From: an uncultured Methylopila sp.
GTDB taxonomy: Bacteria > Pseudomonadota > Alphaproteobacteria > Rhizobiales > Methylopilaceae
Direction: 5' to 3'
NCBI GenBank assembly: GCA_902168115.1
Contig: CABHPB010000042.1
Coordinates: 1-64,000 of the forward strand
DNA length: 64,000 nt
The translations under genes and the position numbers were made by a program. The notes below the pieces were generated by a model. The model did no database searches, was not told where the DNA came from, and was given only the letters and a program-made list of their open reading frames with translations. Shown here in pieces: positions 1-64,000 of the stretch (the first letter of the stretch is position 1; every line of letters starts with the position of its first letter).

Positions 1-1973
1 GACTCCACCTGCGCCTTCACGATCGCCGGGTTGACGATCGAGCCCGGGTCGATCGCGATCCACAGACGATGCACCTTCGCCTCGCCGTCCGTGATGGACG
101 CCTCGGCGATGGTCGCGGTCTCGGAACCGAAGGGCGAGGCCATGGCGACGCCGCGGGCGCGCTTGCCGCCTTCGGCGTCGTAAGGCCCGCGCTTCCAGCC
201 GCCCGAAAGCTCGGCGGCGGCCTTCAGCAGGGTGAGGTGCCGCGGCTTGTCCTTCAGCAGCGCCAGCCGGAGCTCGTACGGGTCCTTGCCTCCGGCCTGG
301 GCGATCTCGTCGAAGAAGCTCTCGTAGAAGAAGTCGTTCATCGAGTGCCCGACCGACCGCCAGAAGGCGATGTTCACGGGATGCGCGACCTTCAGGAACT
401 CCATCTTCCGGTTCGGGATGGCGTAGGGTTTTTCGACGATGCCCTCGACGGCGGACGAATCCACCGGGTTCTTGAAGATCGCCCCGAACCACCGCGCGAT
501 CGGGCCTTCGCCGACGGTCTTCACCTCGATCGCGGTCGGCTGGCCGGAGGCGTCGAGCGCGGCGCGAAAGCGGCTGAAGCTCAGCGGCCTGACCGCGTCG
601 TTCAGGAATTCCTCCTCGCGCGACCACAGCACCTTGACCGGCTTGCCCGTCGCCCTGGCGAGCAGGATCGCCTGCGGGAACGGGTTCGAGGGCCCGTACA
701 TGAAGTGCCGGCCGAAGAAGCCGCCCAGCATCGGCGAGTGGATCGTCACCTGCGCAGGCTCGACCCCGGCCGTCTTGGCGGCGATCGCCTGGAACAGCTC
801 CGGCATCTGGTTCGGGACCCAGAGGTCGAGCGTCCCGTCGGGGTTGAAGCGCGCGATGCTGGAGGGCGGCTCGAGCTGCGCGTGGGCGAGATAGGGCGCG
901 TCGTACTCGGCCTCGATCACCTTGGCGGCCTTGGCGAAAGCGCCGTCGGCGTCGCCTTCCGTCTCGGACGGCAGGCCCTTGTCCGTCGCGCTCTTGAGGG
1001 CGGCGAGCATCGTCTCGGAGGAGAAGGCCGAGGAGATCGCCGTAATCCCGTCCTTCGGCGGCTCGGACCAGCGGACCTTCAGCGCCTCGACGGCCTTTCG
1101 CGCGCGCCACCAGCTGTTCGCGGCGACGGCGACGGCGCCCGGCAGCTTGTGCACCGAGTGCACGCCCGGCATCGCCTTGACCGCAGCCTCGTTGTCGAGC
1201 GCCTGCGGCTCGGCGCCGAACACAGGCGCATGCGTCACGGCGGCGTAGAGCATCCCATCGACCTTCTGGTCGATGGCGTAGACGGCGCGGCCGGTCGACT
1301 TGTCGCGGACGTCGAGCCGGGCGACGGGCTTCCTGATGTAGCGGAAACTCGCCGGGTCGCGGAGCGGGACTTCTTCCTTCGGCTGCAGCAGCAGCGCCTC
1401 GGCGGCGAGCTCGCCATAGCCGACGGAGCGCCCGGACGCGGCGTGGACGACCTTGCCGTCCTCGGTCGTCAGCTCGCCGTCCTGCGCCTTGAGGCGCCCG
1501 GCCGCGGCGCGGATCAGCATCTCGCGCGCGGTCGCGCCGAGGCGGCGCATGGCGGCGTAGCTCGAGCGCGTCGAGAAGCTGCCGCCGGTGAGGCGCAAGC
1601 CATTGACGAGCGCGTAGTCGGGTCCGGGCGGCGCGCATTCGACCTCGAAGCGCGCCGGATCGACGTCGAGTTCCTCGCCGACGATCTGCGCCATGGCCGT
1701 ATTGATGCCCTGCCCGCCCTCGACGAAGGGGCTCAGCAGCTTGACCGTCCCGTCGGGACGGATCTCGAGAAAGGCGGGCACGCGCGTTCCGGGTTTCGGC
1801 GCGACGGCGCCGGCCCCCTCGGCCTGCGCTCGCGCGCGGCCTGCTGGAAGCGAAACGGCGAGCACCAGCGCGCCGGCTGCGCCGAGGAAGTTGCGGCGCG
1901 AGAGGTTGGCGACGCCCTCGGCCGGCACGAGCGGCGCGGCGGAGGCGAGATCGGTCGGGGTCAGCGCGTTCAT
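1..1973 (-). CDS. iorB: Molybdopterin-binding subunit of a xanthine dehydrogenase-family oxidoreductase (isoquinoline 1-oxidoreductase beta type), 3' end off the window
   Basis: Large molybdenum-cofactor subunit of a periplasmic aerobic hydroxylase that oxidises N-heterocycles or aldehydes; the real substrate is not readable. The start at 1973 gives a twin-arginine signal near residue 26 (SRRNFLGAAGA, then a hydrophobic stretch ending ARA). The body matches the IorB family (EGGQGINTAMAQIVGEELDVD, GGSFSTRSSY, GGFFGRHFMYG). About 657 codons are present and the C-terminus is missing at the left edge. It lies 16 bases after iorA in the same operon. The partner subunit has no signal peptide, so the pair probably crosses the membrane as a folded complex. 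Confidence 0.9.
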   Translation of the reverse strand, partial: MNALTPTDLASAAPLVPAEGVANLSRRNFLGAAGALVLAVSLPAGRARAQAEGAGAVAPKPGTRVPAFLEIRPDGTVKLLSPFVEGGQGINTAMAQIVGEELDVDPARFEVECAPPGPDYALVNGLRLTGGSFSTRSSYAAMRRLGATAREMLIRAAAGRLKAQDGELTTEDGKVVHAASGRSVGYGELAAEALLLQPKEEVPLRDPASFRYIRKPVARLDVRDKSTGRAVYAIDQKVDGMLYAAVTHAPVFGAEPQALDNEAAVKAMPGVHSVHKLPGAVAVAANSWWRARKAVEALKVRWSEPPKDGITAISSAFSSETMLAALKSATDKGLPSETEGDADGAFAKAAKVIEAEYDAPYLAHAQLEPPSSIARFNPDGTLDLWVPNQMPELFQAIAAKTAGVEPAQVTIHSPMLGGFFGRHFMYGPSNPFPQAILLARATGKPVKVLWSREEEFLNDAVRPLSFSRFRAALDASGQPTAIEVKTVGEGPIARWFGAIFKNPVDSSAVEGIVEKPYAIPNRKMEFLKVAHPVNIAFWRSVGHSMNDFFYESFFDEIAQAGGKDPYELRLALLKDKPRHLTLLKAAAELSGGWKRGPYDAEGGKRARGVAMASPFGSETATIAEASITDGEAKVHRLWIAIDPGSIVNPAIVKAQVE

Positions 1974-1989
1974 GTCGGTCGCCTCCCGC

Positions 1990-2436
1990 TCAGGCCGCGG
2001 CGCGCCGCACGGCGCTCGCGATGTGATTGTAGGTGCCGCAGCGGCAGAGGTTGGTCATCGCGTCGGCGATGTCCTGGTCGGACGGCTTTGCCGTCTCCTT
2101 GAGGAGCGCGGTCGCGGCCATCACCTGGCCGGACTGGCAGTAGCCGCATTGCGGGACCTGCGAGGCGACCCAGGCCTCGACGACCTTGCGGCCGACCTCG
2201 TCCTGCTCGATCGCCTCGATGGTCGTCACCTTGGCGGCGCCGACCCGCTCGATCGGGAACTGGCAGGAACGCAGCGCCGTGCCGTCCACCATCACCGTGC
2301 AGGCGCCGCACTGGGCGATGCCGCAGCCATACTTTGTGCCGGTCATGCCGAGCGTGTCGCGCAGCACCCAGAGCAGCGGGGTGCCCGGCTCGACATCGGC
2401 CTTGCGTTTCTCGCCGTTGACGTCGATCTCGTACAT
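1990..2436 (-). CDS. iorA: (2Fe-2S)-binding small subunit, isoquinoline 1-oxidoreductase alpha type
   Basis: Electron-transfer subunit of the molybdenum hydroxylase encoded next to it. The 148-residue protein has the two-domain layout of the family: an N-terminal plant-type ferredoxin domain (GCGIAQCGACTV, with a later Cys in RSCQF) and a C-terminal helical domain binding a second cluster (QCGYCQSGQ and CRCGTYNHI). Length and motifs are normal and complete. No FAD subunit is encoded here, as usual for IorAB enzymes, which pass electrons to cytochromes. It is downstream of the SDR gene and upstream of iorB, all on the minus strand. Confidence 0.93.
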   Translation of the reverse strand: MYEIDVNGEKRKADVEPGTPLLWVLRDTLGMTGTKYGCGIAQCGACTVMVDGTALRSCQFPIERVGAAKVTTIEAIEQDEVGRKVVEAWVASQVPQCGYCQSGQVMAATALLKETAKPSDQDIADAMTNLCRCGTYNHIASAVRRAAA

Positions 2437-2448
2437 GGCGCTCTCCGA

Positions 2449-3261
2449 TCAGGCGGCCGCCGCGGGGGCGGCGAGATAGCGGGCCGCCGGCTCCCGGCGG
2501 GACAGGTTCGGGCCAAGCGCCTTGCGGGCGGCCTCTAGCGCCTCCCACTGGCCGGCGTCGGGCAGCGAGGGGATCGTGACGACCTCGCCGAGGTCGAGGC
2601 CAACGAGCGCCGCGTCGACCATCGCGCCGGCCGGCATGACGATCTCGGCCGGCAGCGCTTCGAGCGAATGGCCGGCGCGCTCCCAGATCTCGGTGGCCGT
2701 GGCCCCCGGCAGGACCGCCTGCACGCGTACGCCCTCGGGCGAAAGCTCGTGGTGCATCGACTGGGTCAGCGCCAGGACATAGGCCTTCGAGGCGCCGTAG
2801 ACGCCGTTGAGCATCTCCGGGGCGAGCGCGACGACGGAGGCGATGTTGACGATCGCGCCCGCCTTGCGGGCGGCGAAGGCGGAAGCCGCGGCCGCCGCGA
2901 GCCTCGTCGCGGCGAGCACGTTGAGCCGGACCATCGCGTCGAGCTGCCCGACGTCGGACTGGATCAGCGGGGTCACCGCCGCGACGCCCGCATTGTTGAC
3001 GAGCATCGTGATGGCGCCGTCGGACCTCAGCCGTGCCTCGACCTTGGCGAGGTCTCCCGCGTCGTTGAGATCGGCCTTCAGCGTCTCGACCGCGACGCCG
3101 CTCTCCGAGCCGATTTTCTCGGCCAGCGCCTTGAGCCGCGCCTCGTCGCGCGCGACCAGCAGCAGGTCGTGACCGCGCTTCGCCAGCCGGTCCGCATAGA
3201 CCGCGCCGATACCCGAAGACGCGCCCGTGATCAGGGCCACGCCCTTGCCGCCGCCTGCCAT
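2449..3261 (-). CDS. SDR family NAD(P)-dependent oxidoreductase
   Basis: Classical short-chain dehydrogenase of 270 residues. The nucleotide-binding motif TGASSGIGAVYA is near residue 14, NNAG near residue 89, and the catalytic Ser with YGASK near residue 155. It is the first gene of an operon with iorA and iorB, 12 bases before iorA, and is read divergently from the GlxA-type regulator. It may oxidise or reduce an alcohol or ketone linked to the hydroxylase substrate; the substrate cannot be read from sequence. Confidence 0.88.
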   Translation of the reverse strand: MAGGGKGVALITGASSGIGAVYADRLAKRGHDLLLVARDEARLKALAEKIGSESGVAVETLKADLNDAGDLAKVEARLRSDGAITMLVNNAGVAAVTPLIQSDVGQLDAMVRLNVLAATRLAAAAASAFAARKAGAIVNIASVVALAPEMLNGVYGASKAYVLALTQSMHHELSPEGVRVQAVLPGATATEIWERAGHSLEALPAEIVMPAGAMVDAALVGLDLGEVVTIPSLPDAGQWEALEAARKALGPNLSRREPAARYLAAPAAAA

Positions 3262-3296
3262 CGCTTTCTCCTCGCCGCCGGATTGACGAAAGAAAG

Positions 3297-3308
3297 CTAG
3301 GCGCCTAG
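3297..3308. promoter_or_regulatory. Perfect 12-bp palindrome in the SDR-iorAB / glxA divergent promoter
   Basis: CTAGGCGCCTAG is fully self-complementary and lies in the 86-base gap between the divergent genes. It is a plausible binding site, but no bound protein can be named. Confidence 0.45.
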
Positions 3309-3312
3309 GTCA

Positions 3313-3349
3313 ATGTCTCAAATGTCATTTTTCCGGCGTTTTGAGACAT
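3313..3349. promoter_or_regulatory. Inverted repeat overlapping the start codon of the GlxA-type regulator
   Basis: ATGTCTCAAA (3313-3322) and TTTGAGACAT (3340-3349) are perfect 10-base arms 17 bases apart. The right arm contains the AT of the ATG of the regulator gene. A dimer bound here would block its own translation start region and face the divergent SDR-iorAB promoter. Autoregulation is an inference. Confidence 0.6.
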
Positions 3350-4292
3350 GACGAAGAAAATCGGTATCGCGATCTTCCCCGGCTTCCAGGCGCTGGATCT
3401 CGCGGTCGGCACCGTGTTCGAGCTCGCCAACCGCGACGTCGAAACGCCAGTCTACGAGATCGAGATCGTCTCGGAGTCGGGCGGGCTGATCAAGAGTTCG
3501 TTCGGGGCCGCCGTCGACAGCCTCCCCTTCGGCTCGGCGGAGTTCGACACGCTGTTCGTCTGCGGAACGAGCGGCGTGTTCGCAGCCGAGCCCGGGCTGG
3601 TCGAATTCGTGCGCCGCGCCAGCGTGAGCAGTCGACGGGTCGCCGCGATCTGCACCGGCGCGTTCATCGCGGCGGAGGCGGGCCTTCTCGACGGCCGCCG
3701 CGCGACCACGCACTGGGCGAAAGCCCGCGAACTGCAGCGACTGTTCCCGGCCGTGAAGGTCGAGGAGGACCGCATCTTCATCGAGGATCGCGGCGTCTGG
3801 ACGTCCGCCGGCATGACCGCCTGCATCGATCTTGCGCTCGCGATCGTCGAAGCCGATCTCGGCGCGGCCGTCGCGCGCGACATCGCCAAGCGCCTCGTCG
3901 TCTATCATTTGAGGGCCGGCGGCCAGTCGCAGTACTCCGCCATGCTCGACATGCGGCCGTCCTCCGACCGCATCCAGCGGGCGCTGAGCTTCGCCCGCGA
4001 GAACCTGCGCCTCGATCTCTCCGTCGAACGCCTCGCCGACGCCGCGAGCCTCAGCCCCCGCCAGTTCAGCCGCGCGTTCCGGTCCGAGACGGGCCAGTCC
4101 CCCGCCCGGGCGGTCGAGGCGCTGCGGGTCGAGGCGGCGCGGCAGATGATCGAGGCCGGACGGATGGCGAATGACGAGATCGCCCGCGAGGTGGGGTTCG
4201 CCGACCCCGACCGCATGCGCCGCGCGTTCCTGCGCGCCTACGGCCACCCGCCCCAGACAGTGCGCCGCGCCGCAAGGGCCGCGGCGGCCTAG
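3348..4292 (+). CDS. GlxA family transcriptional regulator (DJ-1/PfpI domain plus AraC-type HTH)
   Basis: 314-residue regulator. Residues 5-175 form a DJ-1/PfpI-like amidotransferase domain (ICTGAFIAAEAGLLDGR around the nucleophile elbow, THWA after it). Residues about 210-310 are an AraC-type double helix-turn-helix (LADAASLSPRQFSRAF and IAREVGFADPDRMRRAF). It is divergent from the SDR-iorAB operon, and a 10-base inverted repeat overlaps its start, so it probably controls that operon and itself. The ligand is unknown; the PfpI-like domain in this family usually senses rather than catalyses. Confidence 0.92.
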   Translation: MTKKIGIAIFPGFQALDLAVGTVFELANRDVETPVYEIEIVSESGGLIKSSFGAAVDSLPFGSAEFDTLFVCGTSGVFAAEPGLVEFVRRASVSSRRVAAICTGAFIAAEAGLLDGRRATTHWAKARELQRLFPAVKVEEDRIFIEDRGVWTSAGMTACIDLALAIVEADLGAAVARDIAKRLVVYHLRAGGQSQYSAMLDMRPSSDRIQRALSFARENLRLDLSVERLADAASLSPRQFSRAFRSETGQSPARAVEALRVEAARQMIEAGRMANDEIAREVGFADPDRMRRAFLRAYGHPPQTVRRAARAAAA

Positions 4293-4304
4293 CCGCCGGA
4301 TCGC

Positions 4305-5198
4305 TCAGAGGGCCCGGAAGATTTCACTGGCCCAGTCCAGAAAGACGCGGAGTCGGGGCGCCATCTGGCGAGACTGGGGGAACAGCGCTGACAGCGTGGT
4401 CGGCGACGGCGGGAAGTCCGGCAGCACCTCGACCAGCGTCCCGTCACGAAGCTCATGCTCGAACCGGTAGCGCGGGGCCTGCACGAGGCCGAAGCCGAGC
4501 CGCGCGAGGTCGGCGTTCGTGTCTGAATTGTTGGACTTCGCCCGGCTCGCAAGGACGACGCTTCGGGTCGATCCCTCGACGACGAACTCGAGCGGCAGGA
4601 CTTCTCCCGTCCGCGACGAGATGAACCCGACCATCAGATGGCCCTCCAGATCCTCGACGGTCCGCGGCGTCCCGTGGCGAGCGAGATAGTGCGGGCTCGC
4701 GACCGTGACCTCGGCGAGCGCGCCCAGCTTGCGCATCGTCAGGCCGCTGTCGGCCGGTTCTCCAACCCGGATGGCGCAGTCGACGCCTTCCCGCACGAGG
4801 TCGACCAGCCTGTCGCTCTGGCCGAACTGGACGTCGATCTTCGGATGCCGCTCGAGGAAAGCGGGCAATTCCGGAAGCAGGAAGGTGCGCGTCAGAAGGC
4901 CCGGCGCGTCGACGCGCAGCAATCCATGAGGCTCGCCCGCGCGCAGCGTCGCCTCCGCGTCCTCGACATCGGCCAGGATCGAAACGCAGCGCTCGTAGAA
5001 CTGCCTCCCGTCCAGCGTCGGCGCGACGTGGCGCGTCGTCCGCTCGAGCAGGCGCGCGCCGAGGCGAGCCTCTAAGCGCCGGATCGCCTCCGTCGCGGTC
5101 GACCGCGAAAGGCCAAGGTCCGCCGCCGCCTCGGTGAAGCTGCTGCGTTCCACCACGCGGGCGAACAGGCGAAGGCTGTCGAGATGGTCCATGGCCAT
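4305..5198 (-). CDS. LysR family transcriptional regulator
   Basis: LysR-type regulator of about 297 residues. The N-terminal winged HTH (LRLFARVVERSSFTEAAADLGLSRSTATEAIRRLE) is followed by a substrate-binding domain. The reading frame is open well upstream of the start, but the HTH begins at MAMDHLDSLRLF, so the start is 5198 (5192 is equally possible). It is divergent from the SDR-tautomerase-DoxX operon at 5289 with a 90-base gap, the usual LysR target arrangement. It is of the CrgA/DmlR-like group with a hydrophobic effector pocket; the effector is not identifiable. Confidence 0.9.
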   Translation of the reverse strand: MAMDHLDSLRLFARVVERSSFTEAAADLGLSRSTATEAIRRLEARLGARLLERTTRHVAPTLDGRQFYERCVSILADVEDAEATLRAGEPHGLLRVDAPGLLTRTFLLPELPAFLERHPKIDVQFGQSDRLVDLVREGVDCAIRVGEPADSGLTMRKLGALAEVTVASPHYLARHGTPRTVEDLEGHLMVGFISSRTGEVLPLEFVVEGSTRSVVLASRAKSNNSDTNADLARLGFGLVQAPRYRFEHELRDGTLVEVLPDFPPSPTTLSALFPQSRQMAPRLRVFLDWASEIFRAL

Positions 5199-5288
5199 TG
5201 CTCGACATAGCCGAACAGTGTTGGCAAGCGCAGGCCGATTATTCCACGCGTCCGATCGTCCACGTTTCGCTCCGAGAGGAGCCGAACC

Positions 5289-6029
5289 ATGGCTGATACG
5301 ACCAATCTCACTGCGATCGTCACCGGCGGATCGCGCGGCATCGGCGCCGCCATCGCGCGCCGCCTCGCCGCCGACGGGTTCTCGGTGATCGTCAACTACG
5401 CCCGCGGCCGGGAGGCGGCCGAGGCTGTCGTCGCCGAGATCACCGCGGAAGGGGGCCACGCGGCCGCCGTGCAGGCCGATCTTTCGCAGCACGAGGCGGC
5501 CGCGAGACTGTTCGACGCCGCGGAGACGGAGTTCGGCGGCATCGACGTCCTCGTCAACAACGCCGGCGTCATGACGCTCGCCCCGATCGGCAAGGCCGAC
5601 GATGCGTTGTTCGACGCCCATGTCGCGATCAATCTCGGCGGCGTGTTCCGCGGCATGCGCGAGGCCGCGAACCGGCTGCGCGACGGCGGACGGATCGTCA
5701 ACTTCTCGTCCAGCGTCGTCGGGCTCTACCAGCCGGGCTACGGCGTCTACGCGGCCACGAAGGCGGCGGTCGAGGCGATGACGCATGTGCTCGCCAAGGA
5801 GCTTGGGCCGCGCGGAGTCACCGTCAACGCGGTCGCGCCCGGCCCGGTCGCGACCGACCTTTTCCTCTCCGACAAGTCGGACGAGCAGGTCGCCGCCATC
5901 ACCCGGATGATTCCGGCCGGCCGCCTCGGCGAGCCGGACGACATCGCCCGCGTGGTCTCGTTCCTGGCGGGTCCTGACGGCGGCTGGGTCAGCGGCCAGG
6001 TGATCCGCGTCAATGGCGGCGTGATCTGA
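5289..6029 (+). CDS. SDR family oxidoreductase
   Basis: 246-residue short-chain dehydrogenase, close to the FabG-like group. TGGSRGIGAAIARRL is the cofactor motif, NNAGVM the structural motif, and Ser...YGVYAATKAAVEAM carries the catalytic Tyr/Lys; the C-terminus GQVIRVNGGVI is typical. An RBS GAGAGGAG lies 5-10 bases ahead of the ATG. First gene of a short operon with a tautomerase and a DoxX protein, under the divergent LysR gene. Confidence 0.92.
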   Translation: MADTTNLTAIVTGGSRGIGAAIARRLAADGFSVIVNYARGREAAEAVVAEITAEGGHAAAVQADLSQHEAAARLFDAAETEFGGIDVLVNNAGVMTLAPIGKADDALFDAHVAINLGGVFRGMREAANRLRDGGRIVNFSSSVVGLYQPGYGVYAATKAAVEAMTHVLAKELGPRGVTVNAVAPGPVATDLFLSDKSDEQVAAITRMIPAGRLGEPDDIARVVSFLAGPDGGWVSGQVIRVNGGVI

Positions 6030-6075
6030 CGAGCTCCGCCGTGATCGTCGACATCCACATGGAAGGAGAAGACCC

Positions 6076-6291
6076 GTGCCGTTCGTGAACCTGAAGATCC
6101 CGGAAGCGGCTTTGTCCCGCACGCAGAAGGAGGAGATCGTCCACCGCGTGACCGACATGGTGGTCGAGTATTTCTCCGAGGCCGCTCGGCCGCACACCAT
6201 GGTGCTGATCGAGGAGGTCCGCGACGGCGGCTACGCCCGCGCCGACGAGGTGTTCGTCATCCCCGAGGCCTACCGGGCGACGGGAGGCTGA
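6076..6291 (+). CDS. 4-oxalocrotonate tautomerase family protein
   Basis: 71-residue tautomerase-superfamily protein. It begins with a GTG start giving Met-Pro, so Pro is residue 1 of the mature chain, as catalysis in this family requires. An AAGGAG ribosome binding site ends 9 bases ahead. The family strand-helix pattern (PFVNLKIP, then a helix, then HTMVLIEEV) is kept. The gene sits between an SDR and a DoxX protein and 7 bases before the latter. Substrate unknown. Confidence 0.85.
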   Translation: MPFVNLKIPEAALSRTQKEEIVHRVTDMVVEYFSEAARPHTMVLIEEVRDGGYARADEVFVIPEAYRATGG

Positions 6292-6298
6292 GGCGGCC

Positions 6299-6799
6299 AT
6301 GCCGACGCTCTTCGCCCCCGAGCCGCCGAACCGCCCCGCGGACGCCCGGCTTGTCCTTCCCGGCTTCGCGCGCTTCTACGCCCTCGCCCATCCGCTCAGC
6401 TACGCCCTGCTGCGTATCGGCGCGGGGCTGACGCTCGTGACCCACGGTCTGCCGAAGATCCTCGGTCGGGCGCATGGCTCGATGGCCGACCCGATGGCTG
6501 GCTCGACCCGGCTGATCGACGTTGTCCTCGGGCTCCCCTTCGCCCAGGTCCTTGCAGTTTTGGTCGCCGGGCTGGAGGTGTTCGGCGGCCTGATGCTCGC
6601 CGCGGGACTGCTCACCCGCATCGTCGCGCCGATGTTCGCGGTGCAGATGGCGGTCATCTGCTATGCGCTGGGCCCGACCTACCCCTGGATCGACCGCGGG
6701 TTCGAATACCCGCTGATCCTCGGACTTCTGGCGCTTTTCATCGCGTTCCGAGGCGGCGGGCCGCTCTCGCTGGACCGCGCGGCTGGCCGCGAGATCTGA
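6299..6799 (+). CDS. DoxX family membrane protein
   Basis: 166-residue inner-membrane protein with four predicted helices, matching the DoxX family (LRIGAGLTLVTHGLPKIL near residue 40, GLEVFGGLMLAAGLLTRI near residue 85, YPLILGLLALFIAFRGGGPLSLDR at the C-terminus). Family members are linked to oxidoreductases and redox balance, but the biochemical role is unclear. It is the last gene of the LysR-controlled operon starting at 5289. Confidence 0.88.
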   Translation: MPTLFAPEPPNRPADARLVLPGFARFYALAHPLSYALLRIGAGLTLVTHGLPKILGRAHGSMADPMAGSTRLIDVVLGLPFAQVLAVLVAGLEVFGGLMLAAGLLTRIVAPMFAVQMAVICYALGPTYPWIDRGFEYPLILGLLALFIAFRGGGPLSLDRAAGREI

Positions 6800-6887
6800 C
6801 CGGCGCGCAGGCCTTTCCGATTGACGCCCGGCGCCCGAAGCTGAATGACTTCGCGCCGTCGCAAAGGCTTGAGGGTTGAGTTCGCGC

Positions 6888-7343
6888 ATGGCGCCGGATC
6901 CGAAGACGGTGGCGATCCCGCTGATCACCACGGGCAGGATCGACGAAGACATGATCCGCGCCGTGGTCGACCGCTTCTACGCGGCCGCGCGCGAGGACGA
7001 GGTCATCGGCCCGGTCTTCAGGACCGCGGTGCCTGACGAGAAGTGGCAGGCGCATCTCGACACGATCGTCGACTTCTGGAGCTCGATGCTGCTCGGAACC
7101 CGCCGCTACGACGGTCGCCCGCTGCGCAAGCATCTGATGCTGCCCGAGCTTGGCGACCGGCACTTCCGGCGCTGGCTGGCGCTGTTCCGGCGGACCCTCG
7201 AAGAGATCTGCCCGCCGGATGTCGCGGCTTTCTGGGCCGACCGCTCGGAGCGGATCGGCAACTCCTTCCGCATCAATGTCAGGATGCATCACGGAGACGA
7301 CGTCATGCATCTGCGGCCGCTCGAACGCGAGCCGCTGCCGTAG
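6888..7343 (+). CDS. Group III truncated hemoglobin
   Basis: 151-residue globin of the 2-over-2 group III type. Features include DRFYAAAREDEVIGPVF near the N-terminus, a helix E/F region LDTIVDFWSSMLLGT, and the likely proximal His in LRKHLMLPEL/DRHFRRWLALF. The chosen ATG at 6888 is four codons inside a longer TTG-started frame. It ends 9 bases from the convergent acetamidase gene, with no visible terminator between them. Group III globins bind O2 or NO-like ligands; their role is still debated. Confidence 0.88.
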   Translation: MAPDPKTVAIPLITTGRIDEDMIRAVVDRFYAAAREDEVIGPVFRTAVPDEKWQAHLDTIVDFWSSMLLGTRRYDGRPLRKHLMLPELGDRHFRRWLALFRRTLEEICPPDVAAFWADRSERIGNSFRINVRMHHGDDVMHLRPLEREPLP

Positions 7344-7352
7344 CGCCGCCCG

Positions 7353-8342
7353 CTAGAACAGCAACGATTTCGAGATCGACGCGCCGAGCGTGTATTTCGG
7401 GTCGACCATATTGCCGACGCGGAGTTTTCCGGCCTGCGTCAGCAGCATGTAGGCCTCAAGCTCGTCATAGCCGTAGTCGGCCGCCATCCAGCGCACGAGT
7501 TCGCGATAGGCGATGCGGGCGGCGTCCTCCATCGGGCGGCCCGAGCCGATCGTCATGATCGCGCCCTCGGTTTCCAGCCGCGGCCAGCGGAACGTCCAGC
7601 TCTTGATCAGGTCGATCTGCACGGTGGTGACCGTCGGGTGCTCGATCGCGAAGCCGCAGAGCTCGCCGTCGCCCTGCGTCGCGTGGCAGTCGCCGAGATA
7701 GAGCAGCCCACCGGGCGCATGCACCGGAAGGTAGATCACCGCGCCGGGCCCGACGTCCGGCAGGTCCATGTTGCCGCCGTAGTAGTCCGGGACGAGCGAG
7801 GAGATCGCCTCGATCTCGGGCGAGGTCCCGATGGTCCCGATGAAGGGCTGGTAGGGCAGCGAGATCCGGTCGTTCCAGACCACGCCCTTCTCGGGCGTCA
7901 CCTCGAGCTTCTTGACGATCTCGGGCAGCGGCGGGTTGAGCAGCGCTGTGTCGCCGGTGCCGACCAGGCCGCCGAACTCCGGCATGATGCAGGTGGTGCC
8001 GACCGGCTGCGGTCCGCGCGGCACGATATTCTGGATGTAGACGGCGAGGCAGTCGCCCTTCTTGGCGCCGTTGACGAAGATTGGGCCGTTCTGCGGGTTA
8101 AGGAACGGGAAGTTCAGGATCGCGCTCGGGCTGTCGGTTTCGTGTCTGATCTGGCCTTCCATCGCGTCGTGCGTCTCGGCCGAGACCACCGCGCCGGGAT
8201 CGACCCGCAGGATCGGTTCGGCGTAGGGGCCGTACACGTAGTGGTACTTGCCTTGGCTTTCCTCGGTGATCGCGAAGGACTTCCCCGGCCGCCCCTTCGC
8301 TTCGCCGCGCTTGGCCATGATCGAGTTTTCGAGCCAACTCAT
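7353..8342 (-). CDS. Acetamidase/formamidase family protein
   Basis: Hydrolyses a short aliphatic amide to ammonia and the acid. The 329-residue protein matches the FmdA/AmdA family (ETHDAMEGQI near residue 58, GDCHATQGDGELCGFAIE near residue 220). A strong RBS AGGAG lies 10 bases ahead of the ATG. It is third in line after amiC and amiR, 122 bases below amiR, so it is probably expressed from the AmiR-controlled transcript. Next to a nitrile hydratase it would finish the route nitrile, amide, acid plus ammonia. Confidence 0.92.
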   Translation of the reverse strand: MSWLENSIMAKRGEAKGRPGKSFAITEESQGKYHYVYGPYAEPILRVDPGAVVSAETHDAMEGQIRHETDSPSAILNFPFLNPQNGPIFVNGAKKGDCLAVYIQNIVPRGPQPVGTTCIMPEFGGLVGTGDTALLNPPLPEIVKKLEVTPEKGVVWNDRISLPYQPFIGTIGTSPEIEAISSLVPDYYGGNMDLPDVGPGAVIYLPVHAPGGLLYLGDCHATQGDGELCGFAIEHPTVTTVQIDLIKSWTFRWPRLETEGAIMTIGSGRPMEDAARIAYRELVRWMAADYGYDELEAYMLLTQAGKLRVGNMVDPKYTLGASISKSLLF

Positions 8343-8464
8343 GATTGCCGTTCTCCTGAGGAGGGCGGGCTGGCGTCGCTGGCAGCCGTCGTCCTGGATG
8401 CGCGAGGGCGCGCGCCGCCGGCCTGGCGAGCGTCTGTCGACGCCCTCGTCGGGATCTCAAAGGA

Positions 8465-9112
8465 TCAGCGTCGGGCGAGCGTGAGCTCGACGGGCGCGTC
8501 CTGGGAAGCTCCGGTCGGCTCTGACCGGCAGGCGAGTTGCTGTTCGCAATAGTCCTCGAGGCTGAGGCGGCTGCGCATGCTGTCGCGGCGCAGGATCGCG
8601 TAGGCCTCGTCGTCGTCGACGGAATGCTGCTCCATGATCCGCACGATGGTCTTGATCACCAGCCTGCGCCTGCGCCGCCGGTCCTGATGCTCGCTGAGCT
8701 GATCGGCGAGCGACTTGCGCTGCAGGTACTGGTTCACGCCGAGGAACAGCGTGGTGTAGACGGCGCCCGCATAGACGGGCTTGCGCAGGAAGGCGGTCGC
8801 GCCCTGCGCCATCAGCCCCTTCAGGCGGCTCGGCGCCTCGACGCCGACGAGGCCGATGACGGGCGCGGGCGGCAGGCCGTTGACGATCGCCCCGCCGCCG
8901 AGGACGCCCTCGAGGTCGCCGTCGACGAATAGCACGTCGCGCTCAAAGCTGAATGCACAGGCGTCGACCACGGCGGGCGCGGAGACGCCCGCGCGCTCGA
9001 CGGCGAGGCCGAGCTTGACGAGCACCGAGGCCAGCGTGTCCACGCCGCCGTCCCCGGAGGCGAAGATCACCGCCCGCATGCCTCGGAAGTTCTGGATGGG
9101 CGCCTGGGACAT
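8465..9112 (-). CDS. amiR: AmiR-like antitermination regulator with ANTAR RNA-binding domain
   Basis: 215-residue AmiR homologue. Residues 10-125 form a receiver-like domain without the phospho-acceptor pattern (AVIFASGDGGVDTL, FLRKPVYAGAV), a coiled-coil linker follows, and residues 145-205 are an ANTAR domain (IVRIMEQHSVDDDEAYAILR, then LEDYCEQQLA). In Pseudomonas aeruginosa, AmiR is held inactive by AmiC and released by amides to bind leader RNA and prevent termination. Its ATG overlaps the amiC stop as ATGA, fitting a tightly matched AmiC-AmiR ratio. Hairpins and terminators suited to it lie in both divergent leaders (10281-10628). Confidence 0.9.
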   Translation of the reverse strand: MSQAPIQNFRGMRAVIFASGDGGVDTLASVLVKLGLAVERAGVSAPAVVDACAFSFERDVLFVDGDLEGVLGGGAIVNGLPPAPVIGLVGVEAPSRLKGLMAQGATAFLRKPVYAGAVYTTLFLGVNQYLQRKSLADQLSEHQDRRRRRRLVIKTIVRIMEQHSVDDDEAYAILRRDSMRSRLSLEDYCEQQLACRSEPTGASQDAPVELTLARR

Positions 9113-10266
9113 CAGCTCACCACCCGAAGCCGCGACGCCGGAGACCCCCAGGAGTCCGTCGCGGAGAAACGGACGAGGTACGGATCGGGACGGATCGCGG
9201 AAGGCTCCTGGCGGATCACCTCGAAGGTGGCGTCGTCGCGGGAACGTCCGATCCGTGGCGTGAGGTAGAGGTGCATGGTCTCGGCGTCGACGAGAACCTC
9301 GCCCTGCGGCGCGGCGAGGCGCTGGTTCGCGAGCGCCGACCGCACCGCGCCGATCTCGTCGCTGCGCGCCTCCGCCATGGCCGCCGCGAGAAGCTTGACC
9401 GCGACATAGGAGGCCTCGGCGTCCGCGGAGGCCCAGGGCTTGTCGGGATAGGCCGCCGCGTAGGCCGACACGAAGGCGCGGCTTTCGTCTGTCTGCAGCG
9501 ACGAGAAATAGACGCTGGAGCTGATGTGCCCGTCCATCGCGCCATCCCCGATGTCGACGAGGTCGGGCTCGTTGAGGTTGCAGCTCGCGATCGGCATGAC
9601 GGCCGGCTGGTCGATGCCGCGGGCGACGCAGGCCTCGCGCAGCCGCCGGATGAACGAATACCCGCTGACGCCGATCAGCGAGGAGAACACGAAGTTCGGC
9701 TGCGCCGCGAGGATCGCGTCGATCGTCCTGCCGAAATCCGTCTCGCCGACGGGCAGGTACCGCTCGGCGAGCACCGATCCGCCCCGTGCGACGACGACCT
9801 CCCGCAGGATCCGGTTGTTCTCCCAGGCCCAGATGTAGTTTGAGCCCACGCAGAACGCGCGGTCGCCATAGGACGACATCAGGAAGTCGATCAGCGGCAG
9901 GATGTGCTGGTTTGGCGCGGCGCCGGTGTAGACGACGTTGTCGGAGCTCTCGAAACCTTCGTAATGCGAGGGGTACCACAGCATACCGTCATGCTTCTCG
10001 AAGGCCGGGATCACCTCCTTGCGGCTCGAGGAGGTGTAGCAGCCGACGACCTGACGGATGCCGGACGACAGCAGCTGGGAACTCAGCGCCGAGTAGCGCG
10101 ACAGGTCGCCCCCGGGGTTCACGACCTCGGGGTCGAGCGTGACCTGGCCGGCCGCGTTGATCTCGGAGATCGCAAGCAACGCGCCGTTGAGCATGGGCCC
10201 GGCGACCGAGCTGTACGGCCCGGTCGACGAGAACATCAGTCCGATGCGGAAGCCATCTGTCGTCAT
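9112..10266 (-). CDS. amiC: AmiC-like amide-sensing binding protein
   Basis: 384-residue periplasmic-binding-fold protein without a signal peptide, so a cytoplasmic sensor like AmiC (385 residues) rather than a transporter subunit. It begins MTTDGFRIGLMFSSTGPYSS and has GCYTSSSRKEVIPAFEKHDGMLWYP and PAVMPIASCNLNEPDL. The open frame continues upstream, but 10266 fits the family N-terminus. An intrinsic terminator ends 14 bases before this start, so translation depends on read-through. It is the first gene of the amiC-amiR-acetamidase unit. Confidence 0.9.
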   Translation of the reverse strand: MTTDGFRIGLMFSSTGPYSSVAGPMLNGALLAISEINAAGQVTLDPEVVNPGGDLSRYSALSSQLLSSGIRQVVGCYTSSSRKEVIPAFEKHDGMLWYPSHYEGFESSDNVVYTGAAPNQHILPLIDFLMSSYGDRAFCVGSNYIWAWENNRILREVVVARGGSVLAERYLPVGETDFGRTIDAILAAQPNFVFSSLIGVSGYSFIRRLREACVARGIDQPAVMPIASCNLNEPDLVDIGDGAMDGHISSSVYFSSLQTDESRAFVSAYAAAYPDKPWASADAEASYVAVKLLAAAMAEARSDEIGAVRSALANQRLAAPQGEVLVDAETMHLYLTPRIGRSRDDATFEVIRQEPSAIRPDPYLVRFSATDSWGSPASRLRVVS

Positions 10267-10280
10267 CGGGTCGCCGAACG

Positions 10281-10312
10281 AAAAAAGCCCTCGAGCCGTG
10301 AGGCTTGAGGGC
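10281..10312 (-). terminator. Leader terminator upstream of amiC
   Basis: On the minus strand an 11-base-pair stem with one mismatch (GCCCTCAAGCC against GGCTCGAGGGC, loop TCAC) is followed by six T. It lies 14 bases before the amiC start, so it ends transcription before the operon unless an antiterminator acts. Confidence 0.88.
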
Positions 10313-10321
10313 GTCGCTGCC
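10310..10321 (-). promoter_or_regulatory. Candidate ANTAR hairpin P2 in the amiC leader
   Basis: Minus strand GGC-AGCGAC-GCC: a three-pair stem with a six-base loop having A at position 1 and G at position 4, as in known ANTAR targets. Its right arm GCC (10310-10312) is also the first three bases of the terminator stem, so the two structures exclude each other. Confidence 0.6.
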
Positions 10322-10374
10322 GGGCGCGTCCAATGTCCGCGCCATGATATGCATCGAAATTCTGACGCTCGATT

Positions 10375-10388
10375 GGGCATCTTTGCCC
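10375..10388 (-). promoter_or_regulatory. Candidate ANTAR hairpin P1 in the amiC leader
   Basis: Minus strand GGGC-AAAGAT-GCCC: four pairs and a six-base loop with A1 and G4. It lies 53 bases upstream of P2, longer than most described linkers, and a further hairpin (GGCGCG/CGCGCC, around 10323-10344) lies in between. Confidence 0.5.
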
Positions 10389-10425
10389 CGCGCCTATGTC
10401 TTAGGCTCCATCCCCGCGCACCGCT

Positions 10426-10478
10426 TGTCAAGCGAAGATCGGCGATCTTCGAGCTATGGCGCGAGTAAAAATCGCGCT
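10426..10478. promoter_or_regulatory. Divergent promoter region of amiC and the nitrile hydratase operon, with inverted repeats
   Basis: The centre of the divergent gap holds a minus-strand TTGACA (10426-10431), a perfect inverted repeat CGAAGATC-ggc-GATCTTCG (10433-10451) and another, GCGCGA-N7-TCGCGC (10459-10477). A direct repeat AATTGTGCT occurs at 10492-10500 and 10509-10517. These may be -35 elements and operators; no convincing -10 was found, so promoter positions are uncertain. Confidence 0.4.
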
Positions 10479-10541
10479 TCAGTCGGTCAAAAATTGTGCT
10501 TGACTGTCAATTGTGCTGGCTTCACTCTCTCGCCAAGCGTC

Positions 10542-10555
10542 GGGCGAAGCTGCCC
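10542..10555 (+). promoter_or_regulatory. Candidate ANTAR hairpin P1 in the nitrile hydratase leader
   Basis: GGGC-GAAGCT-GCCC: the same four-pair stem as P1 in the amiC leader, with a six-base loop having G at position 4 but G rather than A at position 1. A second possible stem (TCGCC/GGCGA, 10529-10546) overlaps it. Confidence 0.45.
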
Positions 10556-10589
10556 ATGTAGACGCAAGTCACTCAGATCACAGGAATTC

Positions 10590-10601
10590 GGCACAGTCGC
10601 C
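10590..10601 (+). promoter_or_regulatory. Candidate ANTAR hairpin P2 in the nitrile hydratase leader
   Basis: GGC-ACAGTC-GCC: three pairs, hexaloop with A1 and G4. Its right arm (10599-10601) is the first three bases of the following terminator, the same overlap as in the divergent amiC leader. Confidence 0.6.
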
Positions 10602-10628
10602 CGCAGCAAGTTGCTGACGGGCTTTTTT
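10599..10628 (+). terminator. Leader terminator upstream of the nitrile hydratase operon
   Basis: GCCCG pairs with CGGGC around an inner AGCAA/TTGCT stem with one bulged A, followed by six T (10623-10628). No gene precedes it on this strand, and nitrile hydratase begins 149 bases later, so it is an attenuator-type leader terminator. Confidence 0.85.
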
Positions 10629-10776
10629 GCGTTTGGCCGCCGTGTGCTGCTTCGCGAGGGAGCCCTGCATCTTCGTGTTTACTCGCCTGGACGTATCGCC
10701 CGTGCGCGTCGTCGAGGCCCGGCTCAATCGAGGCGGCGGCTCCCGGGCCGCGCCCATCGCCCGCGGAGGCTCCAGC

Positions 10777-11451
10777 GTGAAGGTCCAACATTATCTCGGA
10801 GGCATCGAGAACCTCGGTCCCGTCGACGTCGAGAAGCGCGTGTTCGTCGAGCCGTGGGAGGCGCAGCTCTTCGCCGTCCACACGACGATGATGGGCACCG
10901 GCATCTGGGCGTGGCCGGACCTACGCGTCCTCGCCGAGTCCATGAACCCGCTCGATTACTTCAAGTACCGCTATTACATCAAATGGCTCGGCGGCATGTG
11001 CAAGTTCCTGATCTCCAGGAACTACATCTCCGAGAAGGAGCTCGAGGCCAAGACCAGGTATTACCTCGAGAACCCGGACGCCGCCCAGCCCAACGCCGGG
11101 AACAACGACGTCACCGAGCGGGTCATCGAGTATTTCTACACCGGCGCGAACCCCTATCGCGACGTTGCGGTGAACCCGATCTTCAAGGTCGGCGACACGG
11201 TTCGCGTGAAGGACATGCCGCCCGTGGTCCACACACGCCTCCCCGGCTACCTGCGCAACCGCATCGGCGTCGTCGAGACCGTCTACAAGGGCGCCTATCT
11301 CTACGCCGACAACGTGCCGACCGACGGCATCTGCACCGCGCAGCCCGTCTATCTCGTGAAGTTCAAGACGCGCGACCTCTGGGACGACATCCCGGACAAG
11401 GGCGACGTTCTCTACAACGACTGCTTCGAGGTCTACCTCGAGGCGGCGTGA
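10777..11451 (+). CDS. nthB: Nitrile hydratase beta subunit
   Basis: Beta subunit of the heterodimer that hydrates nitriles to amides. 224 residues from the GTG at 10777, preceded by a GGAGG site at 7 bases; the frame is open upstream but the family N-terminus begins here (HYLGGIENLGPV). Both halves of a normal beta subunit are present, the helical N-terminal part and the C-terminal barrel (FKVGDTVRVKDMPPVVHTRLPGYLRNRIG). The beta-alpha-accessory order is typical of cobalt enzymes. Thiocyanate hydrolase was considered, but its beta-like chain is split in two genes. Confidence 0.9.
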   Translation: MKVQHYLGGIENLGPVDVEKRVFVEPWEAQLFAVHTTMMGTGIWAWPDLRVLAESMNPLDYFKYRYYIKWLGGMCKFLISRNYISEKELEAKTRYYLENPDAAQPNAGNNDVTERVIEYFYTGANPYRDVAVNPIFKVGDTVRVKDMPPVVHTRLPGYLRNRIGVVETVYKGAYLYADNVPTDGICTAQPVYLVKFKTRDLWDDIPDKGDVLYNDCFEVYLEAA

Positions 11452-11515
11452 CCCCTCCCCTCCTCCTCTTCACGAGACTTAAGCGGCGGCGCGCCGCCAG
11501 GAAAAGGCGAGTTCA

Positions 11516-12136
11516 ATGAGCGACGATCACGACCACGACCACCATCACCACCTGCGCGAGAGCGAGACCTATTACGCCGCGCGCACCAAGGCGCTGGAGT
11601 CCCTGTTCCGCGAGAAGGGCCTCATCGGCACCGACACGGTCGACCGCGTCATCAACTTCTTCGAGCACGAGATGGGGCCGTTCAACGGCGCCAAGGTGGT
11701 GGCCAAGGCCTGGACCGACCCGGCCTTCAAGGGGCGGCTGCTCGCCGACGCCAACAAGGCGATCGCGGAGCTCGGCATGCGCGACGGCATCGAGGGCGAG
11801 AACCTCAAGGTCGTCGAGAACGTCCCCGGCACCCACAACGTCGTCTGCTGCACGCTGTGCTCGTGCTGGCCGTGGCCGCTGCTCGGCCTGCCGCCCTACT
11901 GGTTCAAGGATCCGGTGTTCCGCGCCCGCGTGGTGCGCGAGCCGCGCGGTGTGCTGTCGGACTTCGGCGTGACGCTGCCGGAGGAGTCCAAGATCGAGAT
12001 CTGGGATTCGAGCGCGCAGGTCCGCTACTTCGTGATCCCCGAACGTCCCGCCGGCACCGACGGCTGGACCGAGGAGAAGCTCGCCGCGCTCGTCTCCACC
12101 GAGGCCATGCAGGGCCTCGGCCTGGCGACGGCCTGA
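11516..12136 (+). CDS. nthA: Nitrile hydratase alpha subunit, cobalt type, with His-rich N-terminus
   Basis: Metal-binding catalytic subunit of 206 residues. The claw motif C112-T-L-C115-S-C117 is intact, with Thr in the position typical of non-corrin cobalt enzymes, and is followed by WPWPLLGLPPYW. An extra Cys111 directly precedes the motif. The N-terminus starts MSDDHDHDHHHHL: six His and four Asp in the first 12 residues, not a usual part of the family and a possible metal-loading tail. Followed 14 bases later by its accessory gene and then by cobalt-transport genes. Confidence 0.95.
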   Translation: MSDDHDHDHHHHLRESETYYAARTKALESLFREKGLIGTDTVDRVINFFEHEMGPFNGAKVVAKAWTDPAFKGRLLADANKAIAELGMRDGIEGENLKVVENVPGTHNVVCCTLCSCWPWPLLGLPPYWFKDPVFRARVVREPRGVLSDFGVTLPEESKIEIWDSSAQVRYFVIPERPAGTDGWTEEKLAALVSTEAMQGLGLATA

Positions 12137-12150
12137 CGGAGGGAGAGGCG

Positions 12151-12489
12151 ATGGACGCCTATGTCGACGACCTCACCGGCCGCGAGGCCATCCCGCGGAA
12201 CTGCGAGAGCCTGAAGTTCGACGAGCCCTGGCAGGGCCGCGCCTTCGGCATGGTGCTCGCCCTCGCGGAGGCGAAGTCCTACCCCTACGAGGACTTCCGC
12301 AAGAGCCTGATCAGCACCATCGGCGAGTGGGACAAGACCCACGAGCCGGGCGACGAGACCTGGAGCTACTACGAACAGTGGCTCGCGGCCTTCGAGAAGC
12401 TCGCGCTGGCGAAGGGACTGGTCACTCCCGAGGAGCTTGACCAGCGCACGGAAGAGTTCCTGCACCGCACCCGCGACGAGGTCATCTGA
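12151..12489 (+). CDS. Nitrile hydratase accessory protein (P14K/activator-like)
   Basis: 112-residue protein related to the N-terminal helical region of the nitrile hydratase beta subunit (FDEPWQGRAFGMVLALAE, then EDFRKSLISTIGEW and YYEQWLAAFEKL). In cobalt nitrile hydratases such small proteins bind the alpha subunit and carry out its self-subunit-swapping maturation and cobalt loading. A purine-rich RBS (GGAGGGAGAGG) ends 2 bases before the ATG. Placement straight after the alpha gene supports the role. Confidence 0.88.
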   Translation: MDAYVDDLTGREAIPRNCESLKFDEPWQGRAFGMVLALAEAKSYPYEDFRKSLISTIGEWDKTHEPGDETWSYYEQWLAAFEKLALAKGLVTPEELDQRTEEFLHRTRDEVI

Positions 12490-12591
12490 CCGTCTAGCGT
12501 CATCCGAACCGACGCTTCGCCGACCGGCGCGAGACCCCCTCGCGCCGGAACGGGGGAGCTGTGTCCTCACGCGTCTCGAAAGGGCGCAACC

Positions 12592-13113
12592 ATGATCATC
12601 CCTCTCGCAATCAGCGTGGGCCTGCTCGGGGGCGTGTGCACCTGGCTGTTCCTCGCGACCAACGCCTTCCTGATCTGGGCGGCGTTCGTCGCCTGGGCCT
12701 GCTTCTACCACTCGGGCGGAGAAGCTGCGGCGTTCCGGACGACCATCGTGTCGAACCTGTTCGGCGTCGCGGTCGCCTGGGCCGCGGGGCTGGCGCTCGC
12801 AACGATCGCTCCGGGCCCCGTGCTCGGCGCGACGATCGTCGCGGCGTCGATCGCGATCTACATCCTGGCGGCCTACATCCCCGCCTTCTCGTCGATCCCG
12901 GCCGTCACCTACGGCTACGCCTGCACCTTCGCGTTCCTGACGCAGAACGCGGACGCCTTCACGCCCGCCGTCATGCTGTCGGCCTCCGGCCGCAACGCGC
13001 TGCTGCTCGTCCCGCTCTCGATGATCATCGGCGCCTGCTTCGCCTTCGCCTCGGCGAAGTTCGCGGCCTGGATCCATGGGCTCTCGCCGAAGCAGTCCGT
13101 CAGCGCCTCCTGA
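12592..13113 (+). CDS. DUF1097 family membrane protein
   Basis: 173-residue integral membrane protein with about five hydrophobic segments. It matches the DUF1097 family in size and pattern (GGVCTWLFLATNAFLIWAAFVAWACFYHSGG). The family has no proven function. Its position between the nitrile hydratase accessory gene and cbtB suggests a role in metal or substrate uptake, but that rests on context only. Confidence 0.75.
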   Translation: MIIPLAISVGLLGGVCTWLFLATNAFLIWAAFVAWACFYHSGGEAAAFRTTIVSNLFGVAVAWAAGLALATIAPGPVLGATIVAASIAIYILAAYIPAFSSIPAVTYGYACTFAFLTQNADAFTPAVMLSASGRNALLLVPLSMIIGACFAFASAKFAAWIHGLSPKQSVSAS

Positions 13114-13178
13114 GCCGCGCCTTCCGCCGCGCGGCCTCCGCGCGGCGTCTCCTCAACCGGTCGAACTGGGAGTTCCCG

Positions 13179-13400
13179 ATGACCAACGCCGCATACGTCA
13201 CCACCGCGCCGACCACGGCGCGCGCCGAGCCGATCCCGGTCTCGGCGATCCTGCCCTGGGCCGCCTTCGGCGGCCTGATGCTCCTCCTCACCGTCTATTT
13301 CGTCGGGGCTGAGGAAGGCGCGACCTCGCTGATCGGAGGCTCCTTCGTGCACGAATTCGTGCATGACGGCCGCCACCTGCTCGGCTTCCCCTGCCACTGA
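13179..13400 (+). CDS. cbtB: CbtB, small subunit of a putative cobalt transporter
   Basis: 73-residue protein with one membrane helix (residues 23-44) and a His-containing C-terminus (HEFVHDGRHLLGFPCH), the hallmark of CbtB. CbtAB are predicted cobalt importers, often found under B12 riboswitches; no riboswitch is seen here, and the genes instead follow a cobalt nitrile hydratase. Eleven bases ahead of cbtA. Confidence 0.9.
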   Translation: MTNAAYVTTAPTTARAEPIPVSAILPWAAFGGLMLLLTVYFVGAEEGATSLIGGSFVHEFVHDGRHLLGFPCH

Positions 13401-13411
13401 CGGAGAGCGAG

Positions 13412-14170
13412 ATGGTCGGCAACCTGCTGTTGAGGGGCATGATGGTCGGCGTGCTCGCCGGCCTTCTCGCCTTCTGCTTCGCCAAGGTCTTCGGCGAGCC
13501 TTACGTCGACTACGCGATCGCCTTCGAGGAGCACGCCAGCCACGCCGCGGGCGCGGCCGGCGCTCCGGAAAAGCCCGAGATCGTCAGCCGCGCCACGCAG
13601 GCCGGCGTCGGCCTGTTCGCCGGGCTCGCGATCTACGGCGCGGCGGTCGGCGGCCTGTTCGCGCTCGCATTCGCCTTCGCGAACGGCCGGCTCGGCCGCA
13701 TGGGACCGCGCTCGGTCGCGGCGCTGATCGCGACGCTCGGCTTCGTCGCGGTCGTCCTGGTCCCGCAGCTCAAATACCCGGCCAATCCGCCGGCCGTCGG
13801 CAGCGCCGACACGATCATGGCGCGGACCGAGCTATTCTTCGCCATGCTGACCTTCTCGGTCGTGCTGATGATCGCGGCCGTGATGCTCGCGCGCCGCTTC
13901 GCGGGACGGCTCGGCGACTGGAACGCCGCCACGGCCGCGGGCCTCGTCTATCTCGGCGTCGTCGCGGTAATGTTCGCGGCCCTGCCCGACATCGAGGAGA
14001 TCCCGGCCTCGTTCTCGCCGGTGGCGCTCTGGAACTTCAGGATCGCCTCGATCGGCGTGCAGGCCGTGCTCTGGTCGTCGGTGGGCCTCCTGTTCGGCGC
14101 CGTCGCCGAATACGCGGCCCGGACCAGCGACGCGTCGCGTCATCCGTCCGGCGCGGCGGCGTTCCGGTGA
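13412..14170 (+). CDS. cbtA: CbtA, integral membrane subunit of a putative cobalt transporter
   Basis: 252-residue CbtA family protein with about six membrane helices. It starts MVGNLLLRGMMVGVLAGLLAFCFAKVFGEPYVDYAIAFEE and has a short loop containing His (EEHASHAAG) typical of the family. It probably supplies cobalt for the nitrile hydratase made upstream in the same direction. Its stop overlaps the GTG of the next gene (GTGA), indicating translational coupling. Confidence 0.9.
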   Translation: MVGNLLLRGMMVGVLAGLLAFCFAKVFGEPYVDYAIAFEEHASHAAGAAGAPEKPEIVSRATQAGVGLFAGLAIYGAAVGGLFALAFAFANGRLGRMGPRSVAALIATLGFVAVVLVPQLKYPANPPAVGSADTIMARTELFFAMLTFSVVLMIAAVMLARRFAGRLGDWNAATAAGLVYLGVVAVMFAALPDIEEIPASFSPVALWNFRIASIGVQAVLWSSVGLLFGAVAEYAARTSDASRHPSGAAAFR

Positions 14171-14829
14171 CGACGATCGAACGCCGTCGGCCGGAACCGT
14201 CGAGGCTCGGGCGTCTCGCCCGGGCCTCGGCCCTCGTCGCGCTGACGGCGATCCCCGGCGCGGCCCTCGCCCATTCGGGCGGCGCGGGCGACGGGCCGGC
14301 GACCGGACTGCCGATCCCTCCGATCCCGCACGGAGAAATGGCGCTGGTCGACGAGCGGCTCGACGAGATCGTCGCGCTCGCCAGACGCCAGGCCGCGACC
14401 GACGGGCAGATGCGGCGGCTCTACAATCACTACGGCGTCCAGTTCGCCTACTGCCTCTGGGGCCTCGCGCCCGGCGGGGTGACGCGGGAGGACAGTCCCT
14501 TCAACCCCTGCGCCCACGCCTATCTGGCCGCCGCCAAGCAGTTGCTCGTGGTCATGAGCCGCGAGCCCGCCAGCGCAAGGCCGGCGCGCGCGATCCTCGG
14601 CCGGCTGGAGGCGCGCCGGCGCGAAACGCCCGCGGCAAGCGAACTCTGCTCGTCGAGCGGGGAGAGCTTCAACACCGCTTCCCTCGTCAGGCCGAGCCTG
14701 TCGGACGTCGTCCGCGACCCCGCCGTCGCCGTCATCGGCCTCGGGGCGATGCTGGTGCTGGCCGGCGGCGCGGCGGCGGCCCGCTCGCTCGGTCCGGTTT
14801 CCCACAGGGCCGATCCTCGTCCAGACTGA
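14167..14829 (+). CDS. Predicted secreted, C-terminally anchored protein of the nitrile hydratase/cobalt operon, unknown function
   Basis: 220 residues from the GTG at 14167, which overlaps the cbtA stop. Residues 15-36 are a Sec signal (ASALVALTAIPGAALA, cleavage before HSGG), residues about 190-210 a second hydrophobic helix. The mature part has several Cys (FAYCLWGL, FNPCAHAYL, ELCSSSG) and a moderately charged helical character. I do not recognise the family. Coupling to cbtA suggests a periplasmic partner of the cobalt transporter. Confidence 0.6.
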   Translation: MTTIERRRPEPSRLGRLARASALVALTAIPGAALAHSGGAGDGPATGLPIPPIPHGEMALVDERLDEIVALARRQAATDGQMRRLYNHYGVQFAYCLWGLAPGGVTREDSPFNPCAHAYLAAAKQLLVVMSREPASARPARAILGRLEARRRETPAASELCSSSGESFNTASLVRPSLSDVVRDPAVAVIGLGAMLVLAGGAAAARSLGPVSHRADPRPD

Positions 14830-14854
14830 CGGGCCGTCGCCGGACCCTCGCTTC

Positions 14855-15430
14855 ATGACGCACCGCCTGCTGATGATCTGCGCGCTGCGTCCGAAACGCC
14901 CCCTCTTTCCGGCGCGAGACGATAAGGACGCGATCGACGACGTCGCGCCCCTCCTGCCGCCGGCGCCGAGGGCCGACCGGGCGTGGCGCGGGCCCGACGC
15001 GCTCGCGCGCAAAACCGCCGCCGCGCTCGGCCTCGACGCGACGATCACACCGGAACTCGCCGAGATCGATTTCGGGTCGTGGCGCGGACGCACGCTCGAG
15101 GATGTCGCCGGATCCGATCCGGACGGCTTCCGATCGTGGATCGCCGATCCGTCGACGGCGCCGCATGGCGGGGAATCGATCGAGGCGCTGCTCCGGCGCG
15201 TCGGCGGCTGGCTCGCCGACTGCGGGGGCTCGTCGGGGCGCTCGATCGCGGTCGCGCCTGCATCCGTCGTGAAGGCCTGCCTGCTCGACGTGCTGGCGGC
15301 GCCCGCGACCTCGTTCGCGCGCATCGATCTGGAGCCGCTGAGCCGGACCGCCTTCGTGCACGACGGCCGCCGCTGGGCGCTCCGCCTCCCCGGCCCCTCG
15401 AAGGCGCCCGTTTCGGACGACGGCTTATAG
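14855..15430 (+). CDS. Histidine phosphatase-superfamily protein lacking the catalytic histidines
   Basis: 191-residue protein with the fold signature of the phosphoglycerate mutase/alpha-ribazole phosphatase family (ITPELAEIDFGSWRGRTLEDV, HGGESIEALLRRVGGWL). The usual RHG at the N-terminus is replaced by ALRPKRP, and the second His site reads VAPASV rather than a THG-like motif. It is therefore unlikely to be a phosphatase and may be a scaffold or chaperone. It is last in the nitrile hydratase/cobalt operon; relatives in B12 clusters are CobC-like. Confidence 0.75.
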   Translation: MTHRLLMICALRPKRPLFPARDDKDAIDDVAPLLPPAPRADRAWRGPDALARKTAAALGLDATITPELAEIDFGSWRGRTLEDVAGSDPDGFRSWIADPSTAPHGGESIEALLRRVGGWLADCGGSSGRSIAVAPASVVKACLLDVLAAPATSFARIDLEPLSRTAFVHDGRRWALRLPGPSKAPVSDDGL

Positions 15431-15559
15431 CCGACCGGGAGCTGATCAGGATGCCCGGGGGAACCGGAAGCGCGCTACAGCCGATCCCCCGCTGATTCCG
15501 GCCGGCGTTTCCGGCGGCGGACAGCGTGATTCCTTCGCCTGTCCACAGTTGAGAACTGT

Positions 15560-16450
15560 CTAGTCCGCCGAGCGATCGAACGTGCTGACTTCGACCGCGA
15601 TCTCGGAAATCGCAGACTGCAGCGCGGTCAGCTTTCGCGACTTGTAGACGACCGAGAACGGAATCCGCGGCGGTTCGGGCTGGGACGCCAGGATCTTGAG
15701 CTTGCCCGACGCAAGCTCGCTTTCGTAGCACATCGGCGGCAGCAGGCTGACGCCGACGCCGGCGGCGGTCAGCATGGCGAGCACCGTCATGGAGTTGCAA
15801 AGATCCGGCCGCTGGGTCGAGCCGCTTTCGGCGAGCCAGGAGGACACGGTCTCGAAATGAACCGAGTTCTCGCCGAGCGACAGAATGCGCAGGTCCGAGA
15901 AGTCGGCCGCGACCAGGGGCCTCTCCCGGGCTGGAAACTCCTTGCCCGCCATCCAGGTGAACGGGACCGAGCCGAGCGAACAGGCGCTCAGCCCCACGTC
16001 GAAGGCGGGGCCGGGGATGAGCGCGACGTCGAGATCGCCGGCGATCAGGCGGGTCCGCAACGGGCTCGTCAGCGAAATGTCGAGTTCGAGCGTGATCTGC
16101 GGATAGCGCTCACGCAAGGTTGCGGCGAACTGCGGCAGCCACGTCATGGCGACCAGTTCGGCGACGCCGACCCGCACCAGCCCCGACAGGCCCTCGCTCG
16201 GTCCGATCTGACGACGGATGTCGTCCTGCAGCGCCAGCGCGCGCTCCGCATAGCCGATGAGTTCACGACCTTTGGCTGTGACGGCGGCCTTCCGCTGGCT
16301 GCGGTCGAACAGCGCGACGCCAAGGTCCTGTTCCAGTTCCTGGATGCGCGCGGAAATTGTCGATTGCGTTGCGTTGAGTTTCTTCGCAGCTGCAGCAAAG
16401 CTGCCGAGGTTCACGATCTCGATGAAAGTCTGAAGCTGTCGGAAATTCAT
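15560..16450 (-). CDS. LysR family transcriptional regulator of the MFS/flavin monooxygenase unit
   Basis: 296-residue LysR protein starting MNFRQLQTFIEIVNLGSFAAAAKKL, with a normal HTH and a two-lobed effector domain. The frame is open to 16531, but 16450 fits the family start. It is divergent from the MFS transporter. A 29-base operator-like sequence 41 bases ahead of its start recurs upstream of the LLM oxygenase and the second flavin reductase, so its regulon can be traced along 16.7-23.5 kb. Sequence type is near CysB/Cbl-like and aromatic-acid LysR proteins; effector unknown. Confidence 0.9.
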   Translation of the reverse strand: MNFRQLQTFIEIVNLGSFAAAAKKLNATQSTISARIQELEQDLGVALFDRSQRKAAVTAKGRELIGYAERALALQDDIRRQIGPSEGLSGLVRVGVAELVAMTWLPQFAATLRERYPQITLELDISLTSPLRTRLIAGDLDVALIPGPAFDVGLSACSLGSVPFTWMAGKEFPARERPLVAADFSDLRILSLGENSVHFETVSSWLAESGSTQRPDLCNSMTVLAMLTAAGVGVSLLPPMCYESELASGKLKILASQPEPPRIPFSVVYKSRKLTALQSAISEIAVEVSTFDRSAD

Positions 16451-16490
16451 AGTTAGACTGCGCCTTAAGATCGATCTTTCCGAAGCATAC

Positions 16491-16519
16491 GGATCGAAAT
16501 TAATCGTTTTCAATCGAAA
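16491..16519. promoter_or_regulatory. Operator copy 1 (divergent lysR/MFS promoter)
   Basis: Matches the two exact copies at 18233 and 20057 in 24 of 29 positions; conserved core GATCGAAA-N4-TCGTTTTCAATCGAAA. It contains the inverted GAAA/TTTTC arms expected of a LysR-type site. Confidence 0.7.
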
Positions 16520-16755
16520 TTTTTGGACCATACGCTTTCGTCAGATCAGGCGATGCAAAGACCTGATCATAAGAGACGCACGCCCGTTCTTTCCGTCGAA
16601 CAGCCGGAAGCTGAGCCGTCGCGCTGTGCGCGACGGACCGAACTTCTGCGCCTTCGCGGACGCCGGAACCCGTCGAGAGACTGATCACGGCGCCCTGAGG
16701 AATGCGGCGGCCCTGGGTGAGGATACGGTCCCTGCGGGGACGTCAGGAGGACACT

Positions 16756-18150
16756 ATGGCAGCCCAAGCAGCCGCCGTGGCGGAAGGCGACACCGATCGC
16801 CACGCCAAAAGGGCCGTGATCGCCTCGACGATCGGCACCATGATCGAATGGTACGACTTCTATCTCTACGGCCTCGCGGCCGCACTGGTCTTCGGCAAAC
16901 TCTACTTCCCGGCCAACGACCCCTATTCGGCGACGCTGCTGTCGTTCTCGACCATGTTCGTCGGCTTCGTGGCGCGCCCGCTTGGCGCGCTGCTGTTCGG
17001 CCACTGGGGCGACCGCATCGGCCGCAAGACGACGCTCGTCGTCACGCTGCTGCTCATGGGCGTCAGCACCGTCGCGATCGGCCTGCTGCCGACCTATGAG
17101 ACCATCGGCATCTGGGGCGCGGTCGGCCTTGTGGTACTGCGCGTGTTGCAGGGCATCGGCGTCGGCGGCGAGTGGGGCGGCGCGGTCGCGGTCGCGACCG
17201 AGTGGTCCAAGTTCAACAAAAGCCGCGGCCTCGCCGCCAGCTGGCCGCAGTTCGGCTCGCCGCTCGGCATGCTGATGGCGGTCGGCGCGCTGACCCTGAC
17301 GGCCAAGTTCGGCGACGCCGCCTGGTTCGAGAGCTTCGGCTGGCGCATCCCGTTCCTCATCAGCGCCGTGCTGATCGCGGTCGGCCTCTACATCCGGCTC
17401 GGCGTTCTCGAGACGCCGGTGTTCCAGAAGATGCAGAAGGAGAACAAGCTCGCCCAGGCGCCCGTGATGGACGCGGTGCGCGGGTACTGGAGGCAGATCC
17501 TCCTCACCTGCCTGATCCGCACCGGCCAGCAGGCGCCCTTCGTGATCTTCACGACGTTCCTTCTGTCATACGGCACCAAGCAGCTCGGCTTCGACCGGCA
17601 GTTCCTGTTCAACTGCGTGCTCGTCGCCTGCGTGGTCTCGCTGTTCGCCAATCCGTTCTTCGGCTGGGCGTCGGACAAGATCGGCCGCAAGCGGATGTAT
17701 GTGATCGGCGCCGCCACGATGCTCGCCTTCGCGTTCCCCTACTTCTGGATGCTCGACAGCAAGATCCCGGCGCTGGTGGTCTTCGCGATCGTGATCTCGA
17801 TCCCGATCCACGACATGCAGTGGGCCCCGCTCGCGGCGTTCACCACGGAGAGCTTCCCGCCGAACGTGCGCTATTCGGGCTCGTCGATCGGCTACCACCT
17901 CGCCTCGCTGACCTCGGGCGGGCCGGCGCCGCTGATCTGCGCCTACCTGCTGCACACCTACGGCACATCTTCGGCGCTCAGCATCTACATCGCGGTGATC
18001 GCGGCCATCAGCCTCGTATCGGCGATGATGCTGAAGGATCGCTCAAAAACCGACTACGCGACCAACGAAGGCTGGGATCGAGCGGACGACTCGGCGTCCG
18101 TGACCGCTCCCACCGTCTCGGCAGCAGTGCGTCCCGGCACGGCGGTCTGA
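16756..18150 (+). CDS. MFS transporter, metabolite:proton symporter (MHS) type
   Basis: 464-residue, 12-helix permease. The signatures TIGTMIEWYDFYLYG near residue 27, GDRIGRKTTLV and GIGVGGEWGGAVAVATEW place it in the metabolite:H+ symporter group that imports organic acids such as shikimate, alpha-ketoglutarate or aromatic acids. AGGAGG lies 5 bases ahead of the chosen ATG. It is read divergently from its LysR regulator and precedes the oxygenase gene. Confidence 0.93.
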   Translation: MAAQAAAVAEGDTDRHAKRAVIASTIGTMIEWYDFYLYGLAAALVFGKLYFPANDPYSATLLSFSTMFVGFVARPLGALLFGHWGDRIGRKTTLVVTLLLMGVSTVAIGLLPTYETIGIWGAVGLVVLRVLQGIGVGGEWGGAVAVATEWSKFNKSRGLAASWPQFGSPLGMLMAVGALTLTAKFGDAAWFESFGWRIPFLISAVLIAVGLYIRLGVLETPVFQKMQKENKLAQAPVMDAVRGYWRQILLTCLIRTGQQAPFVIFTTFLLSYGTKQLGFDRQFLFNCVLVACVVSLFANPFFGWASDKIGRKRMYVIGAATMLAFAFPYFWMLDSKIPALVVFAIVISIPIHDMQWAPLAAFTTESFPPNVRYSGSSIGYHLASLTSGGPAPLICAYLLHTYGTSSALSIYIAVIAAISLVSAMMLKDRSKTDYATNEGWDRADDSASVTAPTVSAAVRPGTAV

Positions 18151-18232
18151 GAGGTCGCGTCAGGTTGACGGTCGGCGGCCCCCTCGCCGACCGTCAACGC
18201 CCTGGCCCCGCATCGATTTTCTCGAATAGAGC

Positions 18233-18261
18233 CGATCGAAAACTCTCGTTTTCAATCGAAA
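18233..18261. promoter_or_regulatory. Operator copy 2 (upstream of the LLM oxygenase)
   Basis: 29 bases identical to copy 3 at 20057-20085, ending 79 bases before the oxygenase start. Internal inverted repeat GAAAAC-TCTC-GTTTTC. Confidence 0.75.
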
Positions 18262-18340
18262 AATCCGACGCTTAGGCTGTTCGCACGCCTTGGCCGACCG
18301 GAAAGCGCTGCAGCTTTCGAGCGCGCGCATGGAGGACAGC

Positions 18341-19486
18341 ATGACCAACACACTCTCGCCGCTCGAGGCGGCCCTGCAGCAGCCGATGATGCTGGGCCTG
18401 TTCCTGCCGATCCAGCAGGGCGCCTGGAGCCCCTCGCTCGCCCCGCGCTCGACCGACTGGACCTTCGAATACAACGCCAGGTGCACCGTCATGGCCGAGA
18501 GGCTCGGCTTTGACCTGGTGTTCGGCCTCGCCCAGTGGATGGGCAAGGGCGGCTACGGCGGCGAGATGAGGTTCCGCGAGAACGCCACCGACCCGCTGCT
18601 CGTGACCGCGGGCCTCGCGGCCATCACCAAGCGCATCCTGCTCGTCTCCACGGTGCACATCCTGTACGGCTGGCACCCGCTCCACCTCGCCAAGTTCGGC
18701 GCCACCATCTCGGAGATGAGCGGCGGCCGCTGGGGCCTCAACATGGTCACCGGCTACAAGAAGAGCGAGTTCGAGATGTTCGGCCTCGAGCAGATCGAGC
18801 ACGATCATCGCTACGTCATGGCGGACGAGTTCGTGACTATGATGAAGCGGCTCTGGTCGGAGGACGAGAACCTTACGCATCACGGCCAGTTCTACAAGAT
18901 GAACGACGCCTTCATCGCCCCGAAGCCCGCGGGCGGGAAGTGCATCCTGGTCAACGCATCGTCCTCGGGCGCAGGTCTCGCCTACGCGGTCAAGCATTCG
19001 GATTTGATCTTCGTGACGAGCCCCGCCGGCGCCAATCTCGACAGGGCCTGCGAGGCGCTGCCCGCCCACACGGCCAAGATCAAGACGGCCGCCAGTGAGA
19101 TGGGTCGGAACGTCAGGATCCTGCTCAACCCGCACGTCATCTGCCGGGAGACCGAAGAAGAGGCCTGGGCGCAGTATCATTCGATCCTGAAGAACGCCGA
19201 CCCGGTCGCGGCCCAGAACTTCTACCAGACCTTCACGGGCGGCGATCAGGCTTCCTGGCGCGGGGCCACTAAGGACGACTGGACGGTGGGCGGCAACGTC
19301 CACATCGTCGGCACGCCCGAGCAGGTGGTCGAGGGCTTCAGGCGGCTGCAGGCCGCCGGCATCGATGGCGTCCAGGTCAACTTCTACGACTTCATCCCCG
19401 ACCTGACCTTCTTCGGCGAGCGCGTGCTGCCGCTGATGCGCGAGGCGGGACTCCGGCTCGACACGCCGATGGCGGCCGCGGCCTGA
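18341..19486 (+). CDS. LLM class flavin-dependent monooxygenase (RutA/SfnG-like)
   Basis: 381-residue TIM-barrel oxygenase using reduced FMN from a partner reductase. MTNTLSPL at 18341 is preceded by GGAGGA at 4 bases. Motifs shared with RutA and SfnG: FNYN-type N-terminus, SGGRWGLNMVTGYKKSEFEMFG, DHRYVMADEF, a C-terminus with FFGERVLPLM. RutA opens the uracil ring and SfnG oxidises dimethylsulfone; sequence alone does not decide, and neither rutB-G nor other sfn genes are present. The flavin reductase gene follows 5 bases downstream. Confidence 0.88.
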   Translation: MTNTLSPLEAALQQPMMLGLFLPIQQGAWSPSLAPRSTDWTFEYNARCTVMAERLGFDLVFGLAQWMGKGGYGGEMRFRENATDPLLVTAGLAAITKRILLVSTVHILYGWHPLHLAKFGATISEMSGGRWGLNMVTGYKKSEFEMFGLEQIEHDHRYVMADEFVTMMKRLWSEDENLTHHGQFYKMNDAFIAPKPAGGKCILVNASSSGAGLAYAVKHSDLIFVTSPAGANLDRACEALPAHTAKIKTAASEMGRNVRILLNPHVICRETEEEAWAQYHSILKNADPVAAQNFYQTFTGGDQASWRGATKDDWTVGGNVHIVGTPEQVVEGFRRLQAAGIDGVQVNFYDFIPDLTFFGERVLPLMREAGLRLDTPMAAAA

Positions 19487-19491
19487 CCGTC

Positions 19492-20025
19492 ATGGACGCG
19501 CAGGTTTCCGCCGGGGCGCGCGCTCCGGCGGCGGAAGAAGCGGCGATCGACGCGTCGGAGTTTCGCAGCTTCGCCGGCCATTTCGCCACCGGCGTGGCGG
19601 TCGTGACCGCCAGGGGCGCGGCCGGCGATCTCTCGGGCGTCACCATCAACGCCGTGACGTCGCTGTCGCTCGATCCGCCGCTTTATCTCGTCTGCCTCGA
19701 CAACAGCTCCAACACGCTCGGCCTGTTGCGCGAGACCCGGGCCTTCGCGCTGCATTTCCTAGCCAGGGACCAGGCCGCGATTTCGCGCCTGTTCGCGTCC
19801 AAGCGGCCGGACAAGTTCTCCGGGATCATTTACGCGATCGGCGAGACCGGAAGCCCGATCATCGATGGCGTGCTCGCCGCGGCCGAGTGCGTCGTGACTG
19901 AGCTCACCGCCATGGGCGACCACACGATCGTCATCGGCGAGGTCCGCTCGACCCGCGTCAACGGCGGCGAACCGCTGCTGTATCACCGCGGCGCCTATGC
20001 GGTCCTCGACAGCGCTCCGGATTGA
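19492..20025 (+). CDS. Flavin reductase family protein (first of two tandem paralogues)
   Basis: 177-residue FMN reductase that supplies FMNH2 to the oxygenase just upstream. It has the family motifs FATGVAVVTARGAAGDLSGVTINAVTSLSLDPPL and GDHTIVIGEV plus a C-terminal YHRGAY. Close to the paralogue at 20188 over its whole length, indicating a tandem duplication; its N-terminus is about 11 residues longer. Confidence 0.92.
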   Translation: MDAQVSAGARAPAAEEAAIDASEFRSFAGHFATGVAVVTARGAAGDLSGVTINAVTSLSLDPPLYLVCLDNSSNTLGLLRETRAFALHFLARDQAAISRLFASKRPDKFSGIIYAIGETGSPIIDGVLAAAECVVTELTAMGDHTIVIGEVRSTRVNGGEPLLYHRGAYAVLDSAPD

Positions 20026-20056
20026 CCGCGACGACATCGAGTTTGTCGAACAAAAA

Positions 20057-20085
20057 CGATCGAAAACTCTCGTTTTCAATCGAAA
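20057..20085. promoter_or_regulatory. Operator copy 3 (upstream of the second flavin reductase operon)
   Basis: Exact 29-base match to the copy at 18233-18261, ending 102 bases before the next start. Its presence shows that the second reductase and the following catabolic genes have their own promoter in the same regulon. Confidence 0.75.
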
Positions 20086-20187
20086 TCATCGTCGAATAAC
20101 GTTTCTACGAACCGAGATCGAGCCTCAACAAATCGATCCGCAAGAGCGCCCAGCTCCATGGGCGCATCGTCTAGGAGGAGCTCTCGC

Positions 20188-20681
20188 ATGTCCGCCTCGG
20201 CCATCACGTCGACCGATCTTCGAAGCTTCGCGGGGCAATTCGCGACCGGCGTCGCCGTCGTGACGACGCGGAGCGCGGAGGGCGAGCTCGCCGGCGTGAC
20301 GATCAATGCGGTGACGTCGCTCTCGCTGACGCCGCCGCTGTTCCTGATCTGCCTCGACCACAAGTCGAACACGCTCGGCGCGTTGCTCTCGAGCGGCAAG
20401 TTCGCGATCCATTTCCTCGCCAAGGGACAGACCGGCGTCTCCAAGATCTTCGCCTCGAAGAGCGCGGACAAGTTCGCCGAGGTCGACCATTCGGCGGGCG
20501 AGAACGGCAGCCCGATCATCTCCGGCGTGCTGGCCGCGGCCGAGTGCAGCCTCGCCGAGATGTGCCCGGGCGGCGACCACACGATCATCATCGGTCAGGT
20601 CGAGAAGGTGCACATCCACGGCGGCGAGCCGCTGCTGTATCATCGCGGAGCCTATGCGGCGCTCGACGAGAGGGTCGCGGC

Positions 20682-20685
<4 letters not shown>
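20188..20685 (+). CDS. Flavin reductase family protein (second tandem paralogue)
   Basis: 165-residue paralogue of the gene at 19492, with FATGVAVVTTRSAEGELAGVTINAVTSLSLTPPLFLICLD and GDHTIIIGQVEKVHIHGGEPLLYHRGAY. The ATG at 20188 follows AGGAGGAG at 7 bases. Its stop overlaps the GTG of the CoA transferase gene, so it heads a coupled operon (reductase, CoA transferase, enoyl-CoA hydratase, DMT transporter). It may serve a second oxygenase outside this unit. Confidence 0.92.
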
Positions 20686-21880
<1,195 letters not shown>

Positions 21881-21884
<4 letters not shown>

Positions 21885-22597
21885 CCGTCGCGATCACGAC
21901 AGTCGGCGCGCTTCGTACGCTCAAGATCGAACGCCCGGAGAAGGCGAACGCGCTCGACGGCCCGACCGTCGAGGCGCTCTCGCAGGCTGTCGCGGACGCT
22001 TGCGGCGCGGCGGAGCCGTTCGCGCTCGCCAGCGACGGCAAGGTCTTCTGCGGCGGCTTCGACTTCAGCGGCGTCGAGGCCCAGAGCCACGGCGACCTGC
22101 TGAAGCGGTTCGTCGATATCGAGGCGCTTCTGCAGGCGGTCGCGCATGCGCCGGTCGCGACCTTCGCGCTGGCGGGCGGCGCCGCCTTCGGGGCGGGCGC
22201 CGACCTCTTTGCGGCCTGCGCCTATCGCATCGCCTCGCCCGAGGCGAAGTTCCGCTTCCCCGGCTTCCGCTTCGGGGTCGCGCTCGGCACGCGCCGGTTG
22301 GCGAACCTAGTCGGGACCGACGCCGCGCGCGCGATCCTGCTCGAGAACAGGACGGTGACGGCGGACGAGGCCCTGAAGCTCGGCCTCGTCACCCATCTCG
22401 TCGAGCGAAGCGACTTCGACGCGACCGCGGCGGCGCTGCTGGAGGCCCATCGCGGCCTGTCGCCCCAGTCCACGGGCCGCATCCTGGCCTTTACGACGCC
22501 AGACACCCGCGACGCCGACATGGCGGACCTCGTCCGCTCGCTGGCGCCGTCCGGCCTGCACGAGCGCATCGCCCGCTATCGTGCCGGACATCGCTGA
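21881..22597 (+). CDS. Enoyl-CoA hydratase/isomerase family protein
   Basis: 238-residue crotonase-fold protein starting at the ATGA overlap at 21881. LKIERPEKANALDGPTVEAL and the oxyanion region FALAGGAAFGAGADLFAACAYRIAS are present. The usual pair of acidic catalytic residues is not obvious (FRFGVALGTRRLANLVG instead of an E-x-x-GL pattern), so hydratase activity is uncertain and isomerase or hydrolase activity is possible. Cotranscribed with the CoA transferase. Confidence 0.88.
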
Positions 22598-23507
22598 GGC
22601 CCGTCCCTCGACCCCGCGCGCGGCGCCCGGCGACCTGCGCGTGGGAATCTGCTGCCTGCTTTTCGCCGCGATCGGCTGGGGCCTCAACTGGCCGATCATA
22701 AAGCTGCTGCTGCGCGACTGGCCGCCGCTGTTCTCGCGCGGGACCGCCGGGCTCTTCGCCGCCGCGGCGTTGTTCGCCTATGCGGCGGGCAGGCGCGACC
22801 GGCTCGCCGTGCCCGCCGGCGCCTGGCCGAAGCTGATCGGCCTGTCATTGACCAACGTCTTCGCCTTCATGGGCTTTTCGGTCATCGCCCTGAAGTGGCT
22901 GACTCCGGGCGAAGGCGCTCTGCTCGTCTATACGATGCCTCTCTGGGCGACGCTGCTCGCCTGGCCGCTCCACGGCGTGAGGCCGGGCGCGAGGGCGATC
23001 CTCGCCTTGGCGCTCTGCCTCGTGGGGACGCTCGTCCTGTTCTCGGAAAGCGTCACGACGCTTTCGGGCGACAAGCTCCCCGGCATCCTGCTGTCGCTCG
23101 CCGCCGCGGTCCTGTTCGCGCTCGGCACGGTCGCGGCCGCGGAAGCGCTGCCGATGCCGCCCGTCGTCTCGACGGCCTGGCAGGTGCTGCTCGGCTCGGC
23201 CCCGATGGTGGCTTTGAGCCTCGCCTTCGAGGCGCCCGATCCGAGCCGCCTGACGATGACCGGTTTTGCGGCCTGGGCCTATATGGCGACCATCCCTATG
23301 GGCCTTTGCTACCTCGCCTGGTTCGGCGCGGTGCGGCCGCTGTCGCCGACCGTCGCGAGCACGGGGTCCCTGCTGGTGCCCGTCATCGGCGTGCTGGCCT
23401 CGGCCCCGATCCTCGGCGTCGCGCTGACCGTCCAGGATTTCGTCGCGCTGGCGCTGACGCTGACGGGCGTCGCGCTCGTGATCGGCCGGAAACCCAAGCC
23501 CGCCTGA
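22581..23507 (+). CDS. DMT superfamily (EamA) transporter
   Basis: 308-residue permease with ten predicted helices and two EamA repeats (GWGLNWPIIKLLLRDWPPLFSRG; then a second repeat from about residue 160). It starts at a GTG inside the end of the enoyl-CoA hydratase gene, 17 bases of overlap. Likely exporter of an acid or amino acid; substrate unknown. Confidence 0.87.
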   Translation: MPDIAEARPSTPRAAPGDLRVGICCLLFAAIGWGLNWPIIKLLLRDWPPLFSRGTAGLFAAAALFAYAAGRRDRLAVPAGAWPKLIGLSLTNVFAFMGFSVIALKWLTPGEGALLVYTMPLWATLLAWPLHGVRPGARAILALALCLVGTLVLFSESVTTLSGDKLPGILLSLAAAVLFALGTVAAAEALPMPPVVSTAWQVLLGSAPMVALSLAFEAPDPSRLTMTGFAAWAYMATIPMGLCYLAWFGAVRPLSPTVASTGSLLVPVIGVLASAPILGVALTVQDFVALALTLTGVALVIGRKPKPA

Positions 23508-23519
23508 CCACCGCCTGAC

Positions 23520-24443
23520 CTATTCGGCGGCCTCGCTCCGGGACGTCTCGTGGGCGTCTTCGGTCCCGTCGGCGTCGGCGCTCGACACCCCGAGCTCGAT
23601 ATGTCGCGCGAAATGCTCCGCCGCCTGCGAGAGCCCCTGCACGCGCCGCCACAGCATGATGTCGACCGAGGGCAGCGCCGGCAGTCCGGAATCCGGGCCG
23701 AGTTGGACGAGGCCGCTCGCATGGGCCGGCGCCGACAGCACGATCACGGCCGCGTCCGCGAGCGCCATCGCCTGCAGCCCCGCGATGCTTTCCGACACGC
23801 AGGCGATGCGCCAGCCGACGCCCGCCTCGTTCAGGGCCGCGAGCGCGAGGTCGCGATAGAGATTGCCGTCGGGCAGCATGGCGACCGGCACGGGCGAGCG
23901 GCGATGCGCGTCGCCGTTCACGGCGCCGAGCCAGACCAGCCGCTCCGAGCGCAGCCGTGTGGCGTCGCCGGTTTTGGGGCCGACGCCCGGCATCCGGGTC
24001 GCGATCGCGACGTCGACGAGTCCGGCGTCCATGTCGGCCGCGATCTGGCGCGACAGCGAGCAGCGCACCGACACCTCGACGCGCGGATAGGCGCGCCGGA
24101 AACTCGCGAGCGTCTCGGGCAGCAGATAGGCGGCGTAGAGGTCCGGGCAGCCGAGCGTGACGCGGCCGTCGATCTCCTCCGACGAGAGCTTCATCTGCGC
24201 CTCGTCGTGCATCTTCAGCACGGCGCGCGCGTAAGGCAGCAGCGTCTCGCCCTGCGGGGTCAGCCGCAGATGCCGGAGATCGCTTTCGAACAGCGAGCGG
24301 CCGGCCGCCTCCTCGAGCCGCTTGATCTGCAGGCTGACGGCCGGCTGGGTGCGGAACAGCATCCGCGCAACGCGCGTGACGCTGCGCTCCTCGACCAACA
24401 AGACGAAGGTTCTGAGCAGAGAGATTTCAAGCGGCCTCGCCAT
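23520..24443 (-). CDS. LysR family transcriptional regulator of the ABC transporter/NtaA-type unit
   Basis: 307-residue LysR protein. HTH at residues 5-65 (LLRTFVLLVEERSVTRVARMLFRTQPAVSLQIKRLE), then an effector domain and an unusual polar acidic tail rich in Ser/Asp/Glu. It is divergent from the ABC transporter operon; a 9-10-9 inverted repeat in the gap recurs upstream of the oxygenase gene at 30036, which marks both as targets. Confidence 0.9.
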   Translation of the reverse strand: MARPLEISLLRTFVLLVEERSVTRVARMLFRTQPAVSLQIKRLEEAAGRSLFESDLRHLRLTPQGETLLPYARAVLKMHDEAQMKLSSEEIDGRVTLGCPDLYAAYLLPETLASFRRAYPRVEVSVRCSLSRQIAADMDAGLVDVAIATRMPGVGPKTGDATRLRSERLVWLGAVNGDAHRRSPVPVAMLPDGNLYRDLALAALNEAGVGWRIACVSESIAGLQAMALADAAVIVLSAPAHASGLVQLGPDSGLPALPSVDIMLWRRVQGLSQAAEHFARHIELGVSSADADGTEDAHETSRSEAAE

Positions 24444-24465
24444 AAAACATAAATATTATTTGGCT

Positions 24466-24494
24466 TTGTGCAAAGCAATATAAATTTGCGCAAG
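24466..24494. promoter_or_regulatory. LysR-type operator in the divergent promoter (copy 1)
   Basis: TTGTGCAAA-N10-TTTGCGCAA, arms matching in 8 of 9 positions. 22 of 23 bases from 24468 to 24490 recur at 29916-29938. Confidence 0.72.
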
Positions 24495-24626
24495 CCGATT
24501 ATCAGTCAATAGGATGATGAGGTTCGGGGAATTCAGGACAATTATTGAATTGATGCATAGTATTCGAGCAGCGTTTGCACGTCAAATGGGCAATCGCCCG
24601 ATCCCGCCCGCATTCGGTGGCGAAGG

Positions 24627-25415
24627 ATGCGCCCTGTGACGGCGGGCGCCTCGACCCCGCTCCTCGAAGTCCGGGACGTTGCCAAGCGCTTCGGCGGGCT
24701 GGCCGCGCTCGACGGCTGCTCGCTCTCCCTCGAAGCCGGCCATGTCACCGGCCTCATCGGCCCCAACGGGGCCGGCAAATCCACCCTGCTCAACGTCTTG
24801 ACCGGGCTGGTGCGCGCCGACCAGGGTTCGGTGCTGTTCGAGGGCCGCGACGTCACCGCCGTCCCGGCGCATCGCTTCCCGGCGCTCGGCCTCGCCCGCA
24901 CGTTCCAGATCGTGCGCGAGCTCGGCAGCCTCACCGTGTTCGAGAACCTGCTGCTCGCCCCGCGCCTCCAGACCGGCGAGGGCGTGATCGCCGGCGTCTT
25001 CTCGCGCCGCAAATGGTGGGCTGAGGAACGCGCCAACGCGCAGAAGGCCAAGGCGCTGCTCGACCGCGTTGGCCTGTTCCGGCTCGCCGACCACCCCTCG
25101 GGCGGGCTTTCGGGCGGCCAGAAGAAGCTCCTGGACCTCGCCCGCGCGCTGCTGCTCGAACCGAGGCTGATCCTGCTCGACGAGCCGGGCGCCGGCGTCG
25201 CGCCGCCCCTCAAGCTCGAGATGATCCGGCTGATCCGCGAACTGAAGGCGGAGGGCGTCTCGTTCGGCCTCGTCGAGCACGACATGCACCTCGTCGGCGA
25301 GCTCTGCGACCGCGTCCACGTCATGGCCGAGGGCAAGCGGCTCGTCTCCGGGACCTTCGAGGAGGTTTCCAAGGATCGCCGCGTCGTCGAGGCCTATCTC
25401 GGGGTGGCGGCGTGA
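24627..25415 (+). CDS. ABC transporter ATP-binding protein, branched-chain amino acid type (LivG-like)
   Basis: 262-residue ATPase: Walker A GPNGAGKST near residue 47, signature LSGGQKKLLDLARALL, Walker B LILLDEPGAGV, and the LivG-specific long insert after the Q-loop (ARTFQIVRELGSLTVFENLLLAPR). First gene of the operon with LivF-, LivH- and LivM-like proteins. Such importers also carry urea, amides, aromatic acids and other substrates. Confidence 0.93.
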   Translation: MRPVTAGASTPLLEVRDVAKRFGGLAALDGCSLSLEAGHVTGLIGPNGAGKSTLLNVLTGLVRADQGSVLFEGRDVTAVPAHRFPALGLARTFQIVRELGSLTVFENLLLAPRLQTGEGVIAGVFSRRKWWAEERANAQKAKALLDRVGLFRLADHPSGGLSGGQKKLLDLARALLLEPRLILLDEPGAGVAPPLKLEMIRLIRELKAEGVSFGLVEHDMHLVGELCDRVHVMAEGKRLVSGTFEEVSKDRRVVEAYLGVAA

Positions 25416-26140
25416 GCGTGGTCCCGGCTCTTTCGGTCAGCGAGCTCCGCGCCGGCTACGGCCGCGGCGGCGACATCGTGCGCGGCATCACCCTCGACCA
25501 GGCGCCCGAGACGATCCTCGCGGTCATCGGCCCGAACGGCTCCGGCAAGTCGAGCTTCGTGAAGACGCTCGCGGGCCTTCTCGAAATCCGGCAGGGCCGC
25601 GTCTGCGTCACCGGCACGGATGTGACCGCCGAAACGCCCGCAAGGCGCGTCGCGGCCGGCATGGCCTACGTGCCGCAGGAAGCCAACGTCTTCCCGAGCC
25701 TCACCATCGGCGAGAACCTCAAGCTCGCGACCGAGTTCCTGCGCGGCCGCGCAGGCGTCGGGCCGGAGCGGCGCGAGAAGGTGCTGGCGCTGTTTCCCGA
25801 GCTCGGCGCGCGCCTGAAGACCCGGGCGGGCGACCTGTCCGGCGGCCAGCGCCAGATGCTTGCTTTCGCAAGCGCGCTGCTGGCGAACCCGGAATTGCTG
25901 CTGCTCGACGAGCCGTCGGCGGGCCTCAGCCCGAAAATCGTCGGCCAGACCATGGAGGCGATCGTCCGGGTCCGCGCGGCCGGCGTCACGGTGCTCCTGG
26001 TCGAGCAGAACGTGGCGGCTGCGCTCGAGATCGCCGACGAGGCGGTCGTCCTGGTCGCGGGACAGGTGAGCCTGCGCGACACCGCTTCCGCCGTTCGGGC
26101 CGCCGACCTCGGCGACCTCTTCTTCGCGAAGGTCGCCTGA
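25412..26140 (+). CDS. ABC transporter ATP-binding protein (LivF-like)
   Basis: 242-residue second ATPase of the importer, GTG start overlapping the previous stop. Walker A GPNGSGKSS, YVPQEANVFPSLTIGENL typical of LivF, signature LSGGQRQMLAFASALL, Walker B LLLLDEPSAGLSP. The two ATPases form a heterodimer under the LivH/LivM-like permeases. Confidence 0.93.
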   Translation: MSVVPALSVSELRAGYGRGGDIVRGITLDQAPETILAVIGPNGSGKSSFVKTLAGLLEIRQGRVCVTGTDVTAETPARRVAAGMAYVPQEANVFPSLTIGENLKLATEFLRGRAGVGPERREKVLALFPELGARLKTRAGDLSGGQRQMLAFASALLANPELLLLDEPSAGLSPKIVGQTMEAIVRVRAAGVTVLLVEQNVAAALEIADEAVVLVAGQVSLRDTASAVRAADLGDLFFAKVA

Positions 26141-26141
26141 C

Positions 26142-27005
26142 ATGGCCGCGCAGCTCTTCTTCAACGGCCTCGTCACCGGCCTGCTCCTCGCGCTGCCGGC
26201 GCTCGCGCTAACGCTCGTCTTCGGCGTGCTGAAGTTCGCCAACTTCGCGGTCGGCGCGATGCTGACGCTCGGCGCCTATGCGGCCTGGGTCGTCAACGTC
26301 CAGCTCGGCCTGCCGCTGACGGCGGCCGCCGCGATCGCGGCCGTGACGGTGGCGGGCGCGGGCCTGCTCACCGACCAGCTCGTCTTCGAAAGACTGCGGC
26401 TCCGCGGCTCCATCACCCTGCTGGTCGCCTCGATGGGCGTCTCGCTCGTGATCGAGAACGTCTGCCGCTTCTTCTTCGGCAACGCCAGCCGCGGCTTCGA
26501 CGTCGCGCTCTCCCGCCCGATCCGCTGGGAGGGGATCCGCATCAACCAGGAGCAGATCACCATCGCGATCACGGTCGTGGTCTGCCTCGTCGCCGTCGAC
26601 GTGCTGCTGCGCTTCACCCCGCTCGGACGGGCGATGCGCGCCGTCGCCGACAACGCCTCGCTCGCGGCGGTGCGCGGGGTCGAGCGCCGCACCATAGCGC
26701 GGCTGACCTGGGTGCTGGGCGGCGCGCTGCTCGGGCTCGCAGGCGTCCTCGCCGGCCTCGACCGCTCGATCGATCCGCTGATCGGCTGGAACTACCAGAT
26801 CGCGATCTTCGCGGCCGCGATCCTCGGCGGCCTCGGCTCGCCGATCGGCGCCGTGCTCGGCGCGCTGACGATCGGCGTCGCGGAAGAGATGTCGGCGCTC
26901 ATCATCCCCACGAACTATCGGCAGGTCGTCAGCTTCGCGGTGATCCTCGCGCTGCTGCTGTTTCGGGCGAACGGACTTCTCGGAGCGAAGGCGGCGCGCA
27001 AATGA
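26142..27005 (+). CDS. Branched-chain amino acid-type ABC permease (LivH-like)
   Basis: 287-residue membrane protein with eight or so helices. LALTLVFGVLKFANFAVGAML near the N-terminus and RAVADNASLAAVRGVERRTI (EAA-like cytoplasmic loop) near residue 170 are typical of LivH. One base after the livF-like stop and overlapping the LivM-like gene. Confidence 0.93.
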   Translation: MAAQLFFNGLVTGLLLALPALALTLVFGVLKFANFAVGAMLTLGAYAAWVVNVQLGLPLTAAAAIAAVTVAGAGLLTDQLVFERLRLRGSITLLVASMGVSLVIENVCRFFFGNASRGFDVALSRPIRWEGIRINQEQITIAITVVVCLVAVDVLLRFTPLGRAMRAVADNASLAAVRGVERRTIARLTWVLGGALLGLAGVLAGLDRSIDPLIGWNYQIAIFAAAILGGLGSPIGAVLGALTIGVAEEMSALIIPTNYRQVVSFAVILALLLFRANGLLGAKAARK

Positions 27006-27922
27006 TCGCTTATCTCGTCACCATCGCGATCCTAGTCTGCGTCGCGGCGCTCGTCGGCCTCGCTCTGAACCTTCAGTGGGGACAGGCCGGGCTCGTGAAT
27101 TTCGGAGTCGTCGGCTTCGTGGCGATCGGGGCCTACGCCACCGCGCTGCTCGCGCCGCATCTCGGCTGGTTCCCGGCCATGCTGATCGCCGGCGCCGTCT
27201 CGGCGGCGTTGAGCGCCGGCCTCGCGCTGTTGTCGATACGGCTCGAGGAGAACTACCTCGCCATCGTCACCATCGGGTTCGGCGAGGTCGTGCGCCTCGC
27301 GATCCTCAACGAGGGCTGGCTCACCTACGGAGCGCTCGGCGTCGCGGACATCCCGCGGCCCTTCGCGGCGCTCGGCCAGATGATCGGCGGCGACACGGTG
27401 TTCATCGCCTTCGCGCTGGCGTTGGTGGCGGTCGTGTTCGTCCTGCTTGAAGCGATGGCGCGCTCGCCCTTCGGCCGCGTGCTCCGGGCGATCCGCGACG
27501 ACGCCACGGTCACGTCCGCGCTCGGCAAGAACGTCTTCGCGCTCCGCGTCCGCGCCTTTGCGGTCGGCGGCGCGGTGATGGGGACCGCCGGCGCGCTCCA
27601 CGCCTTCTACCTGACCTATATCGACCCGAGCCAGTTCACCCCGATCGTCACGGCCTACGCGTTCATGGCCGTGATCGCGGGCGGCCGCGGCTCGAACGTC
27701 GGACTGCTGATCGGCGCCTGCTCGATCATGGCGCTGCTCGAGGGCACGCGGTTCCTGAAGGACTTCGTCACCGTCATCGACGGCGTGCAGCTCTCCGCGC
27801 TTCGCCTCGGGCTGATCGGCGCCGGCATCGTGCTGCTGCTGATCCTGCGGCCGCAGGGGCTCGCGCCCGAGTCGAAGCGCCGGGCGGCCGACCTCCTGCC
27901 CGACGACAAGGCGAGCGCCTGA
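27002..27922 (+). CDS. Branched-chain amino acid-type ABC permease (LivM-like)
   Basis: 306-residue second permease; ATGA overlap with the preceding gene. LNLQWGQAGLVNFGVVGFVAIGAYATALL is the family N-terminal helix pair; FGRVLRAIRDDATVTSALGKNVFALR is the cytoplasmic coupling loop. Its stop overlaps the next start (TGATG). Confidence 0.93.
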   Translation: MIAYLVTIAILVCVAALVGLALNLQWGQAGLVNFGVVGFVAIGAYATALLAPHLGWFPAMLIAGAVSAALSAGLALLSIRLEENYLAIVTIGFGEVVRLAILNEGWLTYGALGVADIPRPFAALGQMIGGDTVFIAFALALVAVVFVLLEAMARSPFGRVLRAIRDDATVTSALGKNVFALRVRAFAVGGAVMGTAGALHAFYLTYIDPSQFTPIVTAYAFMAVIAGGRGSNVGLLIGACSIMALLEGTRFLKDFVTVIDGVQLSALRLGLIGAGIVLLLILRPQGLAPESKRRAADLLPDDKASA

Positions 27923-28485
27923 TGCCCCGCGTCACGCCCCTGCCCTCCTCGGCGCTGCCGCCGGACCTCGCAAGCCTCTACGAGACCTTCGCGGCGGGCT
28001 ATGCCGACTTCAGCGACCAGGCGGCCGTGATGGCGCATGTCCCGGCGGTGCTCGAAGGCCTGTTCGGCATGCTGCTCGAACTGCGCCGCCAGGGGAACGT
28101 CCCGCTGCGCTATGTCGAGCTCGCAGTCGTCACCGTCTCGGTCATGAACGCCTGCCCCTATTGCGTTTCCCACCACACGCCGCTGCTCGCCGTCGAGGGC
28201 GTGCCGCAGGAGGCGATCGCCCAGCTTCCGGCCTCGGACCATCCGGCCTTCGACGAGACCGACCGGCTCGTCGTCGAATACGCGACGCTCGTCACGAGCC
28301 GCGCCTGGGGGATCCGGGACGCCGTGTTCGAGCGGCTGAAGGCGCGGCTCTCCGAAGCCCAGATCGTCGAGCTGACGCTGCGCATCGCGCTCGCGGGCTT
28401 CTTCAACCGCTTCAACGACGCTCTCCAGATCGACGACGGCCGCGCGGCCGCCGCCATGACCCTCCCAAGGCCGCCGCCACTCTGA
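27922..28485 (+). CDS. Carboxymuconolactone decarboxylase/AhpD family protein
   Basis: 187-residue all-helical protein of the CMD/AhpD superfamily. The redox motif C-P-Y-C followed by VSHH (MNACPYCVSHHTPLL) marks the peroxidase-related, disulfide-active branch rather than the decarboxylase. Coupled to the LivM-like gene, so made together with the importer; may detoxify peroxide from flavin oxygenase uncoupling (inference). Confidence 0.88.
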   Translation: MPRVTPLPSSALPPDLASLYETFAAGYADFSDQAAVMAHVPAVLEGLFGMLLELRRQGNVPLRYVELAVVTVSVMNACPYCVSHHTPLLAVEGVPQEAIAQLPASDHPAFDETDRLVVEYATLVTSRAWGIRDAVFERLKARLSEAQIVELTLRIALAGFFNRFNDALQIDDGRAAAAMTLPRPPPL

Positions 28486-28499
28486 AAGAGACGCCTCCG

Positions 28500-29735
28500 A
28501 TGACCGACAACAGCTTCGTGGTGAACCGCCGGACCGTTCTTGCGGGCGTCGGCTCGCTGCCCCTCGTGGCGGCGCTCGGCAAGCCCGCCATCGCGCAGGG
28601 CGCCGCAGGCGATGTGCCGCTTGGCATGGTGTTGCCGTTCTCGGGCGCGACCGGGTCTTACGGACCGGCCATGAAGCAGGCCGCAGAGCTCGTCATCTCC
28701 AAGGTCAACGGAGCGGGCGGCATTCTCGGCGGCCGCCAGGTCAAGCTGTTCATCGAGGACAGCGAGACCTCGGCCACCGCGAGCGTCGCGGCGTCCAAGA
28801 AACTGCTCGAGGTCAACAAGGTCGAGCTCGTGGGCGGCTTCTGGGGCAGCCCCGAGGCGCTGGCCGCCAAACCCATCATTCTGGCGGCCAACAAGGTCCA
28901 GATGCTGTCCTGCGCTGCGAACGCCGTCACCGAGGGCGACACCAAGGGGCTGATCTACCGGCTGCAGGCCAAGTCCAGCCAGTGGGGTCCGGCCGGCGCC
29001 AAGGTGATGGACAAGATCGGGGCCAAGAAGGTCACGGTGCTGGCCCAGCAGAACCCGTTCATCGTCGCGATGGTCGAGCCCTTCAAGGAGGAGATGAAGA
29101 AGATCGGCGGCGAGGTGCTCGACATCGTCATGTACAACCCCGATCAGGCCTCCTACCGCGCCGAGGTCGAGAAGGCCTTCGGGCCGGAGCCGGACGCCGT
29201 GTTCGTGCTGCCGCTGCTGACCGACATGGTGTCGATCTCCAAGGAGATCTTCCGCGGCGGCTTCAACTCGAAAGTGGTTTCGCTCGGCACCGGCGCGGAC
29301 GCGGAAGGAAAGTTCCTGCAGGCGGTCGGCCCGGAGGTCGCCGAAGGCATCTACCACCTGCAGCCGGCCCCGCCGATCGACAGCCCGTCCTACGCCCGGT
29401 TCGTCAAGGACATGGGCGCGCCGGAGGGCGCCGTGTTCCTGTTCGCGGGCAACGCCTGGGATCAGATGTGCATCACGGTCCTCGCCATGGAGCACGCCAA
29501 GACGCAGGAGGCGGCCGTGTGGACCAAGTCGATCCGCGAGGTCTGCAACCCGCCCGGCGAGGCCGTCGACGACATCGTCGAGGCGCTGAAGATGGTCCGC
29601 GAGGGCAAGAGCATCAACTTCAACGGCGCCGGCTGCACCTGCGACTTCGACGAAAAGGGCGACTCCCTGAACCGCTCCTTCTACGTGCAGCTGATCAAGG
29701 ACGGGAAGAACACGCCGTTCGGCGTGGTGAGCTGA
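28500..29735 (+). CDS. ABC transporter substrate-binding protein (LivK-type)
   Basis: 411-residue periplasmic binding protein. Twin-arginine-like signal (VNRRTVLAGVGSLPLVAAL, cleavage after AIAQ). The mature part is a type I binding fold (VPLGMVLPFSGATGSYGPAMKQAAELVISKVNGAGGILGG split over two lobes; YNPDQASYRAEVEKAF). It follows the permease and ATPase genes in the same direction and completes the importer. The ligand may be the substrate of the NtaA-type oxygenase encoded next. Confidence 0.92.
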   Translation: MTDNSFVVNRRTVLAGVGSLPLVAALGKPAIAQGAAGDVPLGMVLPFSGATGSYGPAMKQAAELVISKVNGAGGILGGRQVKLFIEDSETSATASVAASKKLLEVNKVELVGGFWGSPEALAAKPIILAANKVQMLSCAANAVTEGDTKGLIYRLQAKSSQWGPAGAKVMDKIGAKKVTVLAQQNPFIVAMVEPFKEEMKKIGGEVLDIVMYNPDQASYRAEVEKAFGPEPDAVFVLPLLTDMVSISKEIFRGGFNSKVVSLGTGADAEGKFLQAVGPEVAEGIYHLQPAPPIDSPSYARFVKDMGAPEGAVFLFAGNAWDQMCITVLAMEHAKTQEAAVWTKSIREVCNPPGEAVDDIVEALKMVREGKSINFNGAGCTCDFDEKGDSLNRSFYVQLIKDGKNTPFGVVS

Positions 29736-29758
29736 ACACGGCTCTCGTCTGACACCGA

Positions 29759-29851
29759 CGTCATGCCCGCCTCAGGTGGGCGTCCACGACCAAGCCGGGG
29801 CGTGAAGCTCCGACTCCCCGGTCGTGTACGCCCGCGAACGCGCGGGCATGG
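29759..29851. repeat. Intergenic palindromic (REP-like) element
   Basis: Nested inverted repeat between the binding-protein gene and the oxygenase gene: CATGCCCGC with GCGGGCATG outside, GGGCGTCCACGACC with GGTCGTGTACGCCC inside, and a CGGGG/CCCCG core. This is the type of short palindrome scattered between genes in Hyphomicrobiales. It may also stop transcription from the importer operon. Copy number cannot be judged from one window. Confidence 0.75.
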
Positions 29852-29915
29852 CTGCGGCCGCGCGTTCGATCGCCGGGTGGCCCGGGCCGCAGCCTCATAA
29901 GTAAAACTTTGGTTC

Positions 29916-29938
29916 GTGCAAAACAATATAAATTTGCG
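29916..29938. promoter_or_regulatory. LysR-type operator copy 2 upstream of the NtaA-type oxygenase
   Basis: Identical in 22 of 23 bases to 24468-24490 (GTGCAAA, one changed base, then CAATATAAATTTGCG). It lies 98 bases before the oxygenase start and ties this operon to the regulator at 23520. Confidence 0.72.
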
Positions 29939-30035
29939 TTTGCATGGTGCGGTTACTACGATTTTGAAGTTCGCTCGATCCAGTCGTTCAAGAATACGCG
30001 CAGAACTTGAAATATATGGCCTGCAAGAGGCGTAG

Positions 30036-31367
30036 ATGAACCAGTCAAAGCAGATCCACTTCTGCGGTTTTCTCGTGGCCGGTCCGGTGGTCCACAGCCA
30101 CGCGATCTGGCGCAATCCGGCGCACGAAACGCCGTTTCTGAGCCTCGCTCACTATGCCGGCATCGCGAAGACGCTGGAGCGCGGGTTTTTCGACTTCGTG
30201 TTCTTCGCCGACCGGCTGGCGATCGCCGACCGCTACGGCGACAGCCATGAGATGGGGCTTCGCCTCGGCGACCAGGACGCGACCCGCATGGACCCGCTGC
30301 CGATCCTCGGCGCGATGGCGGCGGTGACCGAGCATCTCGGCCTCGGGGCGACGCGCTCGACGACCTATGACGCGCCCTTCAACCTCGCGCGCGAATTCGC
30401 GACGCTGGACCACATCTCCGGCGGCCGCGCGGCCTGGAACGTCGTCACGTCGATGAACGACGGCGAGGCGCTCAATTTCGGCGACGTGCCGCACCTCTCC
30501 CATGACGAGCGCTACGACCGCGCCGACGAGTTCATGGAGGTGGCGTTCAAGCTCTGGGACAGCTGGGAGCCGGACGCGCTGGTGCTCGACCGGGCGGGCG
30601 GCGTCTACGCCGACCCGTCCAGGGTCCATTACGCCAACCACAAGGGCAAGTGGTTCAAGGCCCGCGGGCCGCTCAACATTCCGCGCAGCCCGCAGGGGCG
30701 TCCGACCATCATCCAGGCGGGGTCTTCGGGCCGCGGCAAGGCTTTCGCGGCGCGCTGGTCGGAGGTGATCTTCGCGCTGCAGCCGAGCATGACGCGCATG
30801 GCCGCCTTCGCCAAGGACGTGCGGGCCGCGCTCGAGGCCGCCGGCCGCGCGCCCGACGCCGCCAAGGTCATGATGGCCGTGATGCCGTTCATCGGCGACA
30901 CGCGCGCGGAGGCGCAGGCCAAGCGCGACCTGCACGACAGCCTCGTCGACCCGCGGGTCGGCCTGTCGACGCTCGCGGCCCACGCAAACTCCGACTTCGG
31001 CGCCCTGCCGCTCGACGCCACGATCGACGAGATCGCCTCGAGCGGCAGCCAGGGCAATCTCGCGGCGCTGCGCTCGATCGCGGGCGACGGCTCGATGACG
31101 ATCGCGGACGCGGGCAAGATTTACGGGCAGGGCGTCATGTGCCCGCGCCTCGTCGGAACGGCGGAGGATATCGCCGACGAGCTGATCGCGATCGTGGATT
31201 CCGGCGCGGCCGACGGCTTCGTCATCTCGCCCGCCTTCCTGCCCGACACGTTCGACGACTTCGTCGACAAGGTGGCGCCGATCCTTCAGGCGCGCGGCCG
31301 GGCCCGCACGGCCTACGGCGCCGGGTCGCTCCGCGAGCGTCTGGGAACCTCCGAGGCGCGGCCGTGA
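30036..31367 (+). CDS. LLM class flavin-dependent monooxygenase, NtaA/SnaA/DszA (SoxA) family
   Basis: 443-residue FMNH2-dependent oxygenase. Family motifs: HFCGFLVAGP near the start, FFADRLAIADRYG, LDHISGGRAAWNVVTSMND, DERYDRADEFMEV, GSSGRGKAFAARWSE. Relatives act on nitrilotriacetate, EDTA, dibenzothiophene sulfone and pristinamycin. The reductase partner is encoded with a 4-base overlap. The shared operator links it to the ABC importer, whose cargo is then its likely substrate. Confidence 0.92.
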   Translation: MNQSKQIHFCGFLVAGPVVHSHAIWRNPAHETPFLSLAHYAGIAKTLERGFFDFVFFADRLAIADRYGDSHEMGLRLGDQDATRMDPLPILGAMAAVTEHLGLGATRSTTYDAPFNLAREFATLDHISGGRAAWNVVTSMNDGEALNFGDVPHLSHDERYDRADEFMEVAFKLWDSWEPDALVLDRAGGVYADPSRVHYANHKGKWFKARGPLNIPRSPQGRPTIIQAGSSGRGKAFAARWSEVIFALQPSMTRMAAFAKDVRAALEAAGRAPDAAKVMMAVMPFIGDTRAEAQAKRDLHDSLVDPRVGLSTLAAHANSDFGALPLDATIDEIASSGSQGNLAALRSIAGDGSMTIADAGKIYGQGVMCPRLVGTAEDIADELIAIVDSGAADGFVISPAFLPDTFDDFVDKVAPILQARGRARTAYGAGSLRERLGTSEARP

Positions 31368-31876
31368 GCGCCGCCGCCGCGATGCGCCTGTCGCCGGAGA
31401 CCGACGTCGATCCGGCCGCCTTCAAGGCCGCGATGCGGCGCCATGCGGCCGGCGTCACGGTGGTGACGAGCCGCCATGGCGCGACCGTCAACGGCATGAC
31501 CGCGACCGCGGTCTGCAGCGTCAGCGCGGAGCCGCCGCTGGTGCTCGTCGTGCTGAACCGGTCGAGCGCCTCGCACGGCGTCGTCTCGCGCGGAGGCGCC
31601 TTCGCGCTCAATTTCCTCAGCGAGGACCAGAGCGATCTCGCGGCCTATTTCGCAGGCCGGGACGGCAAATCCTTCGACGCCGTGCCGCACCGCATCGGGG
31701 CGAGCGGCTGTCCGCTGATCGAAGGCTGCGCGGCGCGGCTCGACTGCGTGCTGGAAAGCCAGCACAACGCGGGCACGCACACGATCTTCGTCGGCAGGGT
31801 CCTGCACGCCGAGACCAGCGACAGGGCGGCGCTGGTCTATGGCGACGCGGCGTTTGCGGGGCTTCGAACGCTCTAG
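31364..31876 (+). CDS. Flavin reductase family protein partnering the NtaA-type oxygenase
   Basis: 170-residue FMN reductase. GTG start overlapping the oxygenase stop (GTGA); an ATG at 31382 is an alternative. Motifs RRHAAGVTVVTSRHGATVNGMTATAVCSVSAEPPLVLV and HTIFVGRV. More distant from the two tandem reductases at 19.5-20.7 kb than they are from each other. It ends 8 bases from the convergent YeiH-like gene. Confidence 0.92.
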   Translation: MSAAAAMRLSPETDVDPAAFKAAMRRHAAGVTVVTSRHGATVNGMTATAVCSVSAEPPLVLVVLNRSSASHGVVSRGGAFALNFLSEDQSDLAAYFAGRDGKSFDAVPHRIGASGCPLIEGCAARLDCVLESQHNAGTHTIFVGRVLHAETSDRAALVYGDAAFAGLRTL

Positions 31877-31884
31877 GCGACCGG

Positions 31885-32913
31885 TCAGGCGAGGAGCTTC
31901 ACGAGGCTGAGGCTGAAGCCCGCGATGAACAGGAACGAGGCGAGGCCGAGCGCCAGAGGCCGAACGCCCCTGGCGCGCAGCTTCGAGATGTTGGCCCCGA
32001 CCCCCATCGCCGCGAGCGCCACCGTGAGCAGGAAGGTCGTGACGGGCGCCGCGAGCGACTTCACCTCGGCCGGGATGGCCACCACACTGTTGAGGATCAC
32101 GAGCGCGACGAACCCGACGACGAACCACGGCGTCGGGACCGCGGCGCGCGGCGCGCCCTTGTCGCCCAGGCTACGAGCCGCGATCAGCCCGAGCGCGACG
32201 ACCACCGGCGCGAGCATCATCACGCGGGCGAGTTTCGCCACGGCGCCGAACTCGCCCGCCGCCTGGCCCTGCGCGAAGCTCGCGCCGACCACCTGCGCGA
32301 TCTCGTGGATCGAGGCGCCGGTCCAGAGCCCGTAGGCGAGCGGATCGAGGTTTAGAAGGCCCGGCAGCAGCGGATAGGCCACCATGGCGATCGTGCCGAA
32401 CAGCGTGACGCACGCGACGGCATAGGTCACGTCCTCGTCCGAGGCGCGCGTCACCGTATTTGCCGCCATCACCGCGGAGGCTCCGCAGATCGAGGTGCCG
32501 GCCGCGATCAGCTGGGTGAGGCCGCGCTCGACGCCGAGCACGCGACCGAACCAGGTCGTGAAGAGGAAGGTCGCGACCAGTGTCGCCACGATCGTCGCCA
32601 GACCGCCGGCTCCGACCGCGATCACCTGCGCGACGGTGAGCTGGAGTCCGAGCAGCACGATCGCGACGCGAAGCAGCCGACGCATGGCGAACGTCAGGCC
32701 CGCACGCGCGGCGTCCGGCACGCCGACCAGATTGCCCATCGTCACGCCGAGGGCGATGGCGACGATCATCGGGCTGAGCGACCCCATGCCGGGCGCGAGA
32801 CGAACCCCATAGGCGGCGGCCGCGATCAGCGCGGCGAGCACGAGCCCGGGCAGAAGGTCGGCCGCAAGACTAGGCCGGCCAACATTTTCGTTCGTTCGGG
32901 CGAGAGCGGCCAT
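31885..32913 (-). CDS. YeiH family putative sulfate/anion exporter
   Basis: 342-residue protein with about ten helices of the UPF0324/YeiH family. [36 protein letters not shown] and [36 protein letters not shown] are family hallmarks. The ATG at 32913 is preceded by GGAGAT; an in-frame TTG lies 4 codons further out. Relatives occur in sulfonate and cysteate catabolic clusters, where they may expel sulfite or sulfate. No cognate LysR gene is directly adjacent. Confidence 0.88.
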
Positions 32914-33210
32914 GACGATCTCCAATCGTGCGCCGCAACATCACGAACCCGCAGTCTTCAATCCAACGAATTATAACTGTCGTTCCGTTCGCCTCAGAAA
33001 AACTATCAATCTTATCAAGAAAACGGCCATCGATACGCCGGCTGTGGTGTGTATGCTTTGCCAGCGATCGAAAGCCGCGCCCTCGGCAGCAACCGATGAC
33101 TCTCAGGACATTGAATGCGCCTATAGTGAAATAAAAAGATCAAAACTATCATTGCCGGACAATTCCATTACTTTTCGCTTGGGTCTTTATGCACGCGACG
33201 CAGTAGCTGG

Positions 33211-33390
33211 ATGGCTTACACAGTGATCGTTGAAGGCGACGACGGCCCGACGGCGACTGTCGTTCCGACAGTGGTGGACGCGCTGAAGCTGATCAGGCGC
33301 CTGGAGCGGGACGGGACCGAAATCACCGTCGCTACCGAAACGGGCTGGATTCTGACAAGCGACGAACTGGAGAGTCTCGCGAAAGCCTGA
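33211..33390 (+). CDS. Small hypothetical protein (59 residues)
   Basis: Short reading frame, MAYTVIVEGDDGPTATVVPT..., ending ELESLAKA. It has a plausible strand-helix-strand layout (TVIVEG; VVDALKLIRRLERDG; EITVATETGWILTSDEL), good codon bias for this genome and no internal rare stretch, which supports it as real. No clear ribosome binding site and no known family. It follows a 297-base AT-richer gap and is convergent with the LysR gene at 33427. Confidence 0.55.
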   Translation: MAYTVIVEGDDGPTATVVPTVVDALKLIRRLERDGTEITVATETGWILTSDELESLAKA

Positions 33391-33426
33391 CGCTCCGCGC
33401 ATCGACGGCCCCGCGCCGCCGTCGCC

Positions 33427-34344
33427 TTAGCTCGTCGTCATCACGCCGAGAAAGGCCATCTGGGCCTTTGTGGCGTTGCGATGCCGGTGGCGCAGCGCCG
33501 TGAAGCGCCTCTTCGGCAACGGCATCCGGACCTCGACGAGCGTCCCGGCGGCGATCGAGGGCGCCACCACGAAGCGGGACAGAACCGCGGCGCCGGCGCC
33601 AGCCTCTGCCGCCGCCCGCACCGCTTCGTTAGACGCCAGTTCGATAGCGATATCGAGATCGCGGGGGTCGAGGCCGGCGCCAGTGACGAGGTTCTCCAGC
33701 ACCGAGCGCGTTCCGGATCCGCGCTCCCGGACGACCCAGCGCGACGTGGCCAGGTCATTGGCGCGAACCTCCCGCCCATCAGCCCAGGGATGATCGGGCG
33801 GCACGATGAGAACCATGGAGTCCTCGGCGACCGCGGTCGCGAGCAGCTCCCGCTCTTCCACTTCGCCTTCGACGACGCCGAGATGAACCACGCCGTCGTT
33901 CACCATGGCGACGATCGAGTCGCTGTTCGACGCCACGACGCTGACCGCGACGGCCGGATAGGTCGTTTGAAACCGGTGCAGGCGGGCCGGAAGCCAGTAG
34001 TTGGCGACGGTCTGGCTGGCCGCGACCGCCAGACGACCGCTGCGCATCCCGGCGAGATCCGTGAGCACCGTCTCGGCGACGGACACGCGAGCGAGCACCG
34101 CGCGGGCTTCGTCGAGAAAGGCAGCGCCTGCGTCGTTCAGAACGATCCTGCGTCCGACGCGGTCGAAGAGCTTCGCGTCGTATCGCGCTTCGAGACCCGT
34201 GACTGCGGCGCTGACCGCAGACTGGGTCAGCCGCAAATCAGCAGCCGCTTTCGTGACGTGCTCACGTTCGGCTACTGCGACGAAGATGCGGAGCTGCTCG
34301 AGCGTCAGGCCGCTTTTCCAAACGGTCACCGGTGACGAACCCAT
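33427..34344 (-). CDS. LysR family transcriptional regulator divergent from a SulP transporter
   Basis: 305-residue LysR protein. HTH LEQLRIFVAVAEREHVTKAAADLRLTQSAVSAAVTGLE; effector domain complete. The ATG at 34344 is preferred over an upstream in-frame GTG. It resembles the CbbR/CysL-like group. Divergent by 244 bases from the SulP gene and so its probable regulator; the gap is AT-rich. Confidence 0.9.
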   Translation of the reverse strand: MGSSPVTVWKSGLTLEQLRIFVAVAEREHVTKAAADLRLTQSAVSAAVTGLEARYDAKLFDRVGRRIVLNDAGAAFLDEARAVLARVSVAETVLTDLAGMRSGRLAVAASQTVANYWLPARLHRFQTTYPAVAVSVVASNSDSIVAMVNDGVVHLGVVEGEVEERELLATAVAEDSMVLIVPPDHPWADGREVRANDLATSRWVVRERGSGTRSVLENLVTGAGLDPRDLDIAIELASNEAVRAAAEAGAGAAVLSRFVVAPSIAAGTLVEVRMPLPKRRFTALRHRHRNATKAQMAFLGVMTTS

Positions 34345-34588
34345 CGCAGGGCGACCCACAAACGATCAGAGCGCAAGCGCCCATCTTTCATGTAACAACC
34401 CCATCCGTCTCCCATTAACTCAACTATTCAATTATAGACGGCGTCAATTTCATTGAATCTGTAATGCTTTCTGCGAGTTTTGTCTGGTATGTTCTGCGCG
34501 CACTGGTCCGATCTAACTTTGAGCTATTTAGATCGTCGTTTGGACTCATGAGTACGCCCCGGTCGGGCGGCGCGAGGGACGTGGCGAT

Positions 34589-36379
34589 ATGGGAGTGACG
34601 TCGGGGTGGTGGCGCGACGTTTCGTCGACCACGATACGGGACGACGCCCTGGCGGGCCTGCTCGGCGCCCTGCTGGTGCTGCCCCAGGGGATCGCTTTCG
34701 CCACGCTCGCCGGGCTGCCGCCTCAGTACGGCATCTTCAGCGCATTCGTGCCGACGATCGTCGCAGCGGTCTTCGGATCGAGCCTCCATGTCGTCTCGGG
34801 GCCGACCAACGCCAACTCGCTCGCGATCTTCGCAGCCATCACGCCGCTCGCGGCGGCTGGAAGCCCCGACTACATCGTCCTCGTACTGGCCGTGACCGTC
34901 ATGGTCGGCGTGATCCAGTTGCTCGTCGGAGCCTTCAGGCTGGGCGGGCTTACGGATTTTCTCTCGCCGGCGGTTCTGCTCGGCTTCACCAGCGGCGCGG
35001 CGACCCTGATCGCCTGCTACGCGTTGCCCGGCTTCTTCGGCGTGACGCTGCAAAATCCGCACGGCCCCTTCGGCGAGGTCGTCGCCGTCGCTCGCCGCTG
35101 GCACGAATTCAACTGGACGGCCGCCGGCGTCGCTTCAGTCACGCTCGTCACGACGGCGCTCGCCCGGCGTCTGGCGCCCAAGGCGCCGTTCATGCTGTCG
35201 GGACTGGCCGCAGGCTGGCTCCTGTCGGAACTTTCCGAACACATGGCGCTCGGCCGGTCGGTCGACGTGATCGGCTCGATCCCGAGCGTGCTGCCGACGC
35301 CGTCGCTTCCAATCGCGCCGATCGAGACCCTCGCCGGCCTTGGCCCGACGGCCTGCGCGCTTGCGGTCATTGCGCTGGGCCAGTCGGTCTCGATCGCGAA
35401 AGCCGTCGCCTCGCGCTCGGGTCAGCGGATCGACGTGAACCGCGAGTTCATCGGGCAAGGCCTGTCGAACATCGCCGGAGGCTTCTTCTCGTCCTACCTG
35501 TCCTGCGGATCGCTGAACCGCTCGCTACCGAACCTGGAGGCCGGCGCCCGCACGCCGCTGGCCGCGGTCTTTTCCTCTTTCATCCTGCTCGCCATGGTCG
35601 CCGTGGCGGCTCCGATCCTCAAGGACATCCCGCAGTCCGCGATCGCGGCGCTGCTTATCTACACGGCCTGGAGCCTGCTCGGGATCCAGCGCTCGATAGA
35701 GATCGCGCGCGCCAGCCGGGCGGAGTTCGCCATCGCAGCCGCCACCTTCGCCGCGATGCTGTTCGTGCCGTTCCACATCGCTATCCTGATCGGCGCGGGA
35801 TCGTCGCTGGCGGTCTACCTTCACCGCACCTCGCACCCGAGGATGTTCACCCTTGCGCCGAACCACAACACCGAGAACGGGCAGTTCGTCCCGGTCGAGC
35901 AGCTGGAGCGTCCGACCGAATGCCCTCAGTTGAAGATGCTGAGGATCGAAGGCGCCACCTATTTTGGCGCGGCCCAGTACGTCGCGGACCAACTGCACGA
36001 GATCCGACGCAGGCGCCCCGATCAGAAGCATCTTCTGGTCATGGCGAAGAGCATGAACTTCGTCGATTTCGCCGGCGCCGAGGTCTGGGAGGCGGAAGCA
36101 GCGCGCCGCAAGCGTGCGGGGGGCGACCTCTATTTTCATCGACCGCGATCCGCGGTCACCGAGGTCTGGCGCAAGACCGGCTTCCTCGATCGGCTCGGCC
36201 AGGATCATATCTTCGAGTCGAAGTCCGAAGCGGTCCGAGCGATTTTCCACAAGCTGGACCATCAGGCATGCGCGCATTGCAAGGTTAGAATATTCCGTGA
36301 ATGCGGGCCGTCGACGTCGCCCGACAGTCGAGTCGATCAAATAACGACAGAGAGCGACCGCGTTTCGACGGGTCATTGA
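34589..36379 (+). CDS. SulP family inorganic anion transporter with STAS domain
   Basis: 596-residue SLC26/SulP permease: membrane domain over residues 1-400 (GLLGALLVLPQGIAFATLAGLPPQYGIFSAFVPTI, SVSIAKAVASRSGQRIDVNREFIGQGLSNIAGGFF) and a STAS domain (about 430-545). A C-terminal Cys cluster C561-x2-C564 with IFREC572 follows; the other SulP of this window has the same one. Expected to move sulfate or a similar anion. The divergent LysR gene probably controls it. Confidence 0.93.
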   Translation: MGVTSGWWRDVSSTTIRDDALAGLLGALLVLPQGIAFATLAGLPPQYGIFSAFVPTIVAAVFGSSLHVVSGPTNANSLAIFAAITPLAAAGSPDYIVLVLAVTVMVGVIQLLVGAFRLGGLTDFLSPAVLLGFTSGAATLIACYALPGFFGVTLQNPHGPFGEVVAVARRWHEFNWTAAGVASVTLVTTALARRLAPKAPFMLSGLAAGWLLSELSEHMALGRSVDVIGSIPSVLPTPSLPIAPIETLAGLGPTACALAVIALGQSVSIAKAVASRSGQRIDVNREFIGQGLSNIAGGFFSSYLSCGSLNRSLPNLEAGARTPLAAVFSSFILLAMVAVAAPILKDIPQSAIAALLIYTAWSLLGIQRSIEIARASRAEFAIAAATFAAMLFVPFHIAILIGAGSSLAVYLHRTSHPRMFTLAPNHNTENGQFVPVEQLERPTECPQLKMLRIEGATYFGAAQYVADQLHEIRRRRPDQKHLLVMAKSMNFVDFAGAEVWEAEAARRKRAGGDLYFHRPRSAVTEVWRKTGFLDRLGQDHIFESKSEAVRAIFHKLDHQACAHCKVRIFRECGPSTSPDSRVDQITTESDRVSTGH

Positions 36380-36741
36380 TCCGTTAATCTTCAATTTTTG
36401 CGTTCAGACGAGCTGTATCATTTTATTTAGTGTGCAATTCGATTTTGTATATTCAGGACGTCGTCGGCCGTCAGCCAGGCTCGTCATCCCAAAGAATGAA
36501 TAGATGAGTTTTATCGAATGCCTCGGCGTCTCGAAAAGTCGAGAACGTCTAAGAAAATCGCTCATTCTTAGAGCGTGTCTATCGCAAAATTCGAAGAATG
36601 AAATGGCGGCCGGCTCGTCCCGGCCGAACAATCGAGATCACGCATCTGCAAGGCGTCGCCCATTCGGCGGCGCGTGACGTTCAATCGGCTCAGACAAGAC
36701 CGGCGTCAGTAGAATAATACACGCTTAGGAGGAAGCTCTCG
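36380..36741. other. Gene-free AT-rich stretch between SulP and MFS genes
   Basis: 362 bases with no supportable reading frame. It holds one clear hairpin, CGGCCGG-N6-CCGGCCG at 36607-36626, without a T-tract, and the likely promoter and ribosome binding site (TAGGAGGAAG) of the next gene. Confidence 0.6.
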
Positions 36742-38046
36742 ATGTCTGTAACCGCCAGCACGGCTGAGCTAGAAAGAAGCCAAGCGCCAGACATAATGAG
36801 CAACCGGCGACCGGATGCAGATCCGGACATCACGCCATCTGCACGAAACACCATCACGCTGGCGGCGACTCTCGGCTACCTCTTCGACGCGTACGCGATC
36901 AATATCTACGGGATGACGCTTGCGCTGATCGCGCTCGAGTTCAATGCAAGCCTCCAGACGATGGGGATCATCGGCTCGATCTTCATCGCCGGTTACATGC
37001 TCGGCAGCTGCGTCTTCGGAATGCTCGGCGATCGCTTCGGCCGCAAGAAGACGCTCGGCGTCTCCATCTTCGCCTACGGCAGCGTGACGGCGCTCACAGG
37101 TTTCGCGGCCACACCGGCGCAGTTCGCGATCGGCCGCTTCTTCACTGGCGTCGGCGGCGGCGGCGAACTCACGGTCGGCGTGCCTTATGTCGTCGAGGCT
37201 TGGGATTCCAAGCGTCGTGGGCTGGGCGCCGGCCTCATGTTCGCAGGTTACGCCCTGGGCGTCGTTTATGCGGCCCTCGTCTCCGCGCTCGTGCTCGAGA
37301 CGTTCGGCTGGCGGGCGATGTACTTCCTGGCGGCGCTTCCCGCCATCGTCATCCTGTTCGTGCGCATGCAGCTCGAGGAAAGCCCCGCCTACACGGCGAT
37401 GGTCGCCCACCTCGCGCAGACGAAGCAGGCTCGCCCGTCGTTCTGGTCGGCCCTGAAGGGAAGCGCGTCCCTGCGGCGCAACCTCCTCTGGGGATCGCTC
37501 ATCTACGTCTCCCTCGCGTGCATCTACTACGCCGAGACCGTCTTCGTCGTTCAGCTGATGGTCACCGTCCACAAGCTGACCAATGCGTCGGCGATCATCA
37601 CGCTCGGCCTGTTCAACGTGTCGATGTTCGCCTTCTCGATCCTGGGCGGGATGCTGTCCGACAGGATCGGCCGGAGGCCTGCGGGGCTGATCCTTATCGC
37701 GGCGCTCGCGCTTGCGCTGTGGGTCATGTTCTCGACGAGTTCGGTGCCGCTCTTCATCTTCTTCGGGTGCATCGCCTTCGCCGGCATCGGCGGGTCCTGG
37801 GCGATCGGCATGGTCTATGTGGCGGAGCTGTTCCCCACGGAGGTTCGCGGGTCCGGCTACGGCTGGTCCGTCGCCCTCGGACGCCTGCCGTCCATCTTCG
37901 TCCCCGCGGCGGTGGCCTGGGTGGCCGGCGTCGCGCCGGGCGGCATGAGCGACGCCATGAAGTACTCCTGCGTGGTGCTGGTCTGCGCCTTCGTGGCCTA
38001 CCTGTTCGGTCCGGAAACTCTCAAGTCGAAGCGCCGGACCGGCTGA
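36742..38046 (+). CDS. MFS transporter (sugar/aromatic acid symporter-like)
   Basis: 434-residue, 12-helix permease. LGYLFDAYAINIYGMTLALIALEF (helix 1), GDRFGRKKTLGVSIF and AELFPTEVRGSGYGWSVALGR are the conserved MFS loops. TAGGAGG precedes the ATG. It stands alone, ended by a strong terminator. Substrate unknown; related to AAHS- and SHS-type acid transporters. Confidence 0.92.
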   Translation: MSVTASTAELERSQAPDIMSNRRPDADPDITPSARNTITLAATLGYLFDAYAINIYGMTLALIALEFNASLQTMGIIGSIFIAGYMLGSCVFGMLGDRFGRKKTLGVSIFAYGSVTALTGFAATPAQFAIGRFFTGVGGGGELTVGVPYVVEAWDSKRRGLGAGLMFAGYALGVVYAALVSALVLETFGWRAMYFLAALPAIVILFVRMQLEESPAYTAMVAHLAQTKQARPSFWSALKGSASLRRNLLWGSLIYVSLACIYYAETVFVVQLMVTVHKLTNASAIITLGLFNVSMFAFSILGGMLSDRIGRRPAGLILIAALALALWVMFSTSSVPLFIFFGCIAFAGIGGSWAIGMVYVAELFPTEVRGSGYGWSVALGRLPSIFVPAAVAWVAGVAPGGMSDAMKYSCVVLVCAFVAYLFGPETLKSKRRTG

Positions 38047-38081
38047 TCGCTTCGTCTTGCTCTATCCCTTGATCTCCCTCT

Positions 38082-38110
38082 GGCCCGGCGCAAGCCGGGC
38101 CTTTTTTTTT
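38082..38110 (+). terminator. Intrinsic terminator after the MFS gene
   Basis: Perfect eight-pair stem GGCCCGGC-GCAA-GCCGGGCC followed by nine T. Confidence 0.93.
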
Positions 38111-38453
38111 GCGTGGCGACGCGGACCGCTCCTTCCCTCAGCCGCGAGCCTGTCCCGCATCAGCGGATCTTCGGTCGGCGCAGGCCTGGCCGACGCGGTC
38201 GTCGCCCGGGACGACGAGCGTCACGATCCTTGTCGCCCTCGGCGACCTTCAGGGGCGTCGCCGTGTAGAGCGGCATGCCCCTCCCGGAGCTTGCGGCCGC
38301 CGTCGACGTCGCGCCGAGTCGGCCCTGCCATGTCGTCTCTTGGAGTGGGGCTCTCATCCACGCGCCGGCGGCCTGCTGCGCGGCCCGGGCTGACCGCGAA
38401 GACGCAGCCTCGCCCGCCGGGCGGAAGGTCGCGTCCGGCAGCCTGCGCATAGC
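38111..38453. other. Gene-poor stretch, possible decayed coding sequence
   Basis: No complete gene fits. On the minus strand a short frame ends with MPLYTATPLKVAEGDKD (around 38227-38277) and then turns Arg-rich and abnormal, so it could be a gene remnant or chance. Nothing else was recognised. Confidence 0.3.
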
Positions 38454-38485
38454 AAAAGGGGCCGGCGCCAGAGCGCCGACCCCTT
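38454..38485 (-). terminator. Intrinsic terminator after the amidohydrolase gene
   Basis: On the minus strand AGGGGTCGGCGC and GCGCCGGCCCCT form a 12-position stem with one G-T pair or mismatch, followed by TTTT; 25 bases after the amidohydrolase stop. Confidence 0.85.
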
Positions 38486-38509
38486 TCTCGAAGGCGCCTG
38501 CAGCGGCGT

Positions 38510-39409
38510 TCAGGCGGCCTTCTTGTCGGCCTTCGCGGCGAGGCCGAGGTCGAGGATGCGGTCGGCGTTCCGCCAGCTGGCCTTCTCGTAGGCCTCCTGG
38601 CTGAGGCCAAGCGTCTTGAAGTCCTCGACGCCCTGCTTCATCGGCCGGAAGGGATAGGAGGAGCCGAACAGGAACTGGTCCGCCATGAAGTGGTTCGCGG
38701 CCTCGACGTAGGCGCCGCCGCCCGGGCAGAACGTGTACATGTCGGGCGACACGAACACGTTCTCGTTGCGGAAGGCGACCGTCACGATCTCGCGGACGTT
38801 CGGATAGAAGCCGTGACAGCAGACGATGTTCAGCTTCGGAAACGTCCTGGCGACCGACTCGACGGCGAACGCGTCGTTCAGCGTGAGGTCCGGGGTCGTC
38901 GGCCCGGACATGACGAAAGCCGGCACGCCAAGCTTGTCGCACACTTCGTAGAGCGGCATCAGGCGCTCGTCGTTCGCCTTCATTCCCTCGGCGTAGAAGC
39001 CCGCGTCGAGATTGAGCGCCTTCATGCCGAGCTCCTTGATCGAGCGGGTCGCTTCCGCGACCGCCGCGTCGCGGCCGAGCTCGATGGGATCGACCGAGGC
39101 GACGGCGACGAGGCGTCCCGATCCACGGGCGGCGACGGCGGCCAGATCGTCATTGGACACGCGAACGCCCGGGACGCTGCGCGCGACCATCACGGCGACC
39201 GAGATGCCGGCGTCGTCCATCTCGGCGACGACGCCTTCCGGATCCTTCGCGCGCGTGAAGTGCTCCAGATCGCGCGAGCCGACCCGCTTGTTCAGCCATT
39301 TCACGACGTCGTACTGCGGGGTGTTCGGCTCGGCGCCGAAGAAGGCGTGCAAGAAGGACGGACGGCTCCGCATGTCGACGATAGGCATCGACGGATAGGC
39401 TTGGGACAT
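38510..39409 (-). CDS. Amidohydrolase family protein (amidohydrolase 2, ACMSD-like)
   Basis: 299-residue TIM-barrel metal-dependent hydrolase or decarboxylase. The usual N-terminal H-x-H is replaced by DMRSRPS near residue 12, but VCCHGFYPNVREIV keeps a central His and LFGSSYPFRP matches the late Asp/Ser site (GSDYP in relatives). The changed metal ligands raise doubt about activity. Alone on the minus strand between two terminator-like hairpins; divergent from the unknown gene at 39695. Confidence 0.82.
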   Translation of the reverse strand: MSQAYPSMPIVDMRSRPSFLHAFFGAEPNTPQYDVVKWLNKRVGSRDLEHFTRAKDPEGVVAEMDDAGISVAVMVARSVPGVRVSNDDLAAVAARGSGRLVAVASVDPIELGRDAAVAEATRSIKELGMKALNLDAGFYAEGMKANDERLMPLYEVCDKLGVPAFVMSGPTTPDLTLNDAFAVESVARTFPKLNIVCCHGFYPNVREIVTVAFRNENVFVSPDMYTFCPGGGAYVEAANHFMADQFLFGSSYPFRPMKQGVEDFKTLGLSQEAYEKASWRNADRILDLGLAAKADKKAA

Positions 39410-39694
39410 CTCTGTTTGCTCCTGTTGCGACGTCGGCTTCTGAGTTGTCGCCGCATCGCGGCTAGTTTCCGACCGACCTCGCTGGACTATCCGCGCGCGG
39501 GAACCCTCCGGGCCATTGAATTGTCTGCATCGTTTGATAGCCCGGGATTATCTTTCGCGACGTATCGGCCGATATCGCCGCCAGGCAACGCCCTCGCAAT
39601 CTGGCGATAGGCGCAAACTAATTTACAGCCCAAAGCCTCGAGTCCACCCTTGAAGACCGCCGGGTCGCCCGGAACGGACCAAGAGGAGGACAAC

Positions 39695-40444
39695 ATGGCG
39701 GCATTCGACTGGGGCGCTTCGATCGACGGAGATCCGGCCCGGCTGGCTCAGGCCCGGACCCAGCTTGTCAGCGCAGCCCAATGGCTGGCGCGCGTCGAGC
39801 GCAGCTACGTGGAGAGAGCCGCAGGCAAGCCGTTCAGCCTTCACTGGAGCGACGACCGGAAGGCGCTGGCGACGCACAACTTCGCCGACGACATCGTGCT
39901 CGAGCTTCAGATCGACCGGCTCGTCATGCAGTTCACCGAGCGCGGACGGCCGTCCGACCACGAGATCGACGTCGACGAGCGCTCGCCCGCGCATGTCGAA
40001 GCCTGGATCCTCATCGAGCTGCTGCATCGCGGCGTCGACCGCGACCTGTTCTCGAAGGATCTGCCCTACGACACGTCCGAGCTCTTCAATGGCGACGGCG
40101 TCGAGTTCTCGCCGAGCGAGTACACCGCCGAGCTGTCGCTGCTGGCCGCGCTATTCCGCACCGGGGTCGACATCATCCGCGACGCGTCGGACGACCGGTC
40201 CAGCGTCCGGATCTTCCCCGGCGATCTGCATGTCGAGGGAAGCTCCGGCGATCGGGTGATCGGGTTCTCGCTCGGGGACGAGAATGTGCCCGAGCCGCAT
40301 TTCTACGCCAGCGACGACAGCGGAACGAACGCCGAAAACACCGGCGCTCTCGAGGTCCTGAAGGTCGCGGACGTCAGCGGGAGCGGCGCTCCGGAAAGGA
40401 TCGCGTCCTTTCTCAAGACCGGCGGAGTCCCCACCCGCCACTGA
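39695..40444 (+). CDS. Hypothetical protein, 249 residues, unrecognised
   Basis: Starts MAAFDWGASIDGDPARLAQ behind AGAGGAGG at 5 bases, so translation is well supported. Acidic, soluble, no signal or membrane helix; alternating strands and helices (LVMQFTERGRPSDHEIDVDER; AWILIELLHRGVDRDLF; IFPGDLHVEGSSGDRVIGFSLGD). The middle contains DLPYDTSELFNGDGVEFSPSEY. I do not recognise the family. It is divergent from the amidohydrolase gene, with a 285-base gap, and may be its functional neighbour. Confidence 0.7.
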   Translation: MAAFDWGASIDGDPARLAQARTQLVSAAQWLARVERSYVERAAGKPFSLHWSDDRKALATHNFADDIVLELQIDRLVMQFTERGRPSDHEIDVDERSPAHVEAWILIELLHRGVDRDLFSKDLPYDTSELFNGDGVEFSPSEYTAELSLLAALFRTGVDIIRDASDDRSSVRIFPGDLHVEGSSGDRVIGFSLGDENVPEPHFYASDDSGTNAENTGALEVLKVADVSGSGAPERIASFLKTGGVPTRH

Positions 40445-40464
40445 TCTCGCGCCATGCGCGGCGA

Positions 40465-40487
40465 GGCGGGGCCGATCCGGCCCCGCC
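40465..40487. terminator. Bidirectional hairpin between convergent genes
   Basis: GGCGGGGCC and GGCCCCGCC form a perfect nine-pair stem with a five-base loop, between the stop at 40444 and the convergent LysR stop at 40496. No T-tract on either side. Confidence 0.55.
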
Positions 40488-40495
40488 GCGTCGGG

Positions 40496-41521
40496 CTAGC
40501 CGACCATCGCGAGCGCCGGGGGCCGCGCCGCGGGTTGCAGCTTCATCATATTCGGATCGGCGTGCGCGGTCGGGCCGCCAGTGGTGGCCAGTTCGGCCAG
40601 CCGGGCGTCCAAGCCGCCGAGCTTGTTGAGCTTCTTGACGGCCGCGACGAGGGTCGCGGCCATCGGCGTCATGATCTCGCCCTCCGCCCAGAACAGGCAG
40701 ACGTCCTGGGTCGCGACCGGATTCACGAGGCGCAGCGCCTTCGTGCCCTTGTGGAGACCCGGCATGATCGTGAAGTGCGACGGGATGATCGTGCAGAGGC
40801 CGGCGAACTGCACCTGGAACATGAGGTGGAGGATCGACTCCGACTCGACCTTCGGGCACGGCATCCGCTCGACCTCTTCGAAGACCTGATCGACGAACTG
40901 CCGCTCGTGAATGCCCGAGCGGAGCATCGCCAGAGGCAGATCGGCGGCCTCTTTCCAGGTGATCTCCGTGCGTCCCTCGAACTCTTCGTTGTCCGGGACG
41001 AGAAGCACGAGCTTCTCGGTATAGATCTTGAGCGTGTTCCGCCGGCCCAGTTCGGCCCGGTCGGAATAGGTGAGCGCGGCGTCCAGCGAGAAGTTGTTGA
41101 GGCCGCTCTTCATCGCGTCGTTTCCGATGAACTGCACGTCCATCGCGACGTTCGGATGCTGCTCTCGCACCATCTGGAGAAGCAAAGGCAGCACCGGCGA
41201 CATGGAGGGCATCGCGCCCATCCGCAGCCGGCCGTGCAGATTCTTCTGCATCGCCGCCACCTCGTCGCGCATCGCCTCGCAATTGGCGATGACGTTGCGC
41301 GCCCACTTGGCGACCCGGTCTCCTTCGGGGGTCAGTCCGCAGAAGCGCTGACCTCTGCCGCGCAAGAATATCGGGACGCCGATCTCGAGCTCGAGCTGCT
41401 TGATGCCGCACGACAGGCTCGGCTGTGTGACGTTACACTTCTGGGCTGCGCGGCCGAAGTGACCCTCTTCGACAACGGCGATCAAGTATTTGAATTGTCT
41501 GAGAAACATGACGTTGTCCAT
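40496..41521 (-). CDS. LysR family transcriptional regulator divergent from a TauE/SafE permease
   Basis: 341-residue LysR protein, start at 41521 (MDNVMFLRQF; 41509 is an alternative). HTH LRQFKYLIAVVEEGHFGRAAQKCNVTQPSLSCGIKQLE and a long effector domain; the C-terminal 35 residues are an extra polar tail. Similar regulators are found beside formate dehydrogenase genes in other bacteria, but here the divergent neighbour is a sulfite exporter-like gene, which it probably regulates. Confidence 0.88.
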   Translation of the reverse strand: MDNVMFLRQFKYLIAVVEEGHFGRAAQKCNVTQPSLSCGIKQLELEIGVPIFLRGRGQRFCGLTPEGDRVAKWARNVIANCEAMRDEVAAMQKNLHGRLRMGAMPSMSPVLPLLLQMVREQHPNVAMDVQFIGNDAMKSGLNNFSLDAALTYSDRAELGRRNTLKIYTEKLVLLVPDNEEFEGRTEITWKEAADLPLAMLRSGIHERQFVDQVFEEVERMPCPKVESESILHLMFQVQFAGLCTIIPSHFTIMPGLHKGTKALRLVNPVATQDVCLFWAEGEIMTPMAATLVAAVKKLNKLGGLDARLAELATTGGPTAHADPNMMKLQPAARPPALAMVG

Positions 41522-41743
41522 CCCAACGTATGCCGCCAGTTTCCATCGAAACTGGACGCCCGGCCGTAATCGGCTTCTTGGAAATAGTTTAATCCGATAA
41601 AGGATTTTGGCAAGTCGATAGATGGCGTCAATCATCGAAATCCTCGATTAGATTGATCGGATTTATTTATTTATTGGCAATACTCAATCGTATTGGAGCG
41701 CCGATCCGAAGTAAAATCCTGCCATCACGGAGCATTCGTGCGC

Positions 41744-42502
41744 ATGGCGGGTATTACAATTGTTATCGGACTGATCGGACTGGCCGCTGGCGCGCTGATC
41801 GGATGCGTCGGCGTGGGCGGGGTGATCGTCGTCCCCGCCCTGGTCTACGGGCTTGGGTTTGCGATCCATGACGCGATCGCGTCGGCGATGATCGGATATA
41901 TTTTCACGGGAGCCGTCGGCACGGCGATCTACGCCCGTTCACGTTCGATCCGCTGGGAGCTGGCCGGCTGGATCGCGCTCGGCGCCGGCCCCGGCGCGCT
42001 GGCCGGCGCATGGGCCATCAATTTCGTCGATCCGCGCGTGCTCGAATTGGGCGTGGGGGCGTTGTCGCTGTTTTCGGGGCTGAACGCGCTTTTCGGTCGT
42101 CGCGGCGAACAGGGCGGCGCTTCGGCGACGCTCGATCGGAAACGCCTGCTCTTCATCGGCTTCCTGACCGGAACGCTGTCGGCGGTGACGGGAACGGGCG
42201 GCCCGCTCGTCCTGGTGCCGATCCTGATCTGGCTGCAGCTGCCGACCCTCGCCGCGGTGGGGCTGTCCCAGGCCGCTCAGATCCCGATCGCGATCCTCGC
42301 GACGTTCGGCAACTTCCGCTACGGAAACCCGGACATCAGCGGCGGACTGGCGCTCGGAATCGGGCTGACGGTCGGGACCCTGATCGGCGCGAAGGCCGCC
42401 CATGCGATGCCTCGAAAGATCCTCGAGCGGATCGCAACGATCGTCCTGATCTTGGTCGGCGCCCTGATCCTTTTGCGGCTGGGCGTTAGGGAGCTGACCT
42501 GA
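41744..42502 (+). CDS. Sulfite exporter TauE/SafE family protein
   Basis: 252-residue membrane protein with eight helices in two repeats. GALIGCVGVGGVIVVPALVYGLG and GTLSAVTGTGGPLVLVPILIWL are the paired glycine-rich repeats of the TauE/SafE (UPF0721) family, which exports sulfite or organosulfur anions or imports them. ATG at 41744 (GTG 6 bases earlier is possible). Close to the msm operon, so sulfite released from methanesulfonate is a reasonable cargo. Confidence 0.9.
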   Translation: MAGITIVIGLIGLAAGALIGCVGVGGVIVVPALVYGLGFAIHDAIASAMIGYIFTGAVGTAIYARSRSIRWELAGWIALGAGPGALAGAWAINFVDPRVLELGVGALSLFSGLNALFGRRGEQGGASATLDRKRLLFIGFLTGTLSAVTGTGGPLVLVPILIWLQLPTLAAVGLSQAAQIPIAILATFGNFRYGNPDISGGLALGIGLTVGTLIGAKAAHAMPRKILERIATIVLILVGALILLRLGVRELT

Positions 42503-42582
42503 CAAGGTCCCGACCCCGAACGGAAGTCGGGCCCGGCGAGATCCGGGACCCAGCCATGGACGCAGTCGGCTGCCGAACTCGG

Positions 42583-42604
42583 CCGGAGCTCAGCCGGAGC
42601 TCAG
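42583..42604. repeat. Short tandem repeat at the 3' end of irr
   Basis: Two head-to-tail copies of CCGGAGCTCAG; the second overlaps the irr stop codon. Confidence 0.6.
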
Positions 42605-43077
42605 CCGGCCGGCTTGCGGCGGAGACGCACCACGACGTCGATCCGCGCGATCTCCATTCCGTCCGGCGCGTCGGTCAGATGCTGGACCGCGACCTGCGCT
42701 CCCGGAATGTCGAGCAGACGACTGTCGTCCTCGCACAGGAAATGATGGTGGTCCGTGACGTTGGTGTCGAACCAGGACTTCGAACCGTCGACCGCGAGCT
42801 CCCGCAACAGGCCGACCTCGGTGAACTGGTGCAGCGTGTTGTAGACGGTGGCGAGCGAGACAGGCACGCGGGACCGGACGGCCTCCTCGTGGAGGATCTC
42901 GGCCGTCACGTGGCGGTCGCCCTTGGCGAAGAGAAGCCGGCCGAGCGCGATCCGCTGCCGTGTCGGACGCAGGCCGGACTCGCGGAGGATGGCGCCGACG
43001 TCCCTTGCGACGCAGGCCGAGGGCCGAAGGCCGCAGTCCACGGCGCGATGGTGCGCGGCGAAGGTCATATCGGCCAT
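42601..43077 (-). CDS. irr: Fur family iron response regulator Irr
   Basis: 158-residue Fur-superfamily repressor of the Irr branch: GLRPTRQRIALGRLLFAKGDRHVTAEILHEEA and VPVSLATVYNTLHQFTEVGLLRELAVDGSKSWFDTN, then the His cluster THHH-like DHHHF. Bradyrhizobium Irr has an N-terminal Cys-Pro heme motif; here the same place reads SACVARD, without Pro. It is 64 bases after msmD in the same direction, next to enzymes that hold several Fe-S clusters. It may read through from the msm operon or have its own promoter. Confidence 0.9.
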   Translation of the reverse strand: MADMTFAAHHRAVDCGLRPSACVARDVGAILRESGLRPTRQRIALGRLLFAKGDRHVTAEILHEEAVRSRVPVSLATVYNTLHQFTEVGLLRELAVDGSKSWFDTNVTDHHHFLCEDDSRLLDIPGAQVAVQHLTDAPDGMEIARIDVVVRLRRKPAG

Positions 43078-43113
43078 CGTCGATCGGGTCTTTCCATGCG
43101 TTGCTCGTTCGGC

Positions 43114-43136
43114 TCAGGCGAGCGGTCGTCGCCTGA
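43114..43136 (-). terminator. Hairpin between msmD and irr
   Basis: Perfect eight-base arms TCAGGCGA and TCGCCTGA with a seven-base spacer, 5 bases beyond the msmD stop. No T-tract follows, so termination is uncertain; it might also be an operator for irr. Confidence 0.45.
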
Positions 43137-43141
43137 CGCGT

Positions 43142-44251
43142 TCAGCCGAATTTGTCGTAGCGGATCGCCGAACGTCCGACGCCGCCGATGATCAGCGACC
43201 GGATCGCGCCGTCCACCATCGGCGGCGGTCCGGCGATATAGGCCATGACGTTGTCGTAGGCCCCCGCCATCGCCTCGCCGGCGATCTCGTGCACGAAGCC
43301 GTGCGCCAGCTTCACGGTCGGAAAGTCGGGGTGATCGAGACGGCCTGCGTCTTCGTGCGACAGCGCGAGAGTGACCTCGACATTGCCGCCGCCGGCGTCG
43401 ATCGCTCGGGCGAAATCCTCGAGATAGAAGCCGTCCGCGAGAGTGCGGACCCCGAAGAACACCTTGGCCTTCCGGGTCTCGAAGTACCGCTCCCTCACGC
43501 CGCGGGACAGGATCGACATCATTCCGGCGATACCCGAACCGCCTGCGATCATGAGCAGGTCGTGGCCCTCGTCGGGATGGAACGTCGCCCGTCCGAGCGG
43601 CCCGAAGACCTTGACGTTCGCGCCGGAGGCGAGCGGACCATTGATCCAGTCGCCGAAGCCGCCGCCGGGCTTGCGCTTCACGACGAGCTCCAGCCGGTCG
43701 AGATCGCGGCCGTAGTTCACCATGGAGTAGGCTCGGCCGCCCTCGAGCCCCGGGGCCTCGATCACCACGAACTGGCCCGCGTCGAAGGTCATCGGCTCAG
43801 CCAGGACGATCTCGAAATGCACGACGTCCGAGGTGAGCTGCTGGAGGTTCCCGACCACGCCAGGCCTCGGCGCGGGAATCTGATGTCTGAGGGGACGTTC
43901 GGCGACGTCGGACGGCACACGCAGGACGCAATCGCCGAGCGCTCTCGCCTGGCACAGCAGAATGTCGCCCTTGTCGCGCTTGAGCTTGGCGGCGCCGGGC
44001 GCCTCTTCCCAGGCGACCTCGACGTCGCCGGACATCACGCGCGCACGGCAGGTGCCGCAGGTCCCGGTCGCGCATTCGTGCGGCAGGGTGAGGCCGTGAG
44101 CCAGACCGGCGTAAAGCAGCGTCTCGCTCGTCGCGCAATCGAAGCCGAATGTTCCCGAGCGAGTCTCGACAGTGATGGCGCAGCGGTCGGCGTCGACCCG
44201 CTCGATCGCCGCGACGTCAGCCCTTGCCAAAGAAGTCGTCGTCATCGTCAT
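43142..44251 (-). CDS. msmD: Methanesulfonate monooxygenase reductase component
   Basis: 369-residue NADH reductase with a plant-type 2Fe-2S domain at the N-terminus ([15 protein letters not shown], distal Cys in LLCQA), an FAD domain (RAYSMVNYG) and an NAD domain ([17 protein letters not shown]). Passes electrons to the Rieske ferredoxin MsmC. Its start (44251 or 44245) lies inside the end of msmC, about 35 bases of overlap, so the two are coupled. Last gene of msmABCD. Confidence 0.9.
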
Positions 44252-44591
44252 CTTCCTCGTCAAAGTCGTAGGTCAGCTCCTGATCGACGAGGGCGAGCAG
44301 CCGGCCGTCCTCTTCCTTGAGGTCATAGGTCTTCAACGGCTTCTCGGTTTCGGCGCCGTCCATCTCGAGCGTAGCCAGGTTCCAGGCCCAGAGGTGCTTG
44401 GTGCAGGTCAGCACGCAGTTCGCGATGACGCCGGACTCGTCGAGCGGCTCTTCCATATGGGGGCAGATCGGCGGCATCGCCCGAAAGCCCGAGCCGTAGT
44501 TCGCCACGATGATGCGAACGCCTTTGGCGTCGACGAGCTTCAGGGTGTTGGGTGCGACCTCGGACGCGTCGCAGAGATAGGTCCAGCTCAT
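44217..44591 (-). CDS. msmC: Methanesulfonate monooxygenase Rieske ferredoxin
   Basis: 124-residue Rieske [2Fe-2S] ferredoxin: CPH at residue 43 and CTKH 17 residues later, the normal Rieske spacing. The C-terminal tail is strongly acidic (a run of Glu and Asp followed by FFGKG), unlike most relatives, and may help docking. Acts between MsmD and the MsmAB hydroxylase. Confidence 0.9.
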
Positions 44592-44685
44592 TGGGCCAGG
44601 GCCTTTTCAAACCGTTGAGCGAAATCCGGCGGTGAACGGCGAGGCCGGCAGACCTCGCCGAACGCCGGCGGCGACGAAGCGCGGC

Positions 44686-45231
44686 TCAGATCGGCCAGTG
44701 CGAGCCCTTGTCGAGGCGGCGGTTCTCCAGACGCGCGATACGGCTGGTGAAGAGCGCGCGGCCGCCGACCATCTTGAACGTGTCGAAATACTTGCCGACG
44801 AGGAACAGCCGGCTCTCACCCGAGTCGATATGGCTATTCGTTCCGTCGAGCAGGTGCTGGAAGACGATGAAGGCGCTGACCGCCGACGCCGTCTCGCCGT
44901 TGTCCGAAACGTCGACCGTGTAGACCGACGTGTGGCGCGTGAGCGGCGAATGATCGGTGTTGTGCTTCGGAAGCAGCCTGATCAGGGCGTCCATGTCCTT
45001 CCGCGAGGCGTGCAGGTAGGTCATGTCGTAGTTGATTTCGGGGCTCCACGACTTGATGTCGTACGAGAAACTCTCGTCGCAGAGATCCAGCCATTCATTC
45101 CATTCCTGCGAGTCGAGCAGGATGGTCGCCCGGTAGATCGTGTCGCGGACGGCGTCCGCCACGTCGCGTGAAATGCTGGGGTCGAGGCCACCGCTCATCT
45201 TGGGAGCCGCGATTTCGGCCTGCGTGTCCAT
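44686..45231 (-). CDS. msmB: Methanesulfonate monooxygenase hydroxylase small subunit
   Basis: 181-residue beta subunit of a ring-hydroxylating-type oxygenase (cystatin-like fold). Motifs DTIYRATILLDSQEWNEWLDLCDESFSYDIKSWSPE and a C-terminal SRIARLENRRLDKGSHW are as in the SnoaL-like beta subunits, and the length matches published MsmB. Encoded between msmA and msmC. Confidence 0.9.
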   Translation of the reverse strand: MDTQAEIAAPKMSGGLDPSISRDVADAVRDTIYRATILLDSQEWNEWLDLCDESFSYDIKSWSPEINYDMTYLHASRKDMDALIRLLPKHNTDHSPLTRHTSVYTVDVSDNGETASAVSAFIVFQHLLDGTNSHIDSGESRLFLVGKYFDTFKMVGGRALFTSRIARLENRRLDKGSHWPI

Positions 45232-45341
45232 GGTTCGTGCTCTTTCTGGCGAATGTACAGGAGCCGCCGCGTGTCGCAGGCAGGCTCGGGCGTGGCGGAA
45301 GGCGCGGCGGACTCAAGGGCCCGCCGCGGCATCATCCGTCG

Positions 45342-46589
45342 TTACTCGGCCGCGACCGCGGCGGGCTCCGTGAACGGAGCTTCCGGGTCGCTGGGCAGGC
45401 GGTTCATCCACTTGCCCCACTCGGCGTAGTAGTGGCGCATCCCGTTTTCGTCGTGGATCGTCTGGTTCTCCTGACGCCCGTGCAGGACGCGGCGGGACTC
45501 CGAGCCCGGACGCATCGTGGTGCCCTGGCCCTGCACGCCGATGAGATCTTCGTGAAGGTTGCGGCCGAACGGCCCCCAGATCGAGTTGTGGTGGTTGATC
45601 CGGGTCTGGCGCTCCTCCGGCGTGTCGCGCTTCAGCCCCAGGCCGCGGAACTCGATCATCACCTTGTCGGGACCGAGCGGCGTGACGACGTCGCAGCGGA
45701 GCGCCGAGCCGCGCAGGTTGAAGTTCATGCCGGGGAACAGGTCGATCATGTACCACTGGTTCGGCGGCAGATGCGGGAACGACAGGCCAGCGCGGCTCTC
45801 GAAGCCCTCGTATTGGTCGTAGTTCACCTCGAAGGTGCCGACGACGATGTGGCCGTGCTCGAAGGACTCGTTCTTGCGGGCGAAGTAGGCGTCGTTAAAG
45901 CCGGTCACGCGGTTATGATAGTGCATGAAGTCGTGATAGAATTCGCAGTTGGTGTCGTGCCACAGCTTGTAGTTCGTGTTCACGATCGCCTTGTGATAGT
46001 GGAAGACTTCCATCGGCTCGGCGTCGAGCGTCTTGCGCAGGCATTCGAAGGGCTTTCCGGCCCATTCCTCGAGGTCGACCGGATTGTCGTTCAGGTTGAC
46101 CCAGACGAAGCCGCCGAACTTCACCTCGCAGCGCAGGCGACGCAGGCCGACGTTCTCCTTCGGGAGCCGGTCCTGATAGCCTTCCTTCTCGCGGCTGATG
46201 TAGACGCAGTTCCCCTTCATATCGAACTGCCAGGCGTGGAACATGCAGGTCATCCGCTTGGGATTTCCCGAGGGCTGGCCTTCATAGAAGCTGCCGGACG
46301 GACGGCGCTCGATGAGCATGCCGCGGTGGGGGCAGACGTTCAGGAAGGCGCGGACCTCGTTGTCCGGGCCGCGGCAGACGATGACCGGCTCGTTCGCGAT
46401 CGACGTCGTGCGGAAGTCATAGGCCTTGGGCAGCTCGGACTCGTGGCACACGGGAATCCAGGCGCTCTTGAAGATCTTTTCGAGCTCCTCGTCGAAGATC
46501 GCCTGATCCGTATAGACGCGGCTGTCGATCCATTCCCCGTCCTTGAGGTTAGGGGCGGCCATCCACTGTTTATGGTTCCTGGCGGGCAT
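45342..46589 (-). CDS. msmA: Methanesulfonate monooxygenase hydroxylase large subunit
   Basis: 415-residue catalytic subunit cleaving methanesulfonate to formaldehyde and sulfite. The Rieske motif is C86-x-H88, 26 residues, then C115-x2-H118. A 26-residue spacing is the known diagnostic of MsmA; ordinary ring hydroxylases have about 17. The mononuclear iron site is around NCEFYHDFMHYH (His219 and His223 likely ligands). The frame is open upstream, but MPARNHKQW at 46589 fits the family. First gene of msmABCD, divergent from the importer. Confidence 0.94.
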   Translation of the reverse strand: MPARNHKQWMAAPNLKDGEWIDSRVYTDQAIFDEELEKIFKSAWIPVCHESELPKAYDFRTTSIANEPVIVCRGPDNEVRAFLNVCPHRGMLIERRPSGSFYEGQPSGNPKRMTCMFHAWQFDMKGNCVYISREKEGYQDRLPKENVGLRRLRCEVKFGGFVWVNLNDNPVDLEEWAGKPFECLRKTLDAEPMEVFHYHKAIVNTNYKLWHDTNCEFYHDFMHYHNRVTGFNDAYFARKNESFEHGHIVVGTFEVNYDQYEGFESRAGLSFPHLPPNQWYMIDLFPGMNFNLRGSALRCDVVTPLGPDKVMIEFRGLGLKRDTPEERQTRINHHNSIWGPFGRNLHEDLIGVQGQGTTMRPGSESRRVLHGRQENQTIHDENGMRHYYAEWGKWMNRLPSDPEAPFTEPAAVAAE

Positions 46590-46994
46590 GTTGCGCTTCC
46601 TCGTTGCTTTTATCGTGCGCGGGCCCAGAAGGGCCACACAAACGGGCGCGGCTTACGCCGTCCCGAAGAGCTGCCCTCGACGTTCACTCGGGGATTACGA
46701 TTGGCCAAATGAAAGGTTTTTATATTTTGATAGGCAGCGGCATAGCATCCGCCCCCTTCTCCGGCCCTCCCGATCGCCCCAGCTGACCGTGGCCCGGGTC
46801 AATCGCTTGGCGGTATCGATAGGGTGCCGCTATGGCTCCATTTGAAGGAACAATTTTACACCACGACGTTTGCGGCGTGCGATCGCTAGGGGCAGCTTCG
46901 AGCTTTGCCCCTAAGAAACACGACCCGTCGTCGTCTACCGCCCAGTAGAGGCAGGATACGTCAGAGCGAGGTCGGTAAGTTCCTGGGAGGGAAC
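46590..46994. promoter_or_regulatory. Divergent msmA/msmE promoter region
   Basis: 405 bases without a gene, AT-rich around 46700-46740. The clearest signal is the inverted repeat at 46887-46913. No -10/-35 pair could be fixed with confidence for either direction. Confidence 0.5.
46887..46913. promoter_or_regulatory. Inverted repeat in the msm divergent promoter
   Basis: Perfect eight-base arms TAGGGGCA and TGCCCCTA separated by 11 bases, 82 bases before the binding-protein start. Possible operator; there is no T-tract for a terminator. Confidence 0.55.
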
Positions 46995-48131
46995 ATGGCC
47001 CGCTTGAGCGCTATAACGTTTGCGGCCGCTGGCATTTTGGCGGCGTCGGCGATTCCGACGACCGTCAAAGCCGAGGTCAACTTCGGAAAACAGGGCGAAA
47101 AGGTCGACCTCGTAGTCGGCTATCAGCCCTACTACACCGCGTCCTGGTCGGGCGTGGTGAACAACGGCAAGGGCTTCTGGAAGAAGCACCTGCCGGAAGG
47201 CTCCACGGCCTCGTTCCAGATCGGTCTGCAGGGCGCCGTCATCGTCAACGCCATGACGGGCGAGAAGCAGCACATCGGCTACGCCGGCGACATGCCGTCC
47301 ATCGCCGCGACCTTCCGCAATCTGCGCGATCGCGGCGGCACGGACATCCGGATCGTCGCCTCGATCGGCCTGTCGCAGCAGCAGTGCAACATCTTCATGG
47401 TCAAGAACGACGCGCCGGAGTTCAAGAACGGCGAGGAGGCCGTGAAATGGATGGCCGGCAAGCAGACCTCCGCCCCCCAGGGCGCCTGCTCCGACCGGTT
47501 CGCACGCGAGGCCTTCGGTAAACTGGGTGTGAAGCCCGCCTCCTACCTGAACCAGAACGTCGAGGTCATCACGACCAACTTCCGCGCCGGCAAGCTCGAC
47601 GCCGCGACCGTGTGGGAGCCGACCGCCTCCAAGATCGAGGCGACCGGCATCGCCAAGCGCGTCGCCACCGGCCGCGACTTCAACGCCGACGACGGCGGGT
47701 TCCTGCTGATGCTGAACGACCTCATCAAGCAGCGGCCGGACGTCGTGAAGGCCTGGCTCCAGTCAGAAGTCGACTCGCAGCTTTTCATGGCGGACATGGC
47801 GAACGCGGACGAGGTCGCCCGGCTCGCCGAGGCGCAGACCGAGCGAATGGACCGCAAGGTTCTCTGGAGCGCGCTCTACGGCGCGATGAACGAGAAGGAC
47901 GTCGGCTCGGTGAAGCTCGAGTTCGACTTCGTCGTGACCGACCGCGTCCGCAAGCTGCTGGACGATGCGACCGCCTTCCTCAACACCATGCCCGCCAAGC
48001 CCGCGGCCGAGCCGAAGATCCGGCCGGAAGGCGTGGACGACTCGATCGCCAAACAGGTCATGGCCGAGCGCGGTCTGAAGAGCCCGATCGGCGTGATCAA
48101 GGCGCATTCGGCGACCGAAGCCAAGAACTGA
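46995..48131 (+). CDS. msmE: ABC transporter substrate-binding protein for methanesulfonate (NitT/TauT family)
   Basis: 378-residue periplasmic binding protein. GGGAGG lies 4 bases before the ATG. Sec signal at residues 1-24 (cleavage near VKA/EV). The mature protein has the type II fold of nitrate/sulfonate/taurine binders (KVDLVVGYQPYYTASWSGVVNNGKGFW; NFRAGKLDAATVWEPTASKIE). Divergent from msmA, so uptake and first oxidation share a control region. Confidence 0.85.
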   Translation: MARLSAITFAAAGILAASAIPTTVKAEVNFGKQGEKVDLVVGYQPYYTASWSGVVNNGKGFWKKHLPEGSTASFQIGLQGAVIVNAMTGEKQHIGYAGDMPSIAATFRNLRDRGGTDIRIVASIGLSQQQCNIFMVKNDAPEFKNGEEAVKWMAGKQTSAPQGACSDRFAREAFGKLGVKPASYLNQNVEVITTNFRAGKLDAATVWEPTASKIEATGIAKRVATGRDFNADDGGFLLMLNDLIKQRPDVVKAWLQSEVDSQLFMADMANADEVARLAEAQTERMDRKVLWSALYGAMNEKDVGSVKLEFDFVVTDRVRKLLDDATAFLNTMPAKPAAEPKIRPEGVDDSIAKQVMAERGLKSPIGVIKAHSATEAKN

Positions 48132-48204
48132 TCGTGCGGCCGCGCGGCCGCACGCAGCCGCCGCGCGGCCCCGATCCGCGACCAAATTCATGAAGGATCG
48201 ACCG

Positions 48205-49104
48205 ATGAGCGCGATCGCGCACGAGTCCTACGCCGCCGATACAAGACCCGCGGGCAGCCGTCAGCCGACTGGTTTCGGAATGGTGCTTTACAGGGCGAAG
48301 AAGAGCTTCGGCTCGCCTACCCCCTACCTGATGATGTTCGGCATCGGCCTGTGGCTGTTCGCCTACTGGCTGCTGTGCGAGGCGCTTTCGCTGCCCCGGT
48401 TCGAGAAGATTCCCGGCCCCATCACCATCCTCACGGACTGGCTGTCGGCGTCTCCGAACCAAGGAACGTCCATCTACACGCCGGACTACTACCAGCACAT
48501 CTATGTGAGCTGCCGGCGCATCCTGGTCGCCTTCCTGCTGGCCACTGCGCTCGGCGTGCCGCTCGGCCTGCTGATGGGCTGGTCGCGAAAGGTGAAGGAG
48601 TACACCTTCCCGCTGTTCGAGACCTTGCGCCCGATCCCGATCATGGCATGGGTGCCGCTCGCGATCCTGATGTTCGCGGGCTACGAGACCCCGGTCATCT
48701 TCCTCGCGACGCTCGCCTCGTTCTTCGCCACCACGCTCAACACGATGCTCGGCGTTCAGTCGATCGACGAGAGCTATTTCCGCGCCGCCGGCTGCCTCGG
48801 TTCACGCAAGCGGGACGTGTTCTGGCACGTCGTGGTGCCCGGCGCGATGCCATACATCTTCACGGGCCTCCAGATCTCCATCGGCGTCGCCTGGTTCTCC
48901 CTGGTCGCGGCCGAGATGGTCTCGGGCGACTACGGCCTCGGCTATCTGATCCTCTCCTCCTACGTGAACAGCGTCACCGTCCCGATGGTCATCGGCATGC
49001 TCACGCTCGGTTTCGTCGGATGGTTCTCGTCGGCGATCGTCCGCTTCATCGGCGACCGCCTGATGCAGTGGCACGTCAAAGCGCTCGCGATGCAGGGCCG
49101 GTGA
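48205..49104 (+). CDS. ABC transporter permease (SsuC/TauC-like), first of two
   Basis: 299 residues with six helices. The ATG at 48205 is preceded by AAGGA; an earlier ATG is at 48190. Coupling motif AAGCLGSRKRDVFWHVVVPGAMPYIFTGLQISIG near residue 200 is the EAA loop. The downstream ATPase lies 12 bases on. Confidence 0.88.
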   Translation: MSAIAHESYAADTRPAGSRQPTGFGMVLYRAKKSFGSPTPYLMMFGIGLWLFAYWLLCEALSLPRFEKIPGPITILTDWLSASPNQGTSIYTPDYYQHIYVSCRRILVAFLLATALGVPLGLLMGWSRKVKEYTFPLFETLRPIPIMAWVPLAILMFAGYETPVIFLATLASFFATTLNTMLGVQSIDESYFRAAGCLGSRKRDVFWHVVVPGAMPYIFTGLQISIGVAWFSLVAAEMVSGDYGLGYLILSSYVNSVTVPMVIGMLTLGFVGWFSSAIVRFIGDRLMQWHVKALAMQGR

Positions 49105-49116
49105 GGAGAAACGATA

Positions 49117-49974
49117 ATGAGACCCCAAGATTTCTCGTCCGGCGCAGTCGCCACCAAGGGCGCGATCAGCATCCGCAACGTCACCAAGATCTATGACCCC
49201 GACGGAGCGCAGGTCATGGCCGTCGACAACTGCTCGATGGACATCGCGCCCGGCGAAGTCTGCATGATCGTGGGCCCGTCGGGTTGCGGAAAGACGACCC
49301 TGCTCAACGCGATCGCGGGTTTCCACTCGATCACCGAGGGCGAGATCATCCTCGACGGCGTGACGCTCTGCAGCCCCAAGCAGCCTCTGGCCGGCCAGAG
49401 CGCGGACCGGATCGTGGTGTTCCAGAACGGCGCGCTGTTCCCCTGGAAGACGCTCGCCGAGAACGTCGCCTACGGGCCGATGGTCCAGCGCCGCTGGCCC
49501 AAGGCGGAATGCCTGGAGCGGGCCCGGACCGCCCTGAAGGAAGCGGGCCTCGGAGCCGTCGTGGACAAGTATCCGGGCGAGGTGTCGTCCGGCATGGCCC
49601 GGCGCGCCGAGATCGTCCGGGCGCTCATCAACGACCCGAAGGTCCTGCTGCTCGACGAACCCTACCGGGCCATGGACGCGCTGACCAAGCAGATCATGCA
49701 TGAAGCGCTGCTCGAGATGTACGATCGGACCAAGGTCACGATCTACTTCATCACGCATGATCTCGAAGAGGCGATCTTCCTCGGGGACAAAGTCTACGTG
49801 ATGACGACGCGGCCCTGCCGCGTGAAGAAAGTCATCGACATCAACCTGCCGCGGCCGCGCGACTACACGACGCTCACGACCGAGGCTTTCCGTCTGCTCG
49901 TCAAGGAGGCGGACGAAGCCGTGCACGAGGAGGCCCTCAAGGCCTTCAAGGCCGGCGAGCGCGAGATGGCCTAG
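49117..49974 (+). CDS. ABC transporter ATP-binding protein with altered signature motif
   Basis: 285-residue NitT/TauT-type ATPase. Walker A GPSGCGKTT and Walker B VLLLDEPYRAMD are normal, as is the His-switch ITHDLEEA. The signature, LSGGM in close relatives, reads VSSGM (within EVSSGMARRAEIVRAL): the first Gly is replaced by Ser. This can weaken ATP hydrolysis at one site. A second ATPase with a normal signature follows, so the pair may be an asymmetric heterodimer. Confidence 0.9.
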   Translation: MRPQDFSSGAVATKGAISIRNVTKIYDPDGAQVMAVDNCSMDIAPGEVCMIVGPSGCGKTTLLNAIAGFHSITEGEIILDGVTLCSPKQPLAGQSADRIVVFQNGALFPWKTLAENVAYGPMVQRRWPKAECLERARTALKEAGLGAVVDKYPGEVSSGMARRAEIVRALINDPKVLLLDEPYRAMDALTKQIMHEALLEMYDRTKVTIYFITHDLEEAIFLGDKVYVMTTRPCRVKKVIDINLPRPRDYTTLTTEAFRLLVKEADEAVHEEALKAFKAGEREMA

Positions 49975-50024
49975 CCGAGCGCATCTCGACAGGCCGCCTT
50001 TCAAAGCCATCGCAGGATTGAGAC

Positions 50025-50891
50025 ATGAGCGCCGTGACGATTGATCAACCTCAGACCCCGCCCTCCAAAACGTTTCGCCGGCGGTCGAAATTCGAAAGAG
50101 CCATCTCGAGCCTCGGCTTCTGGCGCGGTCTGGCGGGGATCCTGGTGTTTCTCGTTCTTTGGGAAGCAGCCGCTTACCTGAAGGCCACCCTCGATTTCAC
50201 GATCCCCTTCTTCGGCAAGCTGCCGGCTCCGACGCTCGTCGCGGCCGCGGCCGCGGAAGTCGTCGTTCAGCCCGGATACTGGTGGAGCTGGGTCGAAAGC
50301 TTCAAGCGGGTTCTGGGCGGCTTCATCATCGCCATGATCCTCGGCATACCCTTCGGGCTGGCGCTCGCGGTCAACAAGTACTTCCGCGACGTGTTCTTCC
50401 CGCCCTTCGAAATCCTGCGGCCGATTCCGCCTCTCGCCTGGGTCCCGGCGTCGCTGATCTTCTGGCCGACCAACGAGATGTCGATCATCTTCGTGACCTT
50501 CCTCGGCGCGTTCTTCACCATCGTCATCAACGTGCTCGGCGGCGCGCGCACGATCGACGTTCGCTATCTGCGGGCGGCGCAGTCGATGGGCGCCAACCAG
50601 TGGCACCTGTTCTCGCGCATCATCCTGCCCGGGACGCTGCCCTCCATCTTCACCGGCGCGGCCGTGGGCATGGGCATCACCTGGAACGTGGTTCTCGCGG
50701 CCGAGATGGTGTCGGGCGGCGGCAGCCAGGCCGGCGGCGGCCTCGGGTTCTTCATCTGGAGCTCGTACATGGGCGGCTCCATGGAACACATCATCGTTGG
50801 AATGATCTCGATCGGGATCGCCGGCTATCTGTCGAGCGCCCTCATCCGCTGGCTCGGCGAGCGGACGATGCCCTGGCAGCGCGCGTTCTGA
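50025..50891 (+). CDS. ABC transporter permease (SsuC/TauC-like), second of two
   Basis: 288 residues with six helices; EAA loop RAAQSMGANQWHLFSRIILPGTLPSIFTGAAVGMG. The homologue at 48205 shares overall length and loop position but is clearly divergent, so two distinct permeases rather than a recent copy. Pairs with the ATPase at 50920. Confidence 0.9.
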   Translation: MSAVTIDQPQTPPSKTFRRRSKFERAISSLGFWRGLAGILVFLVLWEAAAYLKATLDFTIPFFGKLPAPTLVAAAAAEVVVQPGYWWSWVESFKRVLGGFIIAMILGIPFGLALAVNKYFRDVFFPPFEILRPIPPLAWVPASLIFWPTNEMSIIFVTFLGAFFTIVINVLGGARTIDVRYLRAAQSMGANQWHLFSRIILPGTLPSIFTGAAVGMGITWNVVLAAEMVSGGGSQAGGGLGFFIWSSYMGGSMEHIIVGMISIGIAGYLSSALIRWLGERTMPWQRAF

Positions 50892-50919
50892 TCGATCCCT
50901 CGAGACAGGAGCAGGAACA

Positions 50920-51792
50920 ATGACGATTGGCGCAGTCCCGTCCTCGGTGGATCATGCGACCGGCAAGAGCCGGATCGAGCTCAAGAACGTTTCTCGCGGC
51001 TTTGGCGAGGAATGGGCGCGGGAAGAGGTCGTTCAGAACCTCTCCTTCGAAATCAAGCCTGGCGACCTGACGTGCATCGTCGGGCCGTCGGGCTGTGGAA
51101 AGTCGACCATCGTCAATCTCGTCGCCGGCTACGACGCGCCGGAGTCGGGGGAGATCCTGCTCAACGGTCAGAAGATCACCGGTCCCGGCAAGGACCGCAT
51201 GGTGGTCTTCCAGGAGACCGCCCTGATGCCGTGGCAGACGACGTTCGACAACGTCGCGTTCGGGCCGAAGCTGCGCGGCGACGGCGCGCGTGCGGATATC
51301 GACCGCGAGGCGCACCGGCTGCTCGAGAAGGTCGGGCTCGGCGACTTCAAGAGAAAGTTCCCGTCCCAGCTGTCAGGCGGCATGCAGCGGCGCGCCGAGC
51401 TTGCTCGCGCGCTGATCAACAAGCCGCTCCTTCTCATCATGGACGAGCCCTTCCGAGGGCTCGACGCGATGTCGCGCCCGCTGATGCAGGAGTTCTTCCT
51501 TCGGCTGTTCGAGGAGAACCGCCGGACGAACCTCTTCGTCACGTCGGAAATCGAGGAGGCCATCTTCCTCGCGGATCGGCTCGTGATCCTCTCGAACCGC
51601 CCGGCGCAGGTCCGGGCCATCATAGAGATCCCCCTGCCCCGGCCGCGCGAGTTTCACATGATGAACTCGCCGGAGGTGTTCGAGATCAAGCGTGAGGCGC
51701 TGGCGATCCTGCACGACGAAGCGATGAAGAGCTTCGGAGGCTCTGTCGGCGCCGGGGCGCGCCAGATGGACGTGATGGAGGCGCGCCCCTAG
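50920..51792 (+). CDS. ABC transporter ATP-binding protein, second of the msm importer
   Basis: 290-residue ATPase with intact Walker A GPSGCGKST, signature LSGGMQRRAELARAL and Walker B LLIMDEPFRGLD. The His-switch position reads TSEIEEA instead of the usual THDxxEA: the catalytic switch His is replaced by Ser. Thus each of the two ATPases has a different defect (signature in one, switch His in the other), which would make one competent and one impaired ATP site in a heterodimer. Confidence 0.9.
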   Translation: MTIGAVPSSVDHATGKSRIELKNVSRGFGEEWAREEVVQNLSFEIKPGDLTCIVGPSGCGKSTIVNLVAGYDAPESGEILLNGQKITGPGKDRMVVFQETALMPWQTTFDNVAFGPKLRGDGARADIDREAHRLLEKVGLGDFKRKFPSQLSGGMQRRAELARALINKPLLLIMDEPFRGLDAMSRPLMQEFFLRLFEENRRTNLFVTSEIEEAIFLADRLVILSNRPAQVRAIIEIPLPRPREFHMMNSPEVFEIKREALAILHDEAMKSFGGSVGAGARQMDVMEARP

Positions 51793-51804
51793 CGTCGGCG
51801 TCGC

Positions 51805-52014
51805 ATGATCATGCTGCTCGAACGGATTCTGACGCGGGAAGCCATCATTGCGACCGCGGTCGCGGGGGCCATCCTCGCGACCGCGGCGGGCTTTCGCGCC
51901 GTTCGGGAAAGACTCGGCGACGGAGCAAGCCTCGCCCTGTCCAGAACCGGCTATGCGTTGACCGGCGTGAGCATGCTCCTGATGATCGCCGCCGGTTTCC
52001 TGTCCGGTCGTTGA
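51805..52014 (+). CDS. Small membrane protein, 69 residues, unknown
   Basis: Two hydrophobic helices (residues 13-28 and 48-65) around a charged loop FRAVRERLGDGAS. Lies 12 bases after the importer ATPase and 31 bases before the Gld-like ATPase, in the same direction, so probably cotranscribed. No family recognised. Confidence 0.6.
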   Translation: MIMLLERILTREAIIATAVAGAILATAAGFRAVRERLGDGASLALSRTGYALTGVSMLLMIAAGFLSGR

Positions 52015-52045
52015 CGATGGCCCTGTCTGAACGCGGTGCGGCGGT

Positions 52046-52759
52046 TTGCTGGTCGAGGTAGACAATCTCGCGAAGCGCTTCGGCGGCAAGGCGGCTGTCG
52101 ACGGCGTGTCGTTCTCCGCTTCCGAAGGGGCGATCGTCGGCCTGCTCGGCGCCAACGGCGCGGGCAAATCCACCACGATGCGGATGCTGGTCGGATATTT
52201 GAGGCCGGACTCCGGGACGGTGAAGATCGCGGGCCTTCGGATCGAAGACGGGCCCGCGCTGGCGCAGGCCGTCATCGGATACCTGCCCGAGTCGGCGACA
52301 GGCTTTCCGGAACTCACCGTGCGCGAATTCCTGACATTCGCGGCCGAGGCCCGGGGCTTGCGCGGCTCCGCGCGACGCGTCGCGCTCGAGCGCGGCGTCC
52401 ATGCGGGCGACCTGGCGACGGTCTACGGCGAGACCCTGGGTTCGCTGAGCCAGGGCTGGCGCCAGCGCGCCTGGATCGGACAGGCGTTTCTGCACGACCC
52501 GCCGATACTCATCCTGGACGAGCCGACGACGGCCCTCGATCCAGGTCAGAAGCAGCGTCTGCGGACGCTGCTCCGGGAGGCGTCGAGAACAAAGGCGGTG
52601 CTGATCTCGACCCATATCCTCGAGGAGGCGGAGACCCTTTGCGACCGCGCCATCATGTTCCGCGCGGGACGGATCTCAGCGGACAAGCCGGTCGCCGAGT
52701 TGCTCGACGACCGGGGCCGCCTCACGCTTGCCTATCAAGCCCATGCGGGTTCGGGATGA
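52046..52759 (+). CDS. ABC transporter ATP-binding protein (GldA-like)
   Basis: 237-residue ATPase of the ABC-2 exporter type. Walker A GANGAGKST, a signature reading LSQGWRQRAWIGQAFL in place of LSGGQ (usual for GldA-like proteins), Walker B ILILDEPTTALDP, and THILEEAE. The likely start is TTG at 52046; no ATG fits the N-terminus LVEVDNLAKRFGG. The following permease overlaps its end. Confidence 0.87.
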   Translation: MLVEVDNLAKRFGGKAAVDGVSFSASEGAIVGLLGANGAGKSTTMRMLVGYLRPDSGTVKIAGLRIEDGPALAQAVIGYLPESATGFPELTVREFLTFAAEARGLRGSARRVALERGVHAGDLATVYGETLGSLSQGWRQRAWIGQAFLHDPPILILDEPTTALDPGQKQRLRTLLREASRTKAVLISTHILEEAETLCDRAIMFRAGRISADKPVAELLDDRGRLTLAYQAHAGSG

Positions 52760-55316
52760 CCAGTTGACGCCTGCGCTTGGACCGAGCTGGCCTGCGGCTG
52801 TCGGGGCGGTTTTCCGGCACCAGCTGAGGCTGCTTGCGCATTCAAGGCTCACTCTGGTCTTCCAGCTCGCGTTCCTGATCGCGCTGTCGGCGGCGACCTT
52901 TCTCATCGGGGATTTTTTCGCCGCGGACGACGCGTCGCTGGATCCCATGCTCGGCTTCCTGCCCTGGATCGCGCTGATCTTCATTCCAGCGCTCGCGATG
53001 AAGACGTTCACGCACCGCTCCCTCGACCGCGAGCGGGAGCTGCTGCTCACATTGCCGCTCCCTCCCGGCGCGATTGCGGTCGGCGCATGGCTTGCGGGTT
53101 CGGTGGTCCTGCTGACCACGCTGGCTTTCACCGCTCCGCTGGCTGCGACGATCCTGTGGCTGGGAGCGCCGGACATCGGCGCAATGGCGTCGGGCTACAT
53201 CGGGGCGGCGTTCCTGCTCGTCTCCTTCTACGCCGTCGGGCTGTTCGCGTCGGCGATCGCCCGAAGCGAGACCGGCGCCTTCACCATCGCGTTGGCTATC
53301 CTGTTCGCGCTGATGATGACGGGGTGGGACGGCCTGGGACGGATCGCGCCCAACGCCTCGGTTTCGCAGCTGCTCGGCGGCCTGGAGTCCGCATCGCCGA
53401 AGTTCTGGATGGAGCGGGTGGCGGCGGGCCGGTTCGAGCTCAAGGCGCTGCTGTTCTTCGCGGGCGTCGTCGCGCTCGCTCTGGTCGGGACGAGGTCCGC
53501 CCTGCAGCCTCGCAGAACGCCGGGTCTGCGAGCCGCCGTCCGGCTTTCCGCGGGAGCGGCCGTCGGCGCCGCGGCGATCTCCGCGGCGGTCGCCGGCGCG
53601 CCGGCGGACGCCGTCGACCTCACCGCGTCCCGGAAGTTCACGCTGTCGCCGAGCACGCTCGAGATCGCCGCGGGGCTGCCGCAGGGGTCGCGCGTCGACC
53701 TCTACTGGAGCCGAAGCCTGCCGGGCGTTCCGCAGTCGGTCCGGGCTCACGCCGCGCAGGTCGCCGAACTCCTGAAACTCATCGCCGGCCGCTCGGGCGG
53801 CAGGCTCGTCTTCGAAGAGCATGACGCCGTTCCGGGGAGCGATGGCGAGGCGCCGGCGGTGCGGGCCGGCGTGCGGCGCGTGCCGCTCAGCTCGGGAGAC
53901 GCCCTGTTCCTCGGCGCCTCGTTCTCGTCGGGCGATCGAAGCGCCCTCGTTCCATATTTCGACCAGCGCCGCGAGGGACTGCTCGAATACGACGTCGCGA
54001 CCAATCTCGCGGGGCTGGTCCGCAGCAAAACCCCTCGCGTCGGCGTCGTGACCCCGCTCATTCCGTCGTCGGACGCGAACGCGACGGATGGGGGCTTCAA
54101 CGCGATCGGCGAACTGCGGCGCGCCTACGACGTCGCGATCGTTCCCGCCTTCTCGGACAGGCTTCCGGATGGGCTCGACGCCGTCATTGTCATGGGCGCG
54201 ACCTTCCTCAAACGCGAGATGCTTTATTCGATCGATCAGGCCGTGATGCGCGGCGCCGGGTTGATCGTCATGATCGACCCGCGACTGAGGCTCAGCCCGT
54301 CGTCCGAGAAGGCGACGCCCTATCCCTCGGCGGAGGTCGACGACGTCTCAGACCTGCTGGCGCGTTATGGCGTCAACTATCTCGGCGATCAGGTGGTGGG
54401 AGACATGGCCCTGGCGACGCCCGTCGCCGACGCCACGCAGAGAATCGGCGCGTTTCCCTACTGGATGCGGTTCGGCGAAGACCAGATCTCGCGCACCCAC
54501 GCCGTGACGGCCGGCCTCGGAGAGCTGCTCCTGATCGAGCCCGGCGCGTTCAGCGCGCCCGACGGGTCGGCCCTGGTGAGGACGACCGAGACCGCGGGCG
54601 CGGCGCCACGGCGGGAGCTCGAGAGCCGGGCGCCCGCGGCGGCCGCAGACGGCTTCAGGCCCGGCGGCGGGGCGCGCACCGTCGTGGCGGAGGTCGAGGG
54701 CCCGTTCTCGAGCGCGTTCCCGGGCCATCCGGACGAGCCCGCCGCGAAGCATCTCGAGCGAAGCGCCGCCGCATCGGCGGTGTTCGCGATCGGCGACGTG
54801 GACTGGATCCTCGATCCCTTCGCCTATGAGGAGCAGACCGATCCGCACGCGCCCCGGCGTCCGCGCAACGACAATGTCGCCCTGTTCCTGAATATGGTGG
54901 AGCGCGCCGCAGGCGGAGGCGACCTTATCAAGATCAGGTCGCGCAATGCGGCGCGCCATCCGTTGGTGCGGGTCGCCGAGATCGCCCGGAGCCTGCCTGA
55001 AGAGGATCGCGCCGCCCGCGCGGCGGCGATGGCCCGTATCGCCGAGATCGAGAAACGGATCGCAGCGCTTCCGGCTGCCGCCAATGTCGTGGACCTGTCG
55101 CAGCTGCCTGCGGACGTCCAGGAACAGGTGCAGCGATTGAGGGACGCATTGGCCCCGGATCGGCTGACGGTGAGGGTCGTCGACCAGCGAGAGCGTGAAG
55201 CGGTCGAGGTCCTGCGCTCCAGAGTGATCGCGGCGAACCTCGTCGCGGGTCCCATGCTCGCATTGGCCTTCACGGCGCTCGTCGCGGCACGTCGTCGTCG
55301 AGCGAAAAACGTTTGA
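52743..55316 (+). CDS. Fused GldF-GldG-like ABC transporter permease
   Basis: 857-residue membrane protein. Residues about 20-240 are an ABC-2 permease with six helices (GldF-like; ALAMKTFTHRSLDRERELLLTLPL). After a helix near 265 comes a large extracytoplasmic GldG-like part (SRKFTLSPSTLEIAAGLPQGSRVDLYWSRSLP, ALVPYFDQRREGLLEYDVATNLAGLV, VDDVSDLLARYGVNYLGDQVV) and a C-terminal anchor helix. ATG inside the ATPase gene end. Gliding is not implied: such systems occur widely outside Bacteroidetes with unknown cargo. Confidence 0.85.
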   Translation: MRVRDDQLTPALGPSWPAAVGAVFRHQLRLLAHSRLTLVFQLAFLIALSAATFLIGDFFAADDASLDPMLGFLPWIALIFIPALAMKTFTHRSLDRERELLLTLPLPPGAIAVGAWLAGSVVLLTTLAFTAPLAATILWLGAPDIGAMASGYIGAAFLLVSFYAVGLFASAIARSETGAFTIALAILFALMMTGWDGLGRIAPNASVSQLLGGLESASPKFWMERVAAGRFELKALLFFAGVVALALVGTRSALQPRRTPGLRAAVRLSAGAAVGAAAISAAVAGAPADAVDLTASRKFTLSPSTLEIAAGLPQGSRVDLYWSRSLPGVPQSVRAHAAQVAELLKLIAGRSGGRLVFEEHDAVPGSDGEAPAVRAGVRRVPLSSGDALFLGASFSSGDRSALVPYFDQRREGLLEYDVATNLAGLVRSKTPRVGVVTPLIPSSDANATDGGFNAIGELRRAYDVAIVPAFSDRLPDGLDAVIVMGATFLKREMLYSIDQAVMRGAGLIVMIDPRLRLSPSSEKATPYPSAEVDDVSDLLARYGVNYLGDQVVGDMALATPVADATQRIGAFPYWMRFGEDQISRTHAVTAGLGELLLIEPGAFSAPDGSALVRTTETAGAAPRRELESRAPAAAADGFRPGGGARTVVAEVEGPFSSAFPGHPDEPAAKHLERSAAASAVFAIGDVDWILDPFAYEEQTDPHAPRRPRNDNVALFLNMVERAAGGGDLIKIRSRNAARHPLVRVAEIARSLPEEDRAARAAAMARIAEIEKRIAALPAAANVVDLSQLPADVQEQVQRLRDALAPDRLTVRVVDQREREAVEVLRSRVIAANLVAGPMLALAFTALVAARRRRAKNV

Positions 55317-55683
55317 CCCTCTCTGTTCGCTTATTGGGAACGTTTATTTCCGTTCCGGGCCGAAGCCGCATCTAATAAGCGGCAGAACAACAGCGCCGTC
55401 TCGTTCGACTACGACGGACACTCGGCCAAGCCACAGCCCTTGGTTCGTTGTCGTATGTAAAATCCATCGAAACAGTCGCGAATTCCGCGAGACGGAAAGC
55501 TTTTATCTTAAGACGATCCACACATCGCAAGAAACATGTGATCAATTCGTGAGGAAGATCATTCTAATCGATATTATCTGTTGGGAGGCAGATCGCGAAT
55601 TCGATAGTTTTGAACTGTTTTCATTCGGCCTACGGGCCGTCGACTGGGTCGGCCGATGGGCCTTTGACTTGGGGTCGCGTTAA
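55317..55683. other. Gene-free AT-rich upstream region of soeA
   Basis: 367 bases with no supportable gene. Presumed promoter region for soeABC; GTTGGGAGGCAGATC is at 55580 but too far from the start to be its ribosome binding site. No conserved operator recognised. Confidence 0.55.
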
Positions 55684-58600
55684 ATGGCGTTTATTGCCGA
55701 CGCTCTTGGCCATGCAGGCCGCATCTTTCGCCGTTCGCACGTCGACGCGCGTCTCAAGGGGACCGCCGCGCCGATGCGACGGGACCTTCTGGAAGCGCTC
55801 GCGGGGCCCCCTGAAGTCGTCGAGACCTCGCCGTCGCTCGGCGACGACGTGAAGTACACCACCTGCTACATGTGCGCCTGCCGGTGCGGGATCAAAGTCC
55901 ATCTCAAGGACGGCAAGATCCGCTACATCGAGGGCAACAAGGACCACCCGGTCAACAAGGGCGTGCTGTGCGGCAAGGGTTCGGCCGGCATCATGCAACA
56001 GTATTCGCCGGCCAAGCTGCGCAAGCCGCTGCTGCGCACCGGCGAGCGCGGGTCGGGCGAGTTCAAGGAGATCGAGTGGGACGAGGCGATGCGCCTCGCG
56101 GTCGAGTGGCTGGGCGAGATCCGCCGCACCGACCCGAGGAAGCTCGCGCTGTTCACCGGCCGCGACCAGAGCCAGTCGCTCACCGGCTGGTGGGCGATGC
56201 AGTTCGGCACCCCCAACTTCGCGGCGCATGGCGGCTTCTGTTCGGTGAACATGGCCGCCGCCGGGCTCTATTCGATGGGCGGCGCCTTCTGGGAGTTCGG
56301 CGAGCCCGACTGGGACCACGCCCGCTACTTCGTGATGTTCGGCGTCGCCGAGGATCACGACTCGAACCCGATCAAGATCGGCCTGTCGAAGCTCAAGGCC
56401 AACGGCGCGAAGTTCGTCTCCGTGAACCCGGTCAAGACCGGCTATTCGGCGGTCGCGGACGAGTGGGTCGGCGTGACGCCCGGCACCGACGGCCTGTTCG
56501 TCATGGCGCTGATCCACTGCCTGCTCGAAGCCGACCAGATCGATTTCGACTTTCTGGCCCGCTACACCAACGCCACCTGGCTCGTCGTCCAGAATCCGGG
56601 CGGCGCCGACCACGGCCTGTTCGCGCGCGACGAGAACGGCGTTCCGCTCGCCTGGGACAAGGCGGCGTACGCAGCCGTTCCGTCGAACCGGACCGACTTT
56701 TCGCCCGCGGTCGTGGGCACGTTCGAACTGCCGGACGGGCGCAGGGCCGTCCCCTCGTTCCAGCTTCTCGCCGAGCGCTATCTCGATCCGCAATACGCCC
56801 CTGAGGCCGTCGCCGATCGCTGCGGGCTCACGGCCGGGCGCATCCGCCGCCTCGCGGCCGAGATCGCCCATGCGGCGTTCCAGGAAGAAATCGTGCTCGA
56901 CCAGCCCTGGACCGACTGGGCCGGCCGCCGGCACGAGACGATGATCGGCCGCCCCGTTGCGATGCACGGCATGCGCGGCATCTCCGCCCATTCCAACGGC
57001 TTCCACACCTGTCGCGCGATCCATGTGCTGCAGATGCTGATTGGCGCGATCGATACGCCGGGCTCCTGGCGCTACAAGGCGCCCTACCCCAAGCCCATCC
57101 CCGGCGGCCCCGCGCCGGCCGGCAAGACCACCGCGCCGAACACGCCGCTCAACGGCATGCCGCTCGGCTTCACCATGGGTCCGGAGGACCTGCTGGTCGA
57201 GGAGGACGGGACCCCGAAGCGCCTCGACAAGGCCTACAGCTGGGAGGCGCCGCTTTCCGCCCACGGCCTGATGCACATGGCGATCCACAACGCCTGGGCG
57301 GGCGATCCGTACAAGATCGACGTGCTGTTCATGTACATGGCCAACATGGCCTGGAACTCGTCCATGAACACGGCCGGCACCATGAAGATGCTGACCGACA
57401 AGAACGAGGACGGCTCCTACAAGATCCCGAAGATTATCTATTCCGACGCTTACGCCTCGGAGATGGTCTCCTACGCCGACCTCGTCCTGCCAGACACCAC
57501 CTATCTCGAGCGCTGGGACTGCATCTCGCTGCTCGACCGGCCGATCGGCTCGGCGCACGGGCCGGCCGACGCCATCCGCCGCCCGATCCTCACCCCCGAC
57601 CGCGACGTGCGCCCGTTCCAGGACGTGATGATCGACCTCGGCGCGCGGCTCGGGCTTCCGGGGCTGACCAACGAGGACGGCTCGCCGAAATTCCCGGGCG
57701 GCTATCCGGACTACATCGTCAACCACCAGAGGAAGCCCGGCATCGGCCCGCTCGCGGGCTTCCGCGGCGAGGACGGCACGGTCCCGGGCAAGGGCGCGCC
57801 CAACAAGGGCCAACTCGACGCCTACATCGCCAACAAGAGCTTCTGGCGGCTCGAGCTGCCGCATGACGAGGCCTACTTCAAGCACTCGAACAAGAACTAT
57901 CTCGAGCACGCCGTGAAGCTCGGCATGATCGACAAGTCCGACCAGATCGTCCTCAACATCTATTGCGAGCCGCTGCAGAAGTTCCGGTTGGCGGCGGAAG
58001 GCCACGGCGCGATCCAGCCGCCGGAGCGCGACCGCGAGCGGGTGAAAACCTTCTTCGACCCGTTGCCGATCTGGTACGCGCCGCTCGAGGAACAGAAGAT
58101 CGAGGCCTCGGAATACCCGTTCGCGGCCCTGACCCAGCGGCCGATGGCGATGTATCACTCGTGGCACTCGCAGAACGCGTGGCTGCGCCAGATCTTCTCG
58201 AAGAACTTCCTCTACATGAACCGCCAGACGGCCGAGAAGAACGGCCTCGAGGACGGCGACTTCGTCTGGGTCACGAGCCACCACAGCCGCATCAAGGTGC
58301 CGGTCCGCACCATGGAGGGCGTGAACCCCAACACGGTCTGGACCTGGAACGCGATCGGCAAGCGCAAGGGCGCGTGGAACCTGCCGAAGGGCGCGCCCGA
58401 GGGCGAGCAGGGCTTCCTGCTCAACCACACCATCTCCGAGCTGCTGCCCGCGGAAAAGGACGGTTACCGCTACTCGAACTCCGATCCCGTCACCGGACAG
58501 GCGGCCTGGTACGATCTCCGCGTCAAGATCGAGAAGGCCGATTGCGAGCAGGTCTGCTTGCCGAGCTTCCCGGCGCTGCCGAACCCGCCGAGCATGCCCG

Positions 58601-58695
58601 ACCGTCCCGACGTCCTGCGCTTTGAAGCGGGCGGTCGCGAAAACCCATGGGACAAGCGTCCCGCCATGTCCTCCGGTCGGAGGACCGCCTCGTGA
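55684..58695 (+). CDS. soeA: Sulfite dehydrogenase (quinone) molybdoprotein subunit SoeA
   Basis: 1003-residue bis-molybdopterin-guanine-dinucleotide protein of the DMSO reductase superfamily. N-terminal [4Fe-4S] ligands C61-x2-C64-x3-C68 and C96; the probable Mo ligand is Cys186 (AHGGFCSVNMAAAG). There is no twin-arginine signal, consistent with the cytoplasmic SoeABC complex that oxidises sulfite to sulfate in purple sulfur and marine bacteria. Polysulfide or thiosulfate reductase homologues usually have a Tat signal. Next to soeB and soeC. Confidence 0.87.
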   Translation: MAFIADALGHAGRIFRRSHVDARLKGTAAPMRRDLLEALAGPPEVVETSPSLGDDVKYTTCYMCACRCGIKVHLKDGKIRYIEGNKDHPVNKGVLCGKGSAGIMQQYSPAKLRKPLLRTGERGSGEFKEIEWDEAMRLAVEWLGEIRRTDPRKLALFTGRDQSQSLTGWWAMQFGTPNFAAHGGFCSVNMAAAGLYSMGGAFWEFGEPDWDHARYFVMFGVAEDHDSNPIKIGLSKLKANGAKFVSVNPVKTGYSAVADEWVGVTPGTDGLFVMALIHCLLEADQIDFDFLARYTNATWLVVQNPGGADHGLFARDENGVPLAWDKAAYAAVPSNRTDFSPAVVGTFELPDGRRAVPSFQLLAERYLDPQYAPEAVADRCGLTAGRIRRLAAEIAHAAFQEEIVLDQPWTDWAGRRHETMIGRPVAMHGMRGISAHSNGFHTCRAIHVLQMLIGAIDTPGSWRYKAPYPKPIPGGPAPAGKTTAPNTPLNGMPLGFTMGPEDLLVEEDGTPKRLDKAYSWEAPLSAHGLMHMAIHNAWAGDPYKIDVLFMYMANMAWNSSMNTAGTMKMLTDKNEDGSYKIPKIIYSDAYASEMVSYADLVLPDTTYLERWDCISLLDRPIGSAHGPADAIRRPILTPDRDVRPFQDVMIDLGARLGLPGLTNEDGSPKFPGGYPDYIVNHQRKPGIGPLAGFRGEDGTVPGKGAPNKGQLDAYIANKSFWRLELPHDEAYFKHSNKNYLEHAVKLGMIDKSDQIVLNIYCEPLQKFRLAAEGHGAIQPPERDRERVKTFFDPLPIWYAPLEEQKIEASEYPFAALTQRPMAMYHSWHSQNAWLRQIFSKNFLYMNRQTAEKNGLEDGDFVWVTSHHSRIKVPVRTMEGVNPNTVWTWNAIGKRKGAWNLPKGAPEGEQGFLLNHTISELLPAEKDGYRYSNSDPVTGQAAWYDLRVKIEKADCEQVCLPSFPALPNPPSMPDRPDVLRFEAGGRENPWDKRPAMSSGRRTAS

Positions 58696-59537
58696 CCTGC
58701 CTTCCCGAAAGCGCGCCCGGCCAGAAGAAGCTCGGCCTCGTCATCGATCTCGACACCTGCGTCGGCTGTCACGCCTGCGCGGTGAACTGCAAGGAGTGGA
58801 ACGCGAGCGGCCATTCCGGCCCGCTGTCCGACTTCCAGTCGAAGTCCGACGGCATCTGGTTCAACCGCGTCCACACCTTCGAGGCGGGGCGCGGCGAGAC
58901 CTCGCGCACCGTCCACTTCCCGCGCTCGTGCCTGCATTGCGAGGAACCGGCCTGCGTCACCGTCTGCCCGACCGGCGCGTCCTACAAGCGCGCGGAAGAC
59001 GGGATCGTGCTCGTCAACGCCGAGACCTGCATCGGCTGCAAGCTCTGCTCGTGGGCCTGCCCCTATGGCGCGCGCGAGTTCGACGAAGACGACGGCGTGA
59101 TGAAGAAATGCACGCTCTGCGTCGACAAGATCTACAACGAGAACATCCCGGAAGCCGACCGGCAGCCGGCCTGCGTCTCGACCTGTCCCGCGAGCGCGCG
59201 CCACTTCGGCGATCTTGGCGATCCCAACTCCAAGGTGTCGCGTCTGGTCGCCGAGCGCGGCGGCTACGACCTGATGCCGGAAATGGGCTATCGGCCGGTC
59301 AACAAGTACCTGCCGCCGCGGCCGAAGTCCTCGGGCTGCTCCTCCGCCTCGGATGACACGATTTCGCTGATCAACCTCGCCGAGAAGCGGGCCGAGAGGG
59401 AACGGGCCGAGGCGCTCAGAGTGAAGATCGGCGCGAAGGACGCGGTCCCGCCTCAACGGCTCACCGACGATCATCAGGCTGGCGGCGGCAAGGGTTCGTC
59501 GTTCCTGCGCTGGGCCGATCGCGTGCTGTCCCGCTGA
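58692..59537 (+). CDS. soeB: Sulfite dehydrogenase iron-sulfur subunit SoeB
   Basis: 281-residue ferredoxin-like subunit with four [4Fe-4S] Cys sets: CVGCHACAVNC, CLHCEEPACVTVC, CIGCKLCSWAC, and CTLC with a distant CVSTC. The GTG at 58692 overlaps the soeA stop (GTGA) and follows a GGAGGA at 7 bases, so I prefer it to the upstream ATG at 58647. It wires SoeA to the membrane subunit. Confidence 0.9.
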   Translation: MTCLPESAPGQKKLGLVIDLDTCVGCHACAVNCKEWNASGHSGPLSDFQSKSDGIWFNRVHTFEAGRGETSRTVHFPRSCLHCEEPACVTVCPTGASYKRAEDGIVLVNAETCIGCKLCSWACPYGAREFDEDDGVMKKCTLCVDKIYNENIPEADRQPACVSTCPASARHFGDLGDPNSKVSRLVAERGGYDLMPEMGYRPVNKYLPPRPKSSGCSSASDDTISLINLAEKRAERERAEALRVKIGAKDAVPPQRLTDDHQAGGGKGSSFLRWADRVLSR

Positions 59538-59550
59538 CGGAGCGAACCCG

Positions 59551-60498
59551 ATGCATCCCGCCTTCTCCGTCATCATCTTCACCACGGCGTCCGGGGCGGG
59601 CTATGGCCTGCTCGCCTGGTTCGCGTTGTTCTCGCTGTCGAACCCGTCCTGGATCGACCGCCCGCTCGCGCTGACGACGTTGCTCTTCGGGCTGGCGCTG
59701 GTCAGCGCGGGCCTCGGATCGTCGACGCTGCATCTCGGCCGCCCCGAACGGGCATGGCGGGCGCTCTCGCAGTGGCGCTCGTCCTGGCTGTCGCGGGAGG
59801 GCGTCGCGGCGATCGTGGCGTTCGTGCCGACCGGTCTGCTCGCCCTGTGCTGGATGATGTCGCCTGATCCCGGGGTCGCCGCGCATGTGCTGGCGCTCCT
59901 GACGATCCCTGCGACGCTCGCGACGACCTACTGCACGGCGATGATCTACGGCTCCCTGAAGACGATCCGCCAGTGGCGCCACCCGCTCACCGTCCCGAAC
60001 TACTTCGCGCTCGCTCTGCTCACCGGCGCGCTCCTGTTCTCGGCCCTGACGCGCCTGTTCGGGACCGAGGCGCTCGGCGTCGAGCTCGCGGCGCTGGTGG
60101 CCGGCTCGGCGGCGCTCGCTCTCAAGCTCTTCTACTGGCGCGGCATCGACGCGCCGTCGCGCGTCAGCACCGCCGAAACCGCGACCGGCCTTGGCCGGTA
60201 CGGCGAAGTCAGGTTGTTCGAGGCTCCGCACACGGAAGAAAACTACCTGATGCGCGAAATGGGCTTCTCGATCGCGCGCAAGCACGTGGCCAAGCTCCGC
60301 CGACTGACCGTCCTGACGCTCTTCGTTGGCCCGCTCGTCTCGACGCTGCTCGCAATGGCGGTCGGCGGCGCGTTCGGCACGCTGTTCGCCGTCACGGCGG
60401 TCGTTTCGGCGGCCGTCGGAGTGCTCGCGGAACGCTGGCTGTTCTTCGCCGAGGCCACGCACGTCGTCACCCTGTTCTACGGGGCGAAGGCGGCGTGA
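59551..60498 (+). CDS. soeC: Sulfite dehydrogenase membrane subunit SoeC (DmsC-like)
   Basis: 315-residue membrane anchor with about eight helices, of the DmsC/SoeC type (FTTASGAGYGLLAWFALFSL, GLGSSTLHLGRPERAWRALSQWRSSWLSREG). It exchanges electrons with the quinone pool. It follows soeB by 13 bases and overlaps the SulP start. Confidence 0.9.
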   Translation: MHPAFSVIIFTTASGAGYGLLAWFALFSLSNPSWIDRPLALTTLLFGLALVSAGLGSSTLHLGRPERAWRALSQWRSSWLSREGVAAIVAFVPTGLLALCWMMSPDPGVAAHVLALLTIPATLATTYCTAMIYGSLKTIRQWRHPLTVPNYFALALLTGALLFSALTRLFGTEALGVELAALVAGSAALALKLFYWRGIDAPSRVSTAETATGLGRYGEVRLFEAPHTEENYLMREMGFSIARKHVAKLRRLTVLTLFVGPLVSTLLAMAVGGAFGTLFAVTAVVSAAVGVLAERWLFFAEATHVVTLFYGAKAA

Positions 60499-62324
60499 CC
60501 GACCAATCCCACCCGATCGGCAGGACCGCGATGGGAGACGGCTTCTGGTCGCGGGCCGGGCGCACGCTCTGCCCCGTCTGGCTCGGCGCGACAACGCCGT
60601 CCACCGTCAAGGCGGACGTCATCGCCGGCCTGACGAGCGCGACGGTGGTGCTGCCACAGGCGGTCGCCTTCGCGGCGATCGCGGGCCTGCCGCCCCAGTA
60701 CGGGTTCTACACCGCGATCGTGGTGCCGATCATCGCCGGGCTCTGGGGTTCGTCATGGGTCATGGTGTCGGGCCCGACCCTCGTGATCTCGGCGCTCGTC
60801 GCGAGCACCGTGCAGCCACACGCGCAGTCGCTCACGCACGACTACATCGCCCAGGCGATATTCCTGACCTTTTTCGTGGGCATGCTGCAGTGCCTCTTCG
60901 GGGCGCTGAGGCTCGGCCGCTTCGTGAACTTCATCTCGCATTCCGTCATGGTCGGCTTCACCGCGGCCGCCGCCGTGCTGATCGCGGTCAGCCAGATCAA
61001 GGACGCGTTCGGCATCGTGGCCAAGCGCGGCCATAGCGTCTTCGAGCAGGTGGCGAACCTCGTGGCGGGCGCAGGGACCGCGAACCTCGCGGCCTTCGGG
61101 ATCGCGGCCGCCACCCTCATGACGCTCCTGGCCATCCGGCTCCTCGCGCCGAAGCTGCCCGCCTTCGTCATCGCGCTCGCGGTCGGGGCCGGCGTCGGCG
61201 CCTTCATCGACGCCGAACTGCTCGGCGTGCGCATGGTCGGCGCGCTGCCGTCGATCGCGCCGCTGCCGGCGTTCCCGGAGATCTCGTTCGACTACTTCAG
61301 CAGGCTGTCGGAAGGGGCGTTCGCGATCGCCCTGCTCGGCCTCGTCGAGGCGATCTCGATCGGGCGGGCTTTCGCCCTCAAGCAGAACCGGCCCTTCGAC
61401 GCCAACCGCGAGATCGTGGCCCAGGGCATGTCGAACGTGGTGGGCGGCGTCTTCCAGTGCTACCCCGCGTCCGGCTCGTTCACGCGCAGCGGCGTCAACT
61501 ACGAGGCCGGGGCCGCCACGCCGCTCTCGGCCATCCTGTCTTCGGCCTTCCTGGTCGCCATTCTGCTCGTGGTCGCGCCGTGGTTCGGCGAGGTCCCGAT
61601 CCCCGCGGTCGCGGCCGTCATCCTCTACGTCGCCTACCGCCTGGTCGACATCGCGGCCATCCGGCACATCGTTTCGACGAGCCGGAGCGAGGCGATCATC
61701 ACGGTCGTGACATTCGTCGCGGGCCTGTTCGTCAATCTCGAATTCGCCGTCTATGGCGGCGTGATCGTCTCGCTGCTGATCTTCCTGTCGCGCAGCGCCA
61801 AGCCCAGCCTGTCGATCTCCGCTCCTGACGGAAGCAAACCCCATCGTCCGTTCCGGAACGCCCTCGTCTACGACCTCGATGAGTGTCCGCAGGCCGCCTT
61901 CGTGAGGCTCGACGGCGCCCTCTATTTCGGCTCCGTCGACTATCTCGAGCGCGAACTGGAGCGGCTCGGCTGGGAGCGCCCGAGGCAGCGCAAGCTGGTG
62001 CTCATCCTGCGCGGCGTGGGCGACATCGACATGCCGGGCGCCGAGCTCATCATCGCCGAAGCCAAGCGACGGCGCGCTCGCGGCGGCGACCTCTATCTCG
62101 TCGCCAGGTTCCGCCCGCTGCTGAAGACGCTCGAGCGCTTCCACGTCCTCGAGGTGCTCGGCCCGAACAACGTCTTCGAGACCAAGGAGGAGGCCATCTC
62201 CCGGATCACGGCGACCCTGGATCAGGAGATCTGCTCCACGTGCCAGTCGCGGATCTTTCGGGAGTGTCCGCGGGCGACGCCCGAACAACCGGCAAGCGGC
62301 GTCTTCGCCCCGTTTCAAAGTTGA
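60495..62324 (+). CDS. SulP family anion transporter coupled to soeABC
   Basis: 609 residues from the GTG that overlaps the soeC stop (GTGA); ATG 60531 is an alternative. Membrane domain (LTSATVVLPQAVAFAAIAGLPPQYGFYTAIVVPIIAGL, ISIGRAFALKQNRPFDANREIVAQGMSNVVGG) and STAS domain (FVRLDGALYFGSVDYLE). The C-terminal Cys cluster C580-x2-C583 with IFREC591 is the same as in the SulP at 34589. Coupling to a sulfite-oxidising enzyme suggests export of product sulfate. Confidence 0.92.
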   Translation: MTDQSHPIGRTAMGDGFWSRAGRTLCPVWLGATTPSTVKADVIAGLTSATVVLPQAVAFAAIAGLPPQYGFYTAIVVPIIAGLWGSSWVMVSGPTLVISALVASTVQPHAQSLTHDYIAQAIFLTFFVGMLQCLFGALRLGRFVNFISHSVMVGFTAAAAVLIAVSQIKDAFGIVAKRGHSVFEQVANLVAGAGTANLAAFGIAAATLMTLLAIRLLAPKLPAFVIALAVGAGVGAFIDAELLGVRMVGALPSIAPLPAFPEISFDYFSRLSEGAFAIALLGLVEAISIGRAFALKQNRPFDANREIVAQGMSNVVGGVFQCYPASGSFTRSGVNYEAGAATPLSAILSSAFLVAILLVVAPWFGEVPIPAVAAVILYVAYRLVDIAAIRHIVSTSRSEAIITVVTFVAGLFVNLEFAVYGGVIVSLLIFLSRSAKPSLSISAPDGSKPHRPFRNALVYDLDECPQAAFVRLDGALYFGSVDYLERELERLGWERPRQRKLVLILRGVGDIDMPGAELIIAEAKRRRARGGDLYLVARFRPLLKTLERFHVLEVLGPNNVFETKEEAISRITATLDQEICSTCQSRIFRECPRATPEQPASGVFAPFQS

Positions 62325-62339
62325 GGCGAGCAGGCCGGC

Positions 62340-63230
62340 GTGTCTGACGCCAAGCCGCCACGCTGGACCCTGCAGTCCTTTGCGTTTCCCGCCTTGCTGC
62401 TCGGGGGCGTCTCGGTCGGTTGCGCGCCGATACTGGTCCGGCTGTCTGAATCCGGGCCGGCGGCGACGGCGTTCTGGCGCGTCGCGCTGGCTCTCGCGCC
62501 GCTCGCCCTCATCGCCGCCTTCGCGTCCAGCCGCACCAGCGCATCCGCGACGCCGCGGACCGTCGCAGAGTGGCTGACGGTTTCCGCTCCGGGCGCCTTC
62601 CTCGGCGTCGAGCTCGTCGTCTGGCACATCTCGCTTCACATGACGTCGGTCGCCAACGCGAGCCTTCTCGTCAACCTGACGCCGATCTTCGCCGCCCTTT
62701 TCGGCTGGGCGATCTTCCGACGGCCTGTCGGGCGCGTGTTCGCGGCGGGCGCCGCGATCTCCGTCGCCGGAGTGACGCTGCTTACGACTGGAGGTTCGGC
62801 GGCGGGAGGCGGACGGCTTGCTGGCGACGCGATCGCGTTGTCGGCGGCCGCGATCTACGCCGGATATTTCCTGACGCTCGGATATGCGCGCCGGCGGTTT
62901 TCGACCGCATCCGTGATGTTTGCGAGCGCGGCGTCGGCCGCCGTGGTCACGCTGCCCCTGGCATTGGCGGAAGGCGCCTTTACGCCGGATACCGCCGCCG
63001 GCTGGGCGGCGCTGATCGCGCTGGCCTGGATCGTACAGGCGTGCGGTCAGGGGCTGGTGACGTTCGCGATCGCGTGGCTCTCGCCCACGCTGTCGTCCCT
63101 GACCATGCTGATCCAGCCGTTCGTGGCGGGCGCGCTGGCGTGGGCGCTGTTCGGAGAGAGCCTGACGGCCGTCCAGATCGCCGGCGGCCTGGTCGTCGTC
63201 GCAGGGATCATGGTCGCGCGGCGCGGATGA
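62340..63230 (+). CDS. DMT superfamily (EamA) transporter
   Basis: 296-residue ten-helix permease starting at a GTG; two EamA repeats (PALLLGGVSVGCAPILVRLSESGPAATAFWRV; ALSAAAIYAGYFLTLGYAR). It follows the SulP gene by 15 bases and may close the soe operon. Substrate unknown; it ends convergent with the cytochrome gene. Confidence 0.88.
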   Translation: MSDAKPPRWTLQSFAFPALLLGGVSVGCAPILVRLSESGPAATAFWRVALALAPLALIAAFASSRTSASATPRTVAEWLTVSAPGAFLGVELVVWHISLHMTSVANASLLVNLTPIFAALFGWAIFRRPVGRVFAAGAAISVAGVTLLTTGGSAAGGGRLAGDAIALSAAAIYAGYFLTLGYARRRFSTASVMFASAASAAVVTLPLALAEGAFTPDTAAGWAALIALAWIVQACGQGLVTFAIAWLSPTLSSLTMLIQPFVAGALAWALFGESLTAVQIAGGLVVVAGIMVARRG

Positions 63231-63251
63231 CGCCGCGCGACCATGCAGCCG

Positions 63252-63884
63252 TCACTTCGGCGCGGCGGCAGGCTTGGCCGCGTCCGCGACGGTCCCGATC
63301 GGCTTGCAGTCGCTCATGCAGCGTTCGGCGTGCGTGTCAGGCCGATTGTCGGTGACGAAGGCGCCGCGGTTCGGCATCTCGATCCTGGCCATCGTCTGGG
63401 CGTTCATCTTGAAATCGTCGGGCACCAGGCCGTTCAGATTGTAGATGTAGGCCGCGACCGCATAGACCTCGTCGCTGGTCAGCGACTGCGGCGCGTCCAG
63501 CGGCATGGCGCGCCGGACATAGTCAAACAGGATCGGCGCGTAGGGGTACATGCTGCCCGGCGTCAGAACCCGCGGGCTCTTGGTCATGCTGCCGATGCCG
63601 CCGACCATGGCGCCGAACATCGGGCCGCCCGCCGCCTTCTCGCCGTGGCAGGCCACGCACTTCTGTTCGTAGACCAGCTTCCCGGCCGGGACCGTGCCTT
63701 CGCCGGCAGGCAGATTTCCGCCGTCGGGCGTGTGGATGTCGATGTTCCACAACACAAGGTCCGCGTCGGCGACCGGCTTGCCGTAACCGACTTCGGGCCT
63801 CTCGCCGTAGCCCGCCGCGCCGGCGGAGACGACGCCGGCCAGCAGGGCCGCCGCGACAACTCCTGTGAGATCAAGCGATCGCAT
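63252..63884 (-). CDS. Cytochrome c subunit of a SoxCD/SorAB-like sulfite dehydrogenase
   Basis: 210-residue secreted cytochrome: signal at residues 1-25, heme motif C76-V-A-C79-H80, likely Met ligand in IEMPNRGAF near residue 165, and a late disulfide-like pair CMSDC. The MPNR-type segment occurs in sulfite dehydrogenase cytochromes (SoxD, SorB). Its ATG overlaps the stop of the upstream molybdopterin gene by 14 bases, so the two are coupled. Electrons go to cytochrome oxidase rather than quinone. Confidence 0.85.
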   Translation of the reverse strand: MRSLDLTGVVAAALLAGVVSAGAAGYGERPEVGYGKPVADADLVLWNIDIHTPDGGNLPAGEGTVPAGKLVYEQKCVACHGEKAAGGPMFGAMVGGIGSMTKSPRVLTPGSMYPYAPILFDYVRRAMPLDAPQSLTSDEVYAVAAYIYNLNGLVPDDFKMNAQTMARIEMPNRGAFVTDNRPDTHAERCMSDCKPIGTVADAAKPAAAPK

Positions 63885-64000
63885 TGGTGACCTCTCCGCT
63901 CTGAGCGACGGACCACGGGAAGATGCCGTTGTGGTGCTGGACGAAGCCGGTAATCTCCCGGACCCGCGCGATATCCTCGACGGTCGGCTGGACGTATCCG
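63871..64000 (-). CDS. Sulfite dehydrogenase catalytic (SoxC/SorA-type) subunit, C-terminal end only
   Basis: The last 42 residues of a gene entering from beyond 64000: GYVQPTVEDIARVREITG, FVQHHNGIFPWSVAQSGEVTN and AIA before the stop. The pattern QPT...HHNGI/W-V...G-V-N is that of the C-terminal dimerisation domain of the SoxC/SorA (sulfite oxidase) family. Overlaps the cytochrome gene by 14 bases. Subfamily cannot be told from so little. Confidence 0.7.
   Translation of the reverse strand, partial: GYVQPTVEDIARVREITGFVQHHNGIFPWSVAQSGEVTNAIA

Follow-up and report, generated by a model that had tools for sequence, protein, structure and literature searches.

Paired ANTAR-type leaders before divergent amidase and nitrile hydratase operons in an uncultured Methylopila

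Two divergent operons and their leaders

The window (the whole stretch analysed, 64,000 nucleotides from an uncultured Methylopila sp., contig CABHPB010000042.1) carries two divergent operons, the amide side on the minus strand and the nitrile hydratase side on the plus. Their genes are the following; numbers of the form L031 denote related loci in other genomes.

7353..8342, minus: amidase of the acetamidase/formamidase family (FmdA_AmdA; Pfam 117.2 bits, cut-off 27)
8465..9112, minus: amiR, encoding an ANTAR-domain protein, immediately 3' of amiC (Pfam ANTAR 39.5 bits, cut-off 27.3)
9112..10266, minus: amiC, the putative amide-sensing partner (Pfam Peripla_BP_5; homologue of the solved AmiC)
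10777..11451, plus: nitrile hydratase beta subunit, GTG start (NCBIfam equivalog, above cut-off)
11516..12136, plus: nitrile hydratase alpha subunit, with a CTLCSC motif (NCBIfam, above cut-off)
12133..12489, plus: nitrile hydratase accessory protein (NCBIfam nitrile_acc, above cut-off)
12592..13113, plus: DUF1097 protein (Pfam), retained in the nitrile hydratase operon by neighbourhood comparison
13167..14170, plus: two small genes, retained in L031-L035, the first weakly CbtB-like (20.9 bits, cut-off 64.4)

The amiC product matches PDB 1PEA/1QO0 at E 2.5e-65 over 368 residues, and sensing of short amides would follow from this homology. The match of the amiR product to the AmiR chain of 1QO0 (chain D) is weaker (E 9e-4), and the Pfam AmiR_N model does not match it at E 0.001; the Pfam ANTAR score bears out the original prediction that amiR encodes an ANTAR protein. 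As judged by homology, then, an AmiC-like sensor adjoins an AmiR-related ANTAR protein, as in an AmiC-AmiR pair. The amidase scores 63.8 bits with the NCBIfam formamidase model, far under its cut-off of 500. The CTLCSC motif is one we take to be the cobalt-type signature of nitrile hydratase alpha subunits; the second of the two small genes has no NCBIfam match and is CbtA-like by position only. Elsewhere in the window, at 16756-20685, genes for an MFS transporter, a luciferase-like monooxygenase and two flavin-reductase-like proteins stand in a row, perhaps a separate pathway for a nitrogen or sulfur compound.

Each operon is preceded by a leader. That of amiC comprises:

10403..10431, minus: promoter-like pair upstream of the leader, TTGACA (10431-10426), 17 nt, GAGCCT (10408-10403)
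10364..10394, minus: P0, outer helix around P1, GGCGC/GCGTC, with a 6-nt 3' bulge AATCGA
10388-10375, minus: P1 mini-hairpin, GGGC-AAAGAT-GCCC, with A1 and G4 in the loop
10323..10343, minus: P1.5, spacer hairpin, GGCGCG-9-CGCGCC, stopping 1 nt before P2
10321-10310, minus: P2 mini-hairpin, GGC-AGCGAC-GCC, with A1 and G4 in the loop
10281..10312, minus: intrinsic terminator before amiC (10312-10287), with T6 at 10286-10281

That of the nitrile hydratase operon comprises:

10500..10528, plus: promoter-like pair upstream of the leader, TTGACT (10500-10505), 17 nt, CACTCT (10523-10528)
10537-10541 with 10561-10565, plus: P0, outer helix around P1, GCGTC/GACGC, with a 5-nt 3'-side bulge ATGTA
10542-10555, plus: P1 mini-hairpin, GGGC-GAAGCT-GCCC, with G at loop position 1
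10590-10601, plus: P2 mini-hairpin, GGC-ACAGTC-GCC, whose right arm (10599-10601) opens the terminator
10599..10628, plus: intrinsic terminator before the nitrile hydratase operon, GCCCGCAGCAAGTTGCTGACGGGC at 10599-10622 with T6 at 10623-10628

Both leaders are built like dual-hexaloop ANTAR elements: each has two mini-hairpins of at least three pairs with hexanucleotide loops. The original prediction had described P1, P2 and a P2 right arm that doubles as the opening three bases of a T6 terminator, and a letter-by-letter check found all of these in both leaders; it had overlooked the P0 helix, the problem of the spacer and a second ANTAR protein, taken up below. Its one reservation, the G that opens the plus P1 loop, is also correct: the plus P2 loop (ACAGTC) has A1 and G4, and the P1 loop (GAAGCT) has G4 and departs from A1 by that single base. 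The orthologous family of nitrile hydratase leaders fits the pattern, and in the nearest relative, L031, the matching loop is AAAGCT. Fold prediction of the plus P0-P1 region returns the structure as drawn, except for one extra pair closing the P1 loop (z -2.5). P1.5 of the amiC leader is called likely rather than shown: an equally good hairpin arises in 0.03 of shuffles of the window's spacer, and just 13 of 79 amiC leaders reach 0.05 or less.

When a composite is defined as an A..G.. hexaloop closed by at least three Watson-Crick pairs, with a right arm that opens a terminator, searching the 64 kb on either strand finds exactly two, the two leaders; shuffled sequence gives a mean of 0.27 per two-strand scan (30 shuffles). 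Rfam 15 has no match in the window at gathering scores, and at a lax threshold has three only, at chance level and none of them relevant; RF01725, considered as an ANTAR family, was ruled out, being SAM-I-IV. Scanning for consensus promoters and simple terminators missed both promoters and both leader terminators, the single match of the simple terminator scan lying elsewhere. A strict terminator detector picked out 2 of 70 other amiC loci; elements were recognised in many more once their leaders were read.

Conservation, covariation and distribution of the leaders

Relatives of AmiC were collected by a short-pattern scan of genome contigs from 84,980 species, and the best 80 of 145 were kept. 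Among these best 80, the divergent arrangement occurs at ten loci (L031-L040); with the window and L165 this makes 12 distinct loci, five of which recur, by leader sequence, as L002-L006 and three as L162-L164. All 12 have the layout amiC-amiR-amidase opposite nitrile hydratase, each leader carrying P1 and P2, and all 12 retain TTGACA at the minus promoter-like site and TTGAC at the plus one, the -10 of the latter being weak. By record name the hosts belong to Chelatococcaceae, Methylopilaceae, Xanthobacteraceae, Kaistiaceae, Azospirillaceae and a Beijerinckiaceae metagenome bin; the number of host families is taken as five, because genome grouping places the twin of L031 (G215) in the window's own genus.

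Nitrile hydratase leaders were aligned from 11 of the 12 loci (without L165), an alignment that also gave the covariance model R1, and amiC leaders from ten (without L037 and L165). In the nitrile hydratase set, 96.7% of P0, P1 and P2 cells are paired, against at most 62.5% for slid versions, and five cells are changed on both sides; none of 500 shuffles reaches either figure. Counted as pairs, the two-sided changes come to two, one in P0 and one in P1, a number matched by 143 of 500 shuffles. The P0 change is U-A to C-G in two rows and the P1 change G-C to A-U in three of ten distinct rows; the outermost P0 pair is unpaired in four of the ten. In the amiC set 93.0% of cells are paired with P1.5 included (P1.5 itself 79%), and P0 and P1 are fully paired wherever letters are present, L039 being gapped in P0. 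Six amiC pairs are changed on both sides, three of them in P0 and P1, a total equalled in 4 of 500 shuffles. The covariation looked for in related genomes is thus present for P1, and for P0 as well, in both leaders; it is absent for P2, whose pairs vary in neither alignment (11 nitrile hydratase leaders, 10 amiC leaders). The case for P2 therefore rests on its conservation and its overlap with the terminator, which has the right orientation; among the 11 aligned loci, L039 lacks a T-run in its nitrile hydratase leader.

In a wider list of 81 amiC leaders, with 61 distinct P0-P1 modules, both P0 pairs adjoining P1 occur in all four Watson-Crick combinations, and a C:G pair closes the P1 loop in 60 of the 61. 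This list illustrates more than it proves, because the search that made it rewards pairing and A1/G4. Nearly any sequence will yield a hairpin in such a P1 search, and its pick in L046 is plainly wrong; scores of 14 or more are reached by 54% of real leaders and 0.2% of shuffles.

The loops themselves are nearly fixed at positions 1 and 4. Because the loop and spacer patterns used for the 12 loci favour A1 and G4, counts are taken from the alignments. In nitrile hydratase leaders P1 has A1 in 9 of 11 (G in the window and L040) and G4 in all 11, and P2 has both in all 11; the remaining loop positions vary. All ten amiC leaders have A1 and G4 in P1, where positions 2 (A) and 6 (T) are equally fixed, and their P2 has A1 in nine (G in L036) and G4 in nine (T in L040); within the 12 loci, amiC P2 loops open with G in L036, L037 and L165. 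A C:G pair closes each loop in every row of both alignments. The earlier proposal that loop positions 1 and 4 are the ones read agrees with this near-fixation in all four loops, and with literature on other systems: PMC3369931 and PMC7496416 describe these positions as important for EutV and preferred by NasR, and in PMC7496416 NasR SELEX preferred a C:G loop-closing pair.

A departure is seen in Bradyrhizobium and Rhodopseudomonas. In the 170 nt before amiC of L041-L050 and others of these genera, P0, the P1 stem and the terminator are retained; P1 loops often lack G4, and P2 is often GGC-GAGGGC-GCC, with the A and G one step inward or in a tetraloop. The specificity of AmiR may have shifted at these loci.

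The two leaders of the window resemble each other closely enough for a model of one kind to find the other. Run on the 4.1-Mb genome, R1, built from nitrile hydratase leaders only, ranks the plus leader first (114.8 bits, as a training sequence) and the amiC leader second (26.1 bits, E 0.002); the third match has 17.9 bits (E 0.28), and at R1's sensitivity the genome holds no third element. R1 was also applied to 55 sources, namely 48 of the 81 amiC leaders, L115 and L116-L121. It matched 45 of the 48 with E no higher than 0.02, and L051, L106 and L100 more weakly; the L115 leader and the five loci L117-L121, which have a nitrile hydratase and no amiC, gave nothing even at E 1. At least 22 of 397 genomes of the order contain a match with E no higher than 0.005. 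At least ten of the order's matches exceed 36 bits, six before nitrile hydratase and four before amiC; around the 12 below 33 bits, no protein queried from the window turned up within about 1.5 kb, and these appear to be chance matches. These order-wide counts are lower bounds, because stricter filters omitted even the window's amiC leader.

In its distribution the element follows amiC-amiR. Some nitrile hydratase beta subunit is encoded by 178 of the 397 genomes, and this type, at 65% identity or more, by seven; six of the seven have the divergent amiC and the element, the seventh being L115. The element is absent from five less closely related nitrile hydratase loci, whose examined stretches lack amiC. 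In the class at large, 1 of 385 genomes has this type at E 1e-70, namely the window's. At E 1e-60 it occurs in 5 of 18 genomes of the window's family; in two other families the figures are 4 of 391 (that of G077) and 1 of 28 (that of G293, G293 itself). The 82 plasmid records with a nitrile hydratase match are all below 60% identity.

A maximum-likelihood tree was built from 47 chosen AmiC rows, comprising 40 of the 80 loci, the window and six more. Its 11 divergent, nitrile hydratase-linked rows form one clade (support 100/99), which cuts across host families: Azospirillum stands by Kaistia, and one Ancylobacter among Methylopilaceae. Such a clade fits a travelling cassette, and transfer would account for it. 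The link between nitrile hydratase and AmiC needs two changes, because L115 falls elsewhere on a long branch. At L115 (7900-14400, another family) the genes form a colinear operon, nitrile hydratase-DUF1097-amiC-amiR-amidase-accessory; its leader has P2 and a terminator and no recognisable P1, and its AmiR, unlike the window's, matches Pfam AmiR_N. It is apparently a separate linking of nitrile hydratase to AmiC-AmiR.

Other partners of amiC-amiR were met in passing. In a distant member of the phylum (L196, 3927-9100) the pair follows a tandem carbon-nitrogen hydrolase gene (nitrilase superfamily) and a gene for a cytosine/purine-type permease; the T8 terminator ahead of the permease contains hexaloop-like hairpins. 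In Mesorhizobium sp. Root102 (L100, 939-4631, minus) amiC-amiR-amidase is divergent from a family-3 solute-binding ABC transporter and an arginase-family gene, with a weak R1 match near the transporter start (19.6 bits, E 0.015).

Spacer length and a second ANTAR protein

The spacer between P1 and P2 is long: 34 nt in the plus leader of the window and 53 nt in the minus. Nitrile hydratase spacers are 32-34 nt in 11 of the 12 loci (54 in L040) and amiC spacers 43-54 nt in 11 of 12 (85 in L040); in the wider set, 79 of 81 amiC leaders have 30-85 nt, the other two lacking the P2 pattern. By the dual-hexaloop definition of PMC3369931 a spacer of variable length joins the hairpins, and both window leaders fit it. 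The same paper and PMC8934654 put spacers of EutV targets at 5-12 nt and report that 14 nt or a 20-nt insertion spoils them; a spacer of that EutV type is found in neither window leader. The EutV spacing rule suggested a P1 nearer to P2: none could be found by eye in either leader, and conservation favours the P1 reported here. Many amiC leaders have a hairpin 1 nt before P2, of the kind not seen in the window's nitrile hydratase leader; folded, a spacer hairpin may shorten the path from P1 to P2.

The genome encodes one further ANTAR protein, beside two NMT1_2 proteins. We read it as NasT-like and these neighbours as NasS- and NrtA-like, names that none of the curated models gives to proteins of this locus. 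Two NasT-like leaders of the same genome (L116:3465-3580, minus, and G000:C82:183978-184117) have 4-nt spacers, one lying before the NMT1_2 (NrtA-like) gene and the other about 3.5 kb further on. Across the genus the stems of such leaders are GCCC/GGGC and CAGC/GCTG, and in 9 of 15 loci 2-4 nt separate them; of the remaining loci one was mis-parsed and five were unparsed. Two spacer classes therefore coexist in one cell, long in amiC and nitrile hydratase leaders and 2-4 nt in NasT-like ones.

The long-spacer architecture is unusual. Our tentative suggestion, put forward with rather more doubt than confidence, is that AmiR-class leaders of alphaproteobacteria are a separate architecture, with P1 on a bulged P0 and at least 30 nt from P2, that spacing and stem sequences would allow the two ANTAR proteins to read separate RNAs, and that a travelling cassette employed the long-spacer switch to bring nitrile hydratase under amide-sensor control.

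Proposed control, its rivals and its relatives

The anatomy of the leaders, their conservation, the covariation of P0 and P1 and the co-occurrence with amiC-amiR are observed directly; the last two lend support to the original proposal that RNA control of the AmiR type reaches the divergent nitrile hydratase operon. Read from sequence, AmiC-AmiR very probably serves as an amide sensor that, by RNA antitermination, opens both transcripts, with AmiR binding, the amide signal and read-through as its predicted steps. That is, both transcripts would begin at constitutive-looking promoters and stop by default at the leader terminators; AmiC would retain AmiR until a short amide is bound; a freed AmiR dimer would grip the P1 and P2 hexaloops of each leader, P1 being presented at the tip of a longer hairpin (P0 with its one-sided bulge) and distant in sequence from P2. 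The terminator could then not be completed, because a stabilised P2 uses the first three bases of its 5' arm, and transcription would continue into amiC-amiR-amidase one way and into nitrile hydratase and its accessory genes the other. Because nitrile hydratase makes an amide, a pathway intermediate would induce its own producer together with the amidase that removes it.

Folding agrees with termination as the default state: default folds favour the terminator, the fold with P2 enforced is worse by about 4-5 kcal/mol, and P2 does not form unaided in minimum-energy folds. In a shortened nascent plus RNA (10542-10605) the 5' strand of P1 (GGGC) pairs with the arm shared by P2 and the terminator (GCCC). 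The protein must pay for P1 plus P2, because the terminator is favoured and the P1 strand pairs with the P2 arm; this alternative fold might also serve as a timer ahead of synthesis of the terminator arm.

On another reading the terminators would be no more than attenuators, or insulators separating the divergent promoters, and the mini-hairpins would be by-products of the terminators and of GC-rich sequence. Both terminators are strong, and the preference of plain folding for terminator over P2 is what this account expects; yet P1 and P0 lie outside the terminators and still covary, and all four loops show little change at positions 1 and 4, so that the account is hardly credible. Control by AmiR might also be confined to the amiC operon, the nitrile hydratase leader being a decayed copy and its operon driven otherwise. 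Decay would fit the G that opens the P1 loop in the window and L040, the T-run missing from L039 and the P1 not recognisable in L115. Across the aligned loci, however, nitrile hydratase leaders are kept at least as well as amiC leaders, and the window's plus P2 has both A1 and G4; decay is very improbable.

A different regulator is the remaining concern, given that the genome encodes two ANTAR proteins and the other stands beside NasS- and NrtA-like NMT1_2 proteins: if the NasT-like protein read both leaders, nitrile hydratase would answer to nitrate or nitrite and not to amides. The leaders of that protein differ from those described here, however, in stems and in their short spacers. Their distribution differs as well: NasT-like leader DNA is present in 12 of 13 genomes of the genus, and the nitrile hydratase element in five of these, always alongside this nitrile hydratase. 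Assignment of the leaders to the NasT-like protein is thus very unlikely, and control by AmiC-AmiR is the reading we prefer.

Control of amidases by AmiR is already known, as are ANTAR regulons for nitrogen genes. The nearest likeness is to AmiC-AmiR and amiE of Pseudomonas aeruginosa, with an AmiC homologue, an adjoining ANTAR protein and an amidase target; on the amiE side the leader has, as described in PMC3369931, the same dual hexaloop and terminator overlap. The difference here is a second, divergent nitrile hydratase transcript with its own element, and an amidase of the FmdA_AmdA family. No amiE leader of P. aeruginosa was recognised among the results of an AmiC search over 219 genomes of the phylum. 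Elements read by EutV in Enterococcus faecalis share A1/G4 hexaloops and a P2 that overlaps the terminator; their spacer is 5-12 nt, whereas that of the 12 loci is 32-85 nt, and here P1 sits on an extended bulged hairpin, often with a further hairpin before P2. NasT/NasS leaders, two of which lie in the same genome, share the dual hairpin and terminator overlap and differ in their 2-4 nt spacer and stem sequences.

On the side of the enzyme, the likeness is to the nitrile hydratases of Rhodococcus rhodochrous J1, induced by their own product: amides act there via the AmiC-like NhlC/NhhC, and transcription is the presumed target of a further protein, NhlD/NhhD. We know of no ANTAR leader for these enzymes, and to our knowledge the control of nitrile hydratase, an industrial enzyme, is little described in proteobacteria. 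Among the titles listed from the open-licence literature there was no case of ANTAR or AmiC-AmiR antitermination with nitrile hydratase. The mechanism of antitermination is a known one; nitrile hydratase as its target seems undescribed in the literature so searched, in line with what the original prediction had said of it.

If the proposal is true, several things follow. How ANTAR dimers reach two distant loops becomes testable, because the long spacer breaks the EutV spacing rule; how a cell with two ANTAR proteins separates their targets would become testable as well, and the leaders could serve as amide-inducible expression parts. Nitrile hydratase would join the genes under RNA antitermination, and the two leaders would make a clean system where a single sensor opens both pathway steps, from nitrile to amide and from amide to acid and ammonia.
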